NCBI RefSeq assembly: GCF_013409005.1
Contig: NZ_JACBZO010000001.1
Span: 2,046,001-2,110,000 of the forward strand
From: Demequina lutea
GTDB lineage: Bacteria > Actinomycetota > Actinomycetes > Actinomycetales > Demequinaceae
Reading direction: 5' to 3'
Length of the DNA: 64,000 nucleotides
Both the position numbers and the translations under genes were made by a program. Every line of letters begins with the position of its first letter. Within the stretch, counting starts at the first letter, position 1. The notes beneath the pieces were generated by a model. It saw only the letters and a program-made list of their open reading frames with translations. It was not told where the DNA came from and made no database searches. Positions 1 to 64,000 of the stretch are shown here, piece after piece.

Positions 1-1082
1 AGGGACACCATCGGGGCAATTCCCGAGCCCGCGCCGATCAAAACCGTTCCGTGCGCCCGCCGGTGGTGAGGAGTGAATCGACCCAACGGGCCCTCGGCCA
101 TCACCTTGGTGCCAGGCAGCAGATCGGCCATGGCCGCCGTGAAGTCGCCGACGGGCTTGACCGTGATGCGCAACACGTTCCCTCGCGGGGAGCGCGACAG
201 CGAGAACGGGTGCGCCTCGAGCCACATTCCGGGGGTCAGGAACCTCCACAGGAAGAACTGTCCCGCCTTGGTCTTCATGCGCGACAGGCCGCGACCGACG
301 ATCCACACGGAGATTGTGCCGTCCGGGTTGCGGTCGACCCTCTCGACCGTGAGGTTATGCCTCGCAAGCGTCCACACGGGCTTGATGATGCGGTAAAGCA
401 AGAATCCGCCGACACTCACCGTCCACAGGATCGCCCAGTACCATCTGGCGAAGGTATCGGTTGCGGAATGCGCGATGCCCGAAAACGTCGTGCCCGAGGT
501 GAACTGGTGAGGGATAGACAGCCCGACCACGAGGTAGGTGAGCAGGTGGACCGTGTGCCAACTCTCGTACTTCCACTTGCGCCTCACGGCCGCGAGCGAC
601 GTTGCGACGACCGCGATCAGTAGCCAGAACCCGATCACCGACAGCGTCATCTGCGTGCTGAAGTTCAGCAAGAAGTTCCACGCCTGGTTCCACCAACCCG
701 TGTGGGTCCTGGCGGCGTAACCCAAGATCAGCGTGAAGACGTGGGCCGCGATCATGAAGAAGCCGATGCGCCCCAAACGTCCGTGAAGCAAGGCTGCGCG
801 GTCGTGGCCAAGCCGACGCTCCACGATCGGGATGCGCGCGATCACGAGGAGCTGAATCATCATCATCGAGGCGGCGACGATTCCCGTCGCACGGCCGACG
901 GCAGTCAAGGACTCGCCGACCGTGGTGATGGGCGCGCCAGCCGCAAGCATGAGCGATATCGCGCCGACACCTGACAGCCAGAACACCGTCTCCAGCGTGT
1001 CTCTCCACGCGGAGTCGGTCTCCGCCCTCTGTTCAAGGTCTACCCGCGAAGTCGCAATTCTTGGTCTCATGTCGATGCTCAC
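1..1082 (-). CDS. Ferric-reductase-like transmembrane flavoprotein (3' end beyond the window)
   Basis: The readable part, about 360 residues, has an N-terminal ferric-reductase-type heme membrane domain of about six hydrophobic segments. His residues lie in segments such as LLHGRLGRIGF and SWHTVHLLTYL. An FAD-binding FR-type barrel follows, with the motif HPFSLSRSP and then GPLGRFTPHH and GAGSGIAPM, the start of the NAD-binding lobe. The family moves electrons from cytosolic NAD(P)H through FAD and heme across the membrane. The GTG at 1080-1082 overlaps the stop of the FMN-binding gene upstream (GTGA), which implies translational coupling; an in-frame ATG at 1070 is the alternative start. The C-terminus lies outside the window. 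The likely partner is the extracytoplasmic flavoprotein encoded just upstream. The domain class is secure; the acceptor is unknown. Confidence 0.85.
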   Translation of the reverse strand, partial: MSIDMRPRIATSRVDLEQRAETDSAWRDTLETVFWLSGVGAISLMLAAGAPITTVGESLTAVGRATGIVAASMMMIQLLVIARIPIVERRLGHDRAALLHGRLGRIGFFMIAAHVFTLILGYAARTHTGWWNQAWNFLLNFSTQMTLSVIGFWLLIAVVATSLAAVRRKWKYESWHTVHLLTYLVVGLSIPHQFTSGTTFSGIAHSATDTFARWYWAILWTVSVGGFLLYRIIKPVWTLARHNLTVERVDRNPDGTISVWIVGRGLSRMKTKAGQFFLWRFLTPGMWLEAHPFSLSRSPRGNVLRITVKPVGDFTAAMADLLPGTKVMAEGPLGRFTPHHRRAHGTVLIGAGSGIAPMVS

Positions 1083-1723
1083 GCTAGCCCTGCCTTTTGC
1101 ATTGCGGACTGTACAGCGCCCTCAAAGCCTTGAGTCGTGTAGCTCGCGCCGGACACGTAACCCACATTCGCCTTCTGCTGCTGCAACACCGCGTTGATGA
1201 GCAGGGGCAGTGCGTATCCGGTGATCTGTTGCGAGGTCGAGTCTTGGGCGCCGTCCTGCAGCATCTTGATGTTGGTCATTTTGCCCGCCGCGACAGTGAT
1301 CTCGACTTGGAAGCTGCCGTAGCGGGTGTTGACGGCCGAACCACTGAAGGTGCCCGACGGGGCGGCCGGAGCGGGAGCCGGGGCCGGGGCCGAAGTCTTC
1401 GCGGGAGCCGGGGCCGGGGCCGACGTCTTCGCGGGAGCCGGGGGCGGCGCAGAAGTCGTCGCTGGGGCCGAAGTCGCCGCGGGGGCCGACGAGGCGCTGG
1501 CGGACGGACTGGTCGAAGTCGAAGGCGAAGGCGAGGGCGTCGGCGAACCCGTGGCCGTCGCCGACGGTGCCATGGTGGACCCCACCGCGCTATTGCCAAC
1601 GGCGCTGATCGACGTGCCGCTCGGGCTCGCGCTCGTTGCGGCGCCAACGATGCCAGCCGCCCAACCGGCGCCAAGCATCACCGTTGACACCGTGGTGACA
1701 ACCGCTACGGCATTTCGCTTCAT
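1079..1723 (-). CDS. Exported FMN-binding domain protein with Ala/Pro linker
   Basis: This 214-residue protein has an N-terminal hydrophobic signal or anchor segment (about 5-28). A long low-complexity linker rich in Ala, Pro, Ser and Thr (about 35-120) contains repeats of the type APAPAKTS. The C-terminal FMN-binding domain (about 125-214) contains VSGASYTTQGF near residue 190, which resembles the motif where ApbE attaches FMN to a threonine. In this family the covalent flavin carries electrons outside the membrane. The stop codon overlaps the start of the ferric-reductase-like gene, so the two probably form a transmembrane electron relay. A Shine-Dalgarno-like GGGAGAGA precedes the ATG. No apbE gene is visible in the window. 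The repeated linker codons give strong GC-rich repeats between about 1370 and 1560. Confidence 0.88.
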   Translation of the reverse strand: MKRNAVAVVTTVSTVMLGAGWAAGIVGAATSASPSGTSISAVGNSAVGSTMAPSATATGSPTPSPSPSTSTSPSASASSAPAATSAPATTSAPPPAPAKTSAPAPAPAKTSAPAPAPAPAAPSGTFSGSAVNTRYGSFQVEITVAAGKMTNIKMLQDGAQDSTSQQITGYALPLLINAVLQQQKANVGYVSGASYTTQGFEGAVQSAMQKAGLA

Positions 1724-1807
1724 TTAATCTCTCCCAGTACCAGGCGCCCTTCCCGGCGCGATACGACAAGACTGATGCCCGAACCTCACAGACCGATCAG
1801 AGCACGT

Positions 1808-2893
1808 TCAGAGAACGGGTAGACCTCGCATCATGATCCCGGAGGGCGCAGACAAGGCCGAGATGTCCTCCCGGGGGTCTACCCGGAGCAACACCAGGTC
1901 GGCCGGATCTCCCTCGGCGAGCACCGGAGCGCCAAGGAATCGGCGTGCGCGCCAGGTGGCCGCGGCGACCACCTCCGCCGCGGGCATGCACGTGGCCATC
2001 TCCGCGGCCTCGCGGGCGAGGTCGCCATGAGCGACGGACGTTCCCGCGTCGGTGCCCACCAGGAGTGTGACTCCAGCGTCATGCATCGCGCCCACCTGCA
2101 CGTACCTGCGCTCATACATTCGCTGCATTCGTGCGGCGAAGACGGGAAACCTCTCCTCCGCCAGTGCCGCGAAGGACGCGAAATTCGCCACCTGCAGAAG
2201 CGTCGGCACCACGGGAATGCCTGCTGCCGCTGCGCGCTCCATATGCGCGGCGGTCATGCCCGTGCCGTGCTCGATGGAGTCGATCCCCGCACCGAGCAGC
2301 CCGTCAAGAGACTCAGTGGCAAACGTGTGTGCCGTGACTCTCCCGCCCTCGGAATGGGCGGCGGCCACCGCATCCGCAAGCTCCGCATCCGCCCATAGCG
2401 GTGTGAGGTCGGCATCGTCGCCCAGGTCACGATCGATCCAGTCGGCGATGATCTTGACCCAATCGCCCGAGGCGCGGGCCTGGGTCGCAGCCTCGGCCAC
2501 GAGATGACCGGGCTCGACCTCGACCGCGTACCCCTTGAGATAGCGCTTGGGTCGGGCGATGAAGCGCCCCGAACGCATGACCTTGGGAAGGTCCTCGCGG
2601 CCAACCAGCGCGTCGAGCGACCCGGCCGCTCCCGTGTCGCGAAGGAGCAGGACGCCAGCATCGCGCTCGATCACGGCGTGCTTGACGATCTGATCGCCCT
2701 CGACGAGGCCCGCTGGACCCACGGAGAGGTGGCAATGCATGTCAACGAACCCGGGGAGTACCCAACCGTCGACGCGCACCACGTCGGTGTGGCGCGGCTT
2801 CTCGTAGGTCATGCGCCCACCGACCACCCACGCACGGCCGACCACCACATCCTCGTCCGCAAGGATGGGACCGGTCAGCTCGTAGGCGCTCAT
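1808..2893 (-). CDS. Amidohydrolase-family metal-dependent hydrolase
   Basis: This 361-residue protein has the amidohydrolase layout. A beta-rich N-terminal strip leads to the metal motif VDMHCHLSVG near residue 50. His residues follow in RVTAHTFATESL and SIEHGTGM, and the catalytic Asp sits in LLVGTDAGT near residue 280. It resembles the imidazolonepropionase-like and prolidase-like amidohydrolases that are common in actinobacteria. The substrate cannot be read from the sequence. The ATG overlaps the ffh stop by 4 bp (2890-2893), so it is co-translated with ffh at the end of the nitrogen/SRP run. A functional link to SRP is not implied. Confidence 0.85.
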   Translation of the reverse strand: MSAYELTGPILADEDVVVGRAWVVGGRMTYEKPRHTDVVRVDGWVLPGFVDMHCHLSVGPAGLVEGDQIVKHAVIERDAGVLLLRDTGAAGSLDALVGREDLPKVMRSGRFIARPKRYLKGYAVEVEPGHLVAEAATQARASGDWVKIIADWIDRDLGDDADLTPLWADAELADAVAAAHSEGGRVTAHTFATESLDGLLGAGIDSIEHGTGMTAAHMERAAAAGIPVVPTLLQVANFASFAALAEERFPVFAARMQRMYERRYVQVGAMHDAGVTLLVGTDAGTSVAHGDLAREAAEMATCMPAAEVVAAATWRARRFLGAPVLAEGDPADLVLLRVDPREDISALSAPSGIMMRGLPVL

Positions 2894-4482
2894 CCGCGCA
2901 GGTACTTGCCCAGGCTTGGCAGTTGCGAGGGATCAAACTCGGGTGCGGGGGCCTGAGGCACGCCGAAGGCGCTGCCAGGGGCAGGCGGAGCATCGGCACG
3001 GTTGCGCAAGGCCTTCTCCTGCTCGGCGCGCTTGGCCGGGTTTCCCGACTTTCCCTTGACCTGGCGCGGAGCGACCTGCTTTCCCTTTGACTTCTTGCCG
3101 CCCGGCATTCCACCGAAGGCGCCAGGGCCACCGCCCATGCCTGGCATGGCCGGCATTCCGCCGCCGCCAGCCATCGCCTTCATCATGCGCTGCGCGTCCT
3201 CGAACCGCTTGACCAGCGAGTTGATCTGGGCCACGGTCGTGCCCGATCCCGATGCGATGCGCAAGCGTCGGGAACCATTGAGGGCCTTGGGATTGTCGCG
3301 CTCGTACGGTGTCATCGACTGAATGATCGCCTCGGTGCGCGTGAGTTCGCGCTCATCGAGGTTCTCGATCTGCTCGCGCGCCTGGCCCATGCCGGGGAGC
3401 ATCGTGAGCATCTTCTTCATCGAGCCCATGTTCTTGAGCTGCTGCATCTGACTCAAAAAGTCGGTGAGGGTGAAGTCCTCGCCCTTGGCCATCTTGTCGG
3501 CCATGCGGGCGGCCTCGACCTGGTCAAACTTCTGCTCGGCCTGCTCGATGAGCGTGAGAATGTCGCCCATGTCGAGGATGCGGCTCGCCATGCGCTCGGG
3601 GTGAAACACCTCGAACTCGTCGAGCTTTTCACCAGTCGACGCGAAGAGGATCGGCACTCCGGTGATCTCACGGACCGAGAGCGCCGCGCCACCGCGCGCG
3701 TCGCCGTCGAGCTTGGTGAGCACCACGCCGGTCATGGCAACGCCCTGTTGGAAGGCTTGTGCCGTCGCGACCGCGTCTTGGCCAATCATGGAGTCGATGA
3801 CGAACAAGACCTCGTCAGGGTCTACCGCCTTGCGGATGTCACCCGCCTGCTTCATCAGCTCCGCGTCGACGCCAAGGCGTCCGGCGGTGTCGACGATCAC
3901 GACCGAATGCTGGCGCTTCACCGCCTCCTTGATCGCGTTCTTCGCGACCTTGACGGGATCACCCTTGGACCGCTCGTCGTCCCGCGTGACGCCCCGCTCG
4001 GGCGCGTAGACCGGCACCCCTGCGCGCTCGCCGACGACCTCGAGTTGCGTCACGGCATTGGGGCGCTGCAGGTCGGCCGCCACCAGGATCGGCGTGTGGC
4101 CCTGGCTCTTCAGGTGGTGCGCGAGCTTGCCGGCGAACGTCGTCTTGCCCGCACCCTGGAGGCCAGCAAGCATGATGACCGTGGGTCCCGACTTGGCAAA
4201 GCTCAGGGGCCGCGCACTGCCACCCAGGATCTCCACAAGTTCCTCGTGGACGATCTTGACGACCTGCTGGCCCGGGTTGAGGGCCCCCGATACCTCGGCG
4301 CCGACGGCGCGGGCGCGAATCCGATCCGTGAAAGTAGTGACGACGGGCAGGGCCACATCGGCGTCGAGCAGGGCGCGCCTGATCTCCGCGACGGTGCCGT
4401 CAATGTCGGCCTCGGTGAGCCTCCCCTTGCCGCGCAGGGTGCGGAACGTGGCTGTCAGTCGATCAGACAAGCTGGCGAACAT
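2890..4482 (-). CDS. ffh: Signal recognition particle GTPase Ffh
   Basis: This 530-residue protein has the full Ffh architecture. An N-terminal four-helix bundle is followed by the G domain with GLQGAGKTT near residue 109, DTAGR near 200 and TKLDGDARGG near 255. The methionine-rich M domain carries the RNA-contact segment LNGSRRLRIASGSGTT near residue 410. The tail is unusually rich in Gly, Met and Lys (about 440-480). With 4.5S RNA, Ffh binds signal sequences on ribosomes and delivers them to FtsY, whose gene is also in this window (8821-9942). The start is 28 bp downstream of glnD and the stop overlaps the amidohydrolase start, so it lies inside one minus-strand transcription run. Confidence 0.97.
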   Translation of the reverse strand: MFASLSDRLTATFRTLRGKGRLTEADIDGTVAEIRRALLDADVALPVVTTFTDRIRARAVGAEVSGALNPGQQVVKIVHEELVEILGGSARPLSFAKSGPTVIMLAGLQGAGKTTFAGKLAHHLKSQGHTPILVAADLQRPNAVTQLEVVGERAGVPVYAPERGVTRDDERSKGDPVKVAKNAIKEAVKRQHSVVIVDTAGRLGVDAELMKQAGDIRKAVDPDEVLFVIDSMIGQDAVATAQAFQQGVAMTGVVLTKLDGDARGGAALSVREITGVPILFASTGEKLDEFEVFHPERMASRILDMGDILTLIEQAEQKFDQVEAARMADKMAKGEDFTLTDFLSQMQQLKNMGSMKKMLTMLPGMGQAREQIENLDERELTRTEAIIQSMTPYERDNPKALNGSRRLRIASGSGTTVAQINSLVKRFEDAQRMMKAMAGGGGMPAMPGMGGGPGAFGGMPGGKKSKGKQVAPRQVKGKSGNPAKRAEQEKALRNRADAPPAPGSAFGVPQAPAPEFDPSQLPSLGKYLRG

Positions 4483-4510
4483 GGCTCTCCCTTCGGCGTG
4501 AGCGGTTCGA

Positions 4511-6286
4511 CTAGCGTACCTGCGGCTCCGGCCCTAAAGAGGCGCGCACACGCGACGTGAGGTTCTCGATGAGCTGTTCGCGCCACGTCGTCCATGCCTT
4601 GGGGCTCGCGGCCCTTGCATCGGCCTCCGTCAGCACGCGCAGCGTCTCGAAGAGATCGTGCCGGCCGTCAAGCCGCTCCATGAGCTCCGTGGCCACCGCG
4701 GGATCGCCGGCGTCTCGCGTGGTCGCGAAGTCGGCGAGCGTGAGGTGCTCGCGTACCAGGATCTGCATGTCGGCCGCCACCGCCTCGGGCAGGCCGATGT
4801 GTGCGGCAATCCCCGGAATGAGCGCGGCGCCGTACGCCGAGTGGTCGATCACTCCCGCTTGTTTGCCGATGTCGTGGAACAGTGCGGCATACAGCAGCAG
4901 GTCGCTGTCACCGACTTGGCGACGCATGCGACCGGCAAGCACCACGGTCTCGACCTGATGGCGATCGACGGTGTACACGTGGAACGGGTTGCGCTGCGGG
5001 CGGTTGTGGACCGGCGCCCATTGCGGAATCCACCTGACGATCTGTCCTGCGACGTCGAGCGCTTCCCATACCGACGCGAGGTGCTGGGACGCTCGCAGAA
5101 GCTCTCCAAAGTGCTCTCGCACCTCCTCCGGCCACGGCACAGGCAGCTCGGGGCAGCGCGCAAACGCCTCCAGCAGGCTCGGCGTGAAGGCCAGCCCCTT
5201 GGTGGCCGCGGCGGCGGCCGCCCGCACGGGCAGTGCCGCGTCGTCCTCGGCGACATAGCCGGGAGCGAGGGCCAACTCTCCGTCGACGTCAATGAGGCCC
5301 TGCGCGACGTGAACGTGACGCGGGGCGCTACCCCTCCGCTTGGCAAGGAAGGCCCGCGAACCGACGCCCGACTTCTCAAGCGAGCGTCGCGCGCCCCTCT
5401 CCGTCGTATCGACGGCGAAGGCGATGACGCGCCCCGCCCCCGCAACGGATGCCAAGAGCTCGTCGACATCGTCGTAGCCCATGTGCTCCGCCACGTCCGA
5501 TGCAATGTGCCTACCCACGATGTGGGTGGCGCGGCCGGTCACCATCTGCACGGCGTCGCGCACGTCCAAGAGGTGGTTTGCCGCGTCGTCTACCGAGCCG
5601 TGCGGCTTGTCGGTGAGCCACGTCGCGGACAGCGCGGTCAGGCTCACGTAGTCGCGCAGTCCACCGCGCGACTCCTTGAGGTTCGGCTCGATGAGGTACG
5701 CGAGCTCGCCACAGCGTTCGGCGCGGGCGCGGGACGCTGCGAGAAGATCGGGAAGGCGCCTGCGGGCGGCCGACCGCCAGTCGGCAAGGATCGCCGACCT
5801 CGCCTGCTGAGCGAGAAGCTCATCGCCCGCGATGTGTCGCAGGTCCAGCAGCCCCGCCGCGGCGGCCAGGTCCTTGGAGGCGACCTGCCTGCATTCGACG
5901 AGTGACCTGGTCGAGTGATCGAGCTGAAGGCCCGCGTCCCAGATCGGGTACCACAGGCGCTGGGCGGCGGCGGCTGCGGCCGCCTTGCCCTTGGAGGTGC
6001 CGTCATGAAGCAACACGAGGTCGAGATCGGATTGCGGCCCGGCCTCCGCCCGCCCGACGCTCCCCACGGCGGCGAGCGTCAAGCCGTCGACACCGTCGAC
6101 CACCATCGCGAAGTGCTCGGCGAGCCGCTCGTTGACGAGCGCGGCGAGCGCCTGCCGCCGCTCTCGGCCGGGACTGTGAGAGAGCGCTAGCGCCAACTCT
6201 TGCCTCTCACGCTTGAGGTCCCGCACCCCCAGGGGATGCGGGACCTCAGCATGAGAATCATCCCGGACTGCGTCCGATCGACCCAT
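4511..6286 (-). CDS. glnD: GlnD-type PII nucleotidyltransferase lacking C-terminal ACT domains
   Basis: This 591-residue protein has the GlnD nucleotidyltransferase signature (residues about 75-89, GSVGRAEAGPQSDLD), the GlnD linker region (LIEPNLKESRGGLRDY near 205) and an HD domain with LFHDIGKQAG (HD near 471-472). Only about 113 residues follow the HD motif and the protein ends at PEPQVR. Family members are usually about 700-900 residues and end in two ACT domains that sense glutamine; neither is present. In actinobacteria GlnD adenylylates GlnK at Tyr51, and the target glnK is 15 bp upstream. The gene belongs to amtB-glnK-glnD. No frameshift product with ACT character is visible in the 28 bp before ffh, so this looks like a natural short form. 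Confidence 0.92.
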   Translation of the reverse strand: MGRSDAVRDDSHAEVPHPLGVRDLKRERQELALALSHSPGRERRQALAALVNERLAEHFAMVVDGVDGLTLAAVGSVGRAEAGPQSDLDLVLLHDGTSKGKAAAAAAAQRLWYPIWDAGLQLDHSTRSLVECRQVASKDLAAAAGLLDLRHIAGDELLAQQARSAILADWRSAARRRLPDLLAASRARAERCGELAYLIEPNLKESRGGLRDYVSLTALSATWLTDKPHGSVDDAANHLLDVRDAVQMVTGRATHIVGRHIASDVAEHMGYDDVDELLASVAGAGRVIAFAVDTTERGARRSLEKSGVGSRAFLAKRRGSAPRHVHVAQGLIDVDGELALAPGYVAEDDAALPVRAAAAAATKGLAFTPSLLEAFARCPELPVPWPEEVREHFGELLRASQHLASVWEALDVAGQIVRWIPQWAPVHNRPQRNPFHVYTVDRHQVETVVLAGRMRRQVGDSDLLLYAALFHDIGKQAGVIDHSAYGAALIPGIAAHIGLPEAVAADMQILVREHLTLADFATTRDAGDPAVATELMERLDGRHDLFETLRVLTEADARAASPKAWTTWREQLIENLTSRVRASLGPEPQVR

Positions 6287-6301
6287 CGTTTATTGAACTC
6301 C

Positions 6302-7917
<1,616 letters not shown>

Positions 7918-7976
7918 TGTCTAATCTCCCTCCGCGAGCCGGACGGCCAGCAGTGATGCAAGACTCCCGCAGGATG

Positions 7977-8014
7977 GTTTCGCACGAACCTCCCCCGTGT
8001 TTCCGTACCGTTAC
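7977..8014 (-). promoter_or_regulatory. GlnR-type nitrogen box upstream of amtB
   Basis: Read on the minus strand, the site is GTAAC (8010-8014), six bases, GAAAC (7999-8003), six bases, GAGGT, six bases, GAAAC (7977-7981). The streptomycete/mycobacterial GlnR pattern is gTnAC-n6-GaAAC repeated with a further six-base spacer. Three of the four half-sites and every spacer match. It is 60-97 bp upstream of the amtB start and in the same orientation, so it is a likely activation site for amtB-glnK-glnD. No glnR gene is in the window. Confidence 0.75.
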
Positions 8015-8104
8015 GAAATCGCCGGCCAGGTAAAAGTCGTGTTGCGCACGAGGGGCAGAGCCGCTGCCCCAATGATTGGGGGCACTATTCGACCGACTTT
8101 CACG

Positions 8105-8710
8105 TCACTCGATGGAGTCGACCATCCACTTTCCGTCCACCTTGACGAGGTGGTACGTCAGCGGGCCGTCTCCCAAGTCTGGCGACGTGAGCGTTCCCGT
8201 GACGGTCGCGGTCGATCCACTTGTCTCGACGCCGTCAAGGCTGATCGAGAACGTCCCGTTACTGGGATCGGGAAAGTATGAGACCGCGGCCTCTTCGCAC
8301 GTCCCCGGGTAACCATCTCCGTCCCTGAAGTCGGCAGTGGTGAGGTCGAGGTATGTCTTGCAGTCTCCCGACATGTACGCGGTGTTGAAGGCATCCGCGA
8401 CGCTCTTGGGGCCCGCGGTGACCTTGCCCACGAGCATCACGACGGCAACGACAGCAATGACACCGAGTACGACGAGTCCTCCGCCAATTCCAACGATCCA
8501 GGGCCAGACGCGCCGGCGAGGCGCTGACGACGCGACCCCCAGGGGCTCTTGTGACGGCAACGCCGCATAGCCGTTCACGGGAGCAGCGGGCGGCGCGGGC
8601 GGCGTGGCGAGCTCTGCGGCGGGAGCAATGTGCTCAGTCCACGCCGAACCGTCCCAATACCGCTGGGTTCCATCCGGCTGCGGGTACCAACCTGCTGCTG
8701 CTTGCGTCAT
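8105..8710 (-). CDS. DUF2510 membrane-anchored protein
   Basis: This 201-residue protein starts with a DUF2510 module (AGWYPQPDGTQRYWDGSAWTEH, of which the first 20 residues are diagnostic), a short motif found at the N-terminus of many actinobacterial membrane proteins. A Pro/Ala-rich linker leads to a single membrane helix (about 78-102). The extracytoplasmic domain of about 100 residues has two Cys, in GDCKTYLDL and GTCEEAAV, that could pair, and resembles the NTF2-like DUF4878 type. The ATG at 8710 has GAAGGGGCG upstream. An in-frame extension further upstream only reads antisense to nothing known and overlaps ftsY, so it was not used. Function unknown. Confidence 0.82.
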   Translation of the reverse strand: MTQAAAGWYPQPDGTQRYWDGSAWTEHIAPAAELATPPAPPAAPVNGYAALPSQEPLGVASSAPRRRVWPWIVGIGGGLVVLGVIAVVAVVMLVGKVTAGPKSVADAFNTAYMSGDCKTYLDLTTADFRDGDGYPGTCEEAAVSYFPDPSNGTFSISLDGVETSGSTATVTGTLTSPDLGDGPLTYHLVKVDGKWMVDSIE

Positions 8711-8820
8711 GATTCCGCCCCTTCGTCGCCGCGCTACGGCGCTTAAGTGCACGGTAGCAGTTGGGGAACTCGACCGTATGGCCTTGCCGCCCGATTCCTC
8801 TGGGCGCCCCTTTTGTCGCG

Positions 8821-9942
8821 CTAGTCGCCAAGCAAACCGTCGACAAAACCCTCGGGATCGAAGGGAGCGAGGTCGTCGGCGCCCTCGCCGAGGCCCACAA
8901 ACTTCACGGGTACGCCAAGCACCCTTTGAACCGCGAGCACGATCCCGCCCTTGGCGGTGCCGTCCATCTTGGTGAGCACAATCCCCGTGAGCGGCGCGAC
9001 CTCCGCAAACACGCGTGCCTGGGCCAGACCATTTTGGCCCGTCGTGGCATCGAGGACGAGGAGCGTCTCGCTGATCGGAGCCACCTTGGTGACCACGCGA
9101 GCAATCTTGCCGAGCTGATCCATCAGCCCGGCCTTGTTTTGCAGCCTTCCCGCGGTGTCGATCAGCACGATGTCGACGCCGTCGCGCTGCGCGGTCTGCG
9201 TCGCGTCGAAGGCGACCGATGCGGGATCGGCTCCTTCGGCATCGGCCCTGACCGTGGCGACGCCCACGCGGGCTCCCCACGTCTCGAGTTGGTCTGCGGC
9301 GGCGGCCCTGAACGTGTCTGCTGCGGCGAGCACGACGGAATAGCCCTCGGCGACAAGGACGCGTGCGATCTTGCCGACACTCGTGGTCTTGCCCACACCG
9401 TTCACTCCGACGACGAGAACGGGGGCGAGTACTCCTGCGCCAGCGACGCCCACTCTCAAGGAGCGGTCCGCCTCCGGGTCAATGGCCGCCAGCAACGCTG
9501 CACGCACCGCCGCTTTGGGGCTCTCTTCGCCCCCGGAGACCCTCGCGCGAACCTCCGCGATGATTTGCTCGGTGACCGCCGCGCCCACATCGGCGAGGAG
9601 CAACGCCTCTTCGAGCTCATCCCAGGCATCCTGACCGAGGTCGCGACGCCCGAAGAAGCCGGCGAGCCGCTCCCCCAGCGCACCGCCGACGCGTGAACGC
9701 CTCAGCGCGAAACGCGAATCGACGCTCTCTGGAATCTCGAAGGCACCCGGACCCGCGGGCGTCCGGGTCGGGGCGGGCGCTTCGACCGTGGCCGCTGTCG
9801 CCACGGGAGCTGGGGTGCTTGGCTTCGCCTTCTCGCCTCGAGAACGCAATCGCCACGTGGCGAGGGCCACTCCCACAATCGCCACGGAGGCGACTACTAC
9901 GACGGCGAGGTCTGCTTGGCCGGGAATCCAGGAAATGTCCAC
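8821..9942 (-). CDS. ftsY: SRP receptor GTPase FtsY
   Basis: This 373-residue protein begins with a membrane helix (about 11-29), then a short Pro/Ala linker in place of the long acidic A domain of E. coli FtsY. The NG domain follows, with GVNGVGKTTSVGK near residue 178, DTFRAAAADQL near 207, DTAGRLQNK near 260 and TKMDGTAKGG near 322. It docks SRP-bound ribosomes at the membrane. The N-terminal helix suggests direct membrane anchoring, as in other actinobacteria. It follows smc and a small membrane protein on the same strand. Confidence 0.97.
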   Translation of the reverse strand: MDISWIPGQADLAVVVVASVAIVGVALATWRLRSRGEKAKPSTPAPVATAATVEAPAPTRTPAGPGAFEIPESVDSRFALRRSRVGGALGERLAGFFGRRDLGQDAWDELEEALLLADVGAAVTEQIIAEVRARVSGGEESPKAAVRAALLAAIDPEADRSLRVGVAGAGVLAPVLVVGVNGVGKTTSVGKIARVLVAEGYSVVLAAADTFRAAAADQLETWGARVGVATVRADAEGADPASVAFDATQTAQRDGVDIVLIDTAGRLQNKAGLMDQLGKIARVVTKVAPISETLLVLDATTGQNGLAQARVFAEVAPLTGIVLTKMDGTAKGGIVLAVQRVLGVPVKFVGLGEGADDLAPFDPEGFVDGLLGD

Positions 9943-10016
9943 ATCTCTAGTGTCGCAAATGCATGTGACGTGTCGGCCTCTGGGCGCGCCGACGAGTCCA
10001 GGCTCGCCCGTCTACA

Positions 10017-10334
10017 TCAGCGGAGGTGCTCGCCGACCGGCCGGAGGCCAGCGCGATCGGCCTTGGCCCTGTCGATCTCCGACAACCTGCCGACCAACTG
10101 CCAATCGCCCTCGTCACGGCGAAGGGTGGCGTAAAGATCGATGTGTTCCTTGTGCGACTTGGCGCGACGAAGCGCCCGAATCGCCTGAGCTCCGCGGCCC
10201 TCGGCGAGGAACGCCAAGCCCATGGAGAACAGGGACAGAACGATGCCCCACGCGAAAATGTCGAACATAGCGCCAAATACCATGATGCCTCCAACAACGG
10301 ACAGTTTGTACATAAAGTCTCGCCGTTGAGACAT
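10017..10334 (-). CDS. Small membrane protein between smc and ftsY, function unknown
   Basis: This 105-residue protein has an N-terminal basic stretch and one long hydrophobic region (about 10-45, possibly a hairpin of two helices: SVVGGIMVFGAMF and GIVLSLFSMGLAFLA). A charged cytoplasmic-type tail follows (RALRRAKSHKEHIDLY). I do not recognise the family. Codon usage and placement, 74 bp before ftsY and 96 bp after smc on the same strand, support a real gene. It is probably co-transcribed with smc and ftsY. Confidence 0.7.
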   Translation of the reverse strand: MSQRRDFMYKLSVVGGIMVFGAMFDIFAWGIVLSLFSMGLAFLAEGRGAQAIRALRRAKSHKEHIDLYATLRRDEGDWQLVGRLSEIDRAKADRAGLRPVGEHLR

Positions 10335-10402
10335 TGGGTGCAGGGCCGTTCTCGCGAAGGCCTCTGTAGGTAATAACGCTTCGGGCGGCCTTGCGTTCCC
10401 CG

Positions 10403-10445
10403 CTAGGCCGCGTCGTCGTGACCGCGTCGTCTAGGCCGCGTCGTC
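10403..10445. repeat. 15-bp direct repeat duplicating the smc 3' end
   Basis: The sequence CTAGGCCGCGTCGTC occurs at 10403-10417 and again at 10431-10445. The second copy contains the smc stop codon and its last codons (Asp-Asp-Ala-Ala-stop). The first copy, 28 bp further downstream of smc, repeats them outside the gene. It looks like a short local duplication and no function is apparent. Confidence 0.7.
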
Positions 10446-13400
10446 ACCCATGCGCTGGGAAACGACCGTCGTCACACCATCGCCACGCATCGTGATGCCG
10501 TACAGGGCATCCGCGACCTCCATCGTGCGCTTCTGATGCGTAATCACAATGAGCTGGGACTCATCCCGCAGTTCCCTGATGATCTCGAGCAGGCGTCCAA
10601 GGTTGGTGTCGTCCAACGCGGCCTCGACCTCGTCCATGACGTAGAACGGGCTTGGCCTCGCCTTGAAGATCGCCACGAGCATCGCGACGGCGGTGAGCGA
10701 ACGCTCGCCGCCGGACAACAGCGACAGCCGCTTCACCTTCTTGCCCGCGGGCCTTGCCTCGACGTCGATTCCCGTCTCGAGCATGTTCTTGGGATCGGTC
10801 AGCACGAGCCTGCCCTCCCCGCCGGGGAAGAGGCGCGGGAAGATCAATTCAAACTGAGCGGCCGTGTCGTTGAACGCCTCGGTGAAGATCTGCTCCACTC
10901 GCTGGTCGATCTCGGTCACGATGCTCAACAGGTCCTCGCGTGACGACTTGATGTCCGCAAGCTGGTCCTGGAGGAACTTGTGCCTCTCCTCCAGCGCCGC
11001 GAACTCCTCCAACGCGAGCGGATTGACCCGCCCCAACTGACCGAGCCCGCGCTCGGCATGCCGCAGCCGCTTCTCTTGAGCCTCACGCACGAAAGGCTCC
11101 GCCTTCTCGTTGCCTTCCGCGTCGATCACGGGCACGTCGTGCTGTGGACCGAACTCGTCGACGAGTTGACCGGGGTCCATGCCCAGTTCCTCGATCGCGC
11201 GCTCGCTCAGTTGGTCGAGCCTCACCTGCTGCTGAGCGCGCATCACCTCGTCGCGGTGCGATTCGTTCGTCAGCCTGCCGTACTCGCCCGACAGTTGTTC
11301 GACGTGGGCGCGCACCTCGACGAGAGCGGTCGTCCGCTCCGACCGCCTCGACTCAACGTCGGCCCTCGCGTCGTCGGCCCTCGCCACGGACGCGTCGATG
11401 ACAGGGAGCGTGGCGGCGACGCCCGCCATGACCTCACGCGCCGCCTCGGATTGCTTCTGCCTGCGCTGGGCGGCCTCATCGGCCCGCGCCCGCGCGTCGC
11501 GCTCGGCGGACGCCGTCCTCTCGAGACTCTCCGCACGCGCCGCGAGTGCGCGCGACCGCTCCTCCGCCGTGCGCAGGGCGAGCCTCGCCTCGGTCTCCTT
11601 GGCGCGCGCAATCTGCGCGGCCGCCGAGTCCTCGTCGCGCTTGATGTGCGCCGACTTGGTGTCCGACTCCGTCTGCTCCGGTTCTGCCTGCGCGGCCCTG
11701 AGCCGCTCCACGAGACCCGCAAGCTCGCCTTGGTTGGCCTCGATGCGTGCGCTCGCATCCGACATTTGACTCTCGAGGCGCTCGGCGTCCGCGCCCGCAG
11801 AACGCGCGGAGGACGACAGGTGGCCCAGTTGCTCGGCGACCGCGGACATTCTCGCGTCGGACTCGTGGAGACGGGCGAGGGTTGCCTCGTGCGCCACAGA
11901 CGCCCGCTGCTCCTCCTCGGCCGCGGCGCGCAGCGCAAATTGCTGCTGCTCCGCCTGGTGAGCTGCCGCGTCTCGCTTGTGGCACGCGTCGTCGAAGGCC
12001 GCCTGGAGATGCATGATGCTTGGCGCGTCTCCGGCTCCGCCCGATGCGTTGCGCGAGCCGAGCAGGTCTCCCCTGCGGGTCACCGCCACCACGTCGTGAT
12101 GTGCCGCGACGAGCGCCCTCGCGGCCGCCAGGTCCTCGACGACAACGACACCGGAGACGAAGGCCCTCACGGTCGAGGCGAGCGCCGACGAGTCTTCGAT
12201 GAGGTCGGATGCCCACTCGGCGCCAGGCGGCAGTGCCGCGTCGGGGTTTGTGACCACCGCGGAGGAATCCGCAACGACGAACCTGGCCCGCCCCGCGTCT
12301 TCGTCGCGCAGCCACCTGATGGCGTCGACCGCGTCGTCAACCGAGTCAACGGCGACGGCCTCCGCGAGCGTGCCGAGCGCCGCGGCGATCGCGTCCTCCG
12401 CCCCGTCCCGAATGGTGATGTGCGATGCGACGGTTCCCCGCACAAAGCGGACTCCCGCCGCGAGAAGCTCGCCCACGCCGTCCTTGCGTGTGAGCGACAG
12501 ACTCAGCGCCTCCGCCTTCGCCGCCCAGGTGTCGCGCTCCCTTTCGGCGTCGCGCAGGCCCTGTTTCACGTGCTCGAGCCGTTCCTTGGCCTCGTCAAGC
12601 GCCCCGACGGCGGCCTCATGGGCGGCGTCGAGGTCCTCCTCGCCGCGCTCGACGTCCATCACGGTGGTCTCGAGCCTCTGGAACTCAGTCGCCGCATCGC
12701 GAGCCCTGCGCTGCGCCGCGTCGTGTGCCTCACGCAGGCGACCAATTTCCGCTTCCATCGCCTCGACGCTCGACCGGCGGGCGGCCACGTCGCCCGCGAG
12801 CCGCGCGACACCCTCACGGCGATCGGCAACCGAGCGCAATAGGTTGGCCAGATGCCTCTCTGACGCCTCGGCCACCTGTTCCGCCTCCGCGCGCGCGGAC
12901 TCAGCCGATTCGAGAGCCGTCGTCGCCTCCTGCACCTCTCCGTCGAGCTCCTCGCGCGCCGCATGGGCACGCTCGAGCTGGTCCGCGAGGTCGATGAGGT
13001 CGGTGACGGGCTGCGAATCGACGGCGGAACCGAGCATCCGCACGCGCTCCTCGGCCAACGTGCCGAGGTTGCGCAGGCGTTCGCGCTGGGAGGTCAACCG
13101 GTAGTAGATGTCGTTGGCCTTCGTCAACGCGGGCGTCGCCTCGGCCGATGCCGTTTCCAGTTCGGCCATGCGCGCCTTCGCCTCGGCAAGTGCCGCATCG
13201 ACTTGCGCCTGACGCTCCTTGATCGCGGATTCGTCGGCCTGATCCTTGGCGATGGCGATCGTGAGCATTGAAATGTCGTCGGCGAGAATCCGAGAGCGTG
13301 CATCGCGCACCTCGGACTGGATCGATTGGGCCTGACGCGCGACCTCCGCCTGCTTGCCCAAGGGGCCGAGCTGCCTGCGCAATTCGGCCGTGAGGTCCTG

Positions 13401-13973
13401 TACTCGGGTCAGGTTGCCCTGCATCGCATCGAGCTTGCGGAGCGCCTTCTCCTTGCGCCTGCGGTGCTTGAGGATGCCCGCGGCCTCCTCGATGAAGTGC
13501 CTGCGCTCCTCGGGCGTTGCCCGCAGCACGCCGTCGAGTTGGCCCTGACCAACGATCACGTGCATCTCGCGGCCCAGCCCAGAGTCGGAAAGCAGATCCT
13601 GGATGTCGAGCAGCCTGCAAGGCGCACCGTTGATCGCGTATTCGGACCCGCCTGATCGGAACAGCGTGCGGCTGATCGTCACCTCGGAGTACTCGATGGG
13701 CAGCGCACCGTCGGAGTTGTCGATCGTCAGCGCCACCTCGGCGCGCCCAAGCGGCGGGCGGCCTGCCGTGCCCGCGAAGATGACGTCGGACATGTTGCCG
13801 CCGCGCAGGGTCTTGGCGCCCTGCTCGCCCATCACCCAGGCGAGGGCATCGACGACGTTCGACTTGCCGGAGCCGTTTGGCCCCACCACGCACGTGATCC
13901 CCGGCTCGAATTCAAGGGTGGTCGCGGACGCGAAGGACTTGAAGCCCCTAAGCGTCAGCGATTTGAGGTGCAC
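10431..13973 (-). CDS. smc: Chromosome segregation ATPase SMC
   Basis: This 1180-residue protein has the complete SMC layout. The N-terminal Walker A is GPNGSGKSNVVDALAWVMGE (about 32-51). Two long coiled coils rich in Ala, Glu and Arg (about 170-500 and 670-1010) flank a hinge near 510-620. The C-terminal ABC signature is LLSGGERSLTAVAML near 1080 and the Walker B is YVMDEVEAALDD near 1105. Dimers organise and segregate the chromosome together with ScpA and ScpB, which are not in this window. The gene leads the smc, small membrane protein, ftsY run. Confidence 0.97.
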   Translation of the reverse strand: MHLKSLTLRGFKSFASATTLEFEPGITCVVGPNGSGKSNVVDALAWVMGEQGAKTLRGGNMSDVIFAGTAGRPPLGRAEVALTIDNSDGALPIEYSEVTISRTLFRSGGSEYAINGAPCRLLDIQDLLSDSGLGREMHVIVGQGQLDGVLRATPEERRHFIEEAAGILKHRRRKEKALRKLDAMQGNLTRVQDLTAELRRQLGPLGKQAEVARQAQSIQSEVRDARSRILADDISMLTIAIAKDQADESAIKERQAQVDAALAEAKARMAELETASAEATPALTKANDIYYRLTSQRERLRNLGTLAEERVRMLGSAVDSQPVTDLIDLADQLERAHAAREELDGEVQEATTALESAESARAEAEQVAEASERHLANLLRSVADRREGVARLAGDVAARRSSVEAMEAEIGRLREAHDAAQRRARDAATEFQRLETTVMDVERGEEDLDAAHEAAVGALDEAKERLEHVKQGLRDAERERDTWAAKAEALSLSLTRKDGVGELLAAGVRFVRGTVASHITIRDGAEDAIAAALGTLAEAVAVDSVDDAVDAIRWLRDEDAGRARFVVADSSAVVTNPDAALPPGAEWASDLIEDSSALASTVRAFVSGVVVVEDLAAARALVAAHHDVVAVTRRGDLLGSRNASGGAGDAPSIMHLQAAFDDACHKRDAAAHQAEQQQFALRAAAEEEQRASVAHEATLARLHESDARMSAVAEQLGHLSSSARSAGADAERLESQMSDASARIEANQGELAGLVERLRAAQAEPEQTESDTKSAHIKRDEDSAAAQIARAKETEARLALRTAEERSRALAARAESLERTASAERDARARADEAAQRRQKQSEAAREVMAGVAATLPVIDASVARADDARADVESRRSERTTALVEVRAHVEQLSGEYGRLTNESHRDEVMRAQQQVRLDQLSERAIEELGMDPGQLVDEFGPQHDVPVIDAEGNEKAEPFVREAQEKRLRHAERGLGQLGRVNPLALEEFAALEERHKFLQDQLADIKSSREDLLSIVTEIDQRVEQIFTEAFNDTAAQFELIFPRLFPGGEGRLVLTDPKNMLETGIDVEARPAGKKVKRLSLLSGGERSLTAVAMLVAIFKARPSPFYVMDEVEAALDDTNLGRLLEIIRELRDESQLIVITHQKRTMEVADALYGITMRGDGVTTVVSQRMGDDAA

Positions 13974-14006
13974 GTGGCGAGTCTAGTGAAGGGTGCGGCT
14001 AGGCCC

Positions 14007-14426
14007 TCACAGGGAGGGGAACCAAATGCCAATCTCGCGCGCGGCGGAATCGGGACTGTCCGAGCCATGCACGAGGTTCTGGATCACCTTGGTGGGCCAC
14101 TGGCGGCCAAGATCGCCGCGAATGGTGCCTGGCGCGGCCACCGTCGGGTCCGTCGCACCCGCAAGCGAACGGAAGCCCTCGATCACCCTGTCGCCCTCGG
14201 CGACAACCGCCAGGACGGGGCCCGAAACCATGAACTCGACGAGCGACTCATAGAACGGCTTGCCCACGTGCTCCTCGTAGTGCTGGGCGAGCAGTTCGGC
14301 CGATGCGGTGCGCAGTTCCACGGCGACGAGCGTGTAGCCCTTCGCCTCGATGCGGGCGAGGATCTGGCCGGACATGCCGCGCTCGACGCCATCTGGCTTG
14401 ACTAGGATGAGGGTGCGTTCAGTCAT
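14007..14426 (-). CDS. ndk: Nucleoside diphosphate kinase
   Basis: This 139-residue protein is colinear with bacterial Ndk. It starts ERTLILVKPDGVERG and carries the active-site His in NLVHGSDSPDSAAREI near residue 117. It transfers the terminal phosphate of ATP to other nucleoside diphosphates through a phosphohistidine. It is divergent from apt across 75 bp, so the two nucleotide-metabolism genes share a control region. Confidence 0.96.
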   Translation of the reverse strand: MTERTLILVKPDGVERGMSGQILARIEAKGYTLVAVELRTASAELLAQHYEEHVGKPFYESLVEFMVSGPVLAVVAEGDRVIEGFRSLAGATDPTVAAPGTIRGDLGRQWPTKVIQNLVHGSDSPDSAAREIGIWFPSL

Positions 14427-14485
14427 GACGCGAGCCTAGCCTCCCGGCCGCGAGACCGAGGGCCCGCCAGACCGGGGCGCGCGTC

Positions 14486-14501
14486 GTGCCAGGATTGGCA
14501 C
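14486..14501. promoter_or_regulatory. Perfect 6-bp inverted repeat abutting the apt start
   Basis: GTGCCA at 14486-14491 and TGGCAC at 14496-14501 are separated by GGAT, and the apt ATG follows directly at 14502. The AGGA inside the dyad also serves as the only Shine-Dalgarno-like element, seven bases before the ATG. A hairpin or a bound protein would therefore hide the ribosome site. This is inference from sequence only. Confidence 0.4.
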
Positions 14502-15008
14502 ATGATCACGCTCGACGACTTCGACACCTTTCCCGACTTCCCCGTGCCTGGGGTCTTGTTCTACGACATCGCACCGATCCTGGCGAGCCCCGCGCTGTTC
14601 AGGGCGGCGTGCGACGCGCTGACGCCGCCGCCTGGCGAGGGCGTCGACCTGATCGCGGGAGTGGACGCGAGGGGCTTCATTTTTGCCCCCGTGATCGCCC
14701 AAGACTTGGGGCTCGGCATGACGATGGTGCGCAAGAAGGGCAAGATGCCCGGCGAACTCCTGCAAGCCGATGCGACGATCGAATACGGATCATCGGAATT
14801 GACGCTCAACCCTCAAGGAATCGAGGGAAAGCGAGTGCTCGTGATCGACGACGTCCTGGCCACCGGGGGCACCGCGCTCGCGGTCGCCGACCTCCTGGAA
14901 CGCGCGGGAGCGGCCTCCGTGCAGTTCGGTTTCTTGCTCGAGATCGGGGCACTGCCCGGCCGCGAGGTGCTCGCCGGGCACTTGGTGCACTCTGCGCTCG
15001 TCGTCTAG
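14502..15008 (+). CDS. apt: Adenine phosphoribosyltransferase
   Basis: This 168-residue protein has the type I phosphoribosyltransferase signature VLVIDDVLATGGTA near residue 112. The Apt-specific segments DFPVPGVLFYDIAPILASP (N-terminal) and IAGVDARGFIFAPVIA are present. It salvages adenine with PRPP to AMP in the cytosol. The length is normal. It is divergent from ndk and convergent with the membrane-protein gene at 15035. Confidence 0.93.
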   Translation: MITLDDFDTFPDFPVPGVLFYDIAPILASPALFRAACDALTPPPGEGVDLIAGVDARGFIFAPVIAQDLGLGMTMVRKKGKMPGELLQADATIEYGSSELTLNPQGIEGKRVLVIDDVLATGGTALAVADLLERAGAASVQFGFLLEIGALPGREVLAGHLVHSALVV

Positions 15009-15034
15009 CAAGACGCGGTCTAGCGGCGAATCGC

Positions 15035-15526
15035 CTAGATGATTCGGCCGTGCGGCTCGATCGCCGAGGGCTTGTAGCCAGGCGACCACCTGGCCGCGAG
15101 CAACACGAGAGACACCAACACGAGGGACGCCGCGACCACTTGGAACGCGATGTACCCCCAATGAATACTCAGCGGCACCGAGTCTTGGATGCGCAGCCAC
15201 CCCGCATGGGTCGCAAGGGCCCACACCATTGCGGCTCCCGCGACCACGAAGGTGCCGATGAGGAGCCATACGGGTGCTTGGGTCGTTCGGGGGTGGGTCC
15301 GCAGATACCTCGCCCACCGGGACACGGCGTAGAAGAGCGCGAGGTTCAAGACGGCGAGCCCGGCGAACAGCGAGAACGTCACCGATAGCGGCGCCTTCCC
15401 ATCGTCCTGATGGAGCGCGGTCGCGAGATTGATGAGCGACAAGCGCTCAAGGGAGTAGAACGCCATACACAAGCCCAAGACACCCACGACCAGCGCGCCT
15501 GCCATGCGCTTCAAAAAGCCGTTCAC
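15035..15526 (-). CDS. Four-span membrane protein of unknown function
   Basis: This 163-residue protein has four predicted membrane segments: about 8-28, 48-68, 82-103 and 125-146. A loop contains AVSRWARYLRTHPRT. I do not recognise the family. Its ATG overlaps the stop of the DUF4233 gene by 4 bp (15523-15526), so it is translationally coupled to the folC cluster and probably the last gene of the ileS-folC run. Confidence 0.75.
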   Translation of the reverse strand: MNGFLKRMAGALVVGVLGLCMAFYSLERLSLINLATALHQDDGKAPLSVTFSLFAGLAVLNLALFYAVSRWARYLRTHPRTTQAPVWLLIGTFVVAGAAMVWALATHAGWLRIQDSVPLSIHWGYIAFQVVAASLVLVSLVLLAARWSPGYKPSAIEPHGRII

Positions 15527-15921
15527 TCTGCCCCTCCTTGGGCCTCAGCATGCAGCGCTCGTTCCCGATCGATCCTGCTTCCCCACCGTACCCCGACCGC
15601 GTAGACGAACAGAAACATCACACCAACGAAGGCGATCGCCGGTACGAGAACGCCTCCCGCGATGAGCGGGACGTGCAATGCCCAGCCAAGCCGCCTGCCC
15701 CATCGTGCCGACGCGCGTGACGACGCCAGCGCAAACCCCGCCGCCAGCGCTGCGCCGCTCACCCACACGAAGCCGGGAGACACGCTGATCACGTCGGCCT
15801 TGCCAAGCCCCCACACGACGAGAGCGGCAAAGAACGTCGCGAGCGACTCAAGCAACAGCGTCGTCTGAGTGAAGATCACGAGCGCCGAGCGCTGCGGCTT
15901 GGGGTCCGACGTGGCCATCAT
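15523..15921 (-). CDS. DUF4233 membrane protein linked to folC
   Basis: This protein of about 132 residues has four hydrophobic segments and a C-terminal basic tail. It matches the DUF4233 family, which in actinobacteria lies directly after folC. The ATG at 15919-15921 overlaps the folC stop (ATGA), so I prefer it over the GTG at 15927 two codons upstream. The function is unknown; the constant pairing with folC suggests a role in folate metabolism or simple co-regulation. Confidence 0.85.
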   Translation of the reverse strand: MMATSDPKPQRSALVIFTQTTLLLESLATFFAALVVWGLGKADVISVSPGFVWVSGAALAAGFALASSRASARWGRRLGWALHVPLIAGGVLVPAIAFVGVMFLFVYAVGVRWGSRIDRERALHAEAQGGAE

Positions 15922-17372
15922 TCCCACCGCCCGATGCGCGGTGGAACTCCCTGCCGCTTCTCGCCCAGTTTGCGGTCGGCACCCATCATGATGCGCACGT
16001 CGGCAACGAGCGAGATGGAGCCGATGACGAGCACCCCTCCGGTCATGTCGTCGTCGGCCTCGGCGATCTGAACTGCCTGGTCGAGCGCGCTGGGCAGGTC
16101 GGACTGAATGGTCACCCTGTCCTCGCCAAAGTGGGCGGCCGCGATCTTGCCGAGTTCGTTGACGTCCATTGCCCTTGGCGACGTCGACTTGGTGATGACG
16201 ACCTCGTCGAGAAACGGCTCGAGCCCCGCGAGGATGCCGTCGGCGTCCTTATCGTCGAGCACACACACGACGCCAACGAGGGTCGAGAACGCGAAGGACT
16301 CCTCAATCGCCTCGGCCACGGCGTCGATGCCGTGCGGGTTGTGAGCGGCGTCGACGACGATCGTCGGCGAGCGCCGAATCGTCTCGAGCCTGCCGGGGGA
16401 CGTCACCCTCGCGAATCCCTGTTCGACCACGCCTGGTGGCAGCGAGCCCTCGTCGCCGCCATCGGCCATCAGCGCCTCGACGGCGGCCAGTGCCATCGCG
16501 GCGTTGCGCGCCTGATGCGCGCCAAACAGCGGGATGAAGATGCCCTCATAGGTGGCGCCAGGGGTGCGAATGGTGACGAGCTGGCCGCCGACACCCGCGT
16601 GCCTGTCGACTACCTCGATGTCGGCACTCCCGCCTTCAACGTCCCCGCCTTCAGCGCCGGCACGCCACACCACGCGCGCCTGCGGAAACGCCGGCTCGAG
16701 CGCGCTCATTGCCGATTCGGCCTGACTCGCGACCACGACGGCGCTGCCTGGCTTGATGATCCCGGACTTCTCGGCCGCGATCTCTTCAAGCGAGTGCCCC
16801 AGCCACGTCTCGTGGTCGAGCGCGATGGGGCCAATCACGGCGACGTCGGCATCGGCCACGTTGGTCGCGTCCCACGAGCCGCCCATCCCTACTTCGAGCA
16901 CACACACGTCGATCGGTGCATCCGCAAAGGCGGCAAAGGCCAAGACCGTCAGCACCTCGAAGAAGCTCATGCGGGGGCCGCCGCGCTCGGCGGAGCGGTT
17001 GTCCACCAGCTCGAGAATGGGCGACACGTCGGCCCATAACTCGATGAAGGCTTCCCTGGAGATGGGCTCGCCGTCGATCTGAATCCGCTCACGCACACTC
17101 GTGAGATGCGGAGAAGTGAACAATCCCGTGCGCAGCCCAAGCGACCGCACCAGCGATTCGGCCATGCGCGCGGTCGAGGTCTTTCCGTTGGTGCCGGTCA
17201 GGTGAATCACCTTGAAGGCGCGTTGAGGGTTGCCCAAGAGGTCACACGCCTCGCGCACACGGTCGAGCGTCGGCTCGAAGTCGTGTTCGGGATTGCGGGA
17301 GAGGATGTGGGCGTAGATCTCGCGCTCGGCCCTGTCAAGGGCTGCGCTGGCTTCGCGATCAGTCACGGCCAC
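15918..17372 (-). CDS. folC: Folylpolyglutamate synthase / dihydrofolate synthase
   Basis: This 484-residue protein has the Mur-ligase-like fold. The P-loop is HLTGTNGKTSTARM (about 57-70). It also has GLFTSPHLTSVRERI, the metal-site segment CVLEVGMGGSWDATN, and VVDAAHNPHG near residue 340. It adds glutamate to dihydropteroate and folates. It is 32 bp downstream of the sulfurtransferase and overlaps the DUF4233 gene. It may share the ileS transcript. Confidence 0.95.
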   Translation of the reverse strand: MAVTDREASAALDRAEREIYAHILSRNPEHDFEPTLDRVREACDLLGNPQRAFKVIHLTGTNGKTSTARMAESLVRSLGLRTGLFTSPHLTSVRERIQIDGEPISREAFIELWADVSPILELVDNRSAERGGPRMSFFEVLTVLAFAAFADAPIDVCVLEVGMGGSWDATNVADADVAVIGPIALDHETWLGHSLEEIAAEKSGIIKPGSAVVVASQAESAMSALEPAFPQARVVWRAGAEGGDVEGGSADIEVVDRHAGVGGQLVTIRTPGATYEGIFIPLFGAHQARNAAMALAAVEALMADGGDEGSLPPGVVEQGFARVTSPGRLETIRRSPTIVVDAAHNPHGIDAVAEAIEESFAFSTLVGVVCVLDDKDADGILAGLEPFLDEVVITKSTSPRAMDVNELGKIAAAHFGEDRVTIQSDLPSALDQAVQIAEADDDMTGGVLVIGSISLVADVRIMMGADRKLGEKRQGVPPRIGRWE

Positions 17373-17404
17373 AGTGTCCCATGCCGAGGCTCAGGCGCCC
17401 TCCG

Positions 17405-18259
17405 CTAGAGCCACGAGCCCGCGTCGGGCTCGGCCCCGGTGGCCACACGCCGCTCCGCGTCGTTCGACCACTGCGACCACGAACCCGGGTAAAGGGCTGC
17501 AGCGAATCCCGCTTCCGCGAGCGCCGCAATCTCGTGCGCGGCCGTGACGCCCGAGCCGCAATACACCGCAACTGGGCGCGAACCATCGACGCCCAACGCC
17601 CCGAATCTGGACCGCAGGGCATCGGCGGCGAGAAACGTCCCTGCCTCGCCGAGGTTGTCCTGAGTGGGCGCGCTGATGCCGCCGGGGATGTGGCCCGCAC
17701 GCGGATCGATCGGCTCTGTCTCGCCGCGGTAGCGCTCGCCCGCGCGGGCATCGAGCAGCACGCCCTCGGTTGCGTCGAGGGCCGCCCCGTCTGCGTCGAC
17801 CACCGGCATGTGCCCCCACGAGAGCTCAATCTCGGTCGCCACCGGGTGAATCTCGCCGCTTTCCAGGGGCGCATGTGCCGCTCGCCACGCGGCGAGTCCG
17901 CCGTCAAGAATGCGCACGTCGCGCACCCCCGCGTGCCTCAGCAACCACCACGCACGAGCGGCGGCCATGCCCGCGGCGTCGTCGTAGACCACCACGGCCT
18001 CGCCGTCCGCGAGGCCCCACGCACGCGCGGCCCGCTCGAAGCTCCCCTGCGTCGGCAACGGATGCCTGCCCTCAAAGGTGCTCGGAGGCGCGGCAAGATC
18101 CTCGTTCAGGTCGACGTAGATGGCCTCCGGAAGGTGCTCCTGGGCGTACGCGGGCCTGCCGTCGGGCACGGCCAGGGACCAGCGCACGTCAAGCACGCGC
18201 GGGGCGTCGGCGCTCGCGAGCTCCTCGACGAGCTCATCCACGGAGATCAGGACGGACAT
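17405..18259 (-). CDS. sseA: Thiosulfate / 3-mercaptopyruvate sulfurtransferase (tandem rhodanese)
   Basis: This 284-residue protein has two rhodanese domains. The first is inactive-type (about 1-140, VLDVRWSLAV and EAVVVYDDAAGMAAARAWW). The second carries the catalytic loop AVYCGSGVTAAHE near residue 235. The CGSGVTA loop is typical of mercaptopyruvate sulfurtransferases rather than thiosulfate-specific enzymes. It transfers sulfane sulfur to thiols. It sits between ileS and folC on one strand. A functional tie to the sulfide:quinone-reductase-like gene at 34770 is possible but only inferred. Confidence 0.92.
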   Translation of the reverse strand: MSVLISVDELVEELASADAPRVLDVRWSLAVPDGRPAYAQEHLPEAIYVDLNEDLAAPPSTFEGRHPLPTQGSFERAARAWGLADGEAVVVYDDAAGMAAARAWWLLRHAGVRDVRILDGGLAAWRAAHAPLESGEIHPVATEIELSWGHMPVVDADGAALDATEGVLLDARAGERYRGETEPIDPRAGHIPGGISAPTQDNLGEAGTFLAADALRSRFGALGVDGSRPVAVYCGSGVTAAHEIAALAEAGFAAALYPGSWSQWSNDAERRVATGAEPDAGSWL

Positions 18260-18337
18260 GGGGGCACCTTTCGTCGATCGATTCTGTCAGGGAGCACACC
18301 TCAAGCGCACCGTGAGGCGCGGGCTCTGCCCTTCCCA

Positions 18338-21300
18338 CTAGGCCTTTGACAGCGTGATCGCCTGCGCGTCTCCAGCCTCCACGGCGAGCGACGTCGCGAG
18401 CACCTCGCCCGCGATGAGTTCGAGGTGGGTCTCGACGGCGACCACGCGCTCCTCGGGCACCGTGAGGACCAGCGTGATGCGGTCGCCCACATTCAGGCCC
18501 TCTGCCTTGCGCTGGTCCTGGATCGCACGAACGAGGTCGCGGGCGTAGCCCTCGGCCTCGAGTTCGGGCGTGAGCGCGGTGTCGAGCGCCACGAAGCCCC
18601 CGCCCGGAAGGACGGCCGCCGCGACTGCCGCGTCGCCCTCGCCGCCGATGACGGTCGCGAGCTCGTACTCCCCCGCCTCGAGCGCGATGCCGCCAGACGT
18701 CACTATGCCGTCGACCTCGGCCCAATCACCCGACTTGGAGCCGCCGATCGCCTGCTGCACCGACTTGCCGATGCGGGGGCCAGCGGCGCGGGCGTTGACC
18801 GTCAGACGGCGCTCGACTGGGTTCGCGGCCGTGAACTCCTCGATCGTCAGCAGTCGCACGGTCTTGACGTTGAGCTCGGCGGCAATGAGGTCCACATACG
18901 GCTCAAGCGCTGCGGCCGAATCCACCGCGACATCGAGCGACGCGAGCGGCTGACGCACGCGCAACTGCTCCTTCTTACGTACGCCGTGGGCCACCGAGAC
19001 GACCTCGCGCACCTGGTCCATGACGGCGCCGAGGCTGTCATCCGCCCACACGGACGGAGTGACTGGGTAGTCGGTGAGGTGCACCGAGCGACCACCCGTG
19101 AGTCCGCGCCAAATCTCCTCCGTCTCGAGAGGCAACAGCGGGGCCGCCAGGCGTGTCACCGTCTCGAGCACCGTGTAGAGGGTGTCGAACGCATCGGCGT
19201 CCTCGTCCCAGAACCGGTCGCGCTGCGTGCGCACGTACCAGTTGGTGAGCAGATCCATGTATTGCGCGAGAGACTCCGAGGCACCAGGAACGTCGAACGC
19301 CTCCATCTGGGACGTGACCGTACGCACCAGCTCGGCCGTCTTGGCGAGCACATACCTGTCCATGACGGGAAGCGACGCCACCCTGGCATCGTCCATCTGC
19401 TTGCCAAGAATGCCGGCACCACCGTTTGCGGCGCCCGCGTACAGGGTGAAGAAGTAGTACGTCGACCACAGCGGCAGCATCACCTGGCGAACACCCTCGC
19501 GGATGCCCTCCTCCGTGACGACGAGGTTGCCGCCGCGCAGGATCGGGCTCGCCATAAGGAACCACCGCATGGCGTCGGAGCCGTCGCGGTGGAACACGTC
19601 GTTGACGTCCGGGTAGTTCTTGAGCGACTTCGACATCTTGCGGCCATCGTCACCAAGCACGATGCCGTGGCTCACGCAGGTCTTGAAGCTGGGCTTGTCG
19701 AACAGGGCCGTGGCGAGCACATGCAGCAAGTAGAACCAGCCGCGCGTCTGGCCGATGTACTCGACGATGAAGTCGCCCGGGTAGTGGCTGTCGAACCACT
19801 CGCGGTTCTCGAACGGATAGTGCACCTGCGCGAACGGCATCGAGCCCGAGTCGAACCACACGTCGAGCACGTCGGGGATGCGGCGCATCGTGGACTTGCC
19901 GCTCGGGTCGTCCGGGTTGGGGCGCACCAGGTCGTCGATGTAGGGACGGTGGAGGTTGGGCAGGCCCTCCTCATCGAGCGGGAGCCGCCCAAAGTCGGCC
20001 TCGATCTCGGCGAGAGAGCCGTACACGTCCATGCGCGGGTACTCGGGGTTGTCGCTCATCCACACGGGGATGGGCGTGCCGAAGTAGCGGTTGCGGCTGA
20101 TCGACCAGTCGCGAGCGCCCTCGAGCCACTTGCCGAACTGACCGTCCTTGATGTGTTCCGGAACCCACGTGATCTCTTGATTGAGCTCGACCATGCGGTC
20201 GCGGAACTCCGTCACGCGCACAAACCACGAACCGATCGCGCGGTAGATCAAGGGGTTGCGGCAGCGCCAGCAGTGCGGGTAGCTGTGGTTGTAGGTCTCG
20301 TGACGCAGCACGACACCCTTCGCCTTGAGCGTGTCGATGATCGGCTTGTTCGCGTCGAAGACCTGAAGACCCTGGTAATCGGGCACCTCGGACGTGAAGC
20401 GGCCCCGCGAATCGATCGGGATGACCGGCTCGATACCCGCCGCGGCACAGACCGCCATGTCTTCCTCGCCGAAGGCCGGGGCGAGGTGGACGATGCCGGT
20501 GCCGTCCTCGGTCGACACATAGTCGGCCACGAGGAGCTGGTGCGCGTTCTCGCGCCCCGCGAAGTAGTCGAAGGGCGGCACGTAGCGCAGGCCAGCGAGG
20601 TCGGCGCCCTTCACGGTCGCGACGACTCGTACATCGTCGCCAATCTCACGCGCGTAGGAGGCCACCCTGCCGCTCGCCAACACCAGCCTGCACCCCACAA
20701 AGGGACCCTCCGACGGCACGACCACCGAGTACTCGATCTCCGGCCCCACCGCCGCCGCGAGGTTGGACGGGAGCGTCCACGGCGTCGTCGTCCAGATCAG
20801 GGCCGACGCATCGGCCAGGGCTCCTGGAGCGTCGATCAGCGGAAGCAACACGGTCAGCGCGGGGTCCTGACGGTCCTGGTAGACATCATCGTCCATGCGC
20901 AACTCGTGGTTGGACAGCGGGGTTTCGTCGCGCCAGCAGTACGGCAGCACGCGGTAGCCCTCATAGGCCAATCCCTTGTCGTACAGAGTCTTGAACGCCC
21001 AGATCACGGACTCCATGTACGTCACATCGAGAGTCTTGTAGTCGTTCTCGAAGTCGACCCAACGGGCCTGGCGAGTGACGTACTCCTCCCAATCCTTCGT
21101 GTACTTCAGGACCGAGTCCTTGCACGCCTTGTTGAAGGCGGCGATGCCCATCTCCTCGATCTGCGACTTATCGGTGATGCCCAGGATGCGCTCGGCCTCA
21201 AGCTCTGCCGGCAGCCCGTGGGTATCCCAGCCGAAGCGGCGCTCGACCTTCTTGCCGCGCATCGTCTCAAAGCGGGGCACGACGTCCTTGGCGTAGCCGG

Positions 21301-21523
21301 TCAGCAGGTGGCCGTAGTGCGGCAGCCCGTTGGCGAATGGGGGCCCGTCGTAGAAGACAAACTCCTCGGCGTCGTCGCGATTGTCGATCGACGCCTGGAA
21401 CGTGCCGTCCGCCTTCCAGTACGCGAGCACATCCTCTTCGATCGAGGGGAAGCTTGGCGAGGGGGTCACCTCGGCCGAGGCATCGTCGGCGGTGCGGTGC
21501 AGGGGGTAGCGGGCGTCGCTCAC
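18338..21523 (-). CDS. ileS: Isoleucyl-tRNA synthetase, long eukaryal-like type
   Basis: This 1061-residue class I synthetase has the HIGH-type motif [13 protein letters not shown] near residue 68 and the KMSKS loop [16 protein letters not shown] near 630. The editing domain lies between them, with an anticodon-binding C-terminal half. The variant [10 protein letters not shown] and the length match the eukaryal-like (type 2) IleS found in mycobacteria and other actinobacteria, rather than the E. coli type with KMSKSLGN. The GTG start at 21521-21523 has AAGGAACC upstream. A T-box leader precedes it, so expression should respond to uncharged tRNA-Ile. Downstream on the same strand are the sulfurtransferase, folC and DUF4233 genes. 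Confidence 0.97.
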
Positions 21524-21527
21524 GGCG

Positions 21528-21785
21528 GTTCCTTAAGGTCAAGCGTGTGGTGGTCACTCGTGCAGTGCGAGGACGCCCCGTTCCGAGAAAAACTGACCTC
21601 GTGGAACGACGCGCGGTACCACCCCGCTTGCCTTTCCGTCCCACTGCGGGACGTTCCGGCCACTCATGCCCCCTCCATCAAGGAGGCGCCGCTATGACGG
21701 GCTGCCCGTGCGGTTCTACTGAGTCGCCCGAGGGCTCCCGTTCTTCCGCAAGCTCACCGGTGATTGCCGGGTCGACGCTGGTGAC
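21528..21785 (-). promoter_or_regulatory. T-box riboswitch (Ile) controlling ileS
   Basis: Read on the minus strand, the antisequestrator carries the conserved T-box sequence GGTGGTACCGCG (21612-21623). An AGTAGAACCGCACGGG block of the kind conserved in actinobacterial ileS leaders lies near 21704-21719. A candidate Ile specifier codon ATC lies at 21762-21764. A TACACT -10 box at 21789-21794 fits transcription from about 21782. Between the T-box and the GTG start, GAGGTCA near 21597-21603 can pair with TGACCTT next to the AAGGA ribosome site. That matches the translational type known for actinobacterial ileS with a short stem I. The specifier assignment is less certain than the T-box itself. 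Confidence 0.9.
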
Positions 21786-21931
21786 CCCAGTGTACGCGAG
21801 CCTGGGGCGCACGGCGCTGACCATGAGCGTTCGCGCCGCGCGCGCCTCCCCGAGCGCCGTCCTGGGCGACAGCGAGGCGACGGGAGGTCCCTGCTCGCGA
21901 GAGGATAATGGAACTCATTCGCCGACGCTTC

Positions 21932-21958
21932 AGAGGGCCGAGAACCTCCCGGCCCTCT
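21932..21958 (+). promoter_or_regulatory. Leader hairpin upstream of the MFS gene
   Basis: AGAGGGCCG (21932-21940) and CGGCCCTCT (21950-21958) form a perfect 9-bp stem with a 9-base loop. A second short palindrome, TCGGGCGCCCGA, follows near 21962-21973. Both lie between a GATAAT box (21904-21909) and the MFS start at 22044. No T-run follows, so this is a leader structure of unknown role rather than a clear terminator. Confidence 0.45.
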
Positions 21959-22043
21959 CCTATCGGGCGCCCGAGCGAGCCGCTCCGCGCGCGTGTGCCG
22001 CCAGCACACTCCTTGCCGCGACACGATGCTGAGGAGTTCACGC

Positions 22044-23600
22044 GTGCCCGACACCTGTGCACCCGACGCGCACCGCGTTGACGACACCGCAGACCCGCCT
22101 CGTGCCGTCACGACCGAAACCCTCGAGACGCCTCACGTCCCACAATTCGAGGCCGAGGAAGAACCGACGACCTTGTCGATGCCGATCATCGGTGCCGCCA
22201 GCGTGGTCGTTGTCGACGAGGCGGACACGGGGAGCCGGTCGATTGAGGCACTCACGCTGTCACCACGACGCGCCAAACTGGCGCTCTTCGTCCTCGCCAC
22301 CGCCGCGTTCGCGGCGAGCGCGAACGAGGCATCGATCGTGGCGCTCAGCCAGTCGATTGCCACCGGCCTCGCGGTGCCCGTCGCCTCCATCGGCCTTGTC
22401 GCCACCGCATTCGCGCTCACCGTGGTCGCCGCGGCCACACCGCTGACCTTGCTCACCGCGAAGGCGAGCAAGAGGGTCACGCTCTCGGTCACAATGGGAG
22501 TCTGGACCGTTGGCGTGTTGATCGCAGCCATGTCGCAGAACCTCGTGCAATTGACAGGGGGTCGCATCGTGTCCGCCGCGGCGCACGCGCTCTTCTGGGC
22601 GCTCGTCGCCCCAACTGCGGCGAGCATGTTCGCCCCACATCTGCGCGCGCGCACCGTGACACGCATCATGGTGGGTGCCGCAGCAGCGGGCGTGGTGGGC
22701 ACTCCCCTCGTGACCTTCAGCGGCACGTCATTCGGATGGCACACGCCATATTGGGGCCTCGCCATCTTGGGTGCGGTGTTGACCGCCTCGCTCGCGCTCG
22801 CGTTGCCGGGTCATGTTTCCAGCCGCGGCCACCGGAATGTGCAGCACACACGCGGCGACGTCCCCTCGCGGCGGATGTTTGCCAAGGTGCTGACGGTGAC
22901 CTTTGCGGCGACGGCCGGCATGTCTGCATCGTGGACGTACATCGTCCCGTTCTTCACCAAGCAGGCAGGGCTTGACATCTCGAGCTTGCCCGCCGTATTC
23001 GCGCTGGGAGGGATCGTCGCGGTGGCCACGACGCTCGCCGTCGCGCCGTTCCTTGCGCGCAACGTCGTCCAGACCGTCCGCGTGAGTCTCGGCTTGCTCG
23101 CCATCGCGTGGGCCTTGCTCGCCATCGCTTCACCGTGGTCGGCCATCGCTGCAGAGGTGCTGCTAGCCGCAGGATGGGCGGCGCTGTTGGCAGCTCTCAT
23201 CAACTGGGCGATGCGGCATACGCCATGGCGCACCGACGTCGGGGCAAGCACCTACACGATGGCCATGAACTCCGGTGGAGCCTTGGGCCCCCTGGTCGGT
23301 GCCGCGATCGTCGCAGCGTGGGGCACTCGCGCGCTGCCGCTTGTATCGCTCGGGCTCACCGCAGCCGCCGCTATCGTCACCACGACAATCGACGCCCGGA
23401 TGCTCAGGCGACTCAGAGTGCCTCGCCGCTTGCGACGTGCAGTTCAGGCGCGCTTCGCCATGGTCGAGAAGCGCCGGGCTTGGACGCAAAGGACCCGACC
23501 CATCGCCCTGCGACCCCGGGGGCGAGCCACGTCCTTCACGCGCGGCAGCGTACGGGCGCGTCGTGCGCTGCGGAGGTCCGTCGACCCCAGACGTCGCTGA
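22044..23600 (+). CDS. MFS transporter, AraJ/DHA1-like
   Basis: This protein of about 518 residues begins with a polar N-terminal extension of some 75 residues. Twelve hydrophobic segments follow, with the motif-A-like loop LLTAKASKRVTLSVTM between segments 2 and 3. The C-terminus is a strongly basic tail (RRLRVPRRLRRAVQARF). It resembles AraJ-type DHA1 efflux proteins for sugars or drugs. The GTG at 22044 is chosen because GAGGAG lies seven bases upstream; an ATG at 21993 has no such site. The substrate is unknown. It is divergent from the ileS T-box. Confidence 0.85.
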   Translation: MPDTCAPDAHRVDDTADPPRAVTTETLETPHVPQFEAEEEPTTLSMPIIGAASVVVVDEADTGSRSIEALTLSPRRAKLALFVLATAAFAASANEASIVALSQSIATGLAVPVASIGLVATAFALTVVAAATPLTLLTAKASKRVTLSVTMGVWTVGVLIAAMSQNLVQLTGGRIVSAAAHALFWALVAPTAASMFAPHLRARTVTRIMVGAAAAGVVGTPLVTFSGTSFGWHTPYWGLAILGAVLTASLALALPGHVSSRGHRNVQHTRGDVPSRRMFAKVLTVTFAATAGMSASWTYIVPFFTKQAGLDISSLPAVFALGGIVAVATTLAVAPFLARNVVQTVRVSLGLLAIAWALLAIASPWSAIAAEVLLAAGWAALLAALINWAMRHTPWRTDVGASTYTMAMNSGGALGPLVGAAIVAAWGTRALPLVSLGLTAAAAIVTTTIDARMLRRLRVPRRLRRAVQARFAMVEKRRAWTQRTRPIALRPRGRATSFTRGSVRARRALRRSVDPRRR

Positions 23601-23712
23601 CGCCGGCAGGCTGTGCCGCCGCCAAGGCCTTGATCCGGCGACCGTGGGATCGTGCATCCACCGCACTCTCGCGAGGTCAGCGAGATAGCCTGGCATCGAC
23701 GAGGAGGTCGCC

Positions 23713-24108
23713 ATGCTCGCAACCTTGCCTGCCTTTAGTTCCTTTTCCGTACTCGACATTGACGAGGCCGCACATTTCTATGGCGACGTTCTCGGGCTCA
23801 GTACGTCCGTCGCGCGCGGGATGCTGACCCTGACGCTCGGCTCCGGCGCTCACGTCCTCGTCTATCCCAAACCCCATCACGAGCCCGCGAGCCACACGGT
23901 GCTGATGTTCCCCACCGATGACATCGTCACCACCGTCGAGTGGGCGCGCTCACGTGGCGTGGTCTTCGAGATGCTAGACGGCGTCGGCGACGACGGAATC
24001 ATGCCCGCAAATGAGTGGGGTCCCGCCAATGCCTGGTTCCGGGATCCGTCCGGCAACTGGCTGTCGATCGTCGGGGAGCCCGCTTCAGACCCCGTTGAAG
24101 GAAGTTGA
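23713..24108 (+). CDS. VOC (glyoxalase/bleomycin-resistance fold) protein
   Basis: This 131-residue protein has the paired beta-alpha-beta-beta-beta pattern: FSVLDIDEAAHFYGDVLGLS in the first half and EWARSRGVVFEML in the second, ending WFRDPSGNWLSIVG. These are VOC superfamily hallmarks. Metal ligands could include His and Glu residues, but the reaction is not deducible. GAGGAGG lies before the ATG. Its 3' end overlaps the convergent HTH gene by 24 bp. Confidence 0.85.
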   Translation: MLATLPAFSSFSVLDIDEAAHFYGDVLGLSTSVARGMLTLTLGSGAHVLVYPKPHHEPASHTVLMFPTDDIVTTVEWARSRGVVFEMLDGVGDDGIMPANEWGPANAWFRDPSGNWLSIVGEPASDPVEGS

Positions 24109-24633
24109 ACCATAGTTTGGCGGGGTCGAGCGCGGAATGGCGGCAATGGTCAGGGAGAACTCCTCCGTATCGTCTTGAGCCGTCACCGACACCAGTTCAC
24201 CGATAAATTCGACAACTTCGCGCCTGAGCAATTCGAATTGCTCGCGCGTAAGGTGCACGTTCTCGCGCAGCAATCCGGCCGAACGAGGGTGCCACTCTCC
24301 CGCCGCCGCATGCCGAGCCGCGTCAAGGGACAAGGAGCGTGCGACGGTCTCGGTGGCAGCCACGAATTCTTCGGGCGTCGCACTGGCCGTCGCGGCTTCG
24401 GGAGTGGCAGCCACACGGTAGACCCTCTCCATGGCGCCCCCGCGCCGGTGCCGCTCGACAACGGTGATGATTCCAGCGTTCACGAGGCGCGCGACAGCTC
24501 GATACAGCGACGCTTGCGCCACGTCCGGCAGGCGCTCATGGATCTGCTTGGTGGTCAGGTCATCGGCGCCCAGCACCAGTACCACCCGCATGCGCACCGG
24601 GTGCAATAGGACATGTGCTCGGAGTTCCCCCAC
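24085..24633 (-). CDS. Winged-helix transcriptional regulator (ArsR/HTH_20-like)
   Basis: This 182-residue protein starts GTG-GGG. Its N-terminal winged helix has LLHPVRMRVVLVLGADDLTT and the recognition helix region VAQASLYRAVARLVNAGII, then a basic wing (VVERHRRGGAMERVYRV). The C-terminal half (about 85-182) is alpha-rich and may bind a ligand. It probably represses its own promoter, which carries an inverted repeat (see 24631-24668). The VOC gene overlaps it convergently and may be a target; this is inference. Confidence 0.82.
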   Translation of the reverse strand: MGELRAHVLLHPVRMRVVLVLGADDLTTKQIHERLPDVAQASLYRAVARLVNAGIITVVERHRRGGAMERVYRVAATPEAATASATPEEFVAATETVARSLSLDAARHAAAGEWHPRSAGLLRENVHLTREQFELLRREVVEFIGELVSVTAQDDTEEFSLTIAAIPRSTPPNYGSTSFNGV

Positions 24634-24668
24634 GGTGAATATTGTAGGGAAGCAATAGGGCGAGTCAC
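24631..24668 (-). promoter_or_regulatory. Leaderless promoter with overlapping operator-like repeat
   Basis: On the minus strand GTGACT (24663-24668), 16 bases, then TACAAT (24641-24646) form a good -35/-10 pair. The GTG start of the HTH gene begins seven bases after the -10 box, so the transcript would start at the initiation codon. TATTG and CAATA halves separated by eight bases span the -10 region (about 24640-24657), a plausible autoregulatory operator. No Shine-Dalgarno sequence is present. Confidence 0.55.
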
Positions 24669-24755
24669 GACCATTTGTGAATAACCGATCAAATTCACAT
24701 CTGATAATGCCGAATCGTCCGTCAAGACTCGCACGCTTTCACGCCGCGGATTTCC

Positions 24756-25265
24756 TCATTCGAGCGTGACGGGCGGCTCGTGGCGCTTGCCCAACCATGG
24801 GATGAACTTTCCGGTTCGCGAGGCGTAAGCACCGTAGCCCGAATACGCAATCATCAAGAAGCGCTCTTCGCGCCGTGTCTTAAGTTCAAAGAAAGGTCCG
24901 AGCGCGACGGCGAGAATCCACGCCACGACGGCGCCTCGAACGACGGCGAGCCCAAGCGCGGCGATCACGACGGATGTGTACATCGGATGGCGGACCCACG
25001 CATAGATGCCACGCGCGCTGATTCCCGCGCCGTTCGGCTCCGGAACCGGCGTCAGCGCTCGCCCCAGGTACCACGCGGCAGCAAGGCTTCCCGCGCCACC
25101 GGCCGCAAACATGACGAGGCCGAGTAGCCGGAGCGTCGGCACCGACGGCCCCCACGACGATGGCACGACCGCGATCGCGACAAAGAGCACGCCCTGAATC
25201 GCCACAAGGCCCCAACTCGCCAGGGACGCCCGGCCCCCACCCGTCACCCGCGACCACCACGACAT
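24756..25265 (-). CDS. Isoprenylcysteine carboxyl methyltransferase-like membrane protein
   Basis: This 169-residue protein has four to five membrane segments. The C-terminal signature of the ICMT/PEMT superfamily is present: GIYAWVRHPMYTSVV near residue 85 and EERFLMIAYSGYGAYASRTGKF without its last residues near 135-155. These enzymes methylate lipids or prenylated groups with S-adenosylmethionine at the membrane. The substrate is unknown. The gene is preceded by a 66-bp gap from the divergent hydrolase. Confidence 0.82.
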   Translation of the reverse strand: MSWWSRVTGGGRASLASWGLVAIQGVLFVAIAVVPSSWGPSVPTLRLLGLVMFAAGGAGSLAAAWYLGRALTPVPEPNGAGISARGIYAWVRHPMYTSVVIAALGLAVVRGAVVAWILAVALGPFFELKTRREERFLMIAYSGYGAYASRTGKFIPWLGKRHEPPVTLE

Positions 25266-25331
25266 GGCCCCAGGCTAGTGGGGTGCGCGGACCGATTGGC
25301 GCAAGGCGCCACGTAAGCGCACACTGAAGAC

Positions 25332-25916
25332 ATCGCCGAAATCATCCTCTTCCATCACGCTCAGGGCCTCACTGAGGGCCTGCGCGAATTGGCTGAGCGC
25401 ATCCGAGCGGCGGGCCACGAGGTCCACACACCCGACATGTACTCGGGGGTCGTTTTCGGGCGGCTCGACGAGGGCCTCGCCTTCGCTAGCCGCATCGGTC
25501 ACGACGCGATCGAGGAGGTCGCCCGCCGGGCGGCCCGCCAGCATCCCCACGCCGACACCGCTATGGGATTCTCCCTCGGCGCCTTCCCCGCGCAGTTGCT
25601 TGCGCAGGAGTGGAAGAGAATTCATAATCTCGTGCTCGTGGCCGGCGGACTTCCTCCCCGCGATCTCGGCGGCGACTGGCGCTTCGACGTGCGACTCAGT
25701 GTGCATGTCGCGGACCCCGACGACTGGATCCCCACCGGGTCGCTCGAAACCCTCCTGCACCACGCCAGGGGGCCCCACGTCCACAGGTACCCCGGCATCG
25801 GCCACATGTTCGTCGATCCGTCGAGCCCCGACTATGACGCCGACTCCGCAGACCTCTTTGAGGAGCGCCTCTTGGCATGGCTTGACGAAGGCGACCTCAC
25901 GCACTCCCATCCGTAG
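25332..25916 (+). CDS. Dienelactone hydrolase family protein with a non-standard start
   Basis: The reading frame from 25332 encodes about 194 residues. The N-terminus IAEIILFHHAQGLTEGL is typical of this family. The nucleophile elbow is GFSLGAFPAQ, the acid lies in HVADPDDWIP, and the His in GIGHMFVD. The conserved N-terminus has no ATG, GTG or TTG: the frame is closed by TAA at 25314-25316, and the codon where Met is expected is ATC (25332-25334). The first ordinary start is TTG at 25389, which would remove the first strand and the HHAQG loop. Either ATC is used, or a start mutation has lowered expression. The nucleophile is Ser, not the Cys of classical dienelactone hydrolase. Confidence 0.78.
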   Translation: MAEIILFHHAQGLTEGLRELAERIRAAGHEVHTPDMYSGVVFGRLDEGLAFASRIGHDAIEEVARRAARQHPHADTAMGFSLGAFPAQLLAQEWKRIHNLVLVAGGLPPRDLGGDWRFDVRLSVHVADPDDWIPTGSLETLLHHARGPHVHRYPGIGHMFVDPSSPDYDADSADLFEERLLAWLDEGDLTHSHP

Positions 25917-25940
25917 GGCAATGAGCGTCGAATCACCTTC

Positions 25941-27635
25941 ATGATCATCCTTGTCATCGTCGGCATCGTGTCCGGACTCATCACCGCCGTGAGCCCGTGC
26001 GTGCTCCCGGTCCTTCCCGCCATCCTTACCTCGTCGATTCAGGACGGCGCACGCTCGAGCAGGCGGCCCTACGTGGTCGTCGGCGGACTCGTCACCAGCT
26101 TCGCCGTGTTCACCTTGCTCGGTGGCGTCATCCTGTCCAGCCTCGGATTGCCCGCCGACGTCTTGAGGTGGGTGGGCATCGTCACCCTGGCCATCGTCGG
26201 ACTAGGTCTTGCAGTGCCTGCGGTGGGGCACATTCTGGAAAGGCCGTTCCAGAACACGCGCATGCCGAAACTGAGCAGGGACGGGAACGGCTTCGTCATG
26301 GGGCTCGCTCTTGGTCTCGTATTCGTTCCTTGCGCGGGCCCGATCCTCGCTTCTATCACCGTGCTGGCGGCGACGAAAGGCCTCAGTTGGGGCCTGGTCG
26401 CGCTCACGCTCTCCTTTTCCGCAGGGGTGGCGGTGCCGCTGCTCGGGTTCGGAGTCGCCGGTCAACGTATCGGCTCCCACATCAAGGCGGTCCGCACCAG
26501 GCTCCAGGCCATCCGGATCGCATCCGGGGTGGTGCTGATCGTCACCGCGCTGGTCATCGCCACCAACCTCGCAGAACCGCTCCAGCGACTCGTCCCCGCC
26601 GCGCTGGCGCAGGTCCAGAACCAGATCGAGAACGACTCCGGCGTCCAAAGCCGCCTCGACAGCCTTGCTGGGCGCACGAACTCTAGCTCCGGCGCATCGG
26701 GCGCCTTGACTCTTGACCAGTGCGAACAGGGACCGATCGACAAGCTTCAGAACTGCGGACCCGCCCGCGACTTCACCGGAATCGACCAGTGGCTCAACAC
26801 GCCCGACGGCAAGCCTCTTACGCTGGCGGGCCTCAAGGGCCGCGTCGTGCTCATCGACTTCTGGACCTACTCGTGCATCAATTGCCAACGGACCTTCCCC
26901 TACCTGAACGCTTGGGACAAGCGCTACCGCGACGAGGGCCTCACGATCATCGGCGTCCACGCTCCCGAGTTCTCATTCGAGAAGGTCGTATCAAACGTCA
27001 AGGACGCTGCGGCCAGGTATGGCATCAATTACCCCATCGCGATCGACAACGAATACGCGACGTGGAACGCGTGGGACCAGAGCTACTGGCCCGCGCATTA
27101 CCTGATCGATCAGCAAGGAAACGTGCGCCAGGTTCACTACGGTGAGGGCGGCTATGCGGAAACCGAGAGTCTCATCCAGCAGCTCCTGCACACGCCCGCC
27201 GAGGCTCCCGTCAAGGTCGCCCCTGCGCACGACACCCAGGGCCGCACGCAGGAGTCGTACCTCGGGTCCCAGAGGCTTCAGTACGCGGACAATATGGATC
27301 TCCAATACGGCAAGGCCGCAACCTACGTCGGCAACGCGACCCCGAGCCTCAATAGTTTCTCCTACGACGGCGAATGGACCATCGGAGGGGAAAGCGCCGT
27401 CGCCGGGTCCAAAGCTCGTATTTACCTGCACTTTTATGCCGCCGATGCGCACCTCGTGTTGGGAGGAACGGGCACCGTCACTGTCACCCTCGCGTCAGAC
27501 CCCTCGTTCAAGCACGTGATCGCGATCAACGGCATCTCCGATTTGTATGAGCTCTACTCGGGTGAGGCACGAGAGGACATCATGACGATCGACGTGAGCC
27601 CGGGAGTCGAGGCGTACACCTTCACCTTTGGGTGA
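25941..27635 (+). CDS. dipZ: DipZ: CcdA-like thiol transporter fused to a thioredoxin domain
   Basis: This 564-residue protein has an N-terminal CcdA/DsbD-type membrane domain (about 1-220) with VSPCVLPVLPAI near residue 15 and LVFVPCAGPILAS near 130, the two Cys-Pro pairs that relay electrons. A TlpA-like thioredoxin domain (about 270-420) follows, with the active site FWTYSCINCQRTFPY (CINC near 312). A beta-rich C-terminal module (about 430-564) completes the architecture, as in mycobacterial DipZ. It passes reducing power from the cytosol to extracytoplasmic thiols. The Met-rich lipoprotein, sigK and rskA follow, a known actinobacterial grouping. It starts 24 bp after the hydrolase gene. 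Confidence 0.95.
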   Translation: MIILVIVGIVSGLITAVSPCVLPVLPAILTSSIQDGARSSRRPYVVVGGLVTSFAVFTLLGGVILSSLGLPADVLRWVGIVTLAIVGLGLAVPAVGHILERPFQNTRMPKLSRDGNGFVMGLALGLVFVPCAGPILASITVLAATKGLSWGLVALTLSFSAGVAVPLLGFGVAGQRIGSHIKAVRTRLQAIRIASGVVLIVTALVIATNLAEPLQRLVPAALAQVQNQIENDSGVQSRLDSLAGRTNSSSGASGALTLDQCEQGPIDKLQNCGPARDFTGIDQWLNTPDGKPLTLAGLKGRVVLIDFWTYSCINCQRTFPYLNAWDKRYRDEGLTIIGVHAPEFSFEKVVSNVKDAAARYGINYPIAIDNEYATWNAWDQSYWPAHYLIDQQGNVRQVHYGEGGYAETESLIQQLLHTPAEAPVKVAPAHDTQGRTQESYLGSQRLQYADNMDLQYGKAATYVGNATPSLNSFSYDGEWTIGGESAVAGSKARIYLHFYAADAHLVLGGTGTVTVTLASDPSFKHVIAINGISDLYELYSGEAREDIMTIDVSPGVEAYTFTFG

Positions 27636-27724
27636 TCTCCACGCTTCTTCACCCATCCGTGCCGCGCTTTGCGACGAATCACATGCACAGGCGGCAGGAG
27701 CCGCCCGCTCACGAAAGGCCCACC

Positions 27725-27943
27725 ATGAACACGACCAAAGCACTCGCGCTTCCCGCAATTGCCGTGATGGCCGCGACCCTCCTCGCGGGCTGCGGAAACA
27801 CCAAGGCGTCATCGTCCTCGGACCCCACCATGAGCCACGATGCCATGATGCCCTCAGGCGCGACAACGTCCCCAGAAGCGATGATGTCAGACGCGCCGAC
27901 CATGTCCCCAGAAGCGATGATGTCTGACGGCACTAACGGCTAG
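27725..27943 (+). CDS. Small methionine-rich lipoprotein
   Basis: This 72-residue product starts MNTTKALALPAIAVMAATLL and has the lipobox LLAGC (Cys near 22). The mature part is short, polar and rich in Met and Ser. It has two near-identical segments, TSPEAMMSD and MSPEAMMSD, matched by near-identical DNA at about 27870-27893 and 27906-27929. GAAAGG precedes the ATG. In related loci the gene between dipZ and sigK often encodes a fasciclin (MPT83-type) lipoprotein whose linker is similar; the fasciclin domain is absent here. It could equally belong to the short MXKDX-repeat lipoproteins. Met clusters suggest Cu(I) binding, which is inference. Confidence 0.8.
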   Translation: MNTTKALALPAIAVMAATLLAGCGNTKASSSSDPTMSHDAMMPSGATTSPEAMMSDAPTMSPEAMMSDGTNG

Positions 27944-27996
27944 TCTCCGTACGCACAGGGAAGCGACGCCAGCACTAAGGACACGAGGAGCCGAAG

Positions 27997-28623
27997 ATGA
28001 GCGACGAGAGGGCCTTGCGCATCGTGCGCGACACGCCTGACGCCGACACCTCGCCTCGGAGCCGCGACGAGCGCGCCGCCGCGCTCTCACGCGATCTAGT
28101 CGCGTGTGCGCGCGGCGACGAGCGGGCGTTCGAGAACCTGTACGACGCGATTGGCGGCTCGGTCTTTGGCGTGGCGTTGCGCATCGTGCGCGATCGGACG
28201 ATTGCGGAGGAGGTCGCTCAAGAGGCGCTCGTCGAGGTGTGGCGAATAGCGGCCCGCTACCACCCAGAGAGGGGATCAGCGCGCGCGTGGATCCTCACGA
28301 TTGCGCACCGGCGTGCGGTGGATCGGGTGCGATCCGAACAGGCCCACACGGACAGGCTCCTCGCTCATGGCCCGCACTTGGGCTCCACTCACGAAGAGCC
28401 GGACCATGTGGTGGAGGTGGCCTATGGCAGATGGGAAGCGGAACGTGTACGAGCGGGCCTCGAAGCCTTGACGACACGTCAGCGGGAGGCTCTCGACCTG
28501 ACCTACTTCAAGGGCTACACCAACAAGGAACTCGCCGAGGCGCTTGGAATTCCCCTAGGTACGGCGAAGGCCCGCATCCGAGACGGTCTCATCAAATTGC
28601 GCGATGCATGGGAGGAGGAGTGA
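27997..28623 (+). CDS. sigK: ECF RNA polymerase sigma factor SigK-like
   Basis: This 208-residue protein has an N-terminal polar stretch, region 2 (about 40-110, FENLYDAIGGSVFGVALRIV and EEVAQEALVEVWRIA) and region 4 (about 145-205, LEALTTRQREALDLTYFKGY and NKELAEALGIPLGTAKARIR). Length and motifs match ECF sigma-70 group 19 (SigK). GAGGAG lies upstream of the ATG. The rskA start overlaps its stop (TGATG), so sigma and anti-sigma factors are coupled. In mycobacteria SigK drives dipZ-mpt83-type genes; here dipZ and the lipoprotein are adjacent. Confidence 0.93.
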   Translation: MSDERALRIVRDTPDADTSPRSRDERAAALSRDLVACARGDERAFENLYDAIGGSVFGVALRIVRDRTIAEEVAQEALVEVWRIAARYHPERGSARAWILTIAHRRAVDRVRSEQAHTDRLLAHGPHLGSTHEEPDHVVEVAYGRWEAERVRAGLEALTTRQREALDLTYFKGYTNKELAEALGIPLGTAKARIRDGLIKLRDAWEEE

Positions 28624-29342
28624 TGAACTCCAACATCGACGGCGAACACTCGCTGCTCGGCCCCTACGTGGTGGGCGCCCTCGACGACGAGGAGCGGGTT
28701 GCGTTCGAAAGGCACCTTGCGTCATGCGAATGGTGCCAAGACGAGGCACGCGGGTTGGAGGACGCCGCGGCTACCCTGGCGGACGCCCAGGCCGTTACGC
28801 CCCCGTTGTCGCTGCGAGCCAGCGTGATGAGCGAGGTGGCTCGCACCGCCCAAGTGCCCCCCGAGCTGCGCTCCCCCGCATCCGTGCCGAGGCGCCGACG
28901 ACGGTGGCCCGTCATTGTCACCGCCGCGGCATCACTCATCGCCGTCGCCGGAATCGGCGTCGCATACGGAATTCGCGACACGGGGACCGATGTCTCCGCA
29001 CTCGAACGCAACATCGTCATGCTCTCTACAGCACCTGACGCCCATTCGATGGAACTCGGCCTCGGCTCTTCTCACCTCGTCATGAGCAACCACATGGACG
29101 AGGTCGCGGTGATGGGTCACGATGCGCCGATGCCCGCGGACGGCATGGAATATCAGTTGTGGTTTGTCATGGCCGATGGCACGCCCGTCGCGGGGCCCAC
29201 CTTCATGCCCGACAAGAGCGGCGACATCATGGCCCTGTCCGCCGCCGATTGCTCTCACATCGCGGCCTTCTCGGTGACGGTCGAACCACAAGGCGGCTCC
29301 CCTGCGCCGACGGGCGATGTGATCGCCTCGATCGACCTCTAA
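28623..29342 (+). CDS. rskA: Anti-sigma-K factor RskA-like
   Basis: This 239-residue protein has an N-terminal anti-sigma domain with the zinc-site pattern H31-x3-C35-x2-C38 (ERHLASCEWCQDEA), one membrane helix at about 95-117 and an extracytoplasmic RskA C-terminal domain (about 120-239) with EYQLWFVMADGTPVAGP. Met-rich surface stretches (MSNHMDEVAVMGHDAPMPAD) resemble those in the lipoprotein upstream. It should hold SigK inactive at the membrane until proteolysis. The start overlaps the sigma factor stop by one base. Confidence 0.92.
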   Translation: MNSNIDGEHSLLGPYVVGALDDEERVAFERHLASCEWCQDEARGLEDAAATLADAQAVTPPLSLRASVMSEVARTAQVPPELRSPASVPRRRRRWPVIVTAAASLIAVAGIGVAYGIRDTGTDVSALERNIVMLSTAPDAHSMELGLGSSHLVMSNHMDEVAVMGHDAPMPADGMEYQLWFVMADGTPVAGPTFMPDKSGDIMALSAADCSHIAAFSVTVEPQGGSPAPTGDVIASIDL

Positions 29343-29349
29343 GCGCGCG

Positions 29350-30462
29350 CTAGGCGCTCGGCGGCCCGCTCGCCTGTTTGCTCGCGTGCGCCGTAGAGGA
29401 TCCCCAACGCACGGTGGCCTGCAGGTCGAAGGGCGGAGGAGCGTCTGGACCCGTCGAGGCGAGCGTTACCCAACGCGCAACCAACCTGCCCTTGGTCGCG
29501 CCGTCTTGAACGACGGTCGTGAGGTTGAGGTCGTCGAAGACGCCGCCGACGAGTCCGTCGAAGCCTGTGACGGACACGTCCTCCGGCACCCTGAGGCCAA
29601 GCTCGCGAGCGGCATCGATCACGCCCCACGCGAACACATCTGCCTGGCAAACGATCGCCGTGGGCCGTTCATCCACGGGGAGCGACAAAAGAGTCTGTCC
29701 CGCCGCATGACCGTCCTCCCGCGTGACGATCGAACACGACACGATGTGGGAGGGCGCGATGCCGACTCGCGCGAAGGCCTCGAGTCGGTCCCGCGGCACT
29801 TTCTGAGGCACCGAGGACGGAAGGCCCTTCATCAGCGAGGCCGAGGCGGGGCCGTCAAGGATTTGCATGCCGCGGTCCTCGAGGGACAGTCTCAACGCCA
29901 CCGTGGCGACGCGCACGTGGCCGCCGTCGGTCAGGGACCTCAGAATCTGCATCGAGGGCGTCACCGCGTCCATTGCCACGGCCTTGTCGTCGTCGGGGAC
30001 GCCATCGAGCCTTACCCACGGCACACCACGCTGGGCGAGCATCACATCGGTCTCCGGGATCCCGTCAATGCGGCGCACCGTCACCGCGGCGTCGTACATG
30101 GCCCCCTCGTGGAGCTTGTGGGTCGCCTCGTTGGTAACCGGGGGCAGGAGCAATACGCCGTACCCAAGCGAGGCGAGTTCGCGCGACAACCCATCGATCA
30201 CCTGCAGGGCGTGCGGATCGGTATCGGGCGCCTCGAGGAGCGCACGGGTCACCACTGCGACCACGCTGGTGCGACCGGACGCGAGGGCTCGGCCAAGGGC
30301 GGAGGGTCCCGAATAGCCGAGCCTCTGCGCGGCTTCCCGAACTCGACGCGTGGTGTCGGCCGCCAGCCTGTGCGGATCCGAGAACGCGTAGGACGCGGTC
30401 GACTTCGCCACACCGGCCTCGCGGGCAACGTCGGCCAGTGTCACTGGACGCCCTGCGCGCAT
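29350..30462 (-). CDS. LacI-family transcriptional regulator
   Basis: This protein of about 370 residues starts at the ATG at 30462 (GAGGTG just upstream). A TTG 45 bp earlier has no ribosome site. The N-terminal HTH is VTLADVAREAGVAKSTASYAF and the hinge helix region RRVREAAQRLGYSGPSALGRA. The periplasmic-binding-protein-like domain ends in an alanine-rich tail. LacI regulators sense sugars or nucleosides. No sugar operon lies next to it, so it may act elsewhere. It is convergent with rskA (7 bp apart). Confidence 0.93.
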   Translation of the reverse strand: MRAGRPVTLADVAREAGVAKSTASYAFSDPHRLAADTTRRVREAAQRLGYSGPSALGRALASGRTSVVAVVTRALLEAPDTDPHALQVIDGLSRELASLGYGVLLLPPVTNEATHKLHEGAMYDAAVTVRRIDGIPETDVMLAQRGVPWVRLDGVPDDDKAVAMDAVTPSMQILRSLTDGGHVRVATVALRLSLEDRGMQILDGPASASLMKGLPSSVPQKVPRDRLEAFARVGIAPSHIVSCSIVTREDGHAAGQTLLSLPVDERPTAIVCQADVFAWGVIDAARELGLRVPEDVSVTGFDGLVGGVFDDLNLTTVVQDGATKGRLVARWVTLASTGPDAPPPFDLQATVRWGSSTAHASKQASGPPSA

Positions 30463-30572
30463 GGTCACCTCGGTCGCAAAACTACGGGTTCGTTGACTCC
30501 TCGCCAAGAGCCTAGACCCCGTGCGCAGTTGTCCCCATCACGGGTCGCGATGGAGGCTGAAAGAAGTCGCCG

Positions 30573-31385
30573 TTAGGCCCGTGCCTTTGGAGCTACGAGC
30601 CACGAACCGTAGCTATCGGCGGTGTCATCGGCGCCAGGAAGGAACATTGCGCCTTGAAGCCCGGCGTTGAGCAACGCGACCTCGAACTCGCCGGTGTCTC
30701 CCAGCCTGTCGCGCGCGTCGTCCTCGACCGGCATGGGAGCCACGCGCCACTGGACCTCGTCTTCCGCGAGCTCGTCGCCAGGTACCCAGACGACGGAGGC
30801 CTGCCCCTCGGGAAGGGCGTGAGTCGCGGCGTCGAAGCGGCTCCACACGTCCGCCTCGATGCGGCCAGAGATCACGGAGAGCAATTCAAAACGGACGCGG
30901 GTGTCCGACCATGGCTGGTCTCCCGGCGCCCACAGGTACATGGCTGCTCCATCAACGACAAGTGCCCGGCCTGAAGCGGCAGGGTGGAGAAGTGCTTCCT
31001 GCACCCTGGGAGAAAGGAAGGCCGCTGCGAACTCGGCGTCATCCGTCATGACGGTCCACCGGCTATCGAAGGCCGGGTTGCCCGTGGGAACAACCCACAC
31101 TCCGACGGCCAACGCCCCACGTTCGAGGCCCGATGGGATGACTTGGAGCCGAGGAAGAATGCCTGGCAAGGTCATCAGCTCAACGGTGATCGCCGAAGTT
31201 GAGAAACGCTGCACGACGCGCCCACGCCACTCGCCGCTGATGCATTGACGACGCTCTTCGTGCTGGAAGGGATGGGCGCTGTTTGACGTCGGCAGTTCTG
31301 GGGCGGCATCGGCGTGGAATTCAAGGGCATGGAGGCTCGCAAACTCTCGCGCCTCACTTGTCGACTTCCTCGCCCTGTCCCACAT
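30573..31385 (-). CDS. Conserved-type protein of unknown function
   Basis: About 270 residues from the ATG at 31385, which follows GAGAGGGG; an upstream in-frame start would add a basic, unlikely leader. The protein is soluble and acidic, with aromatic-rich segments such as ALAVGVWVVPTGNPAFDSRW and AAMYLWAPGDQPWSDTRVRF, repeated WxVxP-like strands, and a C-terminal SYGSWLVAPKARA. It starts with MWDRARKSTSEAREFASLH, a possible cytoplasmic amphipathic helix. I do not recognise the family. It is 111 bp upstream of, and divergently placed from nothing but, the LacI regulator on the same strand. Confidence 0.7.
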   Translation of the reverse strand: MWDRARKSTSEAREFASLHALEFHADAAPELPTSNSAHPFQHEERRQCISGEWRGRVVQRFSTSAITVELMTLPGILPRLQVIPSGLERGALAVGVWVVPTGNPAFDSRWTVMTDDAEFAAAFLSPRVQEALLHPAASGRALVVDGAAMYLWAPGDQPWSDTRVRFELLSVISGRIEADVWSRFDAATHALPEGQASVVWVPGDELAEDEVQWRVAPMPVEDDARDRLGDTGEFEVALLNAGLQGAMFLPGADDTADSYGSWLVAPKARA

Positions 31386-31530
31386 GGCCGCCCCTCTCTT
31401 TTCCGGTTCGTTGGACAATGAGAGTCCTCGGCGCTTGGATCGTGACGCGAAACCGAGTGTGCAGAATGTCACACCGGCGTGCCCCAGAACGGGGGTACTC
31501 CCGCATGGGTCGAAGTCGGCCCGAATTGTT

Positions 31531-31546
31531 ATACCCCCAGGGGTAT
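31531..31546. promoter_or_regulatory. CsoR/CstR-type operator palindrome (copy 1)
   Basis: ATACCCCCAGGGGTAT is a dyad of ATACCC and GGGTAT with a four-base centre. CsoR-family repressors (copper-sensing CsoR, persulfide-sensing CstR) bind G/C-centred dyads of this type. It lies 39-54 bp upstream of the small Cys-rich gene at 31585. The same half-sites and spacing occur upstream of the sulfide:quinone-reductase-like gene at 36287-36302. No csoR-like gene is in the window. Confidence 0.65.
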
Positions 31547-31584
31547 GTTACGGTTCTGTCAGAACCCACAAGAAAGGTCGAACT

Positions 31585-31764
31585 ATGTGCTCTCCTGCCA
31601 CCTGCCCCACCTGCGGCAAGGCAACTTGGACCGGCTGCGGCAACCACATTGAGCAGGCGCTCGCAGGTGTCCCGCAGAACAAGCGTTGCCAGGGCCACAG
31701 CAGCTCGAACATCACTTCCGGTGAGGCATCGACGTCCCTGTTCGGGCGCCTCTTCTCCCGCTAA
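31585..31764 (+). CDS. Small cysteine-rich CPTCG-type protein
   Basis: This 59-residue protein starts MCSPATCPTCGKATWTGCG and continues with HIEQALAGVP and KRCQGH. Five Cys and two His in the first 42 residues could build a zinc or metal knuckle (C-x4-C-x2-C pattern, then C and C-x2-H). Similar short proteins of unknown function are widespread in bacteria (recollection, not searched). AGAAAGG precedes the ATG. A hairpin terminator follows the stop directly. The CsoR/CstR-type dyad upstream suggests control by copper or sulfane sulfur (inference). Confidence 0.78.
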   Translation: MCSPATCPTCGKATWTGCGNHIEQALAGVPQNKRCQGHSSSNITSGEASTSLFGRLFSR

Positions 31765-31773
31765 GGACGCCCA

Positions 31774-31792
31774 AGCCCCACACGTTGGGGCT
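31774..31792 (+). terminator. Hairpin directly after the Cys-rich gene
   Basis: AGCCCCA (31774-31780) and TGGGGCT (31786-31792) form a perfect 7-bp stem with a 5-base loop, ten bases after the stop codon. There is no strong T-run, so termination is probable rather than certain. Confidence 0.5.
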
Positions 31793-31842
31793 GACACCGC
31801 GCTCGATACAGCGCGACACACTCCGCGCGCACGCTGGCGCGA

Positions 31843-31886
31843 CACGAAGGCCGAACGCGACCCTCAGGTCTCGTTCGGCCTTCGTG
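31843..31886. terminator. Strong bidirectional hairpin in the 31765-32168 gap
   Basis: CACGAAGGCCGAACG (31843-31857) pairs perfectly with CGTTCGGCCTTCGTG (31872-31886), giving a 15-bp stem with a 14-base loop. The rest of the 404-bp gap shows no gene I can support on either strand. Confidence 0.6.
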
Positions 31887-32168
31887 TATGTGGAAGCCTT
31901 CTTCTCGCCGTGAGCCGCCGGGGTGCCTTGCGGACCACAAGCCCCACTCACCGGTGCTTCGCAGAACACGCCACGCGACTTGACCACACTCACGGGCCTC
32001 TGACGAGCCCACTGCGAAACACTTTCTGGGCGGATGCCTTTGTCACGGTAACGTCGGGCCGCTCCCTGGGCCGCGGACGGGTCAAACGGGGGTGCCTCGT
32101 CGCCAAGCGGTGCAGCGTCGAGTTCACCCACTAGGGTGGCGTGACAACGCGATGTAGGGACCGGAGGC

Positions 32169-32810
32169 ATGATGATTTCTTCTCCGGTACCCCAAAAGAC
32201 GTTGCCTGAACCAGGGGTCTACTTCCGCCCGTTCGAGGGCTTCGACAGCAAGAAGCACCGCGGGTGCGGGAGCATCTTTGGCGTGGCGGCCGTCGCAATC
32301 GGCGGCGTCGGCATGTGGAGTGAGTGGCGGGCCGGCTTCGCCGGGCGCACCTCCTACGACCTGATTCCGCTTCCCACATGGATAGCGTGGGCCCTGGCGA
32401 TCCTGATCGGCCTGTTCGCCCTGTGGGCGTCCAGCTCGAAATCAGCTCGGCCGCCTTGGCTGGAGATCTGGTGTCTTGTGGCCTTCCTCGACGAGCGGGA
32501 GGGGCTCCGACTGTTTGCCGGGCGTCTGGGGGGGCAGCAGCCGGGGGTGCTCGTCCGGCGCGGGGAGACCGTATGCATCGACGCCCGTCTGATCAGAAAG
32601 ACATTGAAGGGAGTGACGACGTATGAGTACGTCATCACCGCCCCTGGCGGCCGCCTTGTCTTTCGTGCCGAAGGTCGGATTGAAGGTCTTAAGATGGTTC
32701 GCCTAGACGAACGGGCTCGCGCCAGGGGTGCCCGAGTCATCACGTCGGGCGCGGCCGACGCGATCGATCGCGACCCGCGTCCGAAGCCGTGGGACGGTCG
32801 ACTGACATGA
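32169..32810 (+). CDS. Two-span membrane protein of unknown function
   Basis: This 213-residue protein has a polar N-terminus and two membrane helices (about 35-55 and 69-88; WIAWALAILIGLFALWASS in the second). A cytoplasmic-type C-terminal domain of about 115 residues is rich in Arg and Glu and contains a beta-like stretch (TLKGVTTYEYVITAPGGRLV). I do not recognise the family. GGAGGC precedes tandem ATG codons. It stands alone between long gene-free stretches. Confidence 0.72.
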   Translation: MMISSPVPQKTLPEPGVYFRPFEGFDSKKHRGCGSIFGVAAVAIGGVGMWSEWRAGFAGRTSYDLIPLPTWIAWALAILIGLFALWASSSKSARPPWLEIWCLVAFLDEREGLRLFAGRLGGQQPGVLVRRGETVCIDARLIRKTLKGVTTYEYVITAPGGRLVFRAEGRIEGLKMVRLDERARARGARVITSGAADAIDRDPRPKPWDGRLT

Positions 32811-33248
32811 CGCAACGGACGCGCATGGGGCGAGCACGGCTTCTGCCCCACCAGCCCTGCCGGCAGAGTAACGGGCAAGACCTCCGCCCTTCGCCGCGCC
32901 ATCTGCTCTAGGGGCGGCGGCGCGCACCGAATCGCCACCTCCTGGGAAGACGCCGTATCCGACTATCGAGAACGGCATTCCCGTGCCGATATTCGCCAGG
33001 GCCACACATGAAGCACCCTGGCGTTCTCCCCCGACTCTCGCGCGGGCCAGCTTAAGTGCCGCCAGCCGATGTCCGCTATCCCGTTTCGCACGTGGTGTGC
33101 ACGTGGGCGCCAGGAACGCGCCACCCATGAGGCCCGGGCGCGGTTCGCACAGACATGAGACAAGGGGCGGTGCCGCGGCCAGACGAGTGGCGACGGTCCT
33201 GCCGTTCCGGTCGAGCCTCCTGCTAGTTTCACTTCATAGGGAGGCGAC
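32811..33248. other. Gene-poor interval of 438 bp
   Basis: No convincing coding sequence on either strand. The only structure noted is an 8-bp inverted repeat, CGCCAGGG (32995-33002) with CCCTGGCG (33017-33024), which could end transcription from the membrane-protein gene. The arcA promoter must lie in the right part, but no clear -35/-10 pair stands out. Confidence 0.5.
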
Positions 33249-34514
33249 ATGCCCGACGTTCCATACACGGCCCCGCCATCGACCAAGCTCGCTCAATTCG
33301 GCGTGTATTCCGAGGTGGGACATCTTCACTCGGTGCTGGTATGCGCGCCCGGACTCGCCCACAACCGGCTCACACCGTCGAACTGCGACGATCTCCTCTT
33401 CGACGACGTGATGTGGGTGGACAACGCCCGCAGGGATCATGCCCAATTTGTGGCGATGATGCGCGGGCGTGGCATCGAGGTTTTGGAGCTTCACAACCTG
33501 CTGGCCCAGACGCTTGCCCTCCCCGATGCTCGAAGCTGGCTTCTTGACCGCAAGATCACGCCCGACGAGGTTGGCCTCGGGCTGGTCGCGGACGTGCGGT
33601 CGTTCCTGGACTCCCTGGATCCGGCAGCTCTGGCCCGCTACGTGATCGGGGGGCTCTCCACGGCGGACCTCCCACGCGATTTTGGGCCACCCGCGGTGCA
33701 CCTCGTGCGCGAGGAATCGGGAATGCGCGACTACCTGATGCCGCCGCTCCCGAACACACTCTTCACGCGCGACACCACCTCGTGGGTCTACCAGGGCGTG
33801 ACGCTCAACCCTCTCTTCTGGGAGGCGCGCCATGCCGAGACCCTCATCATGAAGGCGGTCTACACCTTTCACCCCGACTTCTCCGGACGCGTCACGACCT
33901 GGTGGGGCGACCCCGAGCGCAGCCACGGTCTCGCGTCACTCGAGGGCGGCGACGTCATGCCGGTGGGAGGCGGCGTGGTGGTGGTCGGAATGTCGGAACG
34001 GTCGTCGCGCCAGGCCATATCGCAACTCGCCGCCGAATTGTTCGCGGCGGGAGCCGCCGATCGCGTGGTGGTCGCCAAGATGCCACGCCTGCGCGCCGCG
34101 ATGCACCTGGACACCGTCTTCACGTTGGCGGACCGCGACGTCTGCACCGTCTTCCCCGGCATCGTCGACGAAATCGAGACGTTCACGCTCCGGCCCGCAG
34201 CCGCTCCCGTGATGATTGACGTGGTGCGTGAGGGGCGGCCCTTCGTCGACGTCGTGGCGGGAGCGCTCGGCGTCGACCTGCGCGTCATCGCGACAGGCGG
34301 GGACCGCTACGCGTCCGAACGTCAGCAGTGGGACAGCGGAAACAATGTGCTCGCCCTGGAGCCTGGCGTGGTGGTCGCGTACGACCGCAACACTCACACG
34401 AACGATCTGCTGCGCCGCGCAGGCGTCGAGGTTCTTGAGATCACGGGAGCCGAACTCGGCCGGGGGCGCGGCGGCGCCCACTGCATGACCCAACCCTTGC
34501 GTCGCGACGCCTAG
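33249..34514 (+). CDS. arcA: Arginine deiminase
   Basis: This 421-residue protein matches bacterial ArcA throughout. The N-terminus is [19 protein letters not shown], with [20 protein letters not shown], the catalytic segment [20 protein letters not shown], and the nucleophile Cys in [14 protein letters not shown] at the C-terminus. It hydrolyses arginine to citrulline and ammonia. GGGAGG precedes the ATG. No arcB, arcC, arcD or argR gene flanks it, so this is an orphan deiminase; it may serve acid or nitrogen stress rather than ATP production. Confidence 0.95.
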
Positions 34515-34561
34515 CCGGACCCGCGCCTGACGGCTGGCAAGCCGTACGCCCCAGGCGCACA

Positions 34562-34601
34562 AACGGACGGCGGGCCCGCTTTCGCGGTACCGCCGTCCGT
34601 T
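34562..34601. terminator. Bidirectional terminator between arcA and the sqr-linked small gene
   Basis: AACGGACGGCGG (34562-34573) pairs perfectly with CCGCCGTCCGTT (34590-34601), a 12-bp stem with a 16-base loop, placed between two convergent genes. Confidence 0.75.
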
Positions 34602-34611
34602 GGCGACGTGT

Positions 34612-34758
34612 CTAGTGGTGCTTCTTGCGCGCAAGTCTCCACATGGTCCAGTTGATCCGCATGAAGCGGAAGAACTGGCCAAAGGCGTTCCTGCGATGCT
34701 TCAGCTCACCCGCTGTAGGCAGGGGCGCCATTGCGATGCGCTCATTCGTGTTGTCCAT
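34612..34758 (-). CDS. 48-residue basic protein downstream of the sulfide:quinone-reductase-like gene
   Basis: An intact 49-codon frame runs from ATG at 34758 to TAG at 34612. A strong ribosome site, AAGGAGGA, lies six bases before the ATG. The start is 11 bp after the stop of the flavoprotein gene, so the two are co-transcribed. The product starts MDNTNERIAMAP, then GELKHRRNAFGQFFRF, and ends MWRLARKKHH. It is strongly basic, with an amphipathic aromatic segment (FGQFFRFMRINWTMWRLAR) that could lie on the membrane. I do not recognise a family. The ribosome site, spacing and clean codon use make a real gene likely. Confidence 0.75.
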   Translation of the reverse strand: MDNTNERIAMAPLPTAGELKHRRNAFGQFFRFMRINWTMWRLARKKHH

Positions 34759-34769
34759 GACGCTCCTCC

Positions 34770-36230
34770 TTACTCCGGGATCCAGGTCCAGCCGGGCTTG
34801 ACCTTGGCCTTGTACATGAACAGGGTGTGCAGCAGTCGCTTGACCCAGTGACCGGCAAGGCCGATCTCCCCAAACGTCTCCTTGAGGTTCCGGCCCGTCT
34901 CGGGATACTTCTCCCAGTCAGGAACCACGGGGCTCATGGTCATGGCTGCGGCCGTTCCGTTCCGCATTCCCGCACCGGCCGACGCGACACAAGCGGCGGC
35001 CATTTCAGACATCGATGCGCTGTGCGTCGGCTCGGTCGCTCCCTTGAGAATCATGTCTGCGATCGAGAACGCCACAATCTTGCCCATGGTGCCCGACGGC
35101 ATGCCCGTCCTTGGCGGGGCGGGTGCCACGGCTAGCCCATCGGGCGTCGCGCGCGGCTTGGAGATCTGGTGCGGAGGAGCGAAGGCGATGCCGACGGCAA
35201 AGACGTTCTTGTACGTCGGGTTTTGGTACGTCCTGGGCCAGTCCTTAGCGCTCCACTCCTCGTAGGGCTTGGCCGTGTAGTTGGCGTCGACCTTGAGGAA
35301 TCCACTCGGCGCGAAGACGGTGCCCGTGATGTCCTCGCCCGCCTTGTCGAATGCCTTCCAGTCCGCTCCACGGAAGGGAGGTAGCAACATGGCGAAGTCG
35401 AACTTCATGTCGTTGTGTGAGCCATCGAGTTGGTCGTAGTGAATGACGCCCTCGTCGATGCTCGTGACCGCCGCGCCGGTGATGGCCTTGACACCCCGTT
35501 CACGGTAGAGCGACTCCGTCCACAACTGACTGGTGGTGCGGAAGCCATTCTGCTCGAACTGCATCCCTCCCACCCCAAAGTCGCCGAGCTCGTTCTCATT
35601 GGTGAGGTACGTGAGTTCGACGTTGTCTCTGACGCCCGCCTCGCGTAGTTCGTGGTCGACGTTGAACGTGTACTCGAAGGCGGCGCCCTCACACGTGCAT
35701 GTGCCGTGGCCCACGCCGATGACGACCTTCTGGATCTCCCCCGACTTGGCGGCCTTGATCACCTGATCGAGCTTGGAACTCGCTTGCGTCGCGTGAGTAG
35801 GCGTGCACACAGAAACCGTGTAGCCGCCATCGGGTCCAAGCCCAGGAGTCGCGGCAAAGTTGAGCTTGGGGCCCGTCGCGTTCACCACATAGTCGTAGCG
35901 GAGCTTCTCCGTCTCACCCGCCCTTTCCGCGGAGGTGTACTCAACCTCAACGGCGGGACGGTCATCGTCCGCGTCCCCTTCTGGCCACAAGGCGAAGGCC
36001 TTGGCTTGGACGAACCCAATGCCCTTCTTCTTGTAGACAGGTGCGAGGGGAAAGACCACATCCTTCGCGGCCATTTTGCCCACGCCGACCCAGATGTTGG
36101 ATGGGATCCAGTTGTAACTGCTGTTGGGGGAGACGACGACGACGTCGTGCGCCTTGCCCAGCCGCTTCTTGAGGTATAGAGCTGCTGTGTGTCCGGAAAC
36201 ACCGGCTCCGAGGACTACGACGCGTGCCAT
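34770..36230 (-). CDS. Sulfide:quinone-oxidoreductase-like FAD/NAD flavoprotein
   Basis: This 486-residue protein starts with the dinucleotide-binding motif VVVLGAGVSGHTAALYL. It continues like sulfide:quinone reductases: SYNWIPSNIWVGVG, YDYVVNATGPKLNF and GHGTCTCEGAAFEYTFN. Candidate redox Cys are C142 (SVCTPTHA), C178/C180 (GTCTCEG) and C414 (AACVASAG). The C-terminal 40 residues are amphipathic and basic (WVKRLLHTLFMYKAKVKPGW), as expected for monotopic membrane attachment. SQR oxidises sulfide to sulfane sulfur and reduces quinone. The dyad at 36287-36302 is 57 bp upstream of the start. The 48-residue gene follows. The SQR family call is good; the physiological substrate is inferred. Confidence 0.82.
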   Translation of the reverse strand: MARVVVLGAGVSGHTAALYLKKRLGKAHDVVVVSPNSSYNWIPSNIWVGVGKMAAKDVVFPLAPVYKKKGIGFVQAKAFALWPEGDADDDRPAVEVEYTSAERAGETEKLRYDYVVNATGPKLNFAATPGLGPDGGYTVSVCTPTHATQASSKLDQVIKAAKSGEIQKVVIGVGHGTCTCEGAAFEYTFNVDHELREAGVRDNVELTYLTNENELGDFGVGGMQFEQNGFRTTSQLWTESLYRERGVKAITGAAVTSIDEGVIHYDQLDGSHNDMKFDFAMLLPPFRGADWKAFDKAGEDITGTVFAPSGFLKVDANYTAKPYEEWSAKDWPRTYQNPTYKNVFAVGIAFAPPHQISKPRATPDGLAVAPAPPRTGMPSGTMGKIVAFSIADMILKGATEPTHSASMSEMAAACVASAGAGMRNGTAAAMTMSPVVPDWEKYPETGRNLKETFGEIGLAGHWVKRLLHTLFMYKAKVKPGWTWIPE

Positions 36231-36286
36231 GCAAGATCACCTTCTTCGCTGATCAATGGGTGCGGACTGGCACCTCGTGTGAGCAT

Positions 36287-36302
36287 ATACCCAGGGGGGC
36301 AT
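36287..36302. promoter_or_regulatory. CsoR/CstR-type operator palindrome (copy 2)
   Basis: ATACCCAGGGGGGCAT has half-sites ATACCC and GGGCAT separated by four bases, the same architecture as the dyad at 31531-31546 with one changed half-site base. It lies 57-72 bp upstream of the sulfide:quinone-reductase-like start, in promoter position. In staphylococci the CsoR-family persulfide sensor CstR controls sqr (established). The repressor gene is not in the window. Confidence 0.6.
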
Positions 36303-36477
36303 CTAGGACCGCCGGACCAACGTCCCCCCAGGGTCCCGGGTCCTGGGTCAAAGTGCCCTGAAACGCCCAGGGACGCGCCCCGCGCGCTGGGCAAAATGGG
36401 TGACCAGGGGTCCCGCATCTGGGACCTCAAGTGCCGCGCGAATTTGCCCACGACGGCAAACGACCCGTGGCAAAGCA

Positions 36478-36894
36478 CTACTCCGAGCCGCGAGTGATCC
36501 TGTTCCACGCGTTGATCACCGCGACGACCTCGACGAGCGCGCCGAGCTGCTTGGCCGTGAAGAACTTTCCGGCCTCGTCCCTGGCTTCGATCTCCAGCCC
36601 GCGCGGGTAGTCGGTGAGGATCTCGGCGAAGCGAAGCGCCGCTGCCTGGGCGGGCGTCACGAGGTCATCACGCATCAATTTCACCGGCCTCGCGAGTGCA
36701 CTCACCAGGTCGACCCTGGCGCCCAGCGCCGCGAGCGCGTCCGAATGCAATCGGACCGAGAAGGAGCAGCCGTTGATGTACGAGCACCTCAAACGGACCA
36801 TCTCACGGACGTCGGCCGGGAGCCCCGCCCCGGCAGAAGCATCGAGCTCCTCGAGAGAACGCAGGAAGTCGGCCGTGATGCGCGCTTGACTCAT
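36478..36894 (-). CDS. Carboxymuconolactone decarboxylase/AhpD-like protein with a CxxS site
   Basis: From the ATG at 36894 (GAAGG just upstream) the product is 138 residues, the usual single-domain length. It is all-helical with the AhpD-type site E31-x11-C43-x2-S46-x3-H50 (EMVRLRCSYINGCSFSVRLH). The second Cys of the CxxC is replaced by Ser, so a disulfide cycle at this site is not possible, though C37 is near. A truncated relative with the same Ser lies at 37678-37872. The upstream 33 codons in frame are Arg/Ala-rich and unlikely to be translated. Confidence 0.83.
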   Translation of the reverse strand: MSQARITADFLRSLEELDASAGAGLPADVREMVRLRCSYINGCSFSVRLHSDALAALGARVDLVSALARPVKLMRDDLVTPAQAAALRFAEILTDYPRGLEIEARDEAGKFFTAKQLGALVEVVAVINAWNRITRGSE

Positions 36895-36982
36895 GCCTTC
36901 GAAGGGTAGTCGGCGCCGCGCGGCCCGGCCACCTGAACCGCCAGCCGCCCCGTCCGCGCGCGCGACTCGCCGAGTCGCCGAG

Positions 36983-37215
36983 TCACCCACCAATCCGCCG
37001 GCGGTAGCCGAGGATCCATGACTTGCTAAGCGCTCGACGGTCGGCGATGGCCGAGCCCACGACGCGGCGGGAGAATGCGTCGATCACGGCGTAGCAGTAC
37101 ACCCACCCGTCACGCGCACGATGTTGCGCGACGTCGTTGAACCACACTTTGTCGGGCTGGTCGGCGCTGAAACGGCGTTTCACCAAGTTGTCATGGACCG
37201 CTGCGTCTGGGCACG
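36983..37215 (-). pseudogene. IS3-family transposase (orfB) remnant
   Basis: A fragment of about 55 residues matches the start of the DDE integrase core of IS3-type OrfB: KRRFSADQPDKVWFNDVAQH, then DGWVYCYAVIDAFSRRVVGS. It keeps the first catalytic Asp (WFND) but lacks the rest of the DDE triad, and the sequence on both sides is out of frame or unrelated. It is a decayed insertion between the CMD gene and the DUF302 gene and marks past insertion here. Confidence 0.75.
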
Positions 37216-37256
37216 CTACAAGCGCAGGCCTGTCGTCGCGATCTCCGTCAGGGCGG

Positions 37257-37661
37257 TCACACCTTTGGTGGCGATTCCAGACGTCGAAGAGCCGCACCGA
37301 GCCGAGTGGCTGCATCGTCGGCGACTGCCTCGAGGTCGTCGTTGCCCGTGAGGGTCACCATGACGTGCGGGTCGAGGGCCTCGATCCGGGTGCGACCCTC
37401 GCCGACCGAGCGCACGACCACGTTGCACGGCAAGAGCATTCCAATCGACTCCTCCACCTGCAGGGCGCGATGAGCCAGCGGGGGGTTGCACGCCCCGAAG
37501 ATCACCTGTGGGGCCATGTCGACGTCGAGCTTCTTCTTCATCGTGGCCGCCATGTCGATCTCGGTCAGGATCCCGAATCCCTCCTCGGCCAATGCGGCCC
37601 GCACGGCCGCGAGAGCCTGCTCGAAGGGTTGGTCGATGGTGAGGGTAAGTCCGTAGCTCAT
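37257..37661 (-). CDS. DUF302 domain protein
   Basis: This 134-residue product starts at the ATG at 37661, with GAAAGGATC upstream. It has the DUF302 pattern: LTIDQPFEQALAAVRAALAE, GFGILTEIDMAATMKKKL, then GACNPPLAHRALQVEESIG and LLPCNVVVRSVGEG. The single Cys in the GACNP and LLPCNV motifs are family features. Function unknown; DUF302 genes often lie near sulfur, metal or redox genes (general knowledge). Its last residues abut the IS3 remnant, so the C-terminus may have been altered. The truncated CMD copy lies 16 bp upstream. Confidence 0.85.
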   Translation of the reverse strand: MSYGLTLTIDQPFEQALAAVRAALAEEGFGILTEIDMAATMKKKLDVDMAPQVIFGACNPPLAHRALQVEESIGMLLPCNVVVRSVGEGRTRIEALDPHVMVTLTGNDDLEAVADDAATRLGAALRRLESPPKV

Positions 37662-37677
37662 GATGTGATCCTTTCGA

Positions 37678-37872
37678 TCAGATGGAAGGACGGAGCCAAC
37701 CCCGCACCGCGAGACCATCCGAATGCAGTCGGGCACTAGAGCAACAACCGTATACAGGTGAGCATCGCAACCGCACCATTTCCCGCGTTTGTTCGGGGAG
37801 GTCGCGGCCCACCGTCCCGTCCGACTCCTCCAACGACCTCATGAAGTCCGCGCTCCCCTTTTCCTGGCTCAT
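37678..37872 (-). pseudogene. Truncated duplicate of the CMD/AhpD-like gene
   Basis: A 64-codon frame starts MSQEKGSADFMRSLEESDG and runs to EMVRLRCSPVYGCCSSARLH. It aligns without gaps to residues 1-58 of the CMD protein at 36478-36894, with roughly 60 percent identity, and shares E31, C43, S46 and H50. It then leaves homology (GWLRPSI) and stops, so more than half of the domain is missing. No ribosome site is visible. It is most simply a decayed tandem paralogue, separated from the intact copy by the DUF302 gene and the IS3 remnant. Confidence 0.75.
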
Positions 37873-38073
37873 GAAACCGAAGAGTGACAAAGCGGTGCAG
37901 AGCGGGCATGGTTGCCGCCTTTCCCCACCCATCCGTGAGGAGCGTCCGACGTCACCGACGGGCCCCCTGCCTTGGCTGCGGAAAGGGCCACGTCGCTCGA
38001 CAAGGAGGCCTCGATCGAGGTCCGGTCGCACCGCGCGTGCGGCGGCATCGTCGCCATCTGAAAGAATGAGCTC

Positions 38074-40821
38074 ATGAGTTCTCGCATTCCTGACAAGGCC
38101 ACCGTCGACGGTCTCGAAGACCGCTGGAACGCCTCGTGGGAGAGCAGCGGCGTTTACCACTTCGATCGCAGCAAGACGCGGGAGCAGATCTACTCGATCG
38201 ACACTCCCCCGCCCACCGTGTCCGGATCGCTCCACGTCGGCCACGTATTCAGCTACACGCACACCGACGTGATTGCCCGCTACAAGCGCATGCGTGGGCT
38301 CGAGGTGTTCTACCCGATGGGTTGGGACGACAACGGCCTACCCACCGAACGCCGCGTCCAGAACTACTACGGCGTCCGCTGCGACCCCCTCCTCACGTAT
38401 GTGGATGGTTTCGAGCCTCCCTTTGAAGGGGGCGACGGCAAATCGTCCAAGGCGGCCGACCAGCTTCCGATTTCCAGGCGCAACTTCGTCGAGCTGTGCG
38501 AGCGCCTCTCCTCTGAGGATGAGAAGCAGTTTGAAGCACTCTGGAGCCACCTGGGCGTGTCCGTGGACTGGCGCATGACATACCAGACGATCTCCCCCTC
38601 GTCCCAGGCGGTCGCCCAGCAGGCATTTCTGCGCTCGCTCGCCCGCGGCGAGGCATACCAGGCGGAGGCGCCGACGCTGTGGGACGTCACGTTCCGTACT
38701 GCCGTCGCACAGGCCGAACTCGAGGACCGCGAGCGTCCCGGCGCGTATCACCGCCTCGCGTTCGAGCCAGCGGCCGACCTCGAGGAGGCCACCGGTTCCT
38801 ACGAGTCGATCTACATCGAGACGACGCGCCCTGAGCTCCTCGCGGCGTGCGTCGCGATCGTGGCGCACCCCGACGACGAGCGCTACCAGCCCTTCTTCGG
38901 CAAGCACGTGCGCACTCCCCTGTTTGGCGTCGAGGTGCCCGTCCTGGCTCACCGCCTCGCGAGCCCCGACAAGGGCTCTGGCATCGCGATGATCTGCACG
39001 TTTGGCGACGTCACCGACGTGATCTGGTGGCGTGAGTTGCAGCTCCCCATTCGCCCCATCATCGGCTGGGATGGTCGTCTGCTCACCGAGGCCCCACCTG
39101 GCCTCGACACCGAGGCGGCGCGCTCGGCCTACGCGGAACTCGCGGGCAAGACGGTTTTCGCCGCCCAGCAGCGCAGCGTGGAGATGCTGATCGAGGCAGG
39201 CGTGATGGAGGGCGAGCCTCGTCCGATCACGCACCCCGTGAAGTTCTTCGAAAAGGGGGACCGGCCTCTCGAAATCGTGACCAGTCGCCAGTGGTACATC
39301 GCCAACGGAGGCAAGGACGCCGATCTCCGCGAGGCCCTGCTCGCCCGCGGCGCCGCGCTCGACTTTGTGCCCGCCCACATGGGCAAGCGCTACGAGAACT
39401 GGGTCAACGGCCTCACCGGCGACTGGCTCATCTCGCGCCAGCGCTTCTTTGGCGTGCCGATCCCCGTGTGGTACCCGCTCGACGAAACCGGCGAGCCTCA
39501 GTGGGAGGCCCCAATCGCACCCTCCGAGGACTCCCTGCCCGTCGACCCCCAGGCCGATGCCGCGCCTGGCTATGACGAGTCGCAGCGCGACCAGCCGGGC
39601 GGCTTCACGGGCGAGAAGGACATCATGGACACGTGGGCAACGTCTTCGCTCACGCCGCAGATCGTGTGCGGTTGGCGCAACGACCCGGAGCTCTTCGCCA
39701 AGACGTTCCCCATGGACCTGCGCCCCCAGGGACAGGACATCATCCGCACGTGGCTGTTCTCGACCGTGGTGCGCTCGCACCTTGAGCACGACGTCCTGCC
39801 GTGGAAGCATGCGGCGATCTCGGGGTGGATCCTCGACCCCGACCGCAAGAAGATGTCCAAGTCAAAGGGCAATGTGGTCACTCCGATGGGCCTGCTCGAG
39901 CAGCACGGCTCCGACGCGGTGCGCTACTGGGCGGCCTCTGCGAGGCTTGGCACCGACGCCGCATTTGATGAGGGCCAAATGAAGACCGGCCGACGCCTCG
40001 CCATGAAGGTGCTCAACGTCTCCAAGTTCGTGCTCGGCGCGAGCGGGATCACCACCGCTGCCGATGCCTCGCTGGAGGCGGGCATCGGAGCGGCCTCCCA
40101 CGTGACCGCGGCTCCCGTAACCGAGCCGCTCGACCAGGCAATGCTTGCGGGCCTTGCCAAGGTGATCGAGACCGCCACCGCGGCGCTCGAGGCCTACGAC
40201 CACACGCGCGCGCTCGAGGCCGCCGAGTCATACTTCTGGACCTTCTGCGACGACTACGTGGAGCTGGTCAAGGAGCGCGCCTACGACGGCGCCGCTCTCG
40301 GTGAACCCATCGACCCGTTTGCTCCATGCTCGCCCAAGGCGGCATCGGCGCGCGCGGCCCTCACGATCGCGCTCGACGCGTTCCTGAGGCTCTTCGCTCC
40401 CGTACTTCCATTTGCCACAGAGGAGGTGTGGTCATGGTTCAACGAGGGATCGATTCACCGAGCCGCATGGCCCACGTCGGACCGTACGCGGGAGACCTCG
40501 GCGGGTGAGGACCCCGCTGTGCTGATCGCGGCCGGAGCCGCCGTGAGCGCGCTCCGCAAGATCAAGTCGGACGCAAAGGTGTCGCAGCGGACCGAGATTC
40601 TTTCGGTCGACCTGCTCATCCCGGAGGCCCAAGTGGCCCATGTCAATGCCGCCAAGCCAGACATCATGGCCGCGGGCCGCGTCGTGTCCCTCCAGGTGAT
40701 CGACGCCGTGACCGCTCTCGATCCGAGCGTCGACGGCATGGGCAGCGAGGACGGCTCAAGCACGGCCATCCTGGACCCCAACGTCGTCCGTACGGAGAAC
40801 GTGGTCCTCGCGGAGGCCTAA
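38074..40821 (+). CDS. valS: Valyl-tRNA synthetase
   Basis: This 915-residue class I synthetase has the HIGH-type motif SGSLHVGHVFSYTHTD near residue 50 and the KMSKS loop RKKMSKSKGNVVTPMGL near 590. The editing domain carries ESIYIETTRPELLAACVAIV. The version of the KMSKS region and the lack of a C-terminal coiled-coil arm match the ValS form common in several actinobacteria. No T-box is seen upstream. The gene ends directly at the left repeat of the 40829-42116 cassette. Confidence 0.96.
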   Translation: MSSRIPDKATVDGLEDRWNASWESSGVYHFDRSKTREQIYSIDTPPPTVSGSLHVGHVFSYTHTDVIARYKRMRGLEVFYPMGWDDNGLPTERRVQNYYGVRCDPLLTYVDGFEPPFEGGDGKSSKAADQLPISRRNFVELCERLSSEDEKQFEALWSHLGVSVDWRMTYQTISPSSQAVAQQAFLRSLARGEAYQAEAPTLWDVTFRTAVAQAELEDRERPGAYHRLAFEPAADLEEATGSYESIYIETTRPELLAACVAIVAHPDDERYQPFFGKHVRTPLFGVEVPVLAHRLASPDKGSGIAMICTFGDVTDVIWWRELQLPIRPIIGWDGRLLTEAPPGLDTEAARSAYAELAGKTVFAAQQRSVEMLIEAGVMEGEPRPITHPVKFFEKGDRPLEIVTSRQWYIANGGKDADLREALLARGAALDFVPAHMGKRYENWVNGLTGDWLISRQRFFGVPIPVWYPLDETGEPQWEAPIAPSEDSLPVDPQADAAPGYDESQRDQPGGFTGEKDIMDTWATSSLTPQIVCGWRNDPELFAKTFPMDLRPQGQDIIRTWLFSTVVRSHLEHDVLPWKHAAISGWILDPDRKKMSKSKGNVVTPMGLLEQHGSDAVRYWAASARLGTDAAFDEGQMKTGRRLAMKVLNVSKFVLGASGITTAADASLEAGIGAASHVTAAPVTEPLDQAMLAGLAKVIETATAALEAYDHTRALEAAESYFWTFCDDYVELVKERAYDGAALGEPIDPFAPCSPKAASARAALTIALDAFLRLFAPVLPFATEEVWSWFNEGSIHRAAWPTSDRTRETSAGEDPAVLIAAGAAVSALRKIKSDAKVSQRTEILSVDLLIPEAQVAHVNAAKPDIMAAGRVVSLQVIDAVTALDPSVDGMGSEDGSSTAILDPNVVRTENVVLAEA

Positions 40822-40828
40822 TCCCCCC

Positions 40829-40890
40829 AAGTGGCGCAATCTGTACCGCCTATGGGGCACTGATGGCGTTCAGTGGCGCAATCTGTACCG
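40829..40890. repeat. Left repeat array of the cassette
   Basis: Two copies of AGTGGCGCAATCTGTACCG begin at 40830 and 40872, 42 bp apart. The inner copy lies within the last codons of the AbiEi/DUF559-like gene (encoding VQIAPLNA), and the gene stops just inside the outer copy. Confidence 0.9.
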
Positions 40891-41854
40891 TGCTCGGTCC
40901 CTCAACCGTGCCAGCATGCTCACTTCGCACCGGAACGGACCGGAGCCTCAGCACGTCGCGCGCGGTCGTCCTGCACCATTGCGGCCGCTCCGTGAGGTCC
41001 CTGTAACTGAACCGCAGCGTCAGAATGCCGACAGCAGCCAGGTCGGCATCGCGGCGCAGATCTCGCTGCCACTCCTTCACCCCTGCGTGATACGTTGCTC
41101 CGTCCAACTCAATCGCGGTCATGCTCGCAGCGTCATACATGTCGAGCCGGTATCTCCCACCTCCGGTGCTGACCACGTGTTGCTTCAACAGAGCACGGAA
41201 GCGACGGCCGACGAATACCTCGTCCATTGCATGAACCTCTAGGTAGCTTTCGGCGCCAGCTGCCACACGCGCGACCAGGGCGGCCATCCGCTTCCTTTCC
41301 CTGAGTCGCGGAAGATCGTGCGCGGCTCGCGTCGCTAGCTCGAGCGCCGTCGGGTCCGCCGCCACGAGCTCGCACAAGGCGGATGCCCGTACATCCGGAG
41401 CCATCTCGGAGAACGCGTGGCACCAGGCGATTGCTGGTTCGACAGCATCGCATCCGTCCACCATCACGGTCAGTGGTCGATATGACAGGCGTCTCACGCG
41501 AACCCATCGCGGTCGGCCACTCATGCGGCGCGCTGCAGGCACCACCACCTCGACCCGGCTCGGTGGAGTACGGAGCGCACCCGCTAGGAACAGGGAGGCG
41601 GCGCCTCCGATCCACGCTTCCGAGCCTGCCCACTGCATGGCCGCGTCAACTCTGGTGGCCATCGACTCGGCGTGAGTGGTACTCGCGTAGATCCCGGGAG
41701 CGACCCGCTTCGCCACGCCGCTCTCGATCGCCGATACGAGTTGGCGATGGGAAAAGAGCGCCTCGAGTTCAGCGCCGTGATACGAGCGCCAGGTTCGGGG
41801 CAACCACTGCGCGAGGGAGGTACCCGGCGTCGGTACGGATCGGAGAGAGGTCAT
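40850..41854 (-). CDS. AbiEi-like / DUF559 (endonuclease-fold) protein carried by the cassette
   Basis: From the ATG at 41854 the product has about 334 residues; upstream in-frame codons up to 42019 lack conservation-like features. The N-terminal part (about 15-90) resembles AbiEi antitoxin-type winged-helix domains: LFSHRQLVSAIESGVAKRVA and PGIYAS. The C-terminal part (about 220-315) is DUF559/Vsr-like with YRLDMYDAASMTAIELDGAT and RDADLAAVGILTLRFSY, suggesting the PD-(D/E)xK fold. No AbiEii-type toxin is present. Such fusion proteins are common in actinobacteria without known function. Its C-terminus is encoded by the inner left repeat, so cassette and gene evolved as one unit. Confidence 0.78.
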   Translation of the reverse strand: MTSLRSVPTPGTSLAQWLPRTWRSYHGAELEALFSHRQLVSAIESGVAKRVAPGIYASTTHAESMATRVDAAMQWAGSEAWIGGAASLFLAGALRTPPSRVEVVVPAARRMSGRPRWVRVRRLSYRPLTVMVDGCDAVEPAIAWCHAFSEMAPDVRASALCELVAADPTALELATRAAHDLPRLRERKRMAALVARVAAGAESYLEVHAMDEVFVGRRFRALLKQHVVSTGGGRYRLDMYDAASMTAIELDGATYHAGVKEWQRDLRRDADLAAVGILTLRFSYRDLTERPQWCRTTARDVLRLRSVPVRSEHAGTVEGPSTVQIAPLNAISAP

Positions 41855-42017
41855 GAACCGATTCGCGCACGGTCGTCGGACCCGTTGGCGCCCCTTGTCG
41901 CCGAGCTTGGGAAACCGCCTGGGATTCCGGCTTGGGGGCGACGCTACTGGCGTCGGCGCCGAGACTTCGTTTGGTATGGATTGCGCCACCAGGCGGCCGC
42001 CGATGCCGCTAGAAGGC

Positions 42018-42117
42018 ACAGATCAAACCACTAGGAGGCCCTAGGCACACCTAAACGGACAGATCAAGCCACTAGTGAGCGGATTGCCCTCAAAACCGGT
42101 ACAGAATGAGCCACTTC
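42018..42117. repeat. Right repeat array of the cassette
   Basis: ACAGATCAAACCACTAG (42018), ACAGATCAAGCCACTAG (42059) and ACAGAATGAGCCACTTC (42101) are spaced 41 and 42 bp and are inverted relative to the left array. They lie upstream of the AbiEi/DUF559-like gene, so they could also act as operator sites for its own winged-helix domain. Confidence 0.85.
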
Positions 42118-42131
42118 CCCGGGGAGGGAGG

Positions 42132-43451
<1,320 letters not shown>

Positions 43452-43522
43452 GGCGTGCTCCTTCCCAGGGGCGTTCCGATCAGGCTAGACCCGCACCACC
43501 TGGGCCGCCCGGCGACTCGCCG

Positions 43523-44278
43523 CTACTTCGTAGCCGGCTGTTCCGCCGCTCCCTTTCGCGACTCCAACACCTGGTCGACCAACCCGTACTCGACGGCCTG
43601 GGCCGCGCTAAGGAAAGTGTCGCGCTCAATGTCGTCACGTACCTTTTCGGCCGTTTGACCCGTGTGGTGAGCAAGAGTGTTTTCGAGCCACTCACGCATG
43701 CGCAGGATTTCTTCTGCATAGATCTCGATATCCGAGGCCTGAGCGCGCGAACCCTCGGAGATGCGGGGCTGGTGAATCATGACCCTGGCGTTGGGCAACG
43801 CGAGTCGCTTTCCATGCGAACCGGCAGCGAGCAGCACCGCCGCCGCCGAGGCCGCCTGGCCAAGGCACACGGTCTGGATGTGTGGCTTGATGTATTGCAT
43901 CGTGTCGTAAATCGCCGTCAGCGCGGTTTGCGAGCCACCAGGCGAGTTGATGTAGATGGTGATGTCGCGCTCGGGGTCCTGAGACTCGAGCACGAGCAGC
44001 TGCGCCATGATGTCGTCGGCCGATGTGTCGTCGATCTGGACGCCTAGAAAGACGATCCTGTCCTCGAAGAGCTTCGAGTATGGGTCACGAATCTTGGTTC
44101 CGTACGACGTGCGCTCCTCGAACTGAGGAAGGATGTATCGCGCACCCGGAGCCTCGGCAGCGGCACCTCCGAACCCGGCGCCTCCAAAGCCTGCACTACC
44201 AAAACCCATGGGCGAGATACGGCCGATGTTGCCTGCGGTCCTGCCTGCGGCACTCAGTGCCCGAGATTCCTGGCTCAC
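43523..44278 (-). CDS. clpP2: ClpP2 protease subunit with Gly-rich N-terminal extension
   Basis: This 251-residue protein has the catalytic triad Ser144 ([11 protein letters not shown]), His169 (VMIHQPR) and Asp220 (DDIERD). The mature ClpP core begins near residue 48 ([14 protein letters not shown]). The preceding 45 residues contain a repeat of [14 protein letters not shown] type that ordinary ClpP2 lacks, probably a propeptide that is cleaved. The start overlaps the clpP1 stop by 4 bp (44275-44278). Active ClpP1P2 in actinobacteria is a mixed tetradecamer. Confidence 0.95.
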
Positions 44279-44910
44279 GCCTTGCCTCCTTGAGACTTGT
44301 CGCCGGCCTCTTCGGCGTGCTTAATGACCTTGTCGACGAATCCGTAGGTGAGGGCCTCATCCGCCGTGAACCAGCGGTCGCGGTCGGCGTCCTTGGTGAT
44401 CTGCTCGATGGTCTTGCCCGTCTGGGAGGCCGTGAGCTCTGCGAGCACCTTCTTCATGTGCATGATGAGCTCGGCGTTGATCCGAATGTCGGTAGCGGTG
44501 CCGGCGATGCCACCCGACGGCTGGTGCATCATGACGCGGGCGTGCGGCGTGGCAAAGCGTTTGCCGGGAGCGCCCGACGAGAGCAAGAACTGCCCCATCG
44601 ACGCGGCCATGCCCATCGCGAACGTCGCGACGTCGGGCTTGATGTACTGCATCGTGTCGTAGATCGCCATGCCCGCAGTGATCGAGCCGCCTGGGCTGTT
44701 GATGTAAAGATAAATATCCTTGTCCGGGTCCTCAGCGGCAAGCAACATCATCTGGGCACAGATGACGTTCGAGTTTTCGTCACGAACCTCGTCGCCAAGC
44801 CAAATGATGCGTTCGCGCAGCAAGCGGTTGAAGATGGAGTCGTTCAGACCCATACCGCCGCCTTCGGCGCGCGCGGTGATCTCGTTCACGTCGTTCCTCC
44901 TTGTGGACAT
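44275..44910 (-). CDS. clpP1: ClpP1 protease subunit
   Basis: This 211-residue protein has the triad Ser104 ([11 protein letters not shown]), His129 (VMMHQPSGG) and Asp in DADRDRW near 178. A short N-terminal region precedes [15 protein letters not shown]. It is the first gene of clpP1-clpP2-clpX, 224 bp downstream of tig on the same strand, the standard actinobacterial order. Confidence 0.96.
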
Positions 44911-45082
44911 TGCCTCGACACTAACGCCCTGGGAGGGGCGAATCCTGCCGCCACGGGCCCCATTTCGCTACGGGGTGAACGCGGCCGGGGTCTTCTCGCC
45001 GTCGGCGAACGCCGGCCCGCGCGGGTGGCGCCTTGCGGTCTATCTCACGCCACAAGCCCTCGTCACGCGTTGAGTCCCCCAA

Positions 45083-45118
45083 TGAGAAAGACCCCGCCTC
45101 GCGACGGGGTCTTTCTCA
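45083..45118. terminator. Strong terminator after tig
   Basis: TGAGAAAGACCCCG (45083-45096) and CGGGGTCTTTCTCA (45105-45118) form a perfect 14-bp stem with an 8-base loop. The hairpin is rich in T/A at the base on both strands. It separates tig from the clpP1 promoter region (44911-45082). Confidence 0.85.
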
Positions 45119-45134
45119 CGCGTAGGCGCGGCGG

Positions 45135-46463
45135 CTACTCGGCGTTGATGGCCTCGACGGTCTCTTCTGAAGCGGTCTCGTCCTCGAGAGTGCCGATGAT
45201 GGCGGATAAGTCGACGGGGTTTCCGGACGTGTCCTTCACCGTCGCGCGGCGCAATGCGAAGGCCGTGGCCTTCGAGCGAGCAACATCGGCGATGACGCCC
45301 GGGATTTGTCCCGCCTCTTGAATCTGCTGAATGAACGCGCCCGGGTCGGTGCCGTACTGGCGCGACGCATTGACGAGGTAGTCGACGAGTTCGTTCTCCG
45401 CGACCTGCACGTCGAGGTCTTCTGCGAGCTGGTCAAGCAGAATCTGGGTCCGAAGCGCGGTTTGCGCCCGCTCGGTCACCTCGGCACGGTGCACGTCATC
45501 TTCGAGGCGGTTCTCGTTCTCGAGGTGGTTGTGCACCTCGGACTCGATGATCTTGGCGGGCAACGCGAACTCGCCGGTCGCGGCGACGAGCGCCTCGACC
45601 AACTTCTCGCGGGCCTCCATGGCCTGGTTGTTGGTCTTGATGCGACCCGCTTGGGTGCGCAGATCGGCCTTCAACTCATCGAGGGTGTCGAATTCGGAGG
45701 CGAGCTGCGCGAAGTCGTCGTCGGCATCGGGAAGCTCGCGAGTCTTGACGGCACTGACGGTCACCGCGATGTCTGCGGGAACTCCAGCGAAGTCACCCGC
45801 TGCGAGCGGGCCCACGAAGGTTGCCGAGCCGCCTGCGGTGAGGCCCGTCACGGCGTCGTCAAGACCGTCGATCATGTTTCCGGTGCCCACCTGGTACGAG
45901 GATCCCTGGACGGCGTCGATCTGTTCGCCCTCGATCGTCGCGGTCAGGTCGATCGTCACAAAGTCGCCCTCTTCGGCGGCGCGCTCTACGGCAACGAGGG
46001 TCCCGAAGCGCTGGCGGAGCGCGGTGAGGCGCTCCTCAACGTCGTCATTGGAAACCTCGACGGGAGCGACCTCGACGACGAGGTCGGCGGCGGCGGGAAG
46101 AGTGATCTCGGGACGCACCTCGACGACGGCAACAAACTCGATGCCCTCGTCGCCCTCTTCGCTACCGGGGATCTTGGTGACCTCGATCTCGGGCTGGCCG
46201 TAGGGGCGCAGCTCGAGTTCCTCGACGGCCTCGCCATACCAACCGGGAACGCCGTCGTTGATCGCGTGCTCGATGACCGCGCCCTTGCCGACGCGCTGTT
46301 CAAGGATGCGCGCGGGGACCTTGCCCTTGCGGAAGCCGGGGATCGTGACGGTGCTGCCAATGTGCTCGTAAGCGTGGTCGAGCGCGGGCTTGATCTCCTG
46401 TTCCGTGAGAGAGACCGTAATCTTCACGGTCGTGGCGTCGATCTTTTCGAGGGCGCTGGTCAC
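45135..46463 (-). CDS. tig: Trigger factor (ribosome-bound chaperone/PPIase)
   Basis: From the GTG at 46461-46463 (CAGGAGAAG upstream) the product is 442 residues. The N-terminal ribosome-binding domain has the signature IPGFRKGKVPARILEQRVGK near residue 42. The FKBP-like domain follows (about 155-240, DFVTIDLTATIEGEQI), then a C-terminal helical arm domain ending in an acidic tail. The frame is open for another 100 codons upstream, but these are Arg/Ser-rich and out of character. It heads the tig-clpP1-clpP2-clpX neighbourhood. Confidence 0.95.
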   Translation of the reverse strand: MTSALEKIDATTVKITVSLTEQEIKPALDHAYEHIGSTVTIPGFRKGKVPARILEQRVGKGAVIEHAINDGVPGWYGEAVEELELRPYGQPEIEVTKIPGSEEGDEGIEFVAVVEVRPEITLPAAADLVVEVAPVEVSNDDVEERLTALRQRFGTLVAVERAAEEGDFVTIDLTATIEGEQIDAVQGSSYQVGTGNMIDGLDDAVTGLTAGGSATFVGPLAAGDFAGVPADIAVTVSAVKTRELPDADDDFAQLASEFDTLDELKADLRTQAGRIKTNNQAMEAREKLVEALVAATGEFALPAKIIESEVHNHLENENRLEDDVHRAEVTERAQTALRTQILLDQLAEDLDVQVAENELVDYLVNASRQYGTDPGAFIQQIQEAGQIPGVIADVARSKATAFALRRATVKDTSGNPVDLSAIIGTLEDETASEETVEAINAE

Positions 46464-46584
46464 TGCTTCTCCTGGCTTTCGTGGCTGAGGTCTGCCCACA
46501 CGCGGATTCGCGCCGGGCAACTTCGCGATTCTAGCGGTTGCGGCCGTTCGACCCCAATCGTGGGCTCGTCCGTTCCCTGCCCGT

Positions 46585-47310
46585 TCAGTCGGGGATGCCG
46601 ATGGGGACGTCTCCCGGACGGTCCGCGCGCAAGAGGGGAAGCGTCGGGTTTGCTGCCGCGGCGGCGATGAGTTCAGTGCGCGCGGCATCGTGCGTGTCCT
46701 CTTCGCCCGCCTGCAGGTGAAGCACCGTGGCGATCGGTTCGGAGTCGATCTCGTTCGCGTCATCCCCCAGTAACGAGGGGTGCGCGTGCAGGACCGCGAG
46801 CATCATGCCGCCGGTGCGCGGCTTCCCGTCCCCGACTCCGGGCGTGAAGTACGGCAGCGGAAGGAGGCGCGCGCCCTGCCTCGCATAGAACCGCAACCTG
46901 GCCTCGGGGTCGCCGTGCTGGGGGTGAGCGTCGTGGTGATCGGGGTGCTCGACCTCGGCGATCACGATGCAGGGGTCGTGCTCCTCGGCCCACGCCTCGA
47001 TACTCGAGCTGAGCAACGCTCCACCGAGCCCCGCTCCCCGCTGGCCTGGCCGTAGCGCCAAGTAATCGATCAGGAGCACCCTGGCCTCGAGATACCAGGT
47101 GGCAATCGCGGCTCCCGCGAGATTGCCTTCGTCGTCGCGGACCACTCTCACGGAAGTATCGCCGTGTTCAACCTCGTCCTGCAAGCGCTCGAGAGTCATG
47201 AGCTCGTGCGCCGGAAATGACGGGCTCAGTATCTCCGCGTGGACGACCGAAAGCTCCGGCACGCTCGCTACTTCGACGACGGGATGGGGCTCTGCAATTT
47301 GGGTGGACAT
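46585..47310 (-). CDS. GNAT-family N-acetyltransferase
   Basis: This 241-residue protein has the acetyl-CoA binding segment YLALRPGQRGAGLGGALLSS near residue 90, preceded by a strand pair (NLAGAAIATWYLEARVLLID). The C-terminus has an extended acidic tail (GEEDTHDAARTEL) not needed for the fold. The substrate is unknown. It is oriented with tig but separated from it by 121 bp. Confidence 0.85.
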   Translation of the reverse strand: MSTQIAEPHPVVEVASVPELSVVHAEILSPSFPAHELMTLERLQDEVEHGDTSVRVVRDDEGNLAGAAIATWYLEARVLLIDYLALRPGQRGAGLGGALLSSSIEAWAEEHDPCIVIAEVEHPDHHDAHPQHGDPEARLRFYARQGARLLPLPYFTPGVGDGKPRTGGMMLAVLHAHPSLLGDDANEIDSEPIATVLHLQAGEEDTHDAARTELIAAAAANPTLPLLRADRPGDVPIGIPD

Positions 47311-47372
47311 GCTTCCAGGGTACTTCGTGCCCGTTTTGGCGGCCCTGGAGGCCGCCCGTCCCTGGCCGGTGC

Positions 47373-48017
47373 TCAGGCTTGAGCGGCCTTCGATTCGAGA
47401 CGCTCACGGGAAGCCGCGCGCCATACCTTGAGCCCCGCATCGGCGTTGAGATACGCGATTGCGACACCCACGATGATGTCCGGCCATCCGGAGTCCCACC
47501 CCATCGCGACGGCCGCGGCAGCCAAGATCGCAAGGTTGGCGAACGCATCGTTACGGGCAGAAAGCCAAGCGGCACTCGCGAGCGAACCGCCCCTCTTGCG
47601 GTGGCTCACGAGAATCGCGGCGCACGCAAGGTTGACCAACAGGGCGCCGGTCGCGGTCAAAGTGAGCGGGATGACCGCCGGGCGGCTGGGGTCGAGCACC
47701 TTGAGGACCGCGGTGACGAGCGTGGCCGCGGCCGGCACCAGGATGATGAGCGCGAGCGCATGGCCGATGCGGGCCCTGCGATGCAGCGTCCAGGCGACGG
47801 CGAAGAAGATCAGGATGTTGAGCAGGCCATCCTCGACAAAGTCGATCGAGTCCGCCACAAGTGACACCGAGCCGATGAGCCGCGACATCGTGAATTCGAC
47901 TACGCCGTACGCGAGGTTGAGAATCGCGACCCACATGACGGCCTTGCGCAAGGCGCGTTCGGAGGCGCTGAGGCCCGCAACGCCCGCGGGTTTGCCGGGC
48001 ATGAACTCGTCGGTCAT
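47373..48017 (-). CDS. Cation diffusion facilitator-like membrane protein
   Basis: This 214-residue protein from the ATG at 48017 has six membrane segments. The CDF pattern is present: SVSLVADSIDFVEDGLLN in segment 2 and SARNDAFANLAILAAAA in segment 5, where acidic residues replace the usual His-Asp pair. The cytoplasmic C-terminal domain of CDF exporters is absent, giving the short form. It may export divalent cations. The start overlaps the stop of the Lrp regulator by 4 bp. Confidence 0.82.
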   Translation of the reverse strand: MTDEFMPGKPAGVAGLSASERALRKAVMWVAILNLAYGVVEFTMSRLIGSVSLVADSIDFVEDGLLNILIFFAVAWTLHRRARIGHALALIILVPAAATLVTAVLKVLDPSRPAVIPLTLTATGALLVNLACAAILVSHRKRGGSLASAAWLSARNDAFANLAILAAAAVAMGWDSGWPDIIVGVAIAYLNADAGLKVWRAASRERLESKAAQA

Positions 48018-48457
48018 CGGCGGGACGTCCTTGAACCGGAGCGCAGCGCAACCCTGGTTTGAGTCTGTCCCGCGCCGCACTCCCTCTTGAGACGGCCAAG
48101 GAACACATCAAGAGCGCCGGTGTCTGGCACGTAGGCATGAATCAGCGCGTCGTAGGGTCCCGTCATGTGGACCGAGTCTGCCACCTCGGGGAACGCCGTG
48201 AGTTTGTCGGCGAACGTGTCAAAGTCGGTAGAGCCGTCGAGACGCACATCGATGAAGACCTCGAGGGACGCCACTGGACGAGGAGCATCCGCCGCCACGA
48301 CCGTCGTATAGCCCACAATCACGCCGTCGTTCTCGAGCCTGCGCACGCGGGCCGCGACAGCGTTCGCGCTCAGCCCCACAGCGCTGCCGAGGGCACTGAA
48401 AGAAACGCGGGCGTTCTGCGCAAGAATCCCGAGAATTTCTCCGTCAATTCGATCCAT
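48014..48457 (-). CDS. Lrp/AsnC-family transcriptional regulator
   Basis: This 147-residue product starts MDRIDGEILGILAQNARVSF. The HTH is SALGSAVGLSANAVAARVRR, and a RAM-type ligand domain follows (HMTGPYDALIHAYVPD). It is divergent from the lysE-type exporter across 68 bp, the usual pairing in which an Lrp-type regulator activates amino acid export. The stop overlaps the CDF-like gene, so both are co-translated. Confidence 0.92.
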   Translation of the reverse strand: MDRIDGEILGILAQNARVSFSALGSAVGLSANAVAARVRRLENDGVIVGYTTVVAADAPRPVASLEVFIDVRLDGSTDFDTFADKLTAFPEVADSVHMTGPYDALIHAYVPDTGALDVFLGRLKRECGAGQTQTRVALRSGSRTSRR

Positions 48458-48525
48458 GCTTCGTAATCTACAGCGGCACCGCGACTTACGCTCAGATCCC
48501 TCGCGCGATCCTTCATGCTCGTTCC

Positions 48526-49161
48526 ATGGAGACCGGTCTGATCGCCCCTGCACTTGCCGGCGCCACTGCTGGGCTCGCCATCGCGATGCCCCTGGGGGCG
48601 ATCGGCCTCCTGCTTCTTAGGCTGGGAATGCTGCACGGCTTTCGATCGGCCGCCGCGGCCGCCCTCGCGGTCGGCTGTGTAGACCTCGCGTATTGCGCGG
48701 CCGCCGTGACGGTCGGCAGCAAGGCCTCGCCTCTCATCGAGTCGTGGGGTGCGGTGCCGATGGTGGTGTCCGGGGCAGTCGTGATCGGCATCGGGCTGCG
48801 GCAACTCGTGACGTCACTCACGGCGCCCGATGCGTTGGCGGCTCCGCCAAAGCCGGGGCGGCCACTCGCGGTCTTTGGGCGCTTCGTGGCACTTACCGCG
48901 ATGAACCCACTGACGGTGTTGTACTTCATCGCGCTCGCGGGCGTGCTCGCTGGCACGTCTTCTGGGTTCGAGGCGAAGGCCGCCTTCGTGGCGGGAACCG
49001 GGGCCGCGTCGATTTCCTGGCAGTTGGGGTTGGCCGCCGTGGGCGCCGTGATGCACCGGACGATCTCGGCGCGCACCGGCCGGGTGCTTGGGATTGTCGC
49101 GTCGGCGATCGTGATCTTGCTTGGCGCCGCGGTGATCGTGCGGGCGCTCGTATGGGGGTAG
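48526..49161 (+). CDS. LysE-family amino acid exporter
   Basis: This 211-residue protein has six membrane segments. Family features include an N-terminal AGATAGLAIAMPLGAIGLLL and the conserved FVALTAMNPLTVLYFIAL in the fourth segment. It probably exports basic or other amino acids. It is controlled by the divergent Lrp-type regulator (inference from arrangement). Confidence 0.92.
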   Translation: METGLIAPALAGATAGLAIAMPLGAIGLLLLRLGMLHGFRSAAAAALAVGCVDLAYCAAAVTVGSKASPLIESWGAVPMVVSGAVVIGIGLRQLVTSLTAPDALAAPPKPGRPLAVFGRFVALTAMNPLTVLYFIALAGVLAGTSSGFEAKAAFVAGTGAASISWQLGLAAVGAVMHRTISARTGRVLGIVASAIVILLGAAVIVRALVWG

Positions 49162-49499
49162 CCCCTCGCGGACCAGGCCAACTCAGCACCGTGTTCGGCG
49201 CGACATTCGTTAACGTGTTAACAATTCCGCAAAAGCAACTGCCCCGCCACGCCACGCGTTGATGCGGCCGCGTGGGCCAAGGTGGGGGCAGCGTCCGGAA
49301 CCTCACCGGCGGCGTCGGGGTATTCGTCGCTTCGCGACATCTACCCTCTCGTTCCGCTCGGACACCCGCTCGCGCTCCCCGCGGCGATGTCCTCGCTCCA
49401 GTCGGGGTGATCGCTCCGCGCCTGCGGCGCTCCGCTCAACCCCTCCTCGTTCACTCGCGGCTGGAGCCGGGCCTCAGCCCGGCTCCGCCACTCGTTCAC
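49162..49499. other. Gene-free interval with palindromes
   Basis: No coding sequence is supported in these 338 bp. GTTAACGTGTTAAC at about 49209-49222 is a pair of GTTAAC palindromes separated by GT and may be a protein site. GGAGCCGGGC (49463-49472) and GCCCGGCTCC (49477-49486) form a 10-bp stem with a 4-base loop, a likely transcription terminator. The right edge is the left copy of the tRNA-derived direct repeat. Confidence 0.55.
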
Positions 49500-49515
49500 T
49501 TCGTCGGGGTGACAG
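49500..49515. repeat. Left copy of the 16-bp direct repeat flanking the IS481 element
   Basis: TTCGTCGGGGTGACAG here is identical to 50823-50838, where it forms the 3' end of tRNA-Pro (minus strand) plus four downstream bases. The IS tip begins at the next base. Confidence 0.9.
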
Positions 49516-50822
49516 TGTCTGATGTCACGACTTAGTTCACACATGTGTCGCGACATCGTTCACACCCCTTGACGATGGGACATGGGAAACGTCGAGCGAA
49601 ACCACGTCATCGTTCTAGCAGTCATCGAGGGCGCAATGTCCGTCACCGAGGCCGCAACCAGATTCAAGGTTTCCAGGCGTTGGATCCACACCCTCCTGGC
49701 CCGCTACCGCACGGGCGGCCTGGGCGCCCTGGACCCCCAATCCAGGGCCCCTAGGTCCTCACCCCACGCCACACCACCCACGCTGCGGACAAGAGTGTTG
49801 GAGTTGCGCACCGCCTTGCAACGAGACGGCCTGGACGCCGGTGCAGAGTCCATCCATGACCGTCTGACGCGTGAGTATCCGAACCCACCGTCAGTATCAA
49901 CAATCTGGCGGATCCTCAAAGCCGACGGCGCCGTCACACCCCAACCCCACAAACGGCCCCGCTCATCCTGGATCCGTTTCGAATCCCCCGCACCCAACGG
50001 CTGCTGGCAATCCGACATGACCCACTGGTCACTCGCCGGCGGGGTCCCCGTGGAAATCATCACCTGGCTCGACGACCACTCCCGACTCGTGTTGCACATC
50101 TCTGCTCACACCACCGTGACAGTGAAGGTCGTGACCTCAACGTTCCTGGCCACCGCGAAACTTCATGGATTACCAGCCTCAACACTGACCGATAACGGCA
50201 TGATCTTCACCACCCGCTTCGCCCGCGGCAAAGGAGGACCCAACCACTTTGAACACGTCATCGCCCAGCACGGCATCGTCCAGAAGAACGGACACCCCGG
50301 CCACCCTCAAACCCAAGGCAAAATCGAACGCTTCCACCAAACCCTGAAACGGTGGCTGGGGGCCCGCCCGCCGGCTACGACCCTGATCGAGCTGACCACC
50401 CAACTGGCCGCCTTCGAGCACGTCTACAACCACGAACGCGCCCACCGCTCCCTAGGCAGGCGAACCCCTGCCCAGGCCTACGCGGCACTACCCAAAACAG
50501 GACCCACCCTCGAACTACTACAACGCCACTGGCGCGTCCGCCACGACACCGTCGACACCGCAGGCGCCATCACCCTGCGCTGGGCAGGCAAACTACGCCA
50601 CCTCGGCATAGGACGCACCCACAACGGGCACCACGTCCTACTGCTGGTCGCCGGCGCCGACACCCTCGTCATCCGACCCGACACAGGAGAAATCATCGCC
50701 GAACACCAACTGGACCCCAACCGCGACTACCAACCCAAAAAACCACAAAAGCCCCTCCCGAAGGAGGGGCCTCTGTGAACGATGACCCGAGACACCTGAG
50801 AACGATGTCCCGACACATCACA
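49516..50822 (+). mobile_element. Complete IS481-family insertion sequence at the tRNA-Pro 3' end
   Basis: The element is 1307 bp. Its ends begin TGT and end ACA, and about 17 of the terminal 25 bases match in inverted orientation. Each end also has a second, inner copy of the end motif (left CGACATCGTTCAC near 49550, right the equivalent near 50780). One transposase gene fills it. Both tips abut the 16-bp direct repeat exactly, so the repeat is either a long target duplication or an older site. Confidence 0.85.
49582..50778 (+). CDS. IS481-family transposase
   Basis: This 398-residue protein has an N-terminal helix-turn-helix (VTEAATRFKVSRRWIHTLLA) and the DDE integrase core. The first Asp lies in GCWQSDMTHWSL, the second in LTDNGMIFTTRF and the Glu in KIERFHQTLKRWLG. 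A C-terminal domain of about 90 residues follows the NHERAHRSLGRRTPAQAY motif. The frame is intact, so the element may still be active. Codon use is similar to that of the host. Confidence 0.93.
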   Translation: MGNVERNHVIVLAVIEGAMSVTEAATRFKVSRRWIHTLLARYRTGGLGALDPQSRAPRSSPHATPPTLRTRVLELRTALQRDGLDAGAESIHDRLTREYPNPPSVSTIWRILKADGAVTPQPHKRPRSSWIRFESPAPNGCWQSDMTHWSLAGGVPVEIITWLDDHSRLVLHISAHTTVTVKVVTSTFLATAKLHGLPASTLTDNGMIFTTRFARGKGGPNHFEHVIAQHGIVQKNGHPGHPQTQGKIERFHQTLKRWLGARPPATTLIELTTQLAAFEHVYNHERAHRSLGRRTPAQAYAALPKTGPTLELLQRHWRVRHDTVDTAGAITLRWAGKLRHLGIGRTHNGHHVLLLVAGADTLVIRPDTGEIIAEHQLDPNRDYQPKKPQKPLPKEGPL

Positions 50823-50838
50823 TTCGTCGGGGTGACAG
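50823..50838. repeat. Right copy of the 16-bp direct repeat, overlapping tRNA-Pro
   Basis: Identical to 49500-49515. Twelve of its bases are the acceptor end and T-arm side of tRNA-Pro and four lie downstream of the gene. Confidence 0.9.
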
Positions 50839-50900
50839 GATTTGAACCTGCGACCCTCTGCTCCCAAAGCAGATGCGCTACCAAGCTGCGCTACACCCCG
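50827..50900 (-). tRNA. tRNA-Pro (anticodon TGG)
   Basis: A 74-base cloverleaf folds on the minus strand. The acceptor CGGGGTG pairs with CACCCCG plus discriminator A. The D arm contains AGCTTGGTA, the anticodon arm reads TCTGC, TTTGGGA, GCAGA with anticodon TGG, and the T arm has TTCAAAT. CCA is not encoded. The IS481 element lies directly downstream of its 3' end without disrupting it. Confidence 0.96.
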
Positions 50901-50984
50901 ATTGCACACGTCTTTCCACGCGTTACCCACCGTCGACCCGGCTCGGCTACTCTAGTACCCGCCGATGCGACTCATGCCGCTCGT

Positions 50985-51058
50985 GCGGGTGTAGCTCAAT
51001 GGTAGAGCCTCAGTCTTCCAAACTGATGGTGCGGGTTCGATCCCCGTCACCCGCTCCA
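50985..51058 (+). tRNA. tRNA-Gly (anticodon TCC)
   Basis: The acceptor GCGGGTG pairs with CACCCGC, the anticodon arm reads TCAGT, CTTCCAA, ACTGA with anticodon TCC, and the T loop is TTCGATC. The discriminator T and an encoded CCA follow (51055-51058). It is divergent from tRNA-Pro across 84 bp. Confidence 0.96.
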
Positions 51059-51066
51059 CATTTCTC

Positions 51067-51840
51067 CTAGCCGGGACCAGCGCGATAGAACTGCGTCGTC
51101 TGGGCGACGATCTCGAACCCGAGCCGCTGGTAGATCCCGATGGCCTCGTCGCTCGCGCCGAGACATGCCTGCCTCGCACCCGCGCTCCGGCCAAAGCTCA
51201 ACGCCGCCGCGGTCATGGCCTGGCCGATGCCACGGCGACGCCATGACGGGTCGGTGCTGACGAAGATCACGCTTGCCTGCTCGCCGAACCTACCGGAGCC
51301 TGAGGTCGCTCGGACCACGCCATCATCATCGACGGCGGCAAAGAGCCGCGTCGTGGGCGGCAACGACTTGAGATAGTCGGCTAGCGGGTTGGCCGTGTCT
51401 TCTCCCAATGGATTTGCTGCCGTCGCGACAGCGACCGCGTCGTCCAGCGGCACGCCATTCTCCGGGTCCTCGTCACGCCTCCGTACCGGACGCAGCGCCA
51501 ATCCGGCAGGCAACGGCGCTTCCGGCAAGGTCCGCAGCTCGCGGCTCATCATCGCCGTCACCGGTTTTGGCTTCCATCCCCCGCTGCTTGCGACGATGCC
51601 CGTGCACCGGGTGGCCTCAGCGAAGACGCTGACGGTGCCTCCCCTAACGTCCTGCAGCAGGGCGGCGAGCGCGGCGCAGGCGCGGTCATCCGTCACCAAG
51701 AGCCGGGTGGGCGGGTCCTCAGCCGTGGACTGCAATCCATACAGGCCCGGCTCGTTCACCATCAGGCACCCCGGACGCCACATGACCTCGCACCGCGCGA
51801 CAAAGGCCGCGATGTAGGCGTCGATCAGCTCGGTGTCCAC
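51067..51840 (-). CDS. GNAT-family N-acetyltransferase (two-domain type)
   Basis: This 257-residue protein has a C-terminal GNAT domain (about 150-257) with the acetyl-CoA loop VSTDPSWRRRGIGQAMTAAA and GASDEAIGIYQRLGFEIVAQ. The N-terminal half (DAYIAAFVARCEVMWRPGCL) is a degenerate GNAT-like or specific lobe. The substrate is unknown. The stop lies 9 bp from tRNA-Gly, in convergent orientation. Confidence 0.85.
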   Translation of the reverse strand: MDTELIDAYIAAFVARCEVMWRPGCLMVNEPGLYGLQSTAEDPPTRLLVTDDRACAALAALLQDVRGGTVSVFAEATRCTGIVASSGGWKPKPVTAMMSRELRTLPEAPLPAGLALRPVRRRDEDPENGVPLDDAVAVATAANPLGEDTANPLADYLKSLPPTTRLFAAVDDDGVVRATSGSGRFGEQASVIFVSTDPSWRRRGIGQAMTAAALSFGRSAGARQACLGASDEAIGIYQRLGFEIVAQTTQFYRAGPG

Positions 51841-51864
51841 CCGGACAGGGTAGGAATCAGGCCG

Positions 51865-52617
51865 CTACTTCAGGATGTTCACCGCGCGGGCAATGACAAG
51901 CGCGGTGGTGGACAGGGCAATCGCGCTCTGAAGTGTCATGAGCCCCTTTGACCACCGCGGCAAGGGCATCGTATCGGTCGGCGAGAACGCGGTGGCATTC
52001 GTGAAACTCAGATACGCATAGTCCCAGAAGCGCGGTTCCCAGTGCTTGGGCGCAAGGTGATGTTGCGTCATCTGCGGGAACAGAAAGTCGGGATAGGTGC
52101 GGGTGGCGGCGGCGCGAGCGAGCGGGCCGCCGCGGTCAAGCTCCCAGTACCAGATCGCAAAAGCGATGATGTTGGTCAGGTAGATCGCGCCGGCCGACGC
52201 GAGCAGCGGTGCCGCTTGGTTGCCCACCGTGCCATTGATCAGGCCCTTGTCGAGCATGACGGCGCTTAAGCCGTTGTCGAGGGAGATGATCGCGACGAGT
52301 AACAGGCTCACGTACCGACCCTGCGCCGTATAACGGACGGTCCTGACCGGGCTGAGAACGAGCAGCGTCGCCAACAGTGCGATCTCGAGCGCAGGCAACA
52401 GCCACCTTGGATGGATGACCGTGAACTGTTGCGCGAGCACCAGTTGCAGCGCGGCGGCGACCAGAATCGCCGACGCAACGGGGATGCGGCTCTCGTGGGC
52501 CGTCGGCCTGAGCCACGCCGGCAGCACCCGATCCTCCAGTTGGTTCCATCGTGCGGACCCGGGGCCGCTCGGGATGCCCGATGCGACCCCATCCGCCTCT
52601 CCATCGCTGACGCTCAT
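51865..52617 (-). CDS. DUF1345 membrane protein
   Basis: About 250 residues from the ATG at 52617. After a polar N-terminus there are six hydrophobic segments. The C-terminal half matches DUF1345: AIYLTNIIAFAIWYWELDRG, then FPQMTQHHLAPKHWEPRFWD and YLSFTNATAFSPTDTMPL. Function unknown. The upstream open frame to 52746 is Arg-rich and unlikely to be coding. Confidence 0.83.
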   Translation of the reverse strand: MSVSDGEADGVASGIPSGPGSARWNQLEDRVLPAWLRPTAHESRIPVASAILVAAALQLVLAQQFTVIHPRWLLPALEIALLATLLVLSPVRTVRYTAQGRYVSLLLVAIISLDNGLSAVMLDKGLINGTVGNQAAPLLASAGAIYLTNIIAFAIWYWELDRGGPLARAAATRTYPDFLFPQMTQHHLAPKHWEPRFWDYAYLSFTNATAFSPTDTMPLPRWSKGLMTLQSAIALSTTALVIARAVNILK

Positions 52618-52702
52618 GACGGCAGTGTGGCACGAGCGTGGGTTGCATGTGGCAAGTGCGCTGCCGGGCGCCCAAACCGCATCAAGTACACGCTCCGCGC
52701 GA

Positions 52703-53122
52703 TCAGCCGATGGCGCCCAAAACCGCGGCCGCGAGCGCGAGTCCAATGGTGTCGTGGGCCAGGTCGATCAGCGTCACGCCAGGGTGCCGCCCCGCGAATC
52801 CGTTGTGAATCGCGTGCGCCCCTCCCCTGAATACCAGCCCCACGAGCGCGCCGAAGGCGAGACCGGCGAGCCATCCCTCGACGCCCAGTGCGGGCATCAG
52901 GAGCGCGACCAGCACGACGCCAAGCAGGTTGCCGACGGCCGTCCCTCCAAATGCGATACCCATGTTCGCGTTTTCCATGTCGTCGCTCGAGATCTTGTCT
53001 AGGCGCCTCCACAGTGGGAAGAAGCCCTGCGGCGAGTACCAAAACCAGCCGAACACGAACGACACCACGAACGCCACGGCGACGGCCCACCACGTCACCG
53101 CACCAAAGTCGATCCAGCCCAT
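52703..53122 (-). CDS. DUF1761 membrane protein
   Basis: This 139-residue protein starts at the ATG at 53122, five bases after a perfect GGAGG; the in-frame ATG at 53143 has none. Four membrane segments and the motif FGWFWYSPQGFFPLWRRL near the first loop match the DUF1761 family. Function unknown. The gap of 191 bp to the divergent poly-Cys leader gene probably holds both promoters. Confidence 0.85.
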   Translation of the reverse strand: MGWIDFGAVTWWAVAVAFVVSFVFGWFWYSPQGFFPLWRRLDKISSDDMENANMGIAFGGTAVGNLLGVVLVALLMPALGVEGWLAGLAFGALVGLVFRGGAHAIHNGFAGRHPGVTLIDLAHDTIGLALAAAVLGAIG

Positions 53123-53258
53123 GGAAACCTCCACAATGCGCACGCGACATTGCGTGCGGGGGACGAGGCGGCCGATGCCTCGGCCGCTCGCTCAGTCTGG
53201 CACCCGCCTCCGACGGGCGCCAGAGCCGGCTCTTGCCGCACACCAAAGCGCGGCGTGC

Positions 53259-53287
53259 TTGCCCGGACCGTGCGACGGCGCTAACCT
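53259..53287 (+). promoter_or_regulatory. Sigma-70-type promoter of the cys leader operon
   Basis: TTGCCC (53259-53264), a 17-base spacer and TAACCT (53282-53287) form a good -35/-10 pair. Transcription would begin near 53294, about 20 bases before the leader-peptide ATG. Confidence 0.65.
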
Positions 53288-53313
53288 TGCCGTGGACCCG
53301 AGGAGGCAACCCG

Positions 53314-53400
53314 ATGAGCAGTCTGAGCACCGTCGCAGTCGCGACCGCTCCTGCCATCCTGCCCGCGGGTTCCATGTGTTGTTGCGTCTGCTGTCTCTAG
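53314..53400 (+). CDS. 28-residue poly-cysteine leader peptide of cysK-cysE
   Basis: An 87-bp frame starts at ATG 53314 with GAGGAGGC eight bases upstream and ends MCCCVCCL-stop at 53398-53400. Five of its last seven residues are Cys, read from TGT TGT TGC, GTC, TGC TGT. cysK starts 139 bp later. Poly-Cys leader ORFs upstream of cysteine-biosynthesis operons act as cysteine-responsive attenuators in mycobacteria (established for several operons). Ribosome stalling at these codons when Cys-tRNA is scarce would then allow cysK expression. No obvious single terminator stem is visible between the leader and cysK, so the output mechanism is open. Confidence 0.85.
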   Translation: MSSLSTVAVATAPAILPAGSMCCCVCCL

Positions 53401-53539
53401 AGCGCTGCCGCACGCCCGCGCCCCTCCGGGAGCAATCCGCCAGCGCTCGCCCCAGTATCGATTCCAGGTACGCCCACGTTCGCCCTCTTAGACCTCGATC
53501 CATTGACCCGGTCCCCATACCCCACGCAAAGGAACACTC

Positions 53540-54475
53540 ATGGCCCGCATTTTCGATGACGTAACCAAGCTCATCGGCAACACCCCGCTCGTCCGCATCA
53601 ACTCCATGACCGAGGGCGCCGTCGCGACGGTCCTCGGCAAGCTCGAGTTCTACAACCCCTCCAACTCGGTCAAGGACCGCATCGGCGTGGCAATTGTGGA
53701 CGCCGCCGAGGCGTCTGGCGAGCTCAAGCCGGGCGGCACGATCGTCGAGGCCACCTCGGGCAACACCGGCATCGCGCTCGCGATGGTCGGCGCCGCTCGC
53801 GGCTACAACGTCGTGCTCACGATGCCCGAGACGATGTCCAAGGAGCGCCGCGCCTTGCTACGGGCCTTCGGTGCCGAGCTCGTCCTGACGCCCGGCCCGA
53901 CGGGAATGAAGGGCGCCGTCGACGCGGCCGATGCGATCGCGGCCGAGCGCCCCGGCGCCGTCCTGGCCCGCCAGTTTGCCAACCTGGCCAACCCCGAGAT
54001 TCACCGCAAGACCACCGCGATCGAGATCTGGGACGACACGGACGGCGAGGTCGACATCGTCGTCGCCGGAATCGGTACGGGCGGAACGATCACCGGAATC
54101 GGCGAGGTCCTTAAGGCCAAGAAGCCCAGCGTGCAGATCATCGCCGTGGAGCCCGCGGAAAGTCCCATCCTCAACGGCGGCGCTCCCGGCCCCCACAAGA
54201 TCCAGGGCCTCGGCGCCAACTTCATCCCCGAGATTCTCAACACCGAGATCTACGACGAGGTCTTCGACGTCGACTCCGAAACCGCGGTCGCGACCGCGAG
54301 GGCGGCTGCTCGCAAGGAGGGCCTGCTCGTGGGCATCTCCTCCGGCGCGGCGCTGCACGCGGCGATCGAGGTCGCCAAGCGTCCCGAAAACGCGGGCAAG
54401 ACCATCGTGGTGATCATCCCCTCGTTCGGCGAGCGGTACCTCAGCACGATCCTCTACGCGGACTTGATGGATTAA
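53540..54475 (+). CDS. cysK: Cysteine synthase A (O-acetylserine sulfhydrylase)
   Basis: This 311-residue PLP enzyme has Lys45 in [11 protein letters not shown], the phosphate loop [11 protein letters not shown] near residue 175, and TSGNTGIAL near 70. It makes cysteine from O-acetylserine and sulfide. cysE is 43 bp downstream, so both steps are encoded together. The poly-Cys leader upstream suggests repression when cysteine is abundant. Confidence 0.97.
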
Positions 54476-54518
54476 TCAGGCCCCACCAGACGTTGAGCCA
54501 CCCGGAGGACTGCAATGA

Positions 54519-55190
54519 ATGAGAACAGCCATGACTGAACGCATTTCCGCGTGGGCCCAGGCCCGCGAGGACGTACAGACGGCCCACCGTCGCGATCCGG
54601 CCTGCCCAGGCCCGCTCGTCGTGGCGTTGAGCTACCAGGGCGTTCATGCGTTGTGGTACTACCGGGTGGCACATCGCCTGTGGCTTTCGGGCCACAAGAG
54701 GCTCGCCCGCCTGGTCTCCCAGCGCGCCCGCCGCCGCACTGGAATTGAGATTCACCCCGGTGCGCAGTTGGGCCGCCGCTTGTTTATCGACCACGGCATG
54801 GGTGTCGTCATTGGCGAGACGGCGATCGTCGGCAATGACGTGCTGCTCTTCCACGGTGTCACGCTCGGCGGCACCACCATGAGCCATGGAAAGCGTCACC
54901 CCACGATCGGCGACAGGGTCGTGGTTGGCGCTGGGGCGAAAATCCTGGGCGCCATCTACATCGGTTCCGATGCCCGCATCGGCGCCAATGCGGTGGTGGT
55001 CAAGGATGTGCCAAACGGCGCAACGGCCGTGGGAATCCCCGCTGTGATCAGGCTCGAGCCGAACTACGTCGAGGCCCACACCGCCGCCTCGTGCGTCGAC
55101 GACGGATACTCACATGTCCACCTCGATGACCTCGATGAACTCGGTGGTTTCGAGACAGAGCAACGCGAACCCGCGATGTACTACATCTAG
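54519..55190 (+). CDS. cysE: Serine O-acetyltransferase
   Basis: This 223-residue protein has the left-handed beta-helix of hexapeptide repeats ([80 protein letters not shown]). The catalytic His in [11 protein letters not shown] and HGVTLGG are present. The length matches the short EpsC/CysE type. It acetylates serine for CysK, encoded upstream. GGAGGA nine bases before the ATG at 54519 supports this start. The C-terminal tail after residue 190 ([14 protein letters not shown]) is acidic and may bind CysK poorly, since it ends MYYI: a C-terminal Ile is the known CysK-binding signal. Confidence 0.95.
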
Positions 55191-55289
55191 CGGTGGGCTG
55201 GCTGATGGCTTCAGCACGCCGAGGTCTGCGCGGCAGAGTATTCACCTCTATCAACCGAAGACCGATCAGTAGTCGACAGTGAGAGACGC

Positions 55290-55808
55290 TTGGACGAGGA
55301 AATGGTTGAGGAGAATATGACGACACCAGACGCACCCGCGGAGAGCTGTCCGATGCCACGAGTGAGCCAGGCGCCGACGGATGACGTTCTCGCGCTGATC
55401 CTCGCGCGTTCCCACGCGGTTGCCGTGGTGGGCGCCTCTCCTCATCCTGATCGCACGTCGCACGCCGTGTGCACGTGGCTCATGAATCACACCCCCTTCG
55501 AGTTGTATCTCGTGAACCCCAACGCGGGCGACGCCGACATCGAGGGGCACGGCTTCTACGCTTCGCTCGCAGATGTTCCCGCCGCACCAGACATCGTGGT
55601 GGTGTTCCGCCGCAGCGAGGACGTGCCGCCCGTCGCCGTCGACGCTGTCAAAACCGATGCCGCCGTGCTGTGGATGCAACTGGGCATCGAGAGTGAAATC
55701 GCAGCCGCGACCGCACGCGCCGCGGGCATGGACGTCATCGAAAATCGATGCATCAAGGTGGAATACGCGCGCCTTCGGGACCAGATCGTCGCGAACACCA
55801 TCGCCTGA
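55290..55808 (+). CDS. CoA-binding (YccU-type) protein
   Basis: About 172 residues from TTG 55290; the ATGs at 55302 and 55317 are alternatives with GAGGA sequences close by. The Rossmann-like CoA-binding domain has AVAVVGASPHPDRTSHAVC, YLVNPNAGDADIEG, APDIVVVFRRSEDV and LWMQLGIESE. It ends with RCIKVEYARL. Function unknown; family members bind CoA. It follows cysE by 99 bp. Confidence 0.85.
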   Translation: MDEEMVEENMTTPDAPAESCPMPRVSQAPTDDVLALILARSHAVAVVGASPHPDRTSHAVCTWLMNHTPFELYLVNPNAGDADIEGHGFYASLADVPAAPDIVVVFRRSEDVPPVAVDAVKTDAAVLWMQLGIESEIAAATARAAGMDVIENRCIKVEYARLRDQIVANTIA

Positions 55809-55869
55809 CAGTGCCGTTTCACTCCTGCCTGGGTGTGCGCACGGCGCTTTTGGGTGCCACGATCGTTCC

Positions 55870-57129
55870 ATGAGTCTTCCCACGGGCTATCGCCGAACAG
55901 ACGTGCCGTTCGAACGCCGCACGGAAATGATCGCGATCGACGAGTGGGCGTTCGCGATGACCCGGCCGCCCGATGTTCGTGAGGCAGTGGCCACCGCCAC
56001 GGATTGGTCGCGGGCCAGGGGCGTCGAGACCGACGGCAGCGATGACTCGACCCCCACGCTCGTCGCCGTGCATGCCTCCTATGGCTACACGATGCGCGTG
56101 CCAGGGGGCAGTGTCGCCGCATCGGGCCTCACCTGGGTGGGCGTTCACCCCGCCCACCGTCGTCGCGGAATTCTCAACTCGATCATCGGCGACCACTTCG
56201 AGCGCTCACGCAAGCGCGGCGAGATTGTGAGCACGCTCACTGCGGCAGAAACCATGATCTACCAGCGCTTCGGCTATGGCCTGTCTTGCCCTACGTACAC
56301 GGTGAGTCTGCCACGCGGAATGGCGCTCCGGGGTACCGGCCCTTCCGAGGGCCTTCGACTCCGCATCGAGGATGCCGACCTCGCGACTCACGCGACCGCA
56401 GTACGCGCGGTCCTGGCGCGCGACGAACGACCCGGCGCCATGACCGTTGTCGACGACGCGATGCTGGCCAACCAGTTCTTCGATCCAGAACAGCTACGCG
56501 AAGGCAAGGAACAGAAGCGGATCGCGATCATCGAGGACGATCTGGGCCCGGCAGCCTTCGCCATCTTCCAGCGCAAGCTCACCTGGACCAATCAGCGACC
56601 GCAGGGCCAGGGCGCGACCGAGGCGTGGGCAGCCGTGAACGCGGCCGCCGCGCGGCGCCTGTGGTCGGTACTGGCAGATCTCGACCTCATGGTCTCCTTC
56701 GAGGTCGCCGGAGTGCCGCTCGACGATCCCCTCGTTCACTTGGCAGCGGACATCCGCGCGCTCGCTCCGCAACTGCGCGACCAGGTGTGGCTCAGAATTC
56801 TGGACGTCCCCGCTGCGCTCACCGCGCGCTCGTACGGCGCCGACATCGACGAGGTGATCGACGTCTCCGACCACCTCGTCGCCGAGAACGCGCACCGCTG
56901 GAGACTGCACGTGAAGGATGGCCGCGCAACGGTGGTGCGCGCCGAGAGGGGCTCCTCAGTCAGCGTCGGAATGTCGATTCAGGACTTGTCCGCCGCATAC
57001 CTCGGTGGCACGACCATCGAGTCCATCGCGGCCGCTGGACTCATCGAAGAGGTGCGTCCGGGCTCCGTGGCCGCACTCAGCGACGCGTTCAGGGCGCGGC
57101 AAGCGCCCAGGAGTTCATTCGTCTTCTAG
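55870..57129 (+). CDS. Eis-like GNAT acetyltransferase with SCP2 C-terminal domain
   Basis: From the ATG at 55870 the product is 419 residues. It has an N-terminal GNAT domain with the acetyl-CoA loop VGVHPAHRRRGILNSII near residue 95, a second GNAT-like lobe and a C-terminal SCP2-like domain (DGRATVVRAERGSSVSVGMS and DLSAAYLGGTTIESIAA). The C-terminus ends in Phe (SSFVF); the Eis family uses the C-terminal carboxylate as catalytic base (family knowledge). Related proteins acetylate amines, including aminoglycosides. The substrate here is unknown. Confidence 0.9.
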   Translation: MSLPTGYRRTDVPFERRTEMIAIDEWAFAMTRPPDVREAVATATDWSRARGVETDGSDDSTPTLVAVHASYGYTMRVPGGSVAASGLTWVGVHPAHRRRGILNSIIGDHFERSRKRGEIVSTLTAAETMIYQRFGYGLSCPTYTVSLPRGMALRGTGPSEGLRLRIEDADLATHATAVRAVLARDERPGAMTVVDDAMLANQFFDPEQLREGKEQKRIAIIEDDLGPAAFAIFQRKLTWTNQRPQGQGATEAWAAVNAAAARRLWSVLADLDLMVSFEVAGVPLDDPLVHLAADIRALAPQLRDQVWLRILDVPAALTARSYGADIDEVIDVSDHLVAENAHRWRLHVKDGRATVVRAERGSSVSVGMSIQDLSAAYLGGTTIESIAAAGLIEEVRPGSVAALSDAFRARQAPRSSFVF

Positions 57130-57163
57130 TTCGCGCGTCTTCTAGTTCGAGTCCGCGGCGCTG

Positions 57164-57619
57164 TTACGCGTCGCGCGTGGCCTCGAAGGCAGAGAGCTGG
57201 TCGATGCGGCGCTGGTGACGGGCGTCGCCGCTGAAGGGCGTGGCGACGAAAGCGTCCACAATCGCGAACGCCTCCTCCGTGGTGTGCATGCGTGCACCGA
57301 GCCCCAAGACATTCGCGTCATTGTGCTGCCTGGCGAGGATCGCGATCTCGGGCTTGTAACCCAGGGCCGCACGAATCCCGCGGACCCTGTTGGCGGCAAT
57401 CTGCTCGCCGTTGCCCGATCCCCCGATGACGATTCCCAGGGACCCTGGCTCGACCACGACGGACTCGGCCGCGGAAATGCAGAAGCCTGGGTAGTCGTCT
57501 TGGGCGTCGTACTCGGACGCGCCGTGATCCACGACGTCGTGGCCGGCGGCCGTCAAGTGGGCGAGAAGCTCTTCCTTAAGCTCAAATCCCGCGTGGTCTG
57601 TAGCAATGTGAAGGCGCAT
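57164..57619 (-). CDS. rpiB: Ribose-5-phosphate isomerase B
   Basis: This 151-residue protein starts MRLHIATDHAGFELKEEL. It has the active-site loop GGSGNGEQIAANRVRGIRAA with Glu72 in place of the Cys of E. coli RpiB. The same arrangement occurs in mycobacterial RpiB, where Glu is the base. His residues follow in ARQHNDANVLGLGARMH. It interconverts ribose and ribulose 5-phosphate. The length is normal. Confidence 0.95.
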   Translation of the reverse strand: MRLHIATDHAGFELKEELLAHLTAAGHDVVDHGASEYDAQDDYPGFCISAAESVVVEPGSLGIVIGGSGNGEQIAANRVRGIRAALGYKPEIAILARQHNDANVLGLGARMHTTEEAFAIVDAFVATPFSGDARHQRRIDQLSAFEATRDA

Positions 57620-57696
57620 AGTTACATCATGCCAGCAGGCACGCCGTGGGCGAACGTGCCGCGATCACGGGCCTGCGAGCGCATAAGGTGAACGTC

Positions 57697-59637
57697 ATGA
57701 CGGAACCCCAGCGCGGCATCGACCCCACAGCCCTCTCGACGTCCATCCGAGCCCAAGACGACTTCTTCCGGTATGTGAACGGCACCTGGCTGGCTAGCCA
57801 CGAGATTCCGGCCGACCGCGCAGCGGATGGCGCGTTCTACGCGCTCCACGATCAGGCCGAGAAGGACGTGCGGACCATCATCGAGGAGGCAACCGCTGAC
57901 TCGACGATCGGCGCGCTGTACGCGAGTTTCATGGACACCGACACGGTGGATTCCCTCGGCGTCGCACCGCTGAGAGGGGACCTCGATGAGATCGACGCCG
58001 CCACGACCCACGACGAACTCGCTGCGGCGCTCGGACGCCTTCAAGTCAGCGGCGTGAGCGGCGCGGTGGGCTTCTACGTCTTTGCGGACAAGAACAGCCC
58101 GGATGAGAACGTCGTGTACCTCGAGCAGTCGGGCCTCGGGCTTCCCGACGAGGCGTTCTACCGTGAGGATTCACACGCCGCCACCAGGGCCGCGTACGTC
58201 GATCACATCGCGAGAATGGCCGCACTCACCGAAACGAACATCGATGCGGACACCGTCATGGCGGTCGAGACGGCCCTGGCCGCCGTGCACTGGGACAACG
58301 TGAAGACGCGAGAGGCGGACCTCACGTACAACCCAACAACGCTCGCTTCGCTCGCCGAGGGCGCGCCCGGCTTCCCTTGGGCCCTGTGGGCCGCGCAGAT
58401 CGCCATGCCGGACGCTGCTCGAGACTCCTTGGTCGCGGACGAGCCGCCATACCTCACCGGTTTCGCCGCCTTGTGGACCGCCACCGATCTCGACCACTGG
58501 AAGCAGTGGCTACGGTGGCGAGTCGTCGTGAGCCGTGCCGCCTACCTCACTCAAGAGATATCGCGCGCCAACTTCGACTTCTACGGGACCGTGCTCTCGG
58601 GCGCCCCCGAGCAGCGCGACCGATGGAAGCGCGCCGTGCACGTCGTCGAGAGTTGCGTGGGCGAGCTGGTTGGCAAGGAATACGTCGCGAGGCACTTTCC
58701 CGCCGAGCACAAGGCAAAGATGGACGACCTCGTCGCCCACCTCATCGCCGCGTACAAGACGTCGATCGAGAGCCTCGAGTGGATGACTCCCGCCACGCGG
58801 GAACGGGCGCTGACCAAATTGGCTCAGTTCACGCCCAAGGTGGGATACCCCGACGTGTGGAGGGACTTCACAGGCCTCACCGCCGACGCGGGCGACCTAC
58901 TCGGCAACGTGCGCGCATCGGCGCGATTCGACCAAGCGTGGGAATGGTCGAAGATCGGCAAGCCCGTCGACAGGCTCGAGTGGCTCATGACGCCACAGAC
59001 CGTCAACGCGTACTACCTGCAAACGGGTAACGAGATCGTGTTCCCTGCCGCGATTCTCCAGGCGCCCTTCTTTGACCCCGAGGCGGACGACGCCGTCAAC
59101 TTTGGCGGCATCGGCGCCGTCATTGGCCACGAGATTGGCCACGGATTCGACGACCAGGGCTCGAAGTACGACGGCACGGGCAGGCTCTCCGATTGGTGGA
59201 CGGCGGCCGATAGGGCCGCGTTCATGGAACGTGCCTCCGTGCTGATCGCACAGTACGACGGCTACTCCCCTGCCCAGTTGACCAACGAGCACACGGTCAA
59301 CGGCGCCCTCACCGTTGGCGAGAACATCGGCGACCTCGCGGGAGTGGAGATCGGTCTCAAGGCGCTGCGCATCGCCGTCGGCAAGCCTCTCGACGAACTC
59401 CCCGCGATCGACGGCCTCACCGCGGTGCAGCGATACTTCATCGCCTACGCCCTCACGGAGCGCACCAAGCGGCGCAACGAGGCGCTCATTACCCAAATCA
59501 ACACGGATCCTCACTCCCCCGAAGAGTTCAGGATCAACGGCGTGGTGCGGAACATGGACGCGTGGTACGAGGCCTTCGGCGTCACCGCGGAGGACGAGTT
59601 GTGGCTCGCCCCCGACGACCGCGTGCGTATCTGGTAG
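57697..59637 (+). CDS. M13-family (neprilysin-like) zinc metallopeptidase
   Basis: From the ATG at 57697 (AAGGTGA five bases upstream) the product is 646 residues. The zinc motif HEIGH (His478, Glu479, His482) is followed by FDDQGSKYDGTG. The third ligand Glu542 is in GENIGDLAGVEIGLKAL. NAYYLQTGNEIVFPAAILQ is the family substrate-binding strand. There is no signal peptide, so it is probably cytoplasmic, as in other actinobacterial M13 members. It cleaves small peptides. It is divergent from rpiB. Confidence 0.95.
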   Translation: MTEPQRGIDPTALSTSIRAQDDFFRYVNGTWLASHEIPADRAADGAFYALHDQAEKDVRTIIEEATADSTIGALYASFMDTDTVDSLGVAPLRGDLDEIDAATTHDELAAALGRLQVSGVSGAVGFYVFADKNSPDENVVYLEQSGLGLPDEAFYREDSHAATRAAYVDHIARMAALTETNIDADTVMAVETALAAVHWDNVKTREADLTYNPTTLASLAEGAPGFPWALWAAQIAMPDAARDSLVADEPPYLTGFAALWTATDLDHWKQWLRWRVVVSRAAYLTQEISRANFDFYGTVLSGAPEQRDRWKRAVHVVESCVGELVGKEYVARHFPAEHKAKMDDLVAHLIAAYKTSIESLEWMTPATRERALTKLAQFTPKVGYPDVWRDFTGLTADAGDLLGNVRASARFDQAWEWSKIGKPVDRLEWLMTPQTVNAYYLQTGNEIVFPAAILQAPFFDPEADDAVNFGGIGAVIGHEIGHGFDDQGSKYDGTGRLSDWWTAADRAAFMERASVLIAQYDGYSPAQLTNEHTVNGALTVGENIGDLAGVEIGLKALRIAVGKPLDELPAIDGLTAVQRYFIAYALTERTKRRNEALITQINTDPHSPEEFRINGVVRNMDAWYEAFGVTAEDELWLAPDDRVRIW

Positions 59638-59664
59638 AAGCGTCGGGACGTTCTAGTCGACGTA

Positions 59665-61941
59665 TTAGTCGACGGTGCATTCGCTCAAGAGTGCGGCGAG
59701 GCCTCGCTCTCGCGCCACGAGTTGACGAGGGCGCCGTCGTGCACAATCACGAGCCTTGGTGGGCGCGCTAGACCGTGCCCCTCGCAGCATCGTGACGCGC
59801 TCGTCGGCGAAGAGCGGCACCAGGGTGAGCGCCGCGAGCGTGCGGTCGTGCGAGGCCGCCCCGGCAGAGTCACCTTGCTCGTGCGCGGGAATCGGTGAAG
59901 GTGACTCTTGCACGACGTCCCATCCCGTGGTGAACCCGTCAGAGGTCCCGCAACCGCTACGCGCGGAGGCTCCCCCTGCCGCGCCCACGCCGTCCTGACC
60001 GATGCAAGTGACCTGCTCGACGGTGGCCTCCGAGCCCGCCGATACCCAGGCGCGAGCGATCGACGATTCGCCACCGGGAACCGAGACGCGCACGCGTACC
60101 CAGCCCGTCTTGACTTGACCGGCCTGCACCGTCAACGTCGGGCCATCCGACGCGGTCTCGAAGACTCCGTCGCCGTTGAGATCCCAGGAGTACGTCAGGT
60201 CTCCCGCGCCCACGGAACCGCTCGCCGTGAGTTGCACGTCGCGGCCAGCCGCAACATACGGCCCTCCAGCCCACGCGTGTGGAGCCCGGTCCGCGAGTGC
60301 AAGCGCCTCGACTAGTTGGCCGCGAACGTCGGCAGTCGCGGCATCGACTTGCGCGAACGTGTCCGCGGAGGTGGGCAGGGTCACGACATGGGTGTCGACC
60401 GTCACGACCCGGCCCTCCGCTGCACCAGTCCAGACCTGGGCTAGGTCTCCTGGCCCGACTGATGCGTCACCGACGTAGACGGCCTGGGCGGTCGCGTTCC
60501 AACGGGCTGGGAGTCTCACATCCTCCGCGGGCACCCAGTCAGTCCTTGCGGATGCCCGGAGCGCGTCAAGCGCCTTCTCAGGGTGGGTGCCTGCCGCCAC
60601 GACGCGCCTCAAGAGGTGCACTCCGTCGTCAGCACGCCGCTGTTCAATGACCGAGACCTGTGCCCCGTTCCAGACCGCCGCGTCGGAGAGTGCGGATTCA
60701 GCGGCCGCGCGAGCAACCGCGTCGTCGCCAACGATGAGCGCCACGTCACGTGCCACTCCGTTGTCGTCGACGGCGCCAAAGGTGCCGTAGCTCGCTACCA
60801 GGTGAGCGATTTGGCTCTGCCCCTCCGGCTTGAGGTGGTACCACTCGTCGCGAGTGGTGGTCTCGAAGACCTCGTACATCCACCTGTTCGGGTTGGCGAT
60901 TCCGCCCCTAGCATCAGGCTCGTGGCCCTTGAAGAGCGCCGGAACCGAGTCGACGAACGTGACCGTACCGTCTCCTAAAACTCCGTTCACCGCGTCGATT
61001 GCCGATCGCTGAGCCGCGATTCCCGCGGCCTCAAGTGCGGACAGTTTCGCGGAGACGGGGTACGTCGTCACGCCCGACGATTGCACGGACGTAATGCTCA
61101 GGTCGCTGTTGACCTCGAGGCCCGGATACGCGAGAAACGCGATCTTGGCGTGTCCATCGGTGCGTTGCTCGATCGTCGTCAGGACCTTAATGAGGTCATC
61201 CGAATACTTGTTGTTGACGTAGTCGAGCGCCGTCTGCAACGCGGCGTCGCACCCCTTCGCGTCGGCCATGATGAGGCACGCCCTGACGATGTCCGGAAAG
61301 TGTGCGTCATTCCCGCCAAGCGTGAGAAGCACCAGGTCCACGTCTGGGTTGAGCGCGTCAACCTGAGGCGCCAGCCAGCGGTCACACACGACGGACACGT
61401 GGTCAGTCCCGTCCCCGATGGGGGTCTTCACCACGTGCGTGACGAAATACTCCTCCGTAGCCGGCGTAGGCGAGCATCGAGGGTTGGACGCCGCCCAGGA
61501 TGTGTAGAACTGATCCGCGCGCGGCGCGGATTCGTCCTCAGGTTGGGGGTACGCAATGACGCGAGAGTCCTTCATGTTCCTGGGGTTGAGGACGGCGTCG
61601 GACGTAGAGGCAGAGCACGCCCTGTTCATCAGCGTCACGGCGTAGCCCTGCGACCCGAGGATCCTCGCGTATTGCTCCCCCCACGTGTTGGTGCTCCGCA
61701 TGCAACGATCGGGACCGTAGTAGGAGGGGTCACCCGCGGCCCTGGCCCCGTTGCCCGCCGTGTACGAGTCGCCCATGAGAACCACGGTCAATGGTTGCGG
61801 CCCTTGCGCGTCGACGAGCGCCTGCGGCCCATTTACGGTAGCGTCGCTCGGAGCCGCCTGGGCGGATGTGGCCGTCCAGACCCCAGTGAAGGCGAGTGCC
61901 GCGATGAGCGCGACTCCGCCGACAGCGATTGATGCCCGCAC
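59665..61941 (-). CDS. Secreted SGNH/GDSL hydrolase with PKD domain
   Basis: From the GTG at 61941 (GGGAG upstream) the product is about 758 residues with a signal peptide (cleavage near ATSAQAAPS, residue 30). A GTG at 61983 is possible. The SGNH domain has Ser59 in VLMGDSYTAGNG, the Asn block LGGNDAHF, and DEWYHLKPEGQ with the Asp-x-x-His pair. A cell-wall-binding-repeat-like stretch (VALIVGDDAVARAAAESAL) follows, then a PKD domain near 620-690 (AWAGGPYVAAGRDVQLTASG). The last 45 residues are Arg-rich and unlike the rest, so a 3' frameshift is possible. It may de-esterify wall or extracellular polymers. Confidence 0.85.
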   Translation of the reverse strand: MRASIAVGGVALIAALAFTGVWTATSAQAAPSDATVNGPQALVDAQGPQPLTVVLMGDSYTAGNGARAAGDPSYYGPDRCMRSTNTWGEQYARILGSQGYAVTLMNRACSASTSDAVLNPRNMKDSRVIAYPQPEDESAPRADQFYTSWAASNPRCSPTPATEEYFVTHVVKTPIGDGTDHVSVVCDRWLAPQVDALNPDVDLVLLTLGGNDAHFPDIVRACLIMADAKGCDAALQTALDYVNNKYSDDLIKVLTTIEQRTDGHAKIAFLAYPGLEVNSDLSITSVQSSGVTTYPVSAKLSALEAAGIAAQRSAIDAVNGVLGDGTVTFVDSVPALFKGHEPDARGGIANPNRWMYEVFETTTRDEWYHLKPEGQSQIAHLVASYGTFGAVDDNGVARDVALIVGDDAVARAAAESALSDAAVWNGAQVSVIEQRRADDGVHLLRRVVAAGTHPEKALDALRASARTDWVPAEDVRLPARWNATAQAVYVGDASVGPGDLAQVWTGAAEGRVVTVDTHVVTLPTSADTFAQVDAATADVRGQLVEALALADRAPHAWAGGPYVAAGRDVQLTASGSVGAGDLTYSWDLNGDGVFETASDGPTLTVQAGQVKTGWVRVRVSVPGGESSIARAWVSAGSEATVEQVTCIGQDGVGAAGGASARSGCGTSDGFTTGWDVVQESPSPIPAHEQGDSAGAASHDRTLAALTLVPLFADERVTMLRGARSSAPTKARDCARRRPRQLVARERGLAALLSECTVD

Positions 61942-62015
61942 GCTTTCAACTCCCGAGTCGTCGAACCCTCCAGGCCTACCCACTACAGTAAAAAACAGAC
62001 CCCCAGATTGGGTAG

Positions 62016-62029
62016 CCCCATTTATGGGG
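62016..62029. promoter_or_regulatory. Palindrome between the SGNH hydrolase and trmL-like genes
   Basis: CCCCAT (62016-62021) and ATGGGG (62024-62029) are separated by two bases, within GCCCCATTTATGGGGT. It sits in the divergent promoter interval and looks more like a protein-binding site than a terminator. Confidence 0.4.
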
Positions 62030-62132
62030 TAAAACGCCGTATGTGTCCAATGTCACATTTCGACGCGCCGCGGCGATGGACCGGGTTGCGACCCGCATCT
62101 GGTATGCGCCCGTCCGTGAAATACTTGCCTAC

Positions 62133-62615
62133 GTGAACGCTCCCGTGCCAATGCCCTCGATCGCGTTCTTCGAGCCGCGCATTCCCGAGAACACGGGCGC
62201 CGCAATTCGGCTGTCGGCCGTCACCGGGGCGCCTCTAAGGCTCATCGAGCCGCTCGGATTTTCGCTCGAGGAATCGCGACTGCGACGCGCGGGCCTCGAC
62301 TATCACGACCTTGCCACCGTCACGGTCCACCCGTCATTCGACGAGATGTGCGCCGCGCTGCCCGGCGCGCGCGTGTTTGCCTTCACGGGCAGGGCCGATA
62401 CCTGGTTCACCGATGTCGCCTACAACGCGAGCGACGTGTTGCTCTTCGGACCGGAGCCCACCGGCCTACCCGATGAGGTGCTCGACCATCCACGAATCAC
62501 GCAATGGTTGCGCATTCCGATGCTTCCTGGACGGCGGTCGCTCAACTTGTCAAACGCCGCGTCGATCGCAATTTACGAGGCGGGCAGGCAATTGGGCTTC
62601 GCGGACCACGTGTAG
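62133..62615 (+). CDS. trmL: tRNA (cytidine/uridine-34 2'-O)-methyltransferase, TrmL-like (SPOUT)
   Basis: About 160 residues from GTG 62133 or 154 from ATG 62151. The protein begins PSIAFFEPRIPENTGAAIRL and has the SPOUT trefoil knot motifs LFGPEPTGLPDEVL and IPMLPGRRSLNLSNAASIAI, as in TrmL/YibK. It methylates the ribose of the wobble base in tRNA-Leu. AATACT (62120-62125) lies seven bases before the GTG and no ribosome site is visible, so a leaderless start is plausible. An ATG at 62043 would add 30 unlikely residues. Confidence 0.9.
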   Translation: MNAPVPMPSIAFFEPRIPENTGAAIRLSAVTGAPLRLIEPLGFSLEESRLRRAGLDYHDLATVTVHPSFDEMCAALPGARVFAFTGRADTWFTDVAYNASDVLLFGPEPTGLPDEVLDHPRITQWLRIPMLPGRRSLNLSNAASIAIYEAGRQLGFADHV

Positions 62616-62633
62616 CACGCACCGCGCGGTGCG

Positions 62634-62652
62634 TCGTGGGGCTACCCCACGA
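62634..62652. terminator. Bidirectional terminator between convergent genes
   Basis: TCGTGGGG (62634-62641) and CCCCACGA (62645-62652) form a perfect 8-bp stem with a 3-base loop. CGCACCGCGCGGTGCG just upstream (62618-62633) is a second palindrome. Confidence 0.7.
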
Positions 62653-62672
62653 TGAGCGTCGACCGATGAGTC

Positions 62673-64000
62673 CTAGCGCATCGACTTGATGCGTTCGGCG
62701 AGGAGCGCGAGGGCGAAGAGCACCGCCCCGATGACCGAAACGCTCAGCCACAGGGGTAGGAGTGACTCGCTGGCAAAGACCTGCGACAAGGCAACAACCA
62801 CGGTGGTGATCGCCGTCGCAAGTAACGGCGCGAACCAGTGGCGCATGACTCCCACCACGGCCAAGACGAGCGCCCCTCCGACAAGGGCAAACGTGCGCGC
62901 GAAGGCGTCGGGGTTGAACGCGAGGGCCAGGTACGAAGGCACCAAAGCGGCGCCAAGCCCTGGTGCGAGCGCGAAATACGTGCGAATCTGCGGATCCCGC
63001 TTCAGCCACCAGAGCCCGACCACAATCATCGTGAGCGCGGGAGCCGCGGTGTACACCTCGAGCGTCGCGATTCCCACGTCGGCGGCGAGAAGCATCGTGG
63101 CCACCGACAGCCCTCCAAGGGCCACCCAGCGTGCCCAAGGCGCGCCCAAGGTCGACAGGGTGAACCATGCGGCGCATGCGAGCACCACGACCAAGCCTGC
63201 GAGCCCCAGGTCGCCGGTGAAGAGCGGCCCCAAGACGCTCGTGACGCCCAATATCCATACTGCAACGAGCCGACGCGTGTCGAGACCTGCGGCAACCGCC
63301 ACGAGGGGCATCGTGAGTGCGGTGCCCGCCGCGATGGTGGCGGCGATACCGGGGTCAACGTTCCACGAGTCGAGCGCGAGGAAGACCGCGGTGGCGCCCG
63401 CCACCGGCGCGAGCGCAAGCGAAAACGTCCTGGTTCCGCCATCGGCCGCACGAATCGCGGTCCAGATCGATGCCACGGCGACAGCTCCGATGGCGACGGC
63501 CGTCGTCCACGACTCGTTCACCGACCAGGCCACCGACGAGAGGGCGACCCCTAGCGGCACGAGCGGGTGAAGGCCAAGCTGGCGCCTCCAGCGGGCAGCC
63601 GCCTCGGTAGACAGCACGCCGATGACAGCAAGCGCCACCCATCCGATGGGGCCGGGCACCAAACCGGCCATCGTGGCCAGAGCCACGGCGACGATGCTCC
63701 CCGCGATCGTGCGGGCGGGACCCCACGCGAGCACGCCGACGGTCACCGCGACCACGGCCATCAGCAACCACGGGCGCCAACTGACATCATCAAACGCCCA
63801 CGTCTGCGCGAGGGCCATGATTGCTGCGCCGATTGCTTGAAGGCCAGCGATGGCGGCGACGAACATCACGCCAATTCCGCCAAACAGTGCCGCGGCCCGG
63901 TTCACGCCGCGCGAACCCCGCGCGAACCACGCAACGACGGCGGCAACGACGGCAGCGACGGCAAGTGCGAGGTCACCGTGATACGAAGCAAGTGCGGCCG
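62673..64000 (-). CDS. Multi-span membrane protein, 5' end beyond the window
   Basis: The frame stays open to the right edge, giving at least 442 residues. A GTG at 63905 is in frame, but hydrophobic sequence (LALAVAAVVAAVVAWFAR) continues upstream of it, so the gene very likely begins outside. About 13-14 hydrophobic helices occur with almost no loops. Loops contain Arg-rich turns such as TEAAARWRRQLG and WLKRDPQIRTY. The C-terminus is ALLAERIKSMR. No recognised family; it resembles actinobacterial multi-helix DUF2157/permease-type proteins. Confidence 0.75.
   Translation of the reverse strand, partial: AALASYHGDLALAVAAVVAAVVAWFARGSRGVNRAAALFGGIGVMFVAAIAGLQAIGAAIMALAQTWAFDDVSWRPWLLMAVVAVTVGVLAWGPARTIAGSIVAVALATMAGLVPGPIGWVALAVIGVLSTEAAARWRRQLGLHPLVPLGVALSSVAWSVNESWTTAVAIGAVAVASIWTAIRAADGGTRTFSLALAPVAGATAVFLALDSWNVDPGIAATIAAGTALTMPLVAVAAGLDTRRLVAVWILGVTSVLGPLFTGDLGLAGLVVVLACAAWFTLSTLGAPWARWVALGGLSVATMLLAADVGIATLEVYTAAPALTMIVVGLWWLKRDPQIRTYFALAPGLGAALVPSYLALAFNPDAFARTFALVGGALVLAVVGVMRHWFAPLLATAITTVVVALSQVFASESLLPLWLSVSVIGAVLFALALLAERIKSMR

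Follow-up and report, generated by a model that had tools for sequence, protein, structure and literature searches.

The window analysed here, a 64,000-nucleotide stretch of the Demequina lutea genome, carries between valS and clpX a gene for a protein with an AbiEi-like half and a DUF559 half, enclosed by arrays of a short repeat. We located the repeats by motif search; the start of the gene is supported by homologs, and its assignment by domain searches and predicted folds. The features at this site are as follows.

38074 to 40821, plus strand: valS, which adjoins the conserved site on the left
40830 to 40847, plus strand: outer copy of the left array, AGTGGCGCAATCTGTACC
40850 to 41854, minus strand: AbiEi-DUF559 gene for a predicted Vsr/EDxHD-like nuclease of 334 aa
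40872 to 40889, plus strand: inner copy of the left array, 42 bp further on, within the 3' end of the ORF
41973 to 41990, minus strand: innermost copy of the right array, diverged, GGTGGCGCAATCCATACC
42015 to 42032, minus strand: copy of the right array, AGTGGTTTGATCTGTGCC
42056 to 42073, minus strand: copy of the right array, AGTGGCTTGATCTGTCCG
42098 to 42115, minus strand: outer copy of the right array, AGTGGCTCATTCTGTACC
42132 to 43451, minus strand: clpX, which adjoins the conserved site on the right

The 18-bp motif AGTGGCGCAATCTGTACC stands in two plus-strand copies to the left of the gene and four minus-strand copies to its right, all facing inward, with spacings of 42 bp on the left and of 42, 41 and 42 bp on the right. 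The original prediction had described two copies on the left and three inverted ones on the right; the arrays, their orientation and the 41-42-bp spacing held up, and the diverged copy at 41973 raises the right-hand number to four. The outer copies, AAGTGGCGCAATCTGTACCG and AAGTGGCTCATTCTGTACCG, are identical at 18 of 20 positions, just as had been claimed when they were likened to terminal inverted repeats. With up to three mismatches allowed, the motif matched four times in the window against 0.14 expected, and no shuffle contained four matches. The longest ORF spans 40850-42019 on the minus strand; homologs place its start at 41854, giving 334 residues. At 40850-40946 the inner left repeat is overlapped by the 3' end of the DUF559 reading frame, so that the last residues of the gene are encoded by array DNA. 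Gene and arrays together sit between convergent 3' ends, with the valS stop at 40821 and the clpX 3' end at 42132, and no transposase gene lies between the arrays, both as originally described.

Pfam assigned the second half of the protein to DUF559 and MTES_1575 (REase) and the first half weakly to AbiEi, which PADLOC reported at an E-value of 2e-6. We built an AlphaFold2 model on 20 orthologs from the valS-clpX site, with a mean pLDDT of 87.5. In the model, residues 9-198 adopt the complete fold of AbiEi antitoxins (6y8q, Z 12.3; Rv2827c, 1zel, Z 9.3), and residues 201-307 resemble Vsr-like nucleases (NGO0050, 3hrl, Z 12.9; I-Bth0305I, 3r3p, Z 12.5; Vsr, 1cw0, Z 10.2). E206, D238, E249, D251, H256 and D265 are invariant, and by its modelled fold and these conserved acidic and histidine residues the C-terminal half is a predicted Vsr/EDxHD-type nuclease. 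Values of dN/dS between 0.07 and 0.19 in three close pairs indicate that the protein is under purifying selection. Beside the DUF559 gene, whose neighbours are valS and clpX, we found no AbiEii (DUF1814) toxin gene, and a search for DUF559 homologs on plasmids returned none.

We then counted the repeats across whole genomes by pattern searches with reversed-pattern controls. The degenerate motif matched 70 times in the D. lutea genome (G000) against 7 in the reversed control, bearing out the expectation that the repeats occur elsewhere, and 111 times against 3 in G003, a genome of the same genus; G046 had 10 matches (control 1) and G013 had 4 (control 3). A two-copy pattern matched in only these 4 of 59 genomes, and an exact pattern scan of the genomes of 85,000 species, a set that may leave out near relatives, gave only two stray matches. 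The 18-bp motif AGTGGCTYRATYYGTACC of D. lutea is not palindromic and contains no GTAG. Same-strand spacings in G000 and G003 taken together were 41 bp (48 cases), 42 bp (53), 40 bp (2) and 43 bp (1), and all 16 close inverted pairs of arrays in these genomes face inward, with none outward; in 8 of the 16 the inner gaps are 6, 16 and 17 bp. Both the 41/42-bp spacing and these inner gaps fit the helical phasing that had been suggested for the repeats.

The arrays are intergenic, often directly after a stop codon or between convergent genes; some, including inverted pairs, lie between divergent or co-directional genes, and many are single-strand arrays. Strict 3'-end (terminator) elements were rejected as a whole account of the arrays, since inverted pairs occupy these divergent and co-directional gaps as well. 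Many array sites of G000 are common to G003. The 2578-kb copy of G000 is absent at the orthologous site in G003, G007 and G046, and its 1066-kb array, which occupies a gap of 946 bp, is absent from G046 and G007, where the gaps measure about 127-138 bp. Array sites turn over, being present or absent at orthologous gaps of relatives. They also seem to cluster along the chromosome; one region of G000 downstream of gyrA (C1:72000-91000, L031) holds seven array clusters within about 7 kb.

Other species carry other motifs in the flanks of the valS site, among them TGTCCGGCACTCATTGTCG in G048, CTATGGGACGCTCATCGTCGGTTT in G040 and GTGGTAGGTAGTGGTCGG in G019. When the left flank was compared with the reverse-complemented right flank, the match in 19 of 24 genomes was better than in any of 300 shuffles, leaving five sites without clear inverted flanks; three further valS sites also beat their shuffles, for 22 of 27 overall. 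Of 74 control genes put to a comparable test, 5 passed, three of them bracketed by such arrays. With G000 and G003 left out, de novo searches of the flanks returned 41 bp as the best period in 20 of 30 cases and 42 bp in one more, against 41 or 42 bp in 1 of 15 shuffled flanks. The G048 motif has 28 copies in G048 (control 0) and three in 43 other genomes, and the motif of the G011/G019 clade has 37 copies in G019, 26 in G011, 23 in G021, 17 in G061 and 10 in G044, with 0-6 in others. Judged by these counts, the motif is different between species, abundant in the genome it comes from and scarce in most of the rest, and the 41-bp period is conserved. A Mantel test of array similarity tracking DUF559 rather than ValS similarity gave a partial r of 0.16 (p 0.12).

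These observations bear on a regulatory explanation, in which the AbiEi-like half would act as a repressor and regulate its own gene through the flanking arrays as operators, the dispersed arrays would make up its regulon or a DNA-organising network, and the nuclease half would act elsewhere or on invading DNA. AbiEi and Rv2827c are known to autoregulate through inverted 23-bp repeats (PMC7319586), and a 41/42-bp spacing is helically phased; however, most arrays come after gene 3' ends, between convergent genes or far from starts, and the gene is flanked by them at its 3' end no less than at its 5' end. The complete replacement of motifs between near relatives, together with the gain and loss of sites, is also unlike a stable regulon, and we consider a purely regulatory role unlikely.

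Congeneric DUF559 genes away from valS have inverted flanks of their own in 15 of 23 cases (9/12 and 6/11), the remaining eight lacking clear ones. Elsewhere in the order, three of six DUF559 genes taken from other families (L336, L338 and L339) also have such flanks. The sequence CGTAGTGGGTCAWCACGTACC, read from the flanks of the DUF559 paralog at 48-49 kb, matched 23 times in the D. lutea genome (control 0) and 0-2 times in each of 43 other genomes. One of the 23 matches belongs to the first family, leaving 22 of a second family that occur mostly as 41-bp-spaced pairs, with copies so spaced at 48.2, 96.4, 101.5, 318.8, 2778.6, 2793.0 and 2897.0 kb; the 101.5-kb pair had appeared earlier among weak first-motif matches, so that CGTAGTGGGTCAWCACGTACC served as a partly unblinded test of prediction. 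The D. lutea genome thus carries a pair of DUF559 genes, and to each belongs a separate dispersed family. Every DUF559 gene tested proved to have a cognate family of repeats, which runs against the original picture of a passive non-autonomous element with cargo and makes the DUF559 gene more likely the active component. Separately, we observed true palindromes (hairpin doublets) on both flanks of DUF559 paralogs at L281, L282 and L285 (G003, G021) and L336 (G031), and these palindrome-flanked paralogs are nearer to classical REPINs than the 41-bp direct arrays are.

At the conserved site itself, the DUF559 gene adjoins valS in 24 of 30 congeneric loci, valS and clpX are directly adjacent in two (G013 and G046), and the other four are not assignable either way. 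The gene at the same site in G003 has about 61% amino acid identity and is flanked by three left and five right copies, against two and four in G000. The original prediction had set an empty site in relatives against a gene always present at the locus; empty sites do exist in G013 and G046, and occupancy of 24 of 30 loci goes part of the way towards the second, which was to count against the prediction. The same occupancy, with arrays in G003, contradicts the recent insertion that had been proposed. Multiple terminal repeats resemble IS21-type ends, which is the point in favour of a recent non-autonomous IS21-like transposon with a defence gene. Besides the 24 occupied loci, several observations stand against such an origin: the istB-bearing elements of the D. 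lutea genome have no such arrays and the cassette itself contains no istA or istB, which leaves the suggested IS21-type parent without a candidate; target-site duplications were not seen by eye at six bracketed sites; and the scan of 85,000 species' genomes, which may leave out near relatives, contained no autonomous parent with the pattern. We regard an IS21-like transposon as extremely improbable.

The gene lies on the same strand as valS in 10 genomes and on the opposite strand in 14. Across these 24 genomes, five orientation changes are needed on the ValS tree compared with two on the DUF559 tree, so that orientation follows the gene lineage and replacement fits better; in-place inversion as the source of the changes was rejected on the same comparison. 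G048 and G014 are sisters with 96% identical ValS, while their DUF559 genes are 46% identical and oppositely oriented, and constraining the two together on the DUF559 tree was rejected (AU p 2e-8). The tree conflict and the mismatch between these sisters point to the exchange of whole cassettes at valS-clpX. The gene is long established at the site, yet the cassette has evidently been replaced as a unit, and the route may have been either homologous recombination in the flanks or targeted insertion. G003 and G046 are likewise sisters on the ValS tree; the former has the gene and 111 copies of the motif, and the latter, without the gene at the site, has 10 degenerate copies. Judged by the valS-clpX site alone, this contrast supports an apparent dependence of the arrays on the DUF559 gene.

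The further cassettes with other cargo that had been foreseen were also found, in that arrays bracket unrelated genes elsewhere. Inward arrays enclose single unrelated genes at L290:2122-3216 and L291:2061-3002 (G021), L287:2189-3030 (G048) and L042:7499-9385 (G000), the cargo comprising a GNAT acetyltransferase, a lipoprotein, a thioesterase-like protein, and a lipoprotein with a second ORF, and these units resemble cassettes. A DUF222-HNH (REP13E12-like) subfamily is present in three copies each in G000 (L155:3135-4732, L156:3297-4907 and L158:3429-6463, at 185, 1123 and 1878 kb) and G003 (L170:16590-18268, L173 and L144), with 86-95% DNA identity. These units open with 2-4 copies of the first-family motif, and the similarity among them extends from roughly 10 bp outside the outermost copy to a point within the variable tail of the ORF; the remaining DUF222 genes (four in G000, two in G003) have no array matches nearby. 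Because the same arrays stand upstream of the DUF222-HNH family, another nuclease could be involved.

The repeats might accordingly be pictured as an independent family, whether REP/MIRU-like 3'-end elements or sequences moved by another transposase or by DUF222-HNH, that merely accumulates near the DUF559 gene. Arrays do bracket other genes and form the left end of the multi-copy DUF222-HNH unit, and many directly follow stop codons. Independence is nonetheless hard to reconcile with two different dispersed families for the two DUF559 genes of one genome, with gene-specific palindromes or arrays that flank the majority of congeneric DUF559 genes and some of those from other families, with the mere 5 of 74 control genes so flanked, and with the few, decayed arrays that accompany loss of the gene. 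We find an independent family very unlikely.

Our preferred reading is that gene and arrays probably form one unit, a predicted nuclease with dedicated dispersed repeats that are spread or maintained by the protein. It draws on the way in which gene and motif go together, the specificity of the motif for its species, the conserved 41-bp period, dispersal, site turnover, cassette replacement, purifying selection and the two folds, all of them read from sequence, and from these we infer that the protein binds the motif, cuts, and mobilises the arrays. The AbiEi half would bind the motif of about 20 bp, two copies 41 bp apart would present a target of about 59 bp to a protein dimer, and the nuclease half would cut or nick at the array. 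Cutting would in turn allow arrays to be spread or maintained through repair or transposition, as RAYT transposases do for REPINs. The first motif lies dispersed in intergenic DNA of the genome both in single-strand arrays and in miniature inverted pairs. AbiEi and Rv2827c each bind 23-bp repeats of their own and do not bind those of the other (PMC7319586), and I-Bth0305I dimerises on a target of nearly 60 bp (PMC3943268).

The modelled likeness of the nuclease half to a homing endonuclease also raises the idea of a selfish nuclease of the homing type, for which the arrays would be only cleavage targets or self-protection, made by replication slippage and recombination. The variable copy number at one site (2+4 in G000 versus 3+5 in G003) would suit such an enzyme, but homing alone leaves the dispersal to dozens of intergenic sites and the strict inward pairing unexplained, and we judge it to be quite unlikely. 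Returning to a nuclease with dedicated repeats, we tentatively raise the broader possibility that AbiEi-DUF559 proteins make up a new class of nucleases that mobilise repeats, independent of HUH and DDE enzymes and spread across the order, each propagating its own 41-bp-phased arrays and inverted miniatures.

Comparison with known systems places this locus beside REPIN-RAYT (PMC3116915, PMC3733652), with which it shares short extragenic repeats that are numerous and specific to their species, inverted doublets, a location mostly between convergent or co-directional genes, and repeats on either side of the gene for a dedicated enzyme. However, two features that define REPIN-RAYT are lacking: RAYT is an HUH tyrosine (Y1) transposase, whereas here an AbiEi fold is joined to a predicted Vsr/EDxHD nuclease; and REPs are palindromes that carry a GTAG tag, whereas the repeats here are for the most part direct, phased at 41 bp and built on an asymmetric motif. 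In addition, the DUF559 cassette is apparently replaced at its site rather than inherited strictly vertically. The complete AbiEi fold of the AbiE type IV toxin-antitoxin systems (6y8q, Rv2827c) is present in the N-terminal ~190 residues, and known members specifically bind repeats of about 23 bp (PMC7319586), but the locus is not such a toxin-antitoxin pair: no AbiEii gene adjoins, a nuclease domain is fused, and the repeats are scattered genome-wide. The C-terminal fold and its conserved acidic and histidine residues are those of EDxHD/Vsr-like nucleases (I-Bth0305I, Vsr, NGO0050), and the nearly 60-bp dimer target of I-Bth0305I compares with the 59 bp spanned by two array copies; unlike genes for those enzymes, the present one lies outside any intron or phage, and dozens of copies of its flanking motif are present. 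Miniature, gene-less inverted-repeat elements that lie between genes and are present or absent at orthologous sites are a trait shared with MITEs and non-autonomous IS elements, but no target-site duplication was seen here and no DDE transposase parent was found. Finally, three REP13E12/DUF222-HNH genes in G000 and three in G003, members of a family known from actinobacteria, start with the same arrays, but they encode another nuclease family and have arrays at one end only. Collectively, these comparisons leave as the best reading a set of dispersed repeats with a putative dedicated enzyme, a pairing like that of REPIN and RAYT but without an HUH transposase.

Searches of the open-licence literature returned no published description of this system, no link between DUF559 and repeats in titles or abstracts, and nothing relevant on REPINs in Actinobacteria, on DUF222 with repeats, or on dispersed repeats with a nuclease. 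DUF559 and AbiEi-DUF559 genes are common and, to our knowledge, without an assigned role. One paper notes that REPs of the CGTC type have no known transposase (PMC3733652). If the pairing is functional, it would give DUF559 and AbiEi-DUF559 genes a role, add an enzyme class to the REP/REPIN question, and supply many natural variants for testing the co-evolution of a DNA-binding domain with its target. It may also account for lineage-specific intergenic repeats that would otherwise be taken as noise, and, were the protein shown to move the arrays, it would represent a new class.
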